IMG/VR virus record: IMGVR_UViG_3300011114_000688
Location: 1-26,011 of that record
Direction: 5' to 3' (one strand)
DNA length: 26,011 bases
Source of the DNA: a virus
Position numbers and translations under genes: made by a program. Of this stretch, positions 1 to 26,011 are shown piece by piece. Every line of letters begins with the position of its first letter. The stretch's first letter is position 1. The notes beneath the pieces were generated by a model. It saw only the letters and a program-made list of their open reading frames with translations, was not told where the DNA came from and did not search any database.

Positions 1-505
1 TGTAAGCTCTGTCGTCTTCATTTAAGCCAATCTGATAATCTCTATCAGCCCGCTGCTCGTCGCGGTTTGCGTCCTGGGCATACTTCTCTCCCAGCCTAAG
101 CTGAAGCTCTGCCTGTTTCATTCTGTCGGCGGCGACATCTCTGATAACAGTGCCATCAGGCCCGATCGTCACGTTGCCTACTCGCGTAGGTTCACGCCCA
201 GCCATAGCTCTTTTCAGATAGCTATCCTGCATCCCGGCGAACTTAGGCCCAGCGTACTGAGCCGCCATAGCTATTCTGTCATCCATGTTGGCTTCTTTGG
301 AGCGTTGCATAGCAGCCATCTGCGCTTGTGAGTAATCGTCTTTTGCTCCAGCAAGTTCCATGTATCGCTCAAAAGCAGCGTCAGCGTTCTTCTGAGACAA
401 TGCCCCGCCCGCGCTTTGCTTGCGCGTCTTGGGAAGGTAACTAGGCTGTAGCGACCCATAGCTTGACGGGTCAAAAGCGTCGCTGTTTGGGTCATAGAAA
501 GCCAT
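1..505 (-). CDS. Virion-module protein of unknown function, 3' end cut by window edge
   Basis: The frame opens with ATG at 505 and stays open to base 1, giving 168 residues without a stop, so the C-terminus lies outside the window. The product starts MAFYDPNSDAF and is hydrophilic, rich in Ala, Gln, Asp and Arg, with no membrane segment; much of it looks alpha-helical (for example ADRMKQAELQLRLGEKYAQD). The start overlaps the previous stop in the form TAATG, a junction used repeatedly in this late operon, which supports the start. I do not recognise the family. Its place at the distal end of the head and connector operon suggests an internal virion or tail-associated protein, but that is inference. 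Confidence 0.7.
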   Translation of the reverse strand, partial: MAFYDPNSDAFDPSSYGSLQPSYLPKTRKQSAGGALSQKNADAAFERYMELAGAKDDYSQAQMAAMQRSKEANMDDRIAMAAQYAGPKFAGMQDSYLKRAMAGREPTRVGNVTIGPDGTVIRDVAADRMKQAELQLRLGEKYAQDANRDEQRADRDYQIGLNEDDRAY

Positions 506-939
506 TAGATCATTCCATCTTCCGGGTAGCGTTTCTTGCGTGGATCAAAACCTTGCGGGAAACCGCTATACATCCCACCGTTACTGCCATCAGCACCAGT
601 ATATTTACCAAGAATTCTTTTTCTGTCTTTAGCATCCAAATTTCTGTTCTCTTTTGCTTCGCGAGCATTGTTTCCTGCTCGAAGGGCGCTGACCAGCTTT
701 GCTCCATATTGCGTAAAAGACGGCGCAACAAATGTTCTGCCAACCATCTCGCCTTGAGGCATTTTCTCGCTATCACCGCGCAGTTCGTCAGCATACGCTT
801 GCTGTCTCTGAGTTTCTTCTACTTGTGGTTCCAAAGCCCCCATCTCAGCCGTGTAGCCGAACATGTTGTTCTGCGCCATTTGTCTCGCAGCCCTTTCTTT
901 TTCTTGTAGAGCAAGAAAGGCAATTTCTGCTTCAGTCAT
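505..939 (-). CDS. Hypothetical phage structural-module protein
   Basis: A 144-residue charged, soluble protein starting MTEAEIAFLALQEKERAARQ. I chose ATG at 939 because GGAG lies 7 bases upstream; a GTG one codon earlier is also possible. The N-terminal third looks helical and coiled-coil-like; the C-terminus is Gly and Lys/Arg rich (SGFPQGFDPRKKR). It follows the 372-residue Gln-rich protein and overlaps the next gene by one base (TAATG). I do not recognise the family; context suggests a virion or assembly protein. Confidence 0.7.
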   Translation of the reverse strand: MTEAEIAFLALQEKERAARQMAQNNMFGYTAEMGALEPQVEETQRQQAYADELRGDSEKMPQGEMVGRTFVAPSFTQYGAKLVSALRAGNNAREAKENRNLDAKDRKRILGKYTGADGSNGGMYSGFPQGFDPRKKRYPEDGMI

Positions 940-961
940 CACAAAGCTCCGTAATTAACGG

Positions 962-2080
962 TTAAAACTTAAACCCGCCCGCCAACCCGCCAGACGCCAA
1001 GCTAGTCAGCCCGCCAAACACGTTGCTCATCCCAGCGTTCTTCGCGTTAGCGGCATCGAGGTTGGCTTGATAAGTATTCTGCATAGCGCCCATAAGATTC
1101 GGCGTCTGCGAGATGCCAGCGGTGTTGAACTGCGGCATCGTCGGCATCTGCACTTGCTGGCCTGACATGAGCGCGTTCATCTCGTTCAGAGACATGCCGC
1201 GACGTTGTGCCTGTTCTGCGAGCGCCTGTTGGCGCAGCGTGTTCTGCTGGTTGGCATAGCTCTGGTTCAGCCCGAACTGTTGGCCCTGCGCCGCGTTCAT
1301 GGCGTTCATCGCGTTGATGTCGAGACCCTGGGCCTGACCAAGCGCCTGGTTGTTGAAGTTGCCCTGCGACATAGCCTCGCTGATGCCCTGCTGACGAGCG
1401 CCCATCTGTGAGCCGTACATGCGTTGGGCTTCGTTGCCGGCAGTGTCATAGGCGTTGTAACGCTCTGCCGCCTGGCGCTGTGCAAGCTCATCCAGACCGC
1501 GCTTGTAGCCCTCGCTGCCCAGCTTGAAGCCCTGGTTGGATAGCTGCGTCTGAAGCTGCCGGTTCTGGTAATCCTGCACTGGCATCATGCGTTCCATGAG
1601 GCTCTGCGCCACTCTGTCGCGGTAGCCTGTGTCGTAAGTCGGAGCAGCCGGCGCACCGCCAAAGTTAAAGCTGGTGTTCAGCCCAGGCGCATAATCCGCA
1701 ACATTGGTCCTGATCTCGCCAGGTGTCCCGCCAGATTGCATTGCGGGCAAGCCTTCGTAATTGAATGGCTTGCTATACTCAGAGCCAACACGATTCATAA
1801 AACTGTTGGCAAGCTGACTGCGCTGGTTTTGAGAAGAAATCTGAGCGTCAAGCGCACTCTGAAGCTCTGGAGCTACATTGTTTTTCTGCGTCCAAGCCGT
1901 TACAGCTTGGCCCGTTGTTGGGTCAACTTGTGAATTAGTTTGCCAAGTTTGACTACCAAACGGAGTTTCAATAGATGGGCGGTTGGCATAGTTTTGCGCC
2001 ATCAAATTCTCTTTTGACGCCGCCGCCTGTGAGTTAGCCGCCCCAGTATAATCAGGCGCAGCGGGAGTAGATTTGCCCAT
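962..2080 (-). CDS. Gln/Asn/Ala-rich virion protein of unknown function
   Basis: The protein has 372 residues from ATG at 2080, which has GGAGA 6 bases upstream; a longer frame reaching 2128 lies inside the upstream gene and has no good ribosome site. The N-terminus (MGKSTPAAPDYTGAANSQ) is followed by a long region very rich in Gln, Asn, Ala and Met, with helical stretches around the middle (MPVQDYQNRQLQTQLSNQG) and a Gly-rich hydrophobic C-terminus (FGGLTSLASGGLAGGFKF). Such composition and N-terminus are common in podovirus proteins encoded after the connector genes and resemble internal or ejected virion proteins. The exact role cannot be read from the sequence. Confidence 0.75.
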   Translation of the reverse strand: MGKSTPAAPDYTGAANSQAAASKENLMAQNYANRPSIETPFGSQTWQTNSQVDPTTGQAVTAWTQKNNVAPELQSALDAQISSQNQRSQLANSFMNRVGSEYSKPFNYEGLPAMQSGGTPGEIRTNVADYAPGLNTSFNFGGAPAAPTYDTGYRDRVAQSLMERMMPVQDYQNRQLQTQLSNQGFKLGSEGYKRGLDELAQRQAAERYNAYDTAGNEAQRMYGSQMGARQQGISEAMSQGNFNNQALGQAQGLDINAMNAMNAAQGQQFGLNQSYANQQNTLRQQALAEQAQRRGMSLNEMNALMSGQQVQMPTMPQFNTAGISQTPNLMGAMQNTYQANLDAANAKNAGMSNVFGGLTSLASGGLAGGFKF

Positions 2081-2486
2081 CGGGTATCTCCAAATACTTG
2101 CAATTCTCGGGACGCATCTCAAAGGCAATCAAAGCGCCGGTAGGATGTGCGCCTTCAATCCGCGCTATTTCTGTCCAACCCACACGCCGCGTAAATCTAA
2201 GAGACTTCTCGTTTCCGCTCTCGATCATGCAAAGCAAGACCTTAACTTTTGCGACATTGAACACATAATCAAACACGCACCTCAGAAACTCTCGCGTTAA
2301 CCAAATACCTTCACCGGCAACGTGTAGCTGGCATGAAGCGCCATTCCAGTTATCAAGCCCAACAACGCCAAGTATCTTAGAGTCTGGCGTGATGTTAGCG
2401 AGGCATCTCAAGTTCCGCGTAGGCGCATATTCAATTCGTTCACAAAGCCACCGCTCAAACACATCGTGAGGGCCAAAAACTATCAA
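2052..2486 (-). CDS. GNAT-family N-acetyltransferase
   Basis: A 144-residue protein with the layout of a small GNAT enzyme, a fold that transfers acetyl groups from acetyl-CoA to amines. The central strand ILGVVGLDNWNG is followed by VAGEGIWLTREFLRCVFDYVF, matching the acceptor-side strand and helix, and SGNEKSLRFTRRVGWTEI matches the typical motif B region where N and R contact the cofactor. The start appears to be TTG at 2486, overlapping the upstream stop as TTGA, so translation is probably coupled. Its end overlaps the next gene's start by 29 bases. GNAT proteins are recurrent in tail regions of podoviruses; the substrate is unknown. Confidence 0.7.
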   Translation of the reverse strand: MIVFGPHDVFERWLCERIEYAPTRNLRCLANITPDSKILGVVGLDNWNGASCQLHVAGEGIWLTREFLRCVFDYVFNVAKVKVLLCMIESGNEKSLRFTRRVGWTEIARIEGAHPTGALIAFEMRPENCKYLEIPDGQIYSRCA

Positions 2487-3526
2487 TTTAAATCTGGCTC
2501 ATATTCTGGTTGCCCTTGCCCTGGACCTCCTTGACGAGTGTTTGTTAGATAATTAAGCCGCGCTTTTTCCGCTGCGACAATCTTACGGTAGTTGTCTCCG
2601 TAGACTGGATCATTAAAGCCTTGCTCCATTGATGCAATGTCGCTTGCCAATTTATCTGTATCAAATGCGTTAGCTGCTCGATTGATAACTTCTGTTTGAT
2701 ACGCTTTGAACCTTGGACTGTTGGCCCATTCTTGCGGAGTTACGCCAGCCGCTTGTGACTTTGTATAATCATCTGCATAGGTAGCGTTCAATGAATCCCA
2801 ATCGGTTTGATAGGTTTTGCTTTTGGGACCAGGCGAAACGTAAGGCTCTGGAATAACTGGGTCGGTTATCCAATTATTTTCAGGATTGGGTGGGGGTGCT
2901 TTAGGGACGGGAGTGACAGGTGCAGGCGCTTTGGGGGCGAGAGTGACAGGTGTAGGCGCTTTGGGGGCGAAGGTGCCGCTAGTGCCTGTAGTTCCAGTGC
3001 CGCCAGTGCCGCTAGGCGTATAAACATAATCATTCTCTGGCGTATTGAATATCTTACCCGTAGAGATGTCCTCGATGCCGCTGGCCTGTCTGGCCGGCGC
3101 GGGCGAATTAGTGCGTAGCGCGGCAATCAGTGGGTTTCTGTACGCAGGATCAGATGACTGAGAGTAATTTTGCATAAATGGCATAGGGGTTGGCTCTGTA
3201 ATGCTATTTTGCCCATTTAAGAAGCCAAGCCTGTTTTGTTCAGCGCCAACAATTTTACGAAAGTTGTCGCCATAGATCGGGTTGTCGAACCCGCCAGACA
3301 TAGAGGCAATGTCGCTCTGTAGTTTGCTGGTGTCGTAAGTATTGCCTACGCCCTCCAGCGTTCTGTTCTGGAATCCAAGAAACTCTGGGGACTTGGCCCA
3401 AGTAGCGTCTGTCTGACCGCCCTTCAGAGCGTTCTGGTACGCAGTTGCGTAGTCGCTATTTAATGCGTCCCAAGCTGCCGGCGTCATGGCATTAGCTGGA
3501 ATAGCTGGGCTTGTAGTGGTCGCCAT
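2483..3526 (-). CDS. Two-copy repeat-domain protein with Pro-rich linker
   Basis: A 347-residue protein containing the same domain of about 85 residues twice, at roughly residues 19-104 and 243-328. The copies share WD-LN at the start, then WA-SP-F, DT-KL, SDIASM, YGDN, RKIV and AE-RL; by eye about half the positions are identical. Between them is a low-complexity linker with the repeated unit APKAP(T/A)PVT and a Gly/Thr-rich patch (GTGGTGTTGTSGT). The ATG overlaps the upstream stop as TAATG. I do not recognise the domain. The dumbbell layout, two globular domains on a flexible linker, fits a tail or virion surface protein, by position only. Confidence 0.75.
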   Translation of the reverse strand: MATTTSPAIPANAMTPAAWDALNSDYATAYQNALKGGQTDATWAKSPEFLGFQNRTLEGVGNTYDTSKLQSDIASMSGGFDNPIYGDNFRKIVGAEQNRLGFLNGQNSITEPTPMPFMQNYSQSSDPAYRNPLIAALRTNSPAPARQASGIEDISTGKIFNTPENDYVYTPSGTGGTGTTGTSGTFAPKAPTPVTLAPKAPAPVTPVPKAPPPNPENNWITDPVIPEPYVSPGPKSKTYQTDWDSLNATYADDYTKSQAAGVTPQEWANSPRFKAYQTEVINRAANAFDTDKLASDIASMEQGFNDPVYGDNYRKIVAAEKARLNYLTNTRQGGPGQGQPEYEPDLN

Positions 3527-5118
3527 TACATTATGCCTCCCGGTTCGTACAAGACATGGTAGGAGGACAGCGTAGTTGAGCCGCCTACGCCCTTAACGCG
3601 CATACGCACTGCGCCAAAATAACCAAGGCCAGAAACGCCAAACCAGCTTTCGTAGGTATTGCTTGAGCCAGACCATTTGGCTGTGTTCCAGAGGCTGACA
3701 TCCCACTCAGAAGCAGTCGTTCCGCTAAATGAAGGAGAGCCGGCTACGTTGGTGAAACTGTACTGCGTGTTCATACGCAGCTTTACGCCAGGTGCTTGCA
3801 GCGTAATAAAGACAGGCCGCACCATCGTAAACTTTTTAAGGCGACCAGGCATCTCGAAGGCATTAAACGCGCCCTGGATGTCGCCGCGCACAGCGTCACC
3901 GCTGGTGTTATCAATAGATAAGCCGTCCTCTTCGCCAAACAATCCTTTGGCAATGGCATTATCATCAGTGCCAAAATATAGCTGCCCGTTTAGCAGCGCG
4001 GTGCAGACCATTGGAATGTTTGAGAACGAACACCATGAGCCGGTGTTTACGTTCATTGCGTATTGAACAAAAACGCCGTTCTGCGGCGGTAGTTTAATCA
4101 GCAACACATCAGAGTTCGGGACGAGGATAACGTCCCAAGACGCATCATTGCGGTATTTGACAATCAATGGAGACAGCACGTTCTGTATCTTAGACGATGG
4201 CCCAGGCTGTATTTCGCTGAACTGACCATTGACCAGGCGAGACATTGGCACCAGGCCAAGCTCAGACAAGATCATCACATCGCCGCCGTATGCCGTGAAG
4301 AAAAGACCTATTGACGGGACCGGCCCGACATACCAAACGCCCTTTAGGCCAAACGTAACGGCAGACGTTGGATCGGTTCCCTGCCAGACGCCTATGTCAC
4401 CCTCGGTGCCGACCACGACAAGATAATCATCAACACCAAAACCGCTATCAAGCGTCCAGTTGATGAGGCCGCGAACGGAGCCGCCGTTCCTTAACAGCGA
4501 ACCCATCTCAAATGCCACAGCAATGCCGTCAATCGCGTCGATGTCTTCGAGGTACCAGACCGTTGAGGTCTTGTTTTCGGTAAACCAGACGCGGTTTTTC
4601 CAGACGGCTACAGATAGCAAGTCAGTTGGCAAATTGGTGGGCGCTGTTTGTGTCCAGCCAGAACCTGCCTCGTATACCCAATAGCCAGCGCCGGGAGACA
4701 CAGCCAGCAAGACAACCTCGCCGCTGGCGAGCGCAAACTGTGTCGTACTCCAGATGCCGTCTGTTGATCCCGTTGAGGCTTGATCCTCAACCGCATCTTC
4801 GCCCGTAACGTCCCAGATGCTGCCGCCAGATGCTGCGAATAGCCTGTTATCCCCGCTGTCAGCAGCGTTGTAGCTAAACAAGGATGTGACGGGATCGGCT
4901 AGAGCGTTGCAACTGTACTGCCAGCCCTTACGCAGCAAGCAGCCTGTGCGCTGTGGGATGAAGTTGTCCATCACCATCGCGTCGGTAGGCGGCATCTCGC
5001 TGATGGGGTCGCGGAAGTTTAGACCGCCCACGGGCGCAGGGATGCTTGTCAGCATCGAGACTTGTGCTGCTGCTGAGAGCCTTGGGCTTTTGTAGGGTTT
5101 TAATGCAACCAGGGGCAT
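3526..5118 (-). CDS. P22 gp10-like head/tail stabilisation protein
   Basis: A 530-residue, beta-rich protein. Short strand-turn repeats with Trp and Gly (for example SLFSYNAADSGDNRLFAASGGSIWDVTG, then VLLAVSPGAGYWVYEAGSGW, then LLSVAVWKNRVWFTENKTSTVWYLE) suggest a beta-propeller. This matches packaged-DNA stabilisation proteins of the P22 gp10 type, which plug the connector after packaging and form part of the short tail. It follows the adaptor-like gene with a TAATG overlap, the order expected from P22 (portal, scaffold, coat, gp4, gp10). The assignment rests on fold-like pattern and gene order. Confidence 0.7.
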   Translation of the reverse strand: MPLVALKPYKSPRLSAAAQVSMLTSIPAPVGGLNFRDPISEMPPTDAMVMDNFIPQRTGCLLRKGWQYSCNALADPVTSLFSYNAADSGDNRLFAASGGSIWDVTGEDAVEDQASTGSTDGIWSTTQFALASGEVVLLAVSPGAGYWVYEAGSGWTQTAPTNLPTDLLSVAVWKNRVWFTENKTSTVWYLEDIDAIDGIAVAFEMGSLLRNGGSVRGLINWTLDSGFGVDDYLVVVGTEGDIGVWQGTDPTSAVTFGLKGVWYVGPVPSIGLFFTAYGGDVMILSELGLVPMSRLVNGQFSEIQPGPSSKIQNVLSPLIVKYRNDASWDVILVPNSDVLLIKLPPQNGVFVQYAMNVNTGSWCSFSNIPMVCTALLNGQLYFGTDDNAIAKGLFGEEDGLSIDNTSGDAVRGDIQGAFNAFEMPGRLKKFTMVRPVFITLQAPGVKLRMNTQYSFTNVAGSPSFSGTTASEWDVSLWNTAKWSGSSNTYESWFGVSGLGYFGAVRMRVKGVGGSTTLSSYHVLYEPGGIM

Positions 5119-5867
5119 TACGATCCAAAGCCCGTATCAGGCGTGTTGTAGAGCGCGTTGAGGTACGGGAAGCCGTAAGAGCGCACCATGTTCAAGACAG
5201 GTGAGCCTTTTTCCTGGCCTTTACGGTTCTCAAAGTTCACATGGAAATCGCGCATTGCGGCGGCTGAATCCAGACCCTTCATCTCAAGCCATTTTGCCCG
5301 CGTGTAGAGCGTGACCAAGAAGGCGTCCAGAAGAATAGTATCGCCGTTCTTAGTGGCGCGGTTCTTGTAAAGTGTCGGGTTGTCCTGATCTATCACCCAG
5401 GCCAGCGACTGATACATAAACGTCAGCGTCTGCGCTTCAGTCGGCGGGGCCAGGATATAGAGAGAGTTGTCGCGCACCTGCCAGTAGAAGGACATCGTTG
5501 GTAGGACAGTCCTGACCAACAAGTTCTGCCACATCTGCGGGCTGATAGGGCCAATCGCGGGCCATTGGTTAGTGCTGTTCCATTGCGTCTGGTCGATCCA
5601 CTCGTAGAAATCTTCTGGCAGATCGAATGCTTGTTCTGTCTGACCAGGAGTGTCGGCGGCAATAGAAATAGAGTAAGTGCGCGTAAGTTCCTGCCAATCG
5701 TACAGGCCCAGAAGTTCCGTAGCCGACATATTAACGGCTTGAACCATCTGCTGAACGGAAGGATCGGAATCGCCGGCTGGGTCAGATGGCGTTGGATAGC
5801 TCACCATCTGAGCGACGTTTTGAACAATCGCTAGTAGCGTTGCATCTTCAATAATCTGAAAAGACAT
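5118..5867 (-). CDS. Head-tail adaptor / tail-tube-A-like connector protein
   Basis: A 249-residue protein. The N-terminal helices (LLAIVQNVAQMVSYPTP, then VNMSATELLGLYDWQELTRTY), a central strand region ending in DLPEDFYEWIDQTQW, and a late helix (DAFLVTLYTRAKWLEMKG) fit the adaptor proteins that bind under the portal in podoviruses (P22 gp4 or T7 gp11 type). The order portal, capsid, adaptor, gp10-like supports this. ATG at 5867 has only weak AAGG about 12 bases upstream. I infer the role; no single diagnostic motif is visible. Confidence 0.6.
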   Translation of the reverse strand: MSFQIIEDATLLAIVQNVAQMVSYPTPSDPAGDSDPSVQQMVQAVNMSATELLGLYDWQELTRTYSISIAADTPGQTEQAFDLPEDFYEWIDQTQWNSTNQWPAIGPISPQMWQNLLVRTVLPTMSFYWQVRDNSLYILAPPTEAQTLTFMYQSLAWVIDQDNPTLYKNRATKNGDTILLDAFLVTLYTRAKWLEMKGLDSAAAMRDFHVNFENRKGQEKGSPVLNMVRSYGFPYLNALYNTPDTGFGS

Positions 5868-5883
5868 CTAACCCAGCCTTTAT

Positions 5884-6477
5884 TTAGATTTTGGCTTTAG
5901 TCATCATCTTGTTGAGCGCCTCGATCTGAGACTGCATTTCCTCAATCTTGGCATCGCGTTCTTTAAGCTCGTTGTTCATGCGCTCAAACGGAGCGTTGCC
6001 TTTGGCAATCTCCAAAAAAGCATTGGCAGAGCGTTTGTCTTCTTGGAAGCCAAAGAACTTCTGGCCCACGCTGTCAGACGCAGCGGCAAGCTGCTCGACG
6101 GTGTGAATGGCGAAGTATTTGTATTCCTCAACTTTGCTGGGCGTCATCTTGGGCAGCGAAGAGATCGGCGTACCTTCCTGCACAACGCCAGCGTTTGCTT
6201 GCCAGTTTGCATACTTGGACGCAAAGCGCGTAGCGTCACCAGATGTAACGGGACGCTCTACGATGCTTGCCTTGTCGCCAGGTACAATGATCGTGATGTA
6301 GTCAATTTCTTTAAAGATAGCGCGACCAGCTATGTCTGACTCAGCGGGCTGAATCTTGGGGCGGCGGCTGAACTGTACATGCAGCTTGTCGTCGTTCTGG
6401 AACCTGTTGGAGTTATCGTCAACGGCGTCAGATACGTTATTCCAATCTGTAGGGGCAGTGGCTGTGGCGGTATTCAT
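5884..6477 (-). CDS. Conserved phage structural-module protein with C-terminal coiled coil
   Basis: A 197-residue protein starting MNTATATAPTDWNNVSD, with AAAGGA well placed before ATG. The middle contains a strand-rich stretch (IFKEIDYITIIVPGDKASIVERPV) and then ATRFASKYANWQAN. The C-terminal 35 residues (ERMNNELKERDAKIEEMQSQ onward) have heptad spacing of a coiled coil. It lies between the decoration-like gene and the adaptor gene, behind a hairpin that may reduce its transcription. I have seen this type of protein beside capsid genes in environmental podoviruses but cannot name its function. Confidence 0.65.
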   Translation of the reverse strand: MNTATATAPTDWNNVSDAVDDNSNRFQNDDKLHVQFSRRPKIQPAESDIAGRAIFKEIDYITIIVPGDKASIVERPVTSGDATRFASKYANWQANAGVVQEGTPISSLPKMTPSKVEEYKYFAIHTVEQLAAASDSVGQKFFGFQEDKRSANAFLEIAKGNAPFERMNNELKERDAKIEEMQSQIEALNKMMTKAKI

Positions 6478-6503
6478 TTTTATGTCCTTTTGTTATTTGT
6501 AGT

Positions 6504-6535
6504 AAACAGCGCGGAGACATTGCCCCGCGCTGTTT
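6504..6535 (-). terminator. Hairpin between decoration-like gene and coiled-coil gene
   Basis: An 11-bp perfect stem (AAACAGCGCGG with CCGCGCTGTTT) around a 10-base loop fills most of the gap between the two genes. On the minus strand only three U residues end the stem, so it may act as a partial terminator or mRNA-end stabiliser; on the plus strand TTTTT follows. It would allow less transcription of downstream genes than of the capsid genes. Confidence 0.55.
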
Positions 6536-6542
6536 TTAGCAA

Positions 6543-7049
6543 TTACAGAGTTTCGGCAACTGACGGGTACGAGAACACAGCGTCAGCGTTTGTCGCGGCA
6601 GAGCCGCCAGTCGCAGTCAGAATGGTAATGCCGGTGATGGCTTCTGAAGAAGCAGTGCCGTCATCATCAAGAGCGCCGCCAGTAGCAGTCGAGTTAAGGC
6701 GAGTGCCTTTAGCAGCAGAAGCCAGAGTGCGAATGCTTCCTTTGCCGTAAATCTGGAACCAGCCGTATTCATTATCCGCAAGCGCGGCCTGGGCAGCAGC
6801 AAAGCGAGTGCCGTAGCCGGCAGTGCCTGGAGCAGTCTGCGTGACAGTCGCCATGATGAAGTCGAAACCAGTCAGTTCGACAACGCCGTAGCCGGCACCA
6901 GTGATCGTGCCGTTTGCCTGACCATAGACGAACTCTTGATAACCATTGGTTGGGCTGTCGTAGCCGCCAACGGTGCCAAGACGGAAATCAGGTGTGCCAC
7001 CAGAGGCGACAACCTGAGCAGCAGAAATACCAATCGTTGCTTGAGCCAT
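6543..7049 (-). CDS. Capsid decoration / cement-like protein
   Basis: A 168-residue, Gly/Ala/Thr-rich protein with almost no Lys or Cys, starting MAQATIGISAAQVV, with AGGAGAG 6 bases before the ATG. The body contains beta-rich segments such as FRLGTVGGYDSPTNGYQEFV and YGWFQIYGKGSIRTLASAAKGT; the latter resembles the loop and strand of DUF2190-type head decoration proteins, which bind the outside of expanded capsids. It sits directly after the major capsid gene and behind a terminator-like hairpin, typical of an abundant accessory capsid protein. The family call is tentative. Confidence 0.6.
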   Translation of the reverse strand: MAQATIGISAAQVVASGGTPDFRLGTVGGYDSPTNGYQEFVYGQANGTITGAGYGVVELTGFDFIMATVTQTAPGTAGYGTRFAAAQAALADNEYGWFQIYGKGSIRTLASAAKGTRLNSTATGGALDDDGTASSEAITGITILTATGGSAATNADAVFSYPSVAETL

Positions 7050-7066
7050 TTTGATCTCTCCTAGTT

Positions 7067-7111
7067 AAAAAATGCCTTGGCGGTCATGGGACTCACCAAG
7101 CCCGCCAAGGC
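7067..7111 (-). terminator. Rho-independent terminator or attenuator after the capsid gene
   Basis: On the minus strand a perfect 10-bp stem (GCCTTGGCGG with CCGCCAAGGC, 18-base loop) is followed by ATTTTTT, the form of an intrinsic terminator. It lies between the major capsid stop and the decoration-like start, so it probably sets capsid mRNA above that of downstream genes, with read-through feeding the rest of the operon. Confidence 0.8.
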
Positions 7112-7132
7112 GAGGTGAGCCACCACGGCTAC

Positions 7133-8104
7133 TTAGGCTTGAATGCGACCCTGGAACTGAGCGCCAGAGCTTGTGAGGTTGCCGGCCCAGCCAAGGATTT
7201 GGACTTCCGCGTCCTGGTTCACCGAGTAACGCTTGTTCGGGCTGAGAGCGACCATGTTCCTGTCCTTATGCGGGCGCAGGAAGATGTATTTGGTGTTCAA
7301 CGAGAACATCAGCGAAGAGCCGATGTAGCCGCCGATGCCGCCGTCCAGAACAACGTCTGCATCCATGAATTTAATCGTCGGGAAACCAAGCGAGCCAGTC
7401 TCAGGCGTCGTGAAACGCTGAATGGCCTGGAGCGAGGTCATGAAGTACGTCCAGTAGATGCTGTCAGAAACAATCAAGTCAGGACGATCAGAACCACGAA
7501 CCTGGCTGGACCACATGGAGTTCATCGCGGCCTGGATGGTTGTCGCAGACGGCGTGACTGACGCGGTGCTGAAGTCATACAACTGCGAACGCCAGAACGC
7601 CCAAGTGGCGCGGTTAATGCCGCCGTAGGTGCCAGTGGTCGGGTCAGAAGGCACAGCGGCGTTCAAGCCGGTGACTTCCTTACCGCCAGTGCCGGTGCCG
7701 TCAGAGTAGATCGACTGCGCCAGGAGGTTCGACATCGTGCTTTCGGCTACGTTGATGCGGCCTTCGAGCAAGTCGATGAACGCTTCTTTGCCGCTGTTCT
7801 GGAGCATTTCGAGGCCAGAAATCACGACAGGGCAAGCAAGCTGCTTAATGTTGAACTCAGCCGCGCTGATGACATCAGCCGCCGCGACGGGCAGCAAGTC
7901 ATAGCCGCTGTAGAACCCGCCGTTGGCGTTCTGCGCGTAGCTCAGTTCTTGCAGGATGGTGTTACCACCCGAGATCGGCTTGATGTTGCCGCGCATATTG
8001 AGCTTGGCAAGCAGGGCATTGTTCTTGGTCACGTTGTCGGCAATAGCGCGACTGCGCGACTGAATCGTGGTTGCCACAATGTCAGTGGTATTCGGGAAAG
8101 CCAT
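7133..8104 (-). CDS. Major capsid protein (HK97-fold)
   Basis: A 323-residue protein starting MAFPNTTDIVATTIQSRSRA, with GGAG before the ATG. Features of the HK97-fold coat family seen here: an N-terminal helix, an E-loop-like segment (ELSYAQNANGGFYSGYDLLP), a long spine-like helix around VVISGLEMLQNSGKEAFIDLLEGRINVAE, a P-domain segment with WSSQVRGSDRPDLIVSDS, and a C-terminal strand ending QILGWAGNLTSSGAQFQGRI. It follows the scaffold gene and has its own promoter and long leader. Its length suits a T=7-like head. The assignment is strong from gene order; the fold call is from pattern. Confidence 0.88.
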   Translation of the reverse strand: MAFPNTTDIVATTIQSRSRAIADNVTKNNALLAKLNMRGNIKPISGGNTILQELSYAQNANGGFYSGYDLLPVAAADVISAAEFNIKQLACPVVISGLEMLQNSGKEAFIDLLEGRINVAESTMSNLLAQSIYSDGTGTGGKEVTGLNAAVPSDPTTGTYGGINRATWAFWRSQLYDFSTASVTPSATTIQAAMNSMWSSQVRGSDRPDLIVSDSIYWTYFMTSLQAIQRFTTPETGSLGFPTIKFMDADVVLDGGIGGYIGSSLMFSLNTKYIFLRPHKDRNMVALSPNKRYSVNQDAEVQILGWAGNLTSSGAQFQGRIQA

Positions 8105-8409
8105 TTGAATTCTCCATGAGGTAAGGGTTCACGGAACATGCTTGTTCCGCGTGACACACGTTCGTTCCTTGCAGCGGAACTAATGTGGTCGCCTCATGTT
8201 CGGGCTAGGCCCGATGGCACAGTGACCGCGACGGTACAACGGTGGGAGCCTTGGCTCTCCGTGGCGTTATTCGCTGCACGTTCTTACGACACAGTTTTAA
8301 TCGTTAACAGACTTGGCTGGTGGTGTTTACTTAACGCGGCGTTCCGCAAGGGATGATGCAGCGTTTAGCAAACGTCCAGCTTTACCCAGAAACAACCTCA
8401 AAAGTGCCG
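8105..8409 (-). ncRNA. Long structured 5' leader of the capsid mRNA
   Basis: About 300 bases with no convincing gene lie between the likely start of transcription and the capsid ATG. On the plus-strand coordinates I see hairpins CGGAAC/GTTCCG (near 8132-8150), GTTCC/GGAAC (near 8164-8180), TCGGGC-TAG-GCCCGA (near 8200-8214) and GAGCC/GGCTC (near 8246-8257). The segment GTTCCGCAAGG at 8341 is also complementary, apart from a small bulge, to the segment at 8167-8180, and would compete with the local hairpin there. This is consistent with a regulatory leader of an abundant structural gene; function is inference. Confidence 0.5.
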
Positions 8410-8415
8410 TAAGCT

Positions 8416-8424
8416 ATTATAACA
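8416..8424 (-). promoter_or_regulatory. Extended -10 promoter for the capsid gene
   Basis: The minus strand reads TGTTATAAT, a perfect extended -10 element (TGn plus TATAAT), just after the scaffold gene. No good -35 is present at 17 bp, which is usual for extended -10 promoters. The start point would be near 8409, giving a capsid leader of about 305 bases. Confidence 0.6.
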
Positions 8425-8433
8425 CACTTAACA

Positions 8434-9510
8434 TCAACGACTATGGCTCGCAATAGCCGCTTCAATAGCACTTCTAACGTCTACAGCGCCCTGCTGGGGC
8501 GCTCCCATAGCCGGTGCGCCACTGACACTCACAGCCGCTGACCTGGCCCGCTGTGCCGCGCCTGTGAGCTTCTGAGCGCCTTGTGACTTCTGGCGTCCAA
8601 CCAGGACTGACCTGACGCGCTCATTGCCGGCGCAAGCCTGACGGTAGGCGTCACCCAGCGACAGATCGCGGCCCCGGCGCTGTGCCATTTCCATCAAATC
8701 AGCCATATCCTCGCGCACATCCTCGGCAAACTCAGCTTTCTCCATAAAATCAAGGACTTCTCCCTCGGCTTGCCGGGTCACATTCTGCTGTGCTTGCGCC
8801 TGTGCGTTCTGGTGCTGGCTCATAAACTGCTGAATCGGAGCCAGTTGCTGTTGCATGGCTTGTTGTAGCTGCTGCTGCTGCGCGTCCACGCGGGGGATCT
8901 CGCCCACCAGGGCGCTGTCTAGCTGCTCGATGAAGCTCTGTCCAAAGCGCCCAACGCCAAACTGCTTAACCAGGCCAGACACCAGTTGCGCGATATCCTG
9001 CGAAGAACCCGTCCTTAAACGAGCGGCGGTGGACATCAGGTTATCAATCGCCTGTAGCGGGTTGGAGTTCTCGGCCTTGATGAACATCTGATAGGGCGCG
9101 ATTGTGCGCTCGATCTGCTCTGCGTATTTACGCGCCTCGGCAGTCTCTTTCAGCGTGGTCTGCACTTCGCGTTCGCGGCGGGCTACCTCTGTGCGAACCG
9201 CTTCTGGCAGCGCAGCCCAATGTTCGCGTGTCTCGGGGTGCCAGGAGGCCGGGGCGCGGCTGTCGGCCTTGGGGGAAGACTTAGGCCCAGCTTGTATGCC
9301 GTCAGACTTGGCCTCTGTAGGCTTGTCTTCGGGTGACTTGGCTTCGGTGGGCTTGGCTTCGGTAGAGCGTAATTGCGGGCGCTCTGGCTGCGTTTCTTCT
9401 TTCTCAGCGGGTTCTGGCGCCGGCGTATTGTCTACTACCGTCTCGACGGCATCATCTTCCTCTGGCATCGCAGCTTCAATTGACTCGCGGATAGATGGTT
9501 CATTTTCCAT
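8434..9510 (-). CDS. Scaffold protein
   Basis: A 358-residue, highly charged protein. The first 90 residues are acidic and Pro-rich with a TEAK-type repeat (TEAKPTEAKSPEDKPTEAKS), followed by WHPETREHWAALPEAVRTEV, a signature often seen in phage scaffold proteins of this type. Long helices follow (RREREVQTTLKETAEARKYA), then a Gln-rich coiled stretch (QQQQLQQAMQQQLAPIQQFM). Scaffold proteins guide capsid assembly and then leave the head. It sits between portal-proximal genes and the capsid gene, as expected, and overlaps the upstream gene by 11 bases. The ribosome site is weak. Confidence 0.85.
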   Translation of the reverse strand: MENEPSIRESIEAAMPEEDDAVETVVDNTPAPEPAEKEETQPERPQLRSTEAKPTEAKSPEDKPTEAKSDGIQAGPKSSPKADSRAPASWHPETREHWAALPEAVRTEVARREREVQTTLKETAEARKYAEQIERTIAPYQMFIKAENSNPLQAIDNLMSTAARLRTGSSQDIAQLVSGLVKQFGVGRFGQSFIEQLDSALVGEIPRVDAQQQQLQQAMQQQLAPIQQFMSQHQNAQAQAQQNVTRQAEGEVLDFMEKAEFAEDVREDMADLMEMAQRRGRDLSLGDAYRQACAGNERVRSVLVGRQKSQGAQKLTGAAQRARSAAVSVSGAPAMGAPQQGAVDVRSAIEAAIASHSR

Positions 9511-9829
9511 TGTTTTGACTTTCTAGCTGGTGGATGGCTCTGCGAATGTCATCTTTTGTGACTGTGCCGCCGTTTGCTTTGTAGTGTTCTCGTTCTTTTG
9601 CTGCGGCTTTCCATTCGTTCGTGTAGTCGTCGCTGGTCGTAAGGTTGTTGTCTTTCATGTATTGGCGGTGCTTCTTGCGACTGCCGATGTCTTTGCCGTC
9701 AGTCGTTCTGGCGCCGTCGTAGTGCGCATCGTTCCAGAGTGCGCGGTCTGAGTTCTTGCGTTTTGCCTGATATTCCGTGGTGATCTCTATGACCTTTTTG
9801 GTCTTTTCGTCGTATTTGTAGCGCGGCAT
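9500..9829 (-). CDS. Small charged phage protein between portal and scaffold
   Basis: A 109-residue hydrophilic protein (MPRYKYDEKTKKVIEITTEY at the start), rich in Lys, Asp and Asn, with a helical C-terminus (DDIRRAIHQLESQNNGK). It overlaps the scaffold gene by 11 bases, so the two are probably translated together. No recognisable catalytic motif is present. Small genes at this position are common in podoviruses with this portal type; function unknown. Confidence 0.7.
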   Translation of the reverse strand: MPRYKYDEKTKKVIEITTEYQAKRKNSDRALWNDAHYDGARTTDGKDIGSRKKHRQYMKDNNLTTSDDYTNEWKAAAKEREHYKANGGTVTKDDIRRAIHQLESQNNGK

Positions 9830-9833
9830 GGTC

Positions 9834-10016
9834 CTATCTTTCTTTCTTCTCGCCCTTGGGGCTGGGCTTGGGACTTTCGTATTCTTTAGCTTCTGGCTCG
9901 TCGCCCTCTGGCTCTTCCATCTCGCCCATGTCTTCCATGTCGGGTTCTTTGTAGTCGTTGGGCATACGCCCGATCTGGCGCAGGATTTCAGCGTAAATCT
10001 GCATCTTGGCTTGCAT
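9834..10016 (-). CDS. Small acidic-then-basic phage protein
   Basis: A 60-residue protein starting MQAKMQIYAEILRQIGRMP. Its middle is strongly acidic (EDMGEMEEPEGDEPEAKEYE) and its tail strongly basic (KPSPKGEKKER). It starts three bases after the portal stop. The charge pattern suggests a partner-binding or assembly peptide, but I do not recognise it. Confidence 0.6.
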   Translation of the reverse strand: MQAKMQIYAEILRQIGRMPNDYKEPDMEDMGEMEEPEGDEPEAKEYESPKPSPKGEKKER

Positions 10017-10018
10017 GA

Positions 10019-11944
10019 CTATTGTCCTGTGATTGGGGGAAGACCGGGGTTGGGCTGCATGGACTGGCGCATCATCGCGTTCATCTGCAGCACCTTGCCC
10101 TGCGTATCGACGTTAGTGCCTTGCGCGTTAGCCTGACGCTCTGCAGCCTGGGCCTTCTTGTTCTCGACCTCGGCAATCTGCATGGGGTTGGGCTGGGGCG
10201 GTTGCATACCGGCCTGCTGCATCTGTGCAATGGCCTGATCGAGGACGCCCTCAATGTCAGTCGAGACGCGGAACTTGCTGACAGACCATTGCAGCAGTTT
10301 CAGCATATAAGGCACCGCCTGCGGCATCATCTGACCTAACGGCGCCACCTGGCTGACAAAGGCGCCCAGGCCAGACAAGAACTGCGTGGCACTGTCGCGC
10401 TCGGCAGACCAATCCATCGCAGCCATGCTGTCGGCTTCGACGTTTACACGGTACTCAGCCAGGTTCTCGTCTTTGATGAGCTGAATAGCCTGCTCAGCAT
10501 ACTGAGCATCAGCCGTGCGCATGATGTTTGAGCGCGTGGCAATGGTCTCAGGCTGAAAATGCTTTGAGATAATCTCAGCTTTAATACGCAGTAGGTTGGT
10601 AATCCATTCGGCAATGTAGAACTGATTTAGCTGGATGCGGGTTGAGCCAAACTGAGCCTTGATCTGCTGCGCGGTGGCGGTTTCTGACGCCTTCGATGAG
10701 CCGCGCATAATGTCGGAGATGCCTAAGACCTCGTAGATCTGCTGCGTCTTGTCGGCGCGGTATTGGCGCAGATGGTCGATGGCGTTGACCACTTGCTCAA
10801 TCGGCACCCAGTCCACTTTGCCTTTAACGCCGCCGGCCTCAGAGAACATAGCCCAGTTGTCCACCGGGATCAGTTGGTTCTCTGCGGCTTGTGAGAACAT
10901 ACGCTGGATGCCCTCGGCGTTTCTGTCGTAGACGCCCACAACCTTGGCTGCGCGGGTCAGCCAGGTGATGCGGGTGTTGATCTCATCAAGCTCGTTGAAC
11001 TGATCCTGCGCGAAGATGTAATCGGGGCGCGGGAGGAAGTTGCTCGAGGTAAGGTTTGCCGCCAGGGGCTTAGGGCAAGGGAAGAACCCATCCAGTTGCA
11101 GCGGGTCTTCCTTGTAGTCGAGGATGACATCAGAGCCTTTTGCCATCCAGTAGACCATTTTGCTGGTCTTATCCCAGATCTCGAATACTTCAGCTTTAGA
11201 CCAGGGGTCATACTTGGGGGCTTCGTTGTTTAGGCGCATATCCGAGGTGCCAGACTGCGTACCCAGCGCAACGGTCTTGCCGATCTCTTCGCCAAAGCGG
11301 GCAATAAGCTGGTCGCGGGTCATAGCTACACGCCGCGCTACCCACCTGACTTCGTCCCATGTTCTAGCGGGCGAATAGAAGAAATCCTGCCAGTAGATGT
11401 AATCAAGCGGCGCATCCTCGTTGGTAATGCGCTCGAATGTCTCGCCCGTGTCCATTTCCATGCCGGTCATGGGGTCGATGGTTGGGGGCATGGGTTCTTC
11501 TACTGTCTCAACCTCGTATCTGAGCCAGCATTGGCCCATGCCGACGATCAGCCAGTCCTCGATGCCCTGACGTATTGAACTGTCCCAGTTTGAAATGTTG
11601 TCATCAAACGATCTGTTGAGTAGGCGCTGCATGATAACGCCGGCAACACGGGCCTGGTCGTCGTCTGCGTCCAAGAATGATCGCGCTACTGAGGCTTTTG
11701 GCGGGCGGGCGTAAAGAAGGCTGAGTAAGACCTTCATGGAGGACCAGAATAGGTTTACGCGGCTTTCGTCGCGTCCAAAGTCATCGCGCCGGTCTAGGTA
11801 TCGCCTCGTAATCTTGATGGCGTCGTCGTGCCACTTCTTTAGCTCTTTCTTGGATGCCGTAATTTCGGTATCCCAGCGTTGGGCCATGCCAGCGGGCGTG
11901 TTGGCAAAGTCGCTGTTCGACTCAATCTTGTTTTGATTTTCCAT
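10019..11944 (-). CDS. Portal protein
   Basis: A 641-residue protein directly after the large terminase, beginning at the TAATG overlap (ATG at 11944); a start 39 bases earlier is open but would extend into the terminase gene. Portal features: an N-terminal helical region (DTEITASKKELKKWHDDAIK), WSSMKVLLSLLYARPPKASV, the wing segment DYIYWQDFFYSPARTWDEVRW, the stem/crown region RQYRADKTQQIYEVLGISDIMRG, and ASETATAQQIKAQFGSTRI, a conserved stretch of large podoviral portals. The C-terminus is Gln/Met rich, suggesting a coiled barrel. The dodecameric portal is the channel for DNA packaging and exit. Confidence 0.92.
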   Translation of the reverse strand: MENQNKIESNSDFANTPAGMAQRWDTEITASKKELKKWHDDAIKITRRYLDRRDDFGRDESRVNLFWSSMKVLLSLLYARPPKASVARSFLDADDDQARVAGVIMQRLLNRSFDDNISNWDSSIRQGIEDWLIVGMGQCWLRYEVETVEEPMPPTIDPMTGMEMDTGETFERITNEDAPLDYIYWQDFFYSPARTWDEVRWVARRVAMTRDQLIARFGEEIGKTVALGTQSGTSDMRLNNEAPKYDPWSKAEVFEIWDKTSKMVYWMAKGSDVILDYKEDPLQLDGFFPCPKPLAANLTSSNFLPRPDYIFAQDQFNELDEINTRITWLTRAAKVVGVYDRNAEGIQRMFSQAAENQLIPVDNWAMFSEAGGVKGKVDWVPIEQVVNAIDHLRQYRADKTQQIYEVLGISDIMRGSSKASETATAQQIKAQFGSTRIQLNQFYIAEWITNLLRIKAEIISKHFQPETIATRSNIMRTADAQYAEQAIQLIKDENLAEYRVNVEADSMAAMDWSAERDSATQFLSGLGAFVSQVAPLGQMMPQAVPYMLKLLQWSVSKFRVSTDIEGVLDQAIAQMQQAGMQPPQPNPMQIAEVENKKAQAAERQANAQGTNVDTQGKVLQMNAMMRQSMQPNPGLPPITGQ

Positions 11945-13281
11945 TAGCCTAACCGCCCACCCTGTGTGTTCTGACAGTCCCAAATATCGTCAAGGGCAAA
12001 AGTGTAGTTTGCACCTTCGATTGCCAATTTAATCTTTTTTACGCCCGTTGCAGCTTGTTTCGTTGTGGGCTGTGCCGCAATAGCCAAATATCTGAACGCA
12101 TCCGAGGCGTGGCTGTGCTGGTCGTGCTTTGGGCGGCTGCGGTAAGTCTGAGTGCGCTCATCCCACTCGCGCATGTAAGCTCTAAGATGCTCAACACCGT
12201 CATAAGTGCCGGTTTCATCAAAGTAGCACTTGGGCAGAATCAGGCGGGCTGACTCGATGCCGTCTTGCAGCGACAATTCCGTTACTATTCGCGGGGTTAT
12301 GCCAGCTTTTAGGAACTGCTCGATGATTGACTTGCCGGTCTGAAGTGACTTTGCTTTTGCGTCATGGGGTAGCCATACAGTGCCTACCTTGTAGGGGCGC
12401 GACTTAATCCAGTCGATGTAGTGGGATATGGGTTGGTTATCGTTCTCATAGAAGTCAGTGATTTTGTAGCCGTCTGGCGTTGTCTGCCAACCCCACCATG
12501 AGCAACTGTCGGTAAACCCAAGGTCAGCGACCAGGTCTGTCGTGAACTCTTGGTCTGTGGGGAAGCTGCCTACTCGTTTGTCCTCGTATGCCTGCCCGAT
12601 CTGCTTGGCGAAATACGCGCCGGGGATGGCGGCGTCGAATGATATTTCATACTCCGTGAGGTAGGTCTCTTCCGTCATCTGGGCGCGGGCGTCTCTTAGC
12701 TCGTCAGGGTGCAGAATGTCAGTCTTTGACGCGGGTAGCTCCATCATCATGTGCGTGTCAGGGTTTAGTCGCGCCTCTTCGCGCATCTGCCAGAAGAAGT
12801 TCTTGCCACTAGGCGTACCGGCGAATATCGCCCAGCCTCTTCTGTCTGAAAGCGCGGGGCGTAGGACTGAATACCATGCGCTTGGGCGTATGTGGCCCAC
12901 TTCGTCCAAAACGACTCCGTCGAAATACATGCCTCGATAATTATCGGGCAGATCTGCTCCGCCAACGTAAATCGTGGATTCGTTGCCGAAGCCGTTTTTG
13001 ATCGTAATCTTTAATTCGCTTTCGTTCGGGGGCTTGGCTTGGAGCGGCTTGGTAAGCTCTTTGAGGTAGTTCCACGCGACTTTCTTGGCTTGCTCGCGGA
13101 AGGGGGCGAGGTAGGCAAACTGCGGCTTGGGCAAGTCTGATTCCATCGCGCCAATGACCAAATCCGCGCACATCGCCACAGTCTTGCCGCACCTTCTGTG
13201 AGCAATAACCACAGCCCAACGCTTCTTGCGCGTGTGAAGCGGAAGAAAGACTTTGCGCGGGATGTAGTCATTTATGTCCAT
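11944..13281 (-). CDS. terL: Terminase large subunit
   Basis: The packaging ATPase and nuclease, 445 residues. Walker A is AHRRCGKT at 27-34; Walker B is YFDGVVLDE at 119-127, with D126 and the catalytic E127; the coupling motif is FAGTPSGKN at 153-161. The RNase-H-like nuclease domain begins at DLGFTDSCSWW (D253 as first metal ligand) and ends with SHASDAFRYLA, which supplies the last acidic residue. Length is usual for the family. It precedes the portal gene with a TAATG overlap. The start at 13281 has no clear Shine-Dalgarno sequence. Confidence 0.95.
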   Translation of the reverse strand: MDINDYIPRKVFLPLHTRKKRWAVVIAHRRCGKTVAMCADLVIGAMESDLPKPQFAYLAPFREQAKKVAWNYLKELTKPLQAKPPNESELKITIKNGFGNESTIYVGGADLPDNYRGMYFDGVVLDEVGHIRPSAWYSVLRPALSDRRGWAIFAGTPSGKNFFWQMREEARLNPDTHMMMELPASKTDILHPDELRDARAQMTEETYLTEYEISFDAAIPGAYFAKQIGQAYEDKRVGSFPTDQEFTTDLVADLGFTDSCSWWGWQTTPDGYKITDFYENDNQPISHYIDWIKSRPYKVGTVWLPHDAKAKSLQTGKSIIEQFLKAGITPRIVTELSLQDGIESARLILPKCYFDETGTYDGVEHLRAYMREWDERTQTYRSRPKHDQHSHASDAFRYLAIAAQPTTKQAATGVKKIKLAIEGANYTFALDDIWDCQNTQGGRLG

Positions 13282-13309
13282 GTTTTATGGGGGGTGTGTG
13301 GGGTGTGTT

Positions 13310-13855
13310 TTACGGGGTCGGGCCACCAACAGGGTTGGCTGCGCCGGCAGGGCTCTGCGTCATAACTTCAGTGCCAGCGGGAACGGCTGTTCCTGTGGGG
13401 CTTTCGTTCATCGGGCCATAGCAATCAGCCAGCTTTGTGCCGTTGATGGGGTTTGGCCTGACTGTGCAGGGGAAACTGAACATGTTGCTCATGCCGCCAG
13501 TGGGCGTCGAGGTGGTGGTGAACTTCCTAAACGCGGCGGGCTGCGTTGACCAGGTCGGAGCTTGGGGGAATTGCTTGCGGGGCTGGAAGAGGCTCCAGAC
13601 TTTGTTTGGGCCTGGGTTGGCGCACGAATTGTTCATCAGCTCCATGTCGGCGAGGGCGGGGCCTTTGAGGACGGGGCAGACTGAAGTGCCGAGGGGGAAT
13701 GTGGTGCCATTGACGTTGATCGTCTGGCCTGGGACGGGGGTTGTCGGGCTTGCGGCGCAAAGAGCGAACTCACCGTCGCAGACCTGAATGGTGGTCGCGT
13801 GAACTGGGGGACAGAGCAGCGCGACTAAGGCTGCGACGGTGAGCAGAGGGCGCAT
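13310..13855 (-). CDS. Secreted Cys-containing small protein in the packaging operon
   Basis: A 181-residue protein from ATG at 13855, chosen because it gives a clean signal peptide (MRPLLTVAALVALLCPPVHA, cut probably after HA) and has AGG about 8 bases upstream; the frame extends to 14035 but that part is Pro/Arg low-complexity. The mature part has six or so Cys (VCDGEFALCA, VCPVL, SCANPG, PCTV, DCYGP), fitting disulfides in the periplasm. It also has VWSLFQPRKQFPQAPTW and SNMFSFPCTVRP. It lies between the small and large terminase genes. I have no function for it. The Cys before the cut site is not a lipobox. Confidence 0.65.
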   Translation of the reverse strand: MRPLLTVAALVALLCPPVHATTIQVCDGEFALCAASPTTPVPGQTINVNGTTFPLGTSVCPVLKGPALADMELMNNSCANPGPNKVWSLFQPRKQFPQAPTWSTQPAAFRKFTTTSTPTGGMSNMFSFPCTVRPNPINGTKLADCYGPMNESPTGTAVPAGTEVMTQSPAGAANPVGGPTP

Positions 13856-13887
13856 TTTGTAAGCCTTTTCATGAAAAAAATAAAAAC

Positions 13888-13912
13888 GGGATTGGGGATG
13901 GGGAGGAGGGGG
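13888..13912 (+). repeat. G-quadruplex-capable G runs
   Basis: Four runs of three or more G (GGG, GGGG, GGGG, GGGGG) are separated by 2 to 4 bases, meeting the usual pattern for a G-quadruplex on the plus strand. It lies just upstream of the secreted-protein gene, in a non-coding gap of about 200 bases that also holds G7-T-G6 at about 13947-13960. Confidence 0.5.
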
Positions 13913-13984
13913 TACCGGCACTGAGGCCCCCCGCCCTGCCGTTTTCGGGGGGGTGGGGGGTCTGTTTCGCACTGCACCGACGCG

Positions 13985-14007
13985 GTGGCGGAGACACCCT
14001 CCGCCAC
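13985..14007 (-). terminator. Perfect 9-bp hairpin between small terminase and secreted-protein genes
   Basis: GTGGCGGAG and CTCCGCCAC form a perfect stem with a 5-base loop. No U tract follows on either strand, so it is not a classical terminator; it may pause polymerase or protect mRNA ends. It is the clearest structure in the 13856-14053 gap. Confidence 0.4.
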
Positions 14008-14053
14008 ACTCGGGCAGAAAGCCTAGGCTTATCAATGCCTTGCCAATGGCCTA

Positions 14054-14458
14054 TCACTCCGGCCCATCCCCCGGCCCATCCCCCGCGTCGGCGGGAGCGG
14101 GCGACGGCTGTTCGAGTGTGATATGAGCGCTGCCGGCGACGGCCCGCCCGGTGAGCCAGCCGAGGTTGATTGTGATAGCTCCCGCGCCGGCAACAGGCTC
14201 AGGCCCGACGACACGGGCGACAAGCTGCGCGAAGATCGCCTGCTGGGATACCGTCCCCTGAGCCATATCGGCGAGCCATCCGCGCAAGCCATCGGGGTGG
14301 CACATGTCCTCTTCACACGCGGCGACGATCTCAGCGCGAAGGCTCTTATGTGCCTTTAAATCGCCTATTTGCCGACGATGAGGCAAGGGACGAGGGACGC
14401 CCGCTATTCCGCGAGGTCTCGCTTGCGTTTCCAGGCTCGCTTGCGCCGCTTCACTCAT
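14054..14458 (-). CDS. Putative terminase small subunit
   Basis: A 134-residue protein, first in the packaging operon, where the small terminase subunit is normally encoded. The centre is helical (SLRAEIVAACEEDMCHPDGL, then QQAIFAQLVARVVGPEP), followed by a short strand region and a Pro/Gly-rich acidic tail. The pattern of a helical domain that ends in QLVARVVGPEP resembles small proteins annotated near TerL in proteobacterial phages. No clear helix-turn-helix can be named. The ATG has no Shine-Dalgarno sequence but lies 6 bases from a -10-like hexamer. The call rests mainly on position. Confidence 0.45.
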   Translation of the reverse strand: MSEAAQASLETQARPRGIAGVPRPLPHRRQIGDLKAHKSLRAEIVAACEEDMCHPDGLRGWLADMAQGTVSQQAIFAQLVARVVGPEPVAGAGAITINLGWLTGRAVAGSAHITLEQPSPAPADAGDGPGDGPE

Positions 14459-14464
14459 GCTTAA

Positions 14465-14493
14465 TATTTAGCCGTTTAAACAATCTGCATCAA
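14465..14493 (-). promoter_or_regulatory. Candidate late promoter giving a leaderless mRNA
   Basis: On the minus strand TTGATG (14493-14488) and TAAATA (14470-14465) are separated by exactly 17 bases. The -10 ends 6 bases before the ATG of the putative small terminase, so transcription would begin at or beside the start codon. The lack of a ribosome site fits a leaderless transcript. Confidence 0.45.
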
Positions 14494-14508
14494 CCATCAT
14501 TTTCCCTC

Positions 14509-14542
14509 TTTACAGACGCAAGCGCCTTGCCCTATATATAAT
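14509..14542 (+). promoter_or_regulatory. Candidate plus-strand (early) promoter
   Basis: TTTACA at 14509-14514 is followed after 18 bases by TATATA, and the AT run continues into TATAAT (14537-14542). It lies in the divergent gap and points to the first small plus-strand gene, whose ATG is at 14577 with GGAG upstream. Confidence 0.5.
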
Positions 14543-14551
14543 GCGCGACAC

Positions 14552-14566
14552 ACAAACCACACAAAC
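14552..14566 (+). repeat. Shared leader motif, copy 1
   Basis: ACAAACCACACAAAC occurs here, about 10 bases before the ATG of the 71-residue gene, and identically at 15682-15696. A looser form (TCAAACAACACAAA) lies at 16001-16014. All three are just upstream of small plus-strand genes. Confidence 0.6.
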
Positions 14567-14576
14567 GGAGCAAACC

Positions 14577-14792
14577 ATGTCTATCCAAGAAAGCTTTTCT
14601 ACCCTTTTCGGATCTACTCCTTACGCTTCTGATGAAGCCGCCAAAGCCGCCCGCAATGCGCGTTACAAGGAATTGAAGGCGCAAGGTTACAAAGCCACGC
14701 GCTCCACACTTACAAACCAATTGCGTCAATACGCCTCTTTTGGTGTTCCAGACGGGAGATCCTGCACGGTGTATTACGTCACGGCATACTAA
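14577..14792 (+). CDS. Small phage protein, first gene of plus-strand cluster
   Basis: A 71-residue protein starting MSIQESFSTLFGSTPYASDE, with GGAG 7 bases before the ATG; an upstream in-frame ATG at 14541 lies in the promoter and is unlikely. The middle is basic and helical (AAKAARNARYKELKAQGYKA), the end is strand-like (SCTVYYVTAY). It could be a small nucleic-acid or host-factor binding protein; I do not recognise it. Confidence 0.6.
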   Translation: MSIQESFSTLFGSTPYASDEAAKAARNARYKELKAQGYKATRSTLTNQLRQYASFGVPDGRSCTVYYVTAY

Positions 14793-14817
14793 AAGCCCCA
14801 CCCCCCCCTCCCCAACA

Positions 14818-14848
14818 GCCCCGCTCGGTGTCAAAACCGCAGCGGGGC
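14818..14848 (+). terminator. Strong GC hairpin after the first small gene
   Basis: GCCCCGCT pairs with AGCGGGGC, and inside it CGGT pairs with ACCG. The stem follows a C-rich tract (14799-14813) but no U tract follows, so it is a pause site or protective structure rather than a textbook terminator. Confidence 0.45.
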
Positions 14849-14904
14849 ATAAGGGCGTAGAGAGGCCAACCGGCTTTTCTTGAACCTGGATAGGAACCGC
14901 TCAG

Positions 14905-15141
14905 ATGATCCACCCCGACGATGCAGGATTTGAATACACCAGCGACAGCGAGTGGGATCGCGCTGCCGCATGTGATCTCGGTGCCAACCATCCCCATCTG
15001 GCTTGGATTTGCACCGACCGCGATGTCTGGCATCAAAATCCTTATTACACCGGCCCCGCCGTCCCGCACCCCGAAGATGACCGCGACAGCGATGAGCCTA
15101 CAGAGCCTTACGTTCCCGCCGACAATTCTGATCCGTGGTGA
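14905..15141 (+). CDS. Small acidic phage protein
   Basis: A 78-residue, strongly acidic protein starting MIHPDDAGFEYTSDSEWDRA, with His and Trp residues (HPHLAWICTDRDVWHQNPYY) and an Asp/Glu/Pro-rich end. ATAGGA lies about 11 bases before the ATG. Its charge resembles small DNA-mimic or inhibitor proteins in phage early regions, but nothing specific is recognised. Confidence 0.5.
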   Translation: MIHPDDAGFEYTSDSEWDRAAACDLGANHPHLAWICTDRDVWHQNPYYTGPAVPHPEDDRDSDEPTEPYVPADNSDPW

Positions 15142-15163
15142 TCGGCACCCCCCTCCCCCCCAA

Positions 15164-15199
15164 AGGCCCGCACGGGAAACCGTAGCGGGCTTTTCCTTT
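15164..15199 (+). terminator. Rho-independent terminator
   Basis: GCCCGC (15166-15171) pairs with GCGGGC (15185-15190), followed by TTTTCCTTT. It closes the transcript of the two small genes upstream. A C-rich tract (15148-15161) precedes it, the same arrangement as at 14799-14848. Confidence 0.7.
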
Positions 15200-15234
15200 G
15201 CCCAGTCCCCAAGCCCTTCCCCAAAACGCTTCAC

Positions 15235-15540
15235 CCTTGAGGCTTCCCCCCTTACAGGGGGGGGAAGAAAGCCTCATTGTTTGGGCACCGAAAAAACACT
15301 GCCTCAACGATTGAAGCGCCACCACAAAAAACGGCGGAAACCCTAGCCTCCCACAGCCTCAACCACCCTCCACCAGCCTCAACCGTTGAAGCAAAGGTTA
15401 ATGACACAGGCGCAAGCATATCAAAGCCACCTTGAAGCGAGCGAGGCGAAACTACCCCCCAAAACGCACACTTACCCAGCAAAACCGGGCACAAGTACTG
15501 CTTCAACGTTTGCTTCAACGTGCCTCAACGTCTTGAAGCG
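15235..15540 (+). repeat. Iteron-like cluster of GCYTCAACG sites
   Basis: This is the core of the 571-base stretch 15142-15712 that holds no gene I can support. Copies of GCYTCAACG or its complement occur as palindromes at 15301-15317 and 15376-15392, each reading GCCTCAACNNTTGAAGC with a central 1 to 3 bases. There is a half site at 15356-15364 and an inverted half site at 15431-15438. A dense group follows: direct copies at 15500-15508, 15512-15520 and 15522-15530, with an inverted copy at 15532-15539. CTTGAGGC at 15235 is a further partial match. Such arrays are typical of replication origins or cooperative repressor operators. Confidence 0.65.
15238..15276 (+). terminator. Large hairpin with C6/G8 stem
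   Basis: TGAGGCTTCCCCCC pairs with GGGGGGGGAAG and GCCTCA, with a 3-base bulge and the loop TTACA. The sequence TTGTTT follows. It may be a second terminator after 15164-15199 or a structured boundary of the repeat cluster. Confidence 0.5.
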
Positions 15541-15637
15541 TTTGCATCTAGCCCAATCAAACCGGCCCTAACTTGCACCCATTTCGATGCTTTCGACTAC
15601 AAACTACCCCACCAAAAACCCACCCTCATTATCCCGC

Positions 15638-15666
15638 TTGACAGGCGCAAGCCGCTCAAATAATTT
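15638..15666 (+). promoter_or_regulatory. Promoter before the small-gene operon
   Basis: A consensus -35 TTGACA (15638-15643) is followed after 17 bases by TAATTT (15661-15666). The start would be near 15673, about 40 bases before ATG at 15713. It lies directly after the GCYTCAACG cluster, so a protein bound there could control it. Confidence 0.6.
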
Positions 15667-15681
15667 CCCCTCACTAACCCG

Positions 15682-15696
15682 ACAAACCACACAAAC
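15682..15696 (+). repeat. Shared leader motif, copy 2
   Basis: Identical 15-base copy of the motif at 14552-14566, placed inside the predicted leader and 16 bases before the ATG at 15713. Confidence 0.6.
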
Positions 15697-15712
15697 AAAA
15701 GGCCCCGCCACC

Positions 15713-15799
15713 ATGACCAAGACCACCCTCCACGCCCTCTTCGCCGCCGTCACCGACGCCCACAACGCAGCCACCCGCGTCCTCCAGGCCACCCAATGA
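15713..15799 (+). CDS. 28-residue peptide, first gene of overlapping chain
   Basis: The frame encodes MTKTTLHALFAAVTDAHNAA and 8 more residues, probably one amphipathic helix. A longer frame from 15587 would run through the promoter and is rejected. Its stop overlaps the next start as ATGA, so it may serve as a leader peptide that couples translation. Confidence 0.45.
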   Translation: MTKTTLHALFAAVTDAHNAATRVLQATQ

Positions 15800-15996
15800 C
15801 CCGCACCATAAACGCCCGCTTCGCCGGCACTTGCTCTTGCTCACGCCAGTTCGCGCAGGGTGCGCGGATCACCCTCGACGAACACAAGCGCGTCATAAGC
15901 TGCTTCGACTGCACCACCGCGCTCAAAGCCGAGACCATGCGACGTTTACACGCTGCCCTCGACCCCACCCTTGACGCAACCCGCTCGCCCCTCTAG
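15796..15996 (+). CDS. Small zinc-ribbon protein
   Basis: A 66-residue protein with paired Cys: FAGTCSCSRQFAQGARITLD and then VISCFDCTTAL, a CxC...CxxC arrangement that could bind one zinc, as in small treble-clef or ribbon proteins of phages and actinobacteria. It starts inside the stop of the 28-residue peptide (ATGA). A role in nucleic-acid or host-protein binding is only inferred. GC content is higher than in the recombination genes. Confidence 0.6.
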   Translation: MTRTINARFAGTCSCSRQFAQGARITLDEHKRVISCFDCTTALKAETMRRLHAALDPTLDATRSPL

Positions 15997-16029
15997 CCTC
16001 TCAAACAACACAAAAAGGACACCACCACC

Positions 16030-16620
16030 ATGCTCGCCTATCACAACGACCCCGCGATTAAATCGAAGCTGCTGGCTGATCTACAGGCCCACGCCAATGC
16101 TGACCGGCTCGTAAAAGGCCAATACTGGGAAAACGGAAAGGGCTGCGCGGTTGGCTGCACGCTGCACAGCGTGGGTGCGGCGGGTCATGCTAACAATCAC
16201 GCGGAATATGAAACCCGCCTTGGCATCCCGCAAATGCTCGCCCAACTAGAAGATAAAATATTTGAAGGCTTGCCGAACGCCGACGCGATGCGCTGGCCTA
16301 TGCGGTTCAGCGCGGCAATTACCCCCGGCGCGGATTTATCGCGTGTCGGCTGGCAATGGCTGCACTGGCTGCTGACCGATGGCTTGCCGCGTGTAAACGA
16401 TGCGGCAGTGACGGCAGCAATAAAACAATGCGCTGACGTACTGCTGCCGCTGATGCGCGGTGAGTCTGTTGATCGTGCGGCGGCTGATGCGGCGGCTGAT
16501 GCGGCTGGTGCGGCGCGGGCGGCGGCGCGGGCGGCGGCGCGGGCGGCTGGTGCGGCTTGTGCGGCGGCTAATCAGCGCATGGCTGATAAGTTGGTGCAGT
16601 TGCTGGAGGATGCGAAATGA
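16030..16620 (+). CDS. Conserved protein with variable Ala-rich C-terminal repeat
   Basis: A 196-residue protein with AAGGA before the start. The N-terminal 145 residues carry a recognisable signature: GQYWENGKGCAVGCTLHS near 30-47, LGIPQMLAQLEDKIFEGLP near 64-82 and LSRVGWQWLHWLLTDGL near 103-119. Proteins with these motifs occur widely in proteobacteria and phages as hypotheticals and often end in an Ala-rich array that differs between members. Here residues 149-180 are almost only Ala with D, G, R or C every third or fourth position, encoded by a near-tandem GC-rich DNA repeat (about 16478-16570). Function unknown. Confidence 0.75.
   Translation: MLAYHNDPAIKSKLLADLQAHANADRLVKGQYWENGKGCAVGCTLHSVGAAGHANNHAEYETRLGIPQMLAQLEDKIFEGLPNADAMRWPMRFSAAITPGADLSRVGWQWLHWLLTDGLPRVNDAAVTAAIKQCADVLLPLMRGESVDRAAADAAADAAGAARAAARAAARAAGAACAAANQRMADKLVQLLEDAK
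16478..16570 (+). repeat. GC-rich short tandem repeat inside the Ala-array gene
   Basis: Units of the type GCGGCGCGGGCG and GCGGCTGATGCG repeat in frame and encode AAD, AAG and AAR steps. Copy number could change by slippage without breaking the frame. Confidence 0.65.
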
Positions 16621-16700
16621 TCCGCCAGTACATCACCACCGCCCTCGCAGCCATAGCCCTGGCGTTCTTGTTCTTCGCGCTCTGGGTCGCCACGCCATGA
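16617..16700 (+). CDS. 27-residue single-pass membrane peptide
   Basis: ATGATCCGC at 16617 overlaps the previous stop (ATGA), and its own stop TGA at 16698 overlaps the next ATG (ATGA). The product, MIRQYITTALAAIALAFLFF then ALWVATP, is one hydrophobic helix of about 18 residues after a short polar head with one Arg. Both overlaps match the rest of the chain, which supports it as a real gene. A phage inner-membrane micropeptide is likely; its target is unknown. Confidence 0.6.
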   Translation: MIRQYITTALAAIALAFLFFALWVATP

Positions 16701-16969
16701 GCAAAACAACCAGCCACATCCTCGAAACCACTTTTGAGTTTTCCGAAGAAACCGAAAGCCACATAAAGCTGACCTACTTCTACACGCCCCCCACCAGACA
16801 GCGCGCCGCGTCATACGCAAACGGCGGTGAGCCGCCAGAAGGTGCGTCAGTCGAAACCATCGCCCTTGAAGTCGATGGAGCGCCGGCGACTAACGACCAG
16901 TTCGACATCGCCCAAACCAGCGACAGCCTTTGGGATAAAATGATAGCCCACGCGGAAAACAGCCTATGA
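16697..16969 (+). CDS. Small phage protein of unknown function
   Basis: A 90-residue acidic protein starting MSKTTSHILETTFEFSEETE, with ESHIKLTYFYTPPTRQRAAS and later VETIALEVDGAPATNDQFDI; probably beta-rich. The start is set by the ATGA overlap with the membrane peptide; an open extension further upstream runs in another frame through the Ala-array gene and is rejected. Confidence 0.65.
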   Translation: MSKTTSHILETTFEFSEETESHIKLTYFYTPPTRQRAASYANGGEPPEGASVETIALEVDGAPATNDQFDIAQTSDSLWDKMIAHAENSL

Positions 16970-17157
16970 AACGCAGCAAAAAAACAATGGCGACCCACCC
17001 GCCCTCTGCCGCCGAAGCCGCCGACAAAGCCGCGAGGAAGGTGGGTCAGGTGCAGTACCGCCGTGGACGCCCGCCCCCAGATTTCGACTGGACCACCGTC
17101 ACGCCCGAGGCCCGCGCCGCAGCTATCGCCGCGTTCAGAGCAAAGATAAAGCCATGA
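16966..17157 (+). CDS. Small basic phage protein
   Basis: A 63-residue basic protein starting MKRSKKTMATHPPSAAEAAD, with RRGRPPPDFDWTTVTPEARA in the second half. The RGRPP segment resembles an AT-hook. It is joined to both neighbours by ATGA overlaps. A DNA-binding role is a guess from composition. Confidence 0.6.
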   Translation: MKRSKKTMATHPPSAAEAADKAARKVGQVQYRRGRPPPDFDWTTVTPEARAAAIAAFRAKIKP

Positions 17158-17369
17158 TCCTGCCACAAATGTGCCTCGACTGCCGTCACGCGCACTGGCC
17201 CCAGCACTCTGCCGGCGAGTGCCACGCGCCCACCGTCCCGCCCAACACCACCACCCAGGACGCCCGCAAAAAAGGCGGCATATGCGGCAACGCCGGTATC
17301 TTATGGGAGAAAACCAATGACGAAAATACATTACCTATCCGCTTGACACCAACAGGAGCCGGGGATTGA
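17154..17369 (+). CDS. Zinc-binding small protein, C-terminus extended by cassette insertion
   Basis: A 71-residue protein with MCLDCRHAHWPQHSAGECHA and GGICGNAG, a CxxC...C...C set likely to bind one zinc. The mobile cassette begins at 17330 inside this gene. In the reconstructed empty site the frame would end WEKTNDENT-stop; now it reads on into the cassette end and gains LPIRLTPTGAGD before stopping at 17369, where the stop overlaps the cargo start as TGATG. The insertion therefore changes only the tail and links translation of this phage gene to the cargo. The protein's function is unknown. Confidence 0.7.
   Translation: MILPQMCLDCRHAHWPQHSAGECHAPTVPPNTTTQDARKKGGICGNAGILWEKTNDENTLPIRLTPTGAGD
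17322..17329 (+). repeat. Target-site duplication, left copy
   Basis: GAAAATAC lies directly outside the left end of the cassette and matches 18149-18156 exactly. Eight bases is the duplication length known for IS1595-family transposition. Confidence 0.85.
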
Positions 17370-17518
17370 TGGCTAAGAAGAAGAGGTATTTTAAGACCGA
17401 AGGCGCGGCGAAGCGAGCCGTTACCATGTGGGAGAAGCGCATGAAACGTGCATTAGAGGATAAGTGGATTTTCCATGAAATCGTAGACGGCGCGCATTGC
17501 TGGTCGGTGTGGCTGTGA
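17369..17518 (+). CDS. 49-residue basic cassette protein
   Basis: The protein MAKKKRYFKTEGAAKRAVTM continues WEKRMKRALEDKWIFHEIVD and ends GAHCWSVWL. It is basic and probably helix-rich with a Trp-containing strand at the end. Its ATG overlaps the upstream stop (TGATG) and its stop overlaps the Mom-like start (GTGA), so it is the first of two coupled cargo genes. In phage Mu, mom is also preceded by a small overlapping gene, com, a zinc-finger translational activator; this protein has only one Cys and is not Com. Function unknown. Confidence 0.65.
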   Translation: MAKKKRYFKTEGAAKRAVTMWEKRMKRALEDKWIFHEIVDGAHCWSVWL

Positions 17519-18132
17519 GGGTCGCCGTTATCAGCCGCCGCGAAGCCGTCACGCTTGTAGTGGCGCACCATTACATGCACCGCAAGCCGCCGATTTCCTT
17601 TGCCTTCGGTTTAATAGACGACTTCGGCAACACCAAGGGCTGCATCACGTTTGGAACGCCGGCCAGCCACCATATGCTGATTGGAGCCTGTAAGGCCGCA
17701 CCGGAGAATGTAATTGAACTAAACCGCCTCTGGTGCCACGACGAAATGCCCAGAAATACGGAAAGCTGGTTTGTTTCCCGCGCCTTGTCTCTTTTGCCGC
17801 CCAAGATCGTACTTAGCTACGCAGACACAGCGGCAGGGCACATGGGCTACATCTACCGGGCAGCAAATTTCTACTATGCCGGATGGACGGATATGGAACG
17901 CAAGACGCCACGGTTTGACTACGTTGCTCCTGGCAAGCACAGCCGAGACGCCTTCCGAAACGGATTTACAGATCGGGTGCGCCGCAACCCCAAGGTAAAA
18001 TACTGGATCGTGACGGGTAATCGGCGCGAGCGTAAGAGCCTTGAAGCGGCTTGCCTTTGGCCGAAATTGAATTGGAAAACTAACCCGCCGCCAAGCGAGC
18101 ATCGCCAAGCTATAGGTGGTGGCCGTGGGTAA
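17515..18132 (+). CDS. Mom-like DNA-modification protein
   Basis: A 205-residue protein resembling the Mom family, GNAT-fold enzymes first known from phage Mu that modify adenine in DNA to a carbamoylmethyl form and so resist host restriction. Visible family features: AHHYMHRKPP at 17-26, FAFGLIDDFGNTKGCITFG at 29-47, ELNRLWC at 68-74, and SYADTAAGHMGYIYRAANFY at 101-120, which holds the YAD motif and GH-GYIYRA-N core. GTG at 17515 is chosen as start because it overlaps the previous stop (GTGA); an upstream TTG is possible. Its stop TAA lies in the cassette's inverted repeat. It probably protects the phage DNA; the exact modification is not readable. Confidence 0.78.
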   Translation: MRVAVISRREAVTLVVAHHYMHRKPPISFAFGLIDDFGNTKGCITFGTPASHHMLIGACKAAPENVIELNRLWCHDEMPRNTESWFVSRALSLLPPKIVLSYADTAAGHMGYIYRAANFYYAGWTDMERKTPRFDYVAPGKHSRDAFRNGFTDRVRRNPKVKYWIVTGNRRERKSLEAACLWPKLNWKTNPPPSEHRQAIGGGRG

Positions 18133-18146
18133 CAACCGGATAAGCG

Positions 18147-18263
18147 ATGAAAATACTTAACGCCCTCCGCGCCCTGTTTACACGCCCAGCACCGCCCACC
18201 CTCGCCCAGCGCCTGATCGCAGTCCACATCAACGCCACGACCCCGCGAAGGATAATCGGATGA
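18147..18263 (+). CDS. 38-residue phage peptide whose start was rebuilt by the cassette
   Basis: The peptide MKILNALRALFTRPAPPTLA continues QRLIAVHINATTPRRIIG. Its ATG is made of AT from the cassette end and G from the duplicated target. Without the cassette the gene would start ATGACGAAAATACTTAAC (MTKILN), overlapping the end of the zinc-binding gene. Its stop overlaps the next start as ATGA, continuing the chain. The product is a short amphipathic helix with a Pro break; function unknown. Confidence 0.6.
   Translation: MKILNALRALFTRPAPPTLAQRLIAVHINATTPRRIIG
18149..18156 (+). repeat. Target-site duplication, right copy
   Basis: Second copy of GAAAATAC, directly outside the right end of the cassette. 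Confidence 0.85.
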
Positions 18264-18535
18264 AAGACGACGATCTCACTGCCAAAGAAAAAGCCCGCCT
18301 CCGCGCTGAATGGGAGGCAACCCTTACGCCGCAAGACCGCATCGAGATAACCGCCTACATGAGCAAGCTGGGTGCGCTTGGAGGCTTACGCCGTGGACGC
18401 CGCAAGGTGCGCGGTGATGCCGAGTATTACCGGCAGTTAGGTGCCGCGAACAATACCAACATGGAAGCCGCCCGCGCCGGCAGAGCGAGGAAGAAAGCCG
18501 AACGCGACAAGGCAAAGCAGGAGGACAAGCCATGA
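18260..18535 (+). CDS. Small charged helical phage protein
   Basis: A 91-residue protein starting MKDDDLTAKEKARLRAEWEA, with a Gly/Arg turn (KLGALGGLRRGRRKVRGDAE) and a basic helical tail (ARAGRARKKAERDKAKQEDK). It is joined to both neighbours by ATGA overlaps. Composition suggests nucleic-acid binding; no domain is recognised. Confidence 0.65.
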   Translation: MKDDDLTAKEKARLRAEWEATLTPQDRIEITAYMSKLGALGGLRRGRRKVRGDAEYYRQLGAANNTNMEAARAGRARKKAERDKAKQEDKP

Positions 18536-18559
18536 GTCCATTTGGCACAATCAAAATAC
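18532..18559 (+). pseudogene. 5' fragment of a small gene split by the IS
   Basis: AGGAGG lies 6 bases before this ATG, which overlaps the previous stop (ATGA). The frame reads MSPFGTIKI and then enters the IS inverted repeat at 18560, stopping within it. The matching 3' part is at 20349-20479. If 18560-20348 is removed exactly, the frame joins to give a 52-residue protein. Confidence 0.65.
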
Positions 18560-18582
18560 CATGCTTATCCGGTTATCACCCA
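18560..18582. repeat. IS left terminal inverted repeat
   Basis: Begins CATGCTTATCCG and continues GTTATCACCCA. It contains the transposase stop codon (18576-18578, read on the minus strand). Confidence 0.8.
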
Positions 18583-19598
18583 TGAGCACTAGCCGTAGGA
18601 TGTTGCCATTCTCCGCTGTAAAGCTCGGCATAGGTCGGGGCCGTACTTTCGCCGCCGATCCCGAGCAAGGAACGGAAGGCGTTGAACGGATAGAAACGGC
18701 GGTTAAACCGAAAGGTGAACTCGTTGAGATAGGCTTGAAGGTGCTGTGGGCTGACGCCGTGGTGACAGCCGCGAAGCCAGCCCTTCAGGTTGCTGAAAAT
18801 CAGGTGGACGATGGGCAGGTATTCCTCGGCCACCTTAGGGTCACCCGCCTCTGCCGCCGCGATATGGGCATAGCCTCGGGCGGTCAGCGAGTTGTAGCCG
18901 TTCCACCCGTCCGTCACGATGGTCGTGCAGGGGTCCACAGCGACCTCCACGAAGCCCACCAGCGACTTGGCACCACGGGTCGGGACAACCTGCAAGCGGA
19001 GGCGTCCCGCGATCCTGCCGCCCCGGCGTTCCTTCTTTCCGGTGTCCTTGGCCTCCCGCTGGCGAACCTCGACGGCGGCAACCACAAGCGTCTGGTCGTG
19101 GACGCCCCGGCCTTCGCCACGGGTCGCCCCACCGATCCAGGTTTCGTCAACCTCGACGTGGCCGTCCTTGCGTCCGATCCGGTCAGCGTCAGGGCGGACC
19201 ATACCTGCCCGCAACTTATGGAGAATTTGGAAAGCAGTCTCGTACCGCTTGAGGCCAAGCTGCCGCTGGAATTGGGTCGCACTCATGCCCGCCGTGTGGC
19301 TGGCAACAAGGTAAGCCGCCCAAAACCAGACGTTCAGCGGGGTCCGCGTCCGTTCCATAACCGTGTCCGCCGTCAGGGCAATGTCCCGGCGGCACTTGCG
19401 GCACCGCAGGACTCCGGGCCGGTTGGCGAAGCGGAAGGGCTCCCCTTGGGTATTGCAGTGGGGGCACGTAAAGCCATGCTCCCAACGGATTTTCTCAAGG
19501 TAAGCCGCACATGCCGCGTCGTCAGGGAACAGCCGCTGGAACTGTGGCAGGGACGTGGGGAACGGCAGGTCGGCATGAAGGAAGATGTCGGGGGCCAT
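18576..19598 (-). CDS. IS1595-family transposase
   Basis: A 340-residue transposase. The N-terminal zinc ribbon has C45, C48, C66 and C69 (TCPHC ... RCRKC). The catalytic domain begins with VEVDETWIGG (first Asp D151); TDGWNGY gives the second Asp (D230). The region VHLIFSNLKGWLRGCHHGVS near 264-283 is the conserved third block, where this family carries N rather than a typical Glu, followed by QAYLNEFTFRFNRRFYPFNA. Length and motifs are intact, so it is likely active. It starts directly after the stop of the 59-residue passenger gene (TAGATG). It may also move the cassette at 17330-18148 in trans. Confidence 0.93.
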   Translation of the reverse strand: MAPDIFLHADLPFPTSLPQFQRLFPDDAACAAYLEKIRWEHGFTCPHCNTQGEPFRFANRPGVLRCRKCRRDIALTADTVMERTRTPLNVWFWAAYLVASHTAGMSATQFQRQLGLKRYETAFQILHKLRAGMVRPDADRIGRKDGHVEVDETWIGGATRGEGRGVHDQTLVVAAVEVRQREAKDTGKKERRGGRIAGRLRLQVVPTRGAKSLVGFVEVAVDPCTTIVTDGWNGYNSLTARGYAHIAAAEAGDPKVAEEYLPIVHLIFSNLKGWLRGCHHGVSPQHLQAYLNEFTFRFNRRFYPFNAFRSLLGIGGESTAPTYAELYSGEWQHPTASAHG

Positions 19599-19778
19599 CT
19601 AATCACCCTTCCGCACATAGAGGCCCAATTCCAACTTGGCCTCAACTCGTGTCGGGGCCTGAATGGCGTGCGTCAGCAACGCCCCGTGCTTCACGCACCG
19701 GCACGGATTGCTCTTGAGCCGCCGCATGGTCTGCTCGCTGTAAAGGCATTTGCCCGTGTCACAGGTGAACCATTCCAT
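19599..19778 (-). CDS. 59-residue Cys-rich IS passenger protein
   Basis: A short gene in the space between the transposase and the next passenger gene. It encodes MEWFTCDTGKCLYSEQTMRR and ends ELGLYVRKGD, with Cys in CDTGKC and PCRCVKHG, four Cys suited to one zinc. Its ATG is 3 bases after the upstream stop and its TAG is followed at once by the transposase ATG, as in a coupled operon. Function unknown. Confidence 0.6.
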   Translation of the reverse strand: MEWFTCDTGKCLYSEQTMRRLKSNPCRCVKHGALLTHAIQAPTRVEAKLELGLYVRKGD

Positions 19779-19781
19779 GGC

Positions 19782-19985
19782 TTAAGCCCTCTCGCTCATA
19801 ATCTTACGCAGGTACTTCACGCTGCACCCAGCCCTGCGGGCTTCGGACTTCTCAAAAGCCCGCTTCTGGTTCTGCTCAATCCATCCGGCGACGGCCAAGC
19901 ACGCCTCCTGTTCGCCGTCCCGACCGTTGTTACTTTCGAGCCACATGATGGCCGTGTCGAAATCTTGTTGCGTGGGCTTCTTCAT
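19782..19985 (-). CDS. 67-residue IS passenger protein with HTH-like end
   Basis: Starts MKKPTQQDFDTAIMWLESNN, helical throughout, with EACLAVAGWIEQNQ and a C-terminal stretch RRAGCSVKYLRKIMSERA that resembles the recognition part of a helix-turn-helix. It might regulate transposition; this is inferred from location. It lies 3 bases after the previous passenger stop. Confidence 0.6.
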   Translation of the reverse strand: MKKPTQQDFDTAIMWLESNNGRDGEQEACLAVAGWIEQNQKRAFEKSEARRAGCSVKYLRKIMSERA

Positions 19986-19988
19986 GAC

Positions 19989-20186
19989 CTAGCCCTTCCC
20001 AGTCTTTCGCAGGGCAGTGAGAAGCTTGTTTTGGAGCACATCGCCCCGGTCGTTAATGGAGGCGTGTTCCAGATCGCCTTCTTCGGTGCCTCCATAAATG
20101 CTGCCGTCTTCAAAGGCGATGCTAAGGGCGCGCAGCAACATTTGAACGTCCTCCTTAACCAAATTAGACACAGATACTTTCTTCAT
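19989..20186 (-). CDS. 65-residue IS passenger protein, first gene of IS operon
   Basis: Starts MKKVSVSNLVKEDVQMLLRA with GGAG 9 bases before the ATG; a GTG three codons earlier lies too close to the ribosome site. It is an acidic helical protein with SIYGGTEEGDLEHASINDRG. Its ribosome site and first three codons lie in the 86-bp unit that is duplicated beyond the IS end. Function unknown. Confidence 0.6.
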   Translation of the reverse strand: MKKVSVSNLVKEDVQMLLRALSIAFEDGSIYGGTEEGDLEHASINDRGDVLQNKLLTALRKTGKG

Positions 20187-20348
20187 TTCAAACACTCCGA
20201 AAGGTTAACTAATGCAACATACACTAGGACAAGTACCTGTGGGTGTCAAGCGGATAAGCATGCTTTCTTCATTTCAAACACTCCGAAAGGTTAACTAATG
20301 CAACATACACTAGGACAAGTACCTGTGGGTGTCAAGCGGATAAGCATG
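20177..20348. repeat. Perfect 86-bp tandem duplication of the IS right end
   Basis: 20177-20262 and 20263-20348 are identical. Each unit begins CTTTCTTCATTTC, contains the ribosome site and start of the first passenger gene and its promoter, and ends with the 23-base inverted repeat. No base differs, so the event is recent. Confidence 0.95.
20221..20249 (-). promoter_or_regulatory. IS promoter with -35 in the terminal repeat
   Basis: On the minus strand TTGACA (20249-20244) is followed after 17 bases by TAGTGT (20226-20221). It drives the passenger genes and transposase. The duplication gives a second copy (-35 at 20330-20335, -10 at 20307-20312). The cassette's left end keeps the same TTGACA (17343-17348) but has a poor -10. 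Confidence 0.6.
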
Positions 20349-20479
20349 GATGGCACCATGAGGTGGACTATTCCGCATTTAAGGATAACGACCCACAACT
20401 CCGCGATGGCCTTGTGATGCCGTCTGGCATTAACAATTACGGGATGAAACTTGTTCGCATGAATGGCACCGCAGGATGA
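20349..20479 (+). pseudogene. 3' fragment of the small gene split by the IS
   Basis: From TGG at 20351 the frame reads WHHEVDYSAFKDNDPQLRDG, then LVMPSGINNYGMKLVRMNGT, and stops at 20477-20479. It has no ribosome site of its own. It is in frame with the 5' fragment (18532-18559) if the IS and its duplication are removed with no target duplication. The family is not recognised. Confidence 0.6.
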
Positions 20480-20498
20480 ATAGAAGCAGGAGGATTAA

Positions 20499-20732
20499 AT
20501 GATCGCCTCCCTCCCATTTCACAAATACGTATACGGAGTTGCGAGTGATCAAACCTTGCGCCACTCCTTAATCCCCGCCGCTTTAATCAGCCGGCGCTGT
20601 TGCAGCTTGTCCATCGTCCTGCGCCATGCTTGCCGCTGGGTGCCTACGCTGCCCTCGACAAACAGCGCCCGCAGTTCATCCTCTTGCAGCACCAAGCCGT
20701 CAGCCAGCGCGTCGATCACCATCTGCTCATAG
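20499..20732 (+). pseudogene. Probably truncated gene at the junction with the inverted replication module
   Basis: AGGAGG lies 5 bases before this ATG, a near-ideal start, and the first residues read MIASLPFHKYVYGVASDQ. After about residue 17 the frame runs antisense through the end of the RepA-like gene, with Ser/Arg-rich composition typical of a shadow. I read it as the 5' end of a phage gene cut where the inverted module joins, about 20549. Confidence 0.35.
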
Positions 20733-22483
20733 ACCGACAGCTTGCCCACCGCGTCCTTAATGATCTTCACGCTATCGTACCAGCCCGCGACCAGGCTACT
20801 CACCTCGTCGCCGTCCTCGTCGCGCCCCAGCACGATCTTGGTCATGTCGAAGTGTTGCGCCAGCAGCTTGTCGCCGTCCTTCTGTTTCAGCACTTCCAAC
20901 TGCGCCGACATACCCTCCGCATCAGGACGATACACGCCCAGCAGATAGTCCACGTTGGCGGTCAGGGCAGATGAGCCGCGAGGCCGCTCAGAAGCCGAGT
21001 GTCCCGTGTGATGGATCACCAGCACACTCGCCCCAAACGCAGAGCGCAGATGCAAATTGATAAGCCGCAGATAGTCGCTAATGTCGCTGGCGCTGTTCTC
21101 GTCCCCGGCAAACGTCTGCGACAAGGTATCCACCACGATCAGGCTAGGTTTAAAGGTCAGCGCACTGATAGCATCGCGCAGCGCAACAATCCGCTCCTCG
21201 ACAGTCAGCAGCAGTGGCGTCACGCACACCGCAAAGTTCGTCGCCAACATCCGCTTGTTTTGTTTATGCCAAGCACTGACACGCCGCGAGATACCAGCGC
21301 CGCCTTCTGCCGCGACATAGACCACGCCGCCGGAATTGGTCTTACGCCCGCACCACGATTTGTCATGCGCCAAGTGCAAGCAAAGATCGAGCGCCAGAAA
21401 GGACTTAAACGTGCCGCTGGCACCAAACAGGATGCCCATGCTATCAGCCGGGATCAGCGCCTTGACGCACCAGCGCACCGACTTCGCAGCCTCTTCTAAC
21501 TGCGTAAGCGTCAAAAGCAGACCTGCCGTCGCAGGAGTAGAGGAGGGGATCACATCCTCTGCCGCAGCATCAACGCGCTGCTTGTGACGCTCCGCGCCCG
21601 CGACCATGCGGGGTATCTCGTCATACCTAGACCGCCACCGCGCTAACTCAGCTTCGGTATCTGGCCTATGTGCCATCATTATACCACGAACATGCTCGAC
21701 TACCGCGCCGGGGTTCAGCCCGCCCGCGACCAGCTTGCCCGTTAGCTTGAGCAGCGGGTCATGGTAAGACCGATCATCCACATCATCAGCCGTCAACAGC
21801 GCGATAAGGCTTGCATGGTCGGAACCGCTCTCGTTGTGCTGCCTGACCTTGGGAGAAGACATGCTGGCGCGAACCCGCTCCAGGTCTATGCCGAACACGG
21901 CACAGGCGTCAGCTAGGCTATACCGCGCCTCTGGGTTGCTCTGCTCCAGACGCACCGCCCACGGCCCGCTGTCGCGGGGCTTTAGGTTGCTGCCGACAGG
22001 CAACCGCACATAGCGCACCCGGTTGTTGCCAGATATGTCAGCTTTAGCCATGAAGCCCGCCGCCGACATCTCGCCCATCACCGCGTCAATCAGCGCACCG
22101 TTTACACAGTCTGGGTCATCAGCATCCAGCCAGACGCCGATCTGACGCTTGCCGGGACTAGTCTCAATCACATAGCTAACCTGGCCTAACAGATCGGCAG
22201 GGTCGGCATCGTCAGCGACCAGCACCGCCAGCCGCAAGAATGTCAGCTTGCTGCGCCGAAACCGCGCCTGATCGTCTAGCCCTGATAATACGGCAGTTGA
22301 GACATAGGTGTTCTGGTCGCGGCAGCGGTCTATCGTCTGCGCTTGCGCTGGCTTGCCGTGATACGCTCTGCCGTCCCACGCAGCCGCAGGACTGTTAGGA
22401 TCACCAGCGTAGCTGCACACCCACAAATACTGCTCACCATCGAGCTTGCCCGCAAGCAAGCTGAGAAATTCGCTATTCTCCAC
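20549..22483 (-). CDS. RepA-like replicative helicase with primase-like N-terminus
   Basis: A 644-residue protein starting at GTG with GGGG 7 bases upstream. The C-terminal half is a RecA-fold helicase of RepA type: Walker A GASGTFKS at 354-361, VVYVAAEGGAG near 387-397, Walker B SLIVVD at 447-452, VLVIHHTGHS near 487-496, and RGSSAL near 502. The N-terminal half has LAVLVADDADP near 85-95 and NRVRYVRLPVGSNLKP near 154-169, a pattern of RepB/AEP-type primases. It would prime and unwind phage DNA at the origin. It is on the opposite strand to its flanks and converges with the truncated gene at 20499. Confidence 0.82.
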   Translation of the reverse strand: MENSEFLSLLAGKLDGEQYLWVCSYAGDPNSPAAAWDGRAYHGKPAQAQTIDRCRDQNTYVSTAVLSGLDDQARFRRSKLTFLRLAVLVADDADPADLLGQVSYVIETSPGKRQIGVWLDADDPDCVNGALIDAVMGEMSAAGFMAKADISGNNRVRYVRLPVGSNLKPRDSGPWAVRLEQSNPEARYSLADACAVFGIDLERVRASMSSPKVRQHNESGSDHASLIALLTADDVDDRSYHDPLLKLTGKLVAGGLNPGAVVEHVRGIMMAHRPDTEAELARWRSRYDEIPRMVAGAERHKQRVDAAAEDVIPSSTPATAGLLLTLTQLEEAAKSVRWCVKALIPADSMGILFGASGTFKSFLALDLCLHLAHDKSWCGRKTNSGGVVYVAAEGGAGISRRVSAWHKQNKRMLATNFAVCVTPLLLTVEERIVALRDAISALTFKPSLIVVDTLSQTFAGDENSASDISDYLRLINLHLRSAFGASVLVIHHTGHSASERPRGSSALTANVDYLLGVYRPDAEGMSAQLEVLKQKDGDKLLAQHFDMTKIVLGRDEDGDEVSSLVAGWYDSVKIIKDAVGKLSVYEQMVIDALADGLVLQEDELRALFVEGSVGTQRQAWRRTMDKLQQRRLIKAAGIKEWRKV

Positions 22484-22498
22484 GCCAATCCCCTAGCT

Positions 22499-22747
22499 CT
22501 AACGTGCGTCAGATAAATCAGTTAGTTTGATATTCAGCTTGTTTTTGTTGGCATGGTTGATGATCGTCTGCCAATGCCGCTGTGGGATACGCCCGCCCGT
22601 CCCACCCTTTGCCGCCGGCATCATCCACCGCGATACGGCACTAGGGCTAACATCTACGATTCGGGATGTTGGCCTGACGCCGCCAAGCGCAGAGATCACG
22701 CGATAAGCGGGGTTGCATTTATTTTTAGTTCTGAATACGAACGGCAT
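22499..22747 (-). CDS. HTH DNA-binding regulator
   Basis: An 82-residue protein. I chose ATG at 22747, with AGAGGC 6 bases upstream; the frame opens at a TTG at 22822, giving 107 residues, but that start has no ribosome site. The helix-turn-helix is readable: AYRVISALGGVRPTSRIVDV, then SPSAVSRWMMPAAKGGTGGR with recognition helix SAVSRWM, then IPQRHWQTIINHA. This form occurs in small phage repressor-like proteins. It is divergent from the recombination genes, with a dyad in between, and its stop is 15 bases before the RepA-like gene. Confidence 0.72.
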   Translation of the reverse strand: MPFVFRTKNKCNPAYRVISALGGVRPTSRIVDVSPSAVSRWMMPAAKGGTGGRIPQRHWQTIINHANKNKLNIKLTDLSDAR

Positions 22748-22798
22748 TTTTTGCCTCTTGCCTGTGGGGGGCGCATCATGCCAAGGTGTTTCTGCAAA

Positions 22799-22819
22799 CG
22801 CAACATCATATTCATGTTG
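22799..22819. promoter_or_regulatory. Candidate operator between regulator and recombination genes
   Basis: GCAACAT and ATGTTGC form a perfect 7-bp inverted repeat with a 7-base spacer. It lies in the 130-base divergent gap (22748-22877). The HTH protein is the natural candidate to bind it. TTGCAA at 22815-22820 and TACAAC 17 bases later could be a plus-strand promoter overlapping the dyad. Confidence 0.5.
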
Positions 22820-22877
22820 CAAAAAACTATACAGCCCTTTACAACGCTCGCGCTATCAAACTCAGAAAGGACAAACG

Positions 22878-23267
22878 ATGCCCACGATACAAGAACTAGC
22901 TGCCACCTGGCTGCAAGCCAAGGCAGATGAGACGGCGGCGAACGCCAGGAGACTAGAGACAGAGGAGGAGATACTTAAACTCCTACCAGCAAAAGAAGAG
23001 GGCAAGACCACCACGCCCATTTCCAACTCAACGCGCATCAGCACGACTGGCAAGATCACATTCAAGTCTGACGTTGCTGCGCTTCAAGCACTTACGATGG
23101 CATGGCCCGAGCCTATGCGCCCGATCAAGATCAAGATCGAGCAGGACGAGCCTGTGCTGCGTCAGATCAGAGCAGAGCGCCCTGACCTGTGGCGTCACAT
23201 CGCAACAGCTATCACTGTAAAACCCGCAAAAGTATATGTCCAGATAGAGGTGTCAGATGGCGTTTGA
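22878..23267 (+). CDS. Conserved recombination-cassette protein
   Basis: A 129-residue protein from ATG at 22878, with AAAGGA 8 bases upstream. The N-terminal helix (MPTIQELAATWLQAKADETA) is followed by a strand-rich part, TGKITFKSDVAALQALTMAW, and the end ITVKPAKVYVQIEVSDGV. It precedes and overlaps the Sak4-like ATPase by 11 bases. Small proteins of this kind are repeatedly found before Sak4-like genes in phages; the role is unknown, perhaps loading or protecting DNA during annealing. Confidence 0.7.
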   Translation: MPTIQELAATWLQAKADETAANARRLETEEEILKLLPAKEEGKTTTPISNSTRISTTGKITFKSDVAALQALTMAWPEPMRPIKIKIEQDEPVLRQIRAERPDLWRHIATAITVKPAKVYVQIEVSDGV

Positions 23268-23997
23268 TCTTAAATCTATTAGTAGAAACGAGGCTACGCT
23301 TGCGCCTCGTATTATGCTTTTTGGGGTCGAAGGAATTGGTAAGTCCAGTTTTGCGGCATACTCACCTAAGCCAATCTTTATCCTGACGGAGGACGGGCTA
23401 GGCTCTCTTGATGTTGAGCATTTTCCGCTGGCAAAGACTGTCGCCAGCGTGATGGCTGCAATTACCACGCTTTACGAGGAGAAGCACGACTACAAGACAG
23501 TCGTGTTAGACAGCCTCGATTGGCTGGAGGCTATGATCTGGCAGGAGATGGAAGCCAAGCACGATGCCAAGGATTTGGCATATGGCAAGGGCGCATATAT
23601 CGCCGCAGACAAGTGGCGCACCATCGTCACGGCGTTCGATGCCTTGCGAACCAAGCATGGCATGAACGTGATCCTGATCGCGCACACAATGATTAAGCGT
23701 TTTGATAGCCCAGAGACTGAGCCTTACGACAGGTATCAGCCCAAGCTACAGGAGCGCAGCGGAAGCCTGATCCGCGAATGGGCAGATGCCGTGTTGTTTG
23801 CGAACTATAAGACCATCGTCAAGCAGTCAGACGTTGGTTTTAACAAGACTGTATCTCGCGGCGTAAGCAGCGGTGAACGCATGTTGTTCACATCTGAGCG
23901 CCCCGCGTATATGGCAAAGAACCGCTACTCGCTACCTGAGTCCATCCCGCTCAATTGGGATGCGTTTGCCGAAGCCATCAAACCCAAGAAGGAATAA
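23257..23997 (+). CDS. Sak4-like ATPase, single-strand annealing recombinase
   Basis: A 246-residue RecA-core ATPase of the Sak4 (AAA_24) type. Walker A is GVEGIGKS at 23-30, after the typical start LAPRIMLFG. FILTEDGLGSLD follows, Walker B is TVVLDSLDWLE, and MNVILIAHTMIKRFDSPETE is the sensor region. It likely anneals homologous single strands with the DUF669 protein encoded next. GAGG lies 6 bases before the start, and the gene overlaps the upstream one by 11 bases. Confidence 0.88.
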   Translation: MAFDLKSISRNEATLAPRIMLFGVEGIGKSSFAAYSPKPIFILTEDGLGSLDVEHFPLAKTVASVMAAITTLYEEKHDYKTVVLDSLDWLEAMIWQEMEAKHDAKDLAYGKGAYIAADKWRTIVTAFDALRTKHGMNVILIAHTMIKRFDSPETEPYDRYQPKLQERSGSLIREWADAVLFANYKTIVKQSDVGFNKTVSRGVSSGERMLFTSERPAYMAKNRYSLPESIPLNWDAFAEAIKPKKE

Positions 23998-24001
23998 AAC
24001 G

Positions 24002-24463
24002 ATGCCGCAATTTGATTATGAGATTGGCGAAGCCAAGGAACGTGATCCTAACCAGACCAGCAAGTTTGAGCCGCTTCCTCGCGGAGATTACGAGTGCATC
24101 GTGATCGACACGAAGATCAAAGAAACAAAAGCTGGAACCGGCGAATACCTTGAAGTCACTTTCCAGGTCGTTGACGGTCCTGCCGCTGGGAGGCGCTTGT
24201 GGGACAGGCTGAACGTCAGCAATCCCTCGAAGAAAGCCGAGGAGATTGCTAAGGAGCAGCTTGATCGCCTGTGCGCTGCCGTTGGTCTGACGCATAAGAT
24301 GCAGCAGACAGAGCAGCTACACGACATCCCGGTCTTGGTCAGCGTAGACATTGATCGCAAGGACGAGACGAGAAACCGCATCGAAAGCTACTCAAAGCTG
24401 GGCGGCGGTAAGTCATCTAAGCCAGCGCCTTCCGTCGCAGCCAAGAAACCTTGGGAGCGGTAG
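24002..24463 (+). CDS. DUF669 single-stranded-DNA-binding protein
   Basis: A 153-residue protein starting MPQFDYEIGEAKERDPNQTS, with AAGGA 8 bases upstream; ATG at 24002 is preferred over the longer open frame, which lies inside the upstream gene. The motifs FEPLPRGDYECIVIDTKIKE, GEYLEVTFQVVDGPAAGRRL, WDRLNVSNPSKKAEEIA and LDRLCAAVGL are typical of DUF669, an OB-fold family beside phage Sak/Sak4 genes. It binds single-stranded DNA in recombination and replication. It ends KKPWER and lacks an acidic SSB tip, whereas the next protein has one. Confidence 0.85.
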   Translation: MPQFDYEIGEAKERDPNQTSKFEPLPRGDYECIVIDTKIKETKAGTGEYLEVTFQVVDGPAAGRRLWDRLNVSNPSKKAEEIAKEQLDRLCAAVGLTHKMQQTEQLHDIPVLVSVDIDRKDETRNRIESYSKLGGGKSSKPAPSVAAKKPWER

Positions 24464-24465
24464 GC

Positions 24466-25611
24466 ATGAACCTGCCAGAGCGCCAAAACACCACCACGGT
24501 GGAGATATACAAGTGGTATGCGTCAAAGCCACAGTCTCATCGCGAACATCTGGGAGCCAGCATTATTGGCTCTGAGTGTGATCGCTATCTCTGGCAGACC
24601 TTCCGCTGGGTCGCGCTCCCTCAGTTCGAGGGGCGCATCCTACGGCTGTTTGACACCGGCACCCGCGAGGAGGCCCGCGTGTTCGAGGAGCTTCGCGGCA
24701 TAGGCGCTGAACTGCATACCCACCAGGACGGGCAGCAGATCAAATGCCGGGACAAGACAGGCCACTTTGGCGGCAGTGTTGATGCCATCGCCCAAGGTCT
24801 GCCCGAGGCACCAAAGACTTGGGCTGTTGTCGAGATCAAGACCCATAACGCAAAGTCATGGGCAGACGTTAAGGTTAAGGGTGTTGCAGACAGCAAGCCC
24901 AAGCATTACGCGCAGATGCAGATTTACATGCGCCTTCTGAAGCTAGAACGCGCCCTGTATTTTGCAGTCAATAAAGATACAGACCACGTTTACACGGAGT
25001 GGGTCCACCACAACGAGAGCGCGTCCAGCGTCCTGCTAGGTCGCGCCGAGAGCATCATCAAAGCATCACAGCCGCCGGCAAAGCTGAGTGAAGACCCGGC
25101 ATACTTTGGCTGCAAGTTCTGCGACTTCAACACCCACTGCCATCAAAAGAAGGTGGCTACCGTGAACTGCCGCACTTGCAGTCACAGCACACCAGGCGCA
25201 GACGGCACTTGGCATTGCAATGTTAGCATCGAGAGCAAGAAGCTCACCAAAAGTCAGCAAGAGCGGGCATGTGAGCAGCACTTATTCATCCCGCCGCTGG
25301 TGCCTACTGGCGCTGCCGTAGATGCTGGCGAGGGCTGGGTCGAGTACGAGATGCCAGGAGGCAAGACCTTTAGGAACGGTCAGGCTTACCTGACCAGCCG
25401 TGAGCTAGAGATAGCACCGCAGGATGTTATTGAGTCGCCGCAGATCGCAGAGATCAAGGCCGCGTCCCCAGGCGCGAGGATCGAGAAGGTCACGCCACGC
25501 AAGCGCAGGAACGCGAAGGACTTGAGTGCAATGGCCTACGCACCGCTGGAGCCTTACGACCCTGCAAAGCGTATCCCAGGCGACCCAATGGACGATGATT
25601 TACCGTGGTAG
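24466..25611 (+). CDS. Cas4/RecB-like PD-(D/E)XK exonuclease with SSB-like tail
   Basis: A 381-residue nuclease. Active-site motifs: GGSVD with D106, VVEIKTH with E123 and K125, and HYAQMQIYM with Q150. C38 (GSECDRYLWQ) together with C216, C219 and C225 (FGCKFCDFNTHC) match the four-cysteine arrangement that holds an iron-sulfur cluster in Cas4 and AddB nucleases. A second set (C235, C238, C251, C269) may bind zinc. The C-terminus is PGDPMDDDLPW, which resembles the acidic tip of bacterial SSB. It likely resects DNA ends for the Sak4/SSB pathway. GGGAG lies before the ATG. Confidence 0.85.
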   Translation: MNLPERQNTTTVEIYKWYASKPQSHREHLGASIIGSECDRYLWQTFRWVALPQFEGRILRLFDTGTREEARVFEELRGIGAELHTHQDGQQIKCRDKTGHFGGSVDAIAQGLPEAPKTWAVVEIKTHNAKSWADVKVKGVADSKPKHYAQMQIYMRLLKLERALYFAVNKDTDHVYTEWVHHNESASSVLLGRAESIIKASQPPAKLSEDPAYFGCKFCDFNTHCHQKKVATVNCRTCSHSTPGADGTWHCNVSIESKKLTKSQQERACEQHLFIPPLVPTGAAVDAGEGWVEYEMPGGKTFRNGQAYLTSRELEIAPQDVIESPQIAEIKAASPGARIEKVTPRKRRNAKDLSAMAYAPLEPYDPAKRIPGDPMDDDLPW

Positions 25612-25648
25612 CGGCGGATTTTTTTAGAAACAAAAGAGGACAAAACAA

Positions 25649-25906
25649 ATGAAAATCATGATGAAAGAAGTTGAGAATGAGGGGCTGCTTTCCCTGATGG
25701 GCAAGCGCGTTACCCTGTTTTGCGGGGTTTACATTTACACCGGCACTCTCGTTGGCGTGAATGACTCGTGCGTCAAGTTGTCGGGTGCCGCCGTGGTCTA
25801 TGAAACCGGCGCGTTTAGCAACGAGGACTGGAAAGACGCCCAAAATCTGCCGAAGGATTGGTACGTTACGATTGCGAGCATCGAGAGCTTTGGCGAATTG
25901 AAGTAG
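25649..25906 (+). CDS. Small conserved phage protein, Sm-like in pattern
   Basis: An 85-residue protein starting MKIMMKEVENEGLLSLMGKR, with GAGG 9 bases upstream. The core VTLFCGVYIYTGTLVGVNDS then CVKLSGAAVVYETGAF is a run of short beta strands like an Sm/LSm barrel, followed by W-DAQ-LP and WYVTIASIESFG. Proteins with this signature are frequent in phages and plasmids as hypotheticals. RNA or DNA binding is possible, not shown. Confidence 0.7.
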   Translation: MKIMMKEVENEGLLSLMGKRVTLFCGVYIYTGTLVGVNDSCVKLSGAAVVYETGAFSNEDWKDAQNLPKDWYVTIASIESFGELK

Positions 25907-25910
25907 CGCC

Positions 25911-26011
25911 GTGCTTACCAGGAAAAAATTATATCGGCGGTCGTGGTCGTGGTCGCGGTCGGGGTCGCGGTCGGGGTCGTGGTCGCGGTCGTGGTCGCGG
26001 TCGGGGTCGGG
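25911..26011 (+). CDS. Ser/Arg/Trp repeat protein, cut by window end
   Basis: A GTG at 25911, four bases after the previous stop, opens a frame reading VLTRKKLYRR and then SWSWSRSGSRSGSWSRSWSR to the window edge. I recall similar SWSRSG-type hypothetical proteins, but the ribosome site is weak and a hexamer repeat opens several frames at once (GR and VV/VA repeats in the others). It may be non-coding. Confidence 0.35.
   Translation, partial: MLTRKKLYRRSWSWSRSGSRSGSWSRSWSRSGS
25939..26011 (+). repeat. GGTCGN hexamer tandem repeat at the window edge
   Basis: Twelve consecutive units of GGTCGN, with N being T, C or G, run to the last base. The window probably ends here because an assembly could not cross it. 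Confidence 0.9.

Follow-up and report, generated by a model that had tools for sequence, protein, structure and literature searches.

The locus and its mom gene

The window analyzed here, i.e., the whole 26,011-nucleotide stretch (positions 1 to 26,011) of IMG/VR record IMGVR_UViG_3300011114_000688, is a 26-kb viral contig of phage origin. Its minus strand carries genes for the terminase, portal, major head protein, tail, and amidase, and the window also encodes SSB, Sak4, a Cas4-like exonuclease, and a primase/helicase; the capsid is nearest to that of Stenotrophomonas phage BUCT555 (68%), followed by Myxococcus phage Mx8 (62%). The features relevant to this work are listed below, with the strand in parentheses where one applies.

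17154..17369 (+): 71-aa phage ORF with a CxxC motif, also found in contigs L100 and L101 without mom; its 3' end now enters the cassette
17322..17329: left target-site duplication GAAAATAC, identical to the 8 bp at 18149-18156
17330..17356 (+): left terminal inverted repeat ATTACCTATCCGCTTGACACCAACAGG, match to the IS1595-type end motif
17369..17518 (+): 49-aa basic ORF with no assigned function, overlapping the mom start by GTGA; accompanies mom in this cassette only
17515..18132 (+): mom, 205 aa, Mom-family (GNAT-fold) predicted adenine-modification enzyme, identified by profiles, fold, and selection
18122..18148 (-): right terminal inverted repeat, minus-strand reading ATCGCTTATCCGGTTGTTACCCACGGC, match to the IS1595-type end motif
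18147..18263 (+): downstream small phage gene (MKILNALRALF...), with its ATG re-created at the cassette/target junction; empty-site version MTKILNALRALF...
18149..18156: right target-site duplication GAAAATAC, perfect 8-bp copy of the left octamer
18560..20348: transposase-bearing IS1595-family element with the same end type as the mom cassette; right end tandemly duplicated
18576..19598 (-): IS1595-family transposase, 340 aa, 66% identical to that of ISAcr1 of Acidiphilium

The mom ORF starts with GTG at position 17515 and stops at 18130-18132, and its start shares four bases (GTGA) with the stop of the 49-aa ORF. A Mom-like protein had been predicted here from the sequence alone, and database comparisons bear this out: the 205-aa protein contains the ELNRL, SYAD, and GHMGYIYRAAN motifs and matches Pfam family PF25680 (Mom; E=5e-30, 105.1 bits, curated cut-off 27.1), phrog_1384 (Mom-like DNA modification protein; 3.6e-38), and Mu Mom in the PDB (8bv8; 1.8e-10 with phmmer, 3e-22 as a profile), to which it is 29% identical. 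An NCBIfam search with the same protein yielded nothing above the cut-off. The protein is an additional member of the already known Mom family.

Among annotated phages, the nearest homologs are mycobacteriophage Mom-like proteins (DillTech15 gp95 and Jerm2 gp40; 58% identity, full length), and close mycobacteriophage relatives already carry the annotation Mom-like or acetyltransferase. As in the window, these genes stand alone without com. However, no IS1595-type ends with an 8-bp duplication were found in the mycobacteriophage copies examined (L047, L050, L071, and L079), whereas the window mom has both. In mycobacteriophages MH576959 (Pita2) and PP978836 (PSullivan), as well as in L079, a frameshift has apparently divided the Mom homolog in two. 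In jumbo phages, Mom has been reported fused to nuclease domains (PMC7824862). With the window Mom protein as a single query, no match was obtained in bacterial genomes; a search with the Mom alignment recovered 13 relatives, mostly distant.

Fold, conserved residues, and likely activity of Mom

The AlphaFold model of the window Mom, built from 50 relatives, reached a pLDDT of 90.7. Comparison of the predicted structure with Mu Mom had been proposed as a check of the original prediction, and the match is clear: Mu Mom (8bv8) is the top Foldseek hit in the PDB (E 2.3e-10, TM 0.67-0.70), with the next GNATs scoring only 6e-4 or weaker. The predicted fold is of the Mom/GNAT type, and the key positions are kept. 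We identified 16 positions that are invariant across the 50 relatives, most of which are also present in Mu Mom. Those common to Mu include H19 (H48 in Mu, AF083977 numbering), Y20 (Y49), R23 (R52), E68 (E98), R71 (R101), S101 (S136), A103, D104 (D139), Y114 (Y149), and Y163 (Y207). In addition, Ser84, which is 90% conserved, aligns with a serine that is alanine in 8bv8; the title of that entry reads "inactive mutant S124A", and the deposited chain has NSEA where Mu AF083977 has NSES. Purifying selection on the gene is strong, with dN/dS of 0.03-0.04 between the window mom and two relatives in unrelated phages.

The window protein and Mu Mom (8bv8, PF25680) thus belong to one family, as judged from the profile match, the fold, and the shared residues, among them the serine that is mutated in the inactive crystal form. 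The genomic settings differ: Mu mom lies behind the Mu late promoter, beside the invertase gene, whereas the window mom is part of an operon whose small genes overlap, has no com, and, unlike Mu mom, is borne on an IS1595-type cassette. The product of Mu Mom is N6-(methylcarbamoyl)adenine. Given the fold and the intact conserved positions, it is reasonable to infer adenine modification and broad resistance to restriction; like Mu Mom, the window protein most likely modifies adenines of the phage DNA, which would thereby be shielded from many host restriction enzymes. An alternative is that the protein is a Mom-like GNAT with altered chemistry or target, using another acyl group or a non-adenine substrate, while still being cassette-borne. 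The low identity to Mu Mom and a well-conserved C-terminal region that differs from Mu (KVKYW..TG.RR...L....WP.L.WK..PPP) speak for such a shift, but the key residues are kept and the predicted structure matches Mom specifically, well ahead of other GNATs (E 2e-10 vs 6e-4), and we consider a changed activity possible but unlikely.

The mom gene is carried by an IS1595-type cassette

The original prediction overlooked the main point of this locus, namely, that the 49-aa ORF and mom are enclosed within one transposon-like cassette of 819 bp (17330-18148). The insert begins with ATTACCTATCCGCTTGACACC, and its other end, read backwards, is ATCGCTTATCCGGTTGTTACCC. The IS1595-type end motif matches the window five times, against 0.02 expected, with two matches around mom and three around the transposase gene; the two around mom are inverted, bound the cassette exactly, and differ from the end motif of the adjacent IS1595 element by 2 and 1 mismatches. 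Furthermore, the sister contigs L100 and L101, which are about 88-95% identical to the window around the locus, retain the empty site: a single GAAAATAC stands in place of window positions 17322-18156, and both ORFs are missing. A tblastn search of 17330-18148 with the IS1595 transposase gave no match.

This anatomy, with IS1595-type inverted repeats, an 8-bp duplication, and passenger genes, corresponds to that of a mobile insertion cassette. Mobile insertion cassettes (MIC/MICE), defined as non-autonomous IS derivatives with passenger genes, are already known from bacterial plasmids, and the qnrS2 cassette of Aeromonas plasmid pAC3 consists, as in the window, of inverted repeats and a passenger without a transposase (PMC5444012). 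However, the pAC3 cassette carries a resistance gene on a bacterial plasmid, whereas the window cassette is an IS1595-type element residing in a phage, with a DNA-modification gene as passenger.

The landing site of the cassette is benign. The insertion point lies inside the overlap of two small genes, such that the upstream gene is extended by a short tail, and the gene downstream stays in frame because the cassette/target junction re-creates its ATG. The possibility that the right end of such cassettes generally supplies an outward start codon preserving the frame of the next gene was considered and rejected: the effect is seen by inspection in the present copy, but among the elements listed, 31% of outward ATG frames reached at least 50 aa, compared with 26% of other frames. 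The outermost four bases of the mom cassette ends are ATTA and ATCG instead of the CATG usual in the family, and this copy may therefore be decayed and immobile.

The transposase-bearing IS1595 element begins 411 bp downstream of the mom cassette, and its ends (CATGCTTATCCGGTTATCACCC / CATGCTTATCCGCTTGACACCC) resemble those of the cassette; its right end is present at both 20262 and 20348 (86-bp unit, 20174-20348). No target duplication remains at this element: on its right it borders the 3' portion of a 286-aa gene, of which L100 has an uninterrupted copy (5081-5941), whereas the sequence on its left is unrelated, as would be left by a deletion next to the element. ISAcr1, an IS1595-family element of Acidiphilium plasmids related to it through the transposase, has ends of the same type and is flanked by an 8-bp direct repeat, GAATCAGC. 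ISAcr1 is an autonomous IS without a passenger gene, found on bacterial plasmids, whereas the mom cassette is non-autonomous and found in a phage. Between the window and contig L002, positions 16480-20475, a stretch of 4 kb comprising the mom cassette and the IS, are 99.9% identical, against 84-93% elsewhere in this pair, which indicates recent recombination of the block.

A second mom cassette in an unrelated contig

In contig L006, which has a phage DNA polymerase and is otherwise unrelated to the window, a mom 69% identical to that of the window is bounded by the same end type and a perfect 8-bp duplication, ACTGGTAT. When 80 mom loci were scanned de novo for any inverted ends with an 8-bp duplication (16-bp ends matching at 12/16), exactly two loci were recovered, those of the window and L006. 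The same criterion was matched by 2 of 400 shuffled loci, and the case for the cassette therefore rests on the IS-end match and the empty site, not on the de novo scan alone. In L003, a left end lies 32 bp ahead of mom; a right end was looked for and not found, so that this locus is counted as one-ended only.

The companions of mom vary among cassettes, as seen from the 32-bp gap in L003 and from a tRNA gene between the left end and mom in L006 (5924-5992; Rfam 37.4 bits, above the gathering score), a gene that ARAGORN did not find. Additional tRNA-like genes, whose anticodon is unclear, lie across or immediately ahead of the start of other, distant mom genes in L090 (2379-2454), L091 (1411-1486), L096 (2404-2479), and L097 (2720-2795). 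Complete cassettes occur in only 2 of about 60 mom groups, with a one-ended version in a third (L003), and are thus not the main route by which mom spreads.

We weighed these observations against the possibility that mom was brought in by ordinary phage-phage recombination, illegitimate or homologous, at a short repeat, with the transposon-like ends being a coincidence or relics of the neighboring IS. Phages do exchange genes in this way, the block shared almost unchanged with L002 (16480-20475) shows recombination around this locus, and IS1595-type ends are missing around most mom genes of other phages. Nevertheless, inverted IS1595-type ends and an 8-bp direct repeat mark the limits of the insert with single-base precision, the sister phages show a one-copy empty site, and the same arrangement surrounds mom in the unrelated contig L006, which together make recombination of this kind a very unlikely origin of the insert. 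We are highly confident, instead, that a Mom-family enzyme, most likely adenine-modifying, arrived as the cargo of an 819-bp non-autonomous IS1595-type element. Under this scenario, the element would have brought the 49-aa ORF and mom into an Mx8-like phage by inserting at GAAAATAC, in the overlap of the two small genes, with duplication of those 8 bp. The likely mover would be an IS1595-family transposase acting in trans, supplied either by the host or by the copy that now lies downstream of the cassette.

The 49-aa ORF and the absence of com

In phage Mu, the zinc-finger protein Com binds to a hairpin adjoining the structure that masks the mom start (PMC6483171). The original prediction stated that com is absent from this locus and that the small basic protein encoded at 17369-17518 takes its place and could be a new partner of Mom. 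The first statement holds: neither upstream ORF matches Com-like families in Pfam, PHROG, or NCBIfam, and the Com gene directly upstream of and overlapping mom, as in the Mu com-mom operon, has no counterpart in the window. The absence of com is, however, usual for mom genes and not special to this phage. As to the second, the open frame exists, but nothing indicates a partner role.

We found no relative of the 49-aa ORF in 50,697 phage records, and none in viral contigs besides one near-identical contig. The mom genes of L003, L004, and L005, with 84-89% identity at the protein level, are preceded by sequence unrelated to that of the window. Nor is any gene conserved beside mom in the 73 loci with enough upstream sequence that were examined (80 loci form 60 mom groups); neighbor genes recur in at most five groups, and the recurrent ones are all unrelated to the window ORFs. 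The 49-aa ORF was thus rejected as a conserved Mom partner. The CxxC ORF (17154-17369) was likewise rejected as a Com equivalent: it is present in the sister phages L100 and L101 without mom at the site and is therefore not mom-specific. Finally, the RNA at the mom start (17480-17560) is not unusually structured, with a fold energy z of -0.28 relative to shuffles; there is thus no signal of a Mu-type RNA switch, nor any sign of the translation-inhibiting structure of the Mu operon, for which a stand-in for Com would be required.

An alternative is a two-gene module in which Com would be replaced by the 49-aa protein, acting either as a functional partner of Mom or as an activator of its translation. 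Such an arrangement would fit with the translational coupling provided by the GTGA overlap, with the location of both ORFs inside the same cassette, and with the small, basic nature of the protein, as might be expected of an RNA- or DNA-binding protein. However, the near absence of relatives, the lack of this ORF beside closely similar mom genes and of any conserved neighbor across the mom groups, the ordinary RNA structure at the start codon, and the tRNA gene that fills the corresponding place in the L006 cassette render such a module highly improbable. Without a Com-type activator, mom would be expressed by read-through and translational coupling, a mode made probable by the co-directional position of the cassette in a tightly packed operon and the four-base overlap of the ORFs.

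IS1595-type cassettes across viral contigs

Viral contigs were scanned with a 19-base pattern for the ends, which yielded at least 119 stretches. Among the matches listed, 73 of the 115 inward end pairs within 3 kb were flanked by a perfect 8-bp duplication, compared with 1.1 in shuffles. At 90% identity, there are at least 66 distinct elements, of which at least 22 have an IS1595 transposase (1.6-2.6 kb) and at least 44 do not (0.2-1.2 kb); the median longest ORF of the latter, among the matches listed, spans 83% of the element. The passengers among these matches include, besides mom, D12-type adenine methyltransferases (L194 and L157), PAPS-reductase-like genes (L199 and L116), and an RlaP-like gene (L208).

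Transposase-less cassettes with perfect or 7/8 8-bp duplications are located in L194 (6411-7175), L157 (1505-2273), L199 (3848-4670), L116 (6132-7322), L208 (2976-3861), L182 (8043-8722), and L179 (3417-4187); phrog_12600, of unknown function, was found twice among these seven. The element in L197 (3177-5739) carries both a transposase and an N6/N4 DNA methylase.

Among the matches listed, an IS1595 transposase is encoded in only 1 of 19 cassette-bearing viral records, which points to a transposase supplied by the host, though these records may mostly be incomplete; the presence of both a cassette and an IS1595 element makes the window unusual. We are inclined, by a modest degree, to the broader view that phages share a large pool of single-gene cassettes with IS1595/ISAcr1 ends that would be moved in trans mostly by host transposases, shuttling mom, D12-type adenine methyltransferases, PAPS-reductase-like genes, and RlaP between unrelated phages.

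Implications

A literature search that covered few subscription papers yielded no description of phage genomes containing IS1595-type cassettes or MITEs, nor of mom as the cargo of an IS1595-type cassette; with such incomplete coverage, the missing reports are weak evidence of novelty.

Genes of the mom type occur in unrelated phages, and the means by which they move have so far been unclear. Here, mom was caught as a passenger of a non-autonomous IS1595-type element, with an exact target duplication and empty sites in sister phages, a vehicle that suggests a route for the exchange of anti-restriction genes. As a practical handle, the inverted-repeat ends flag genes that are worth carrying for phages. 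If general, this arrangement would represent an overlooked, transposon-based exchange of accessory and anti-restriction genes among phages.
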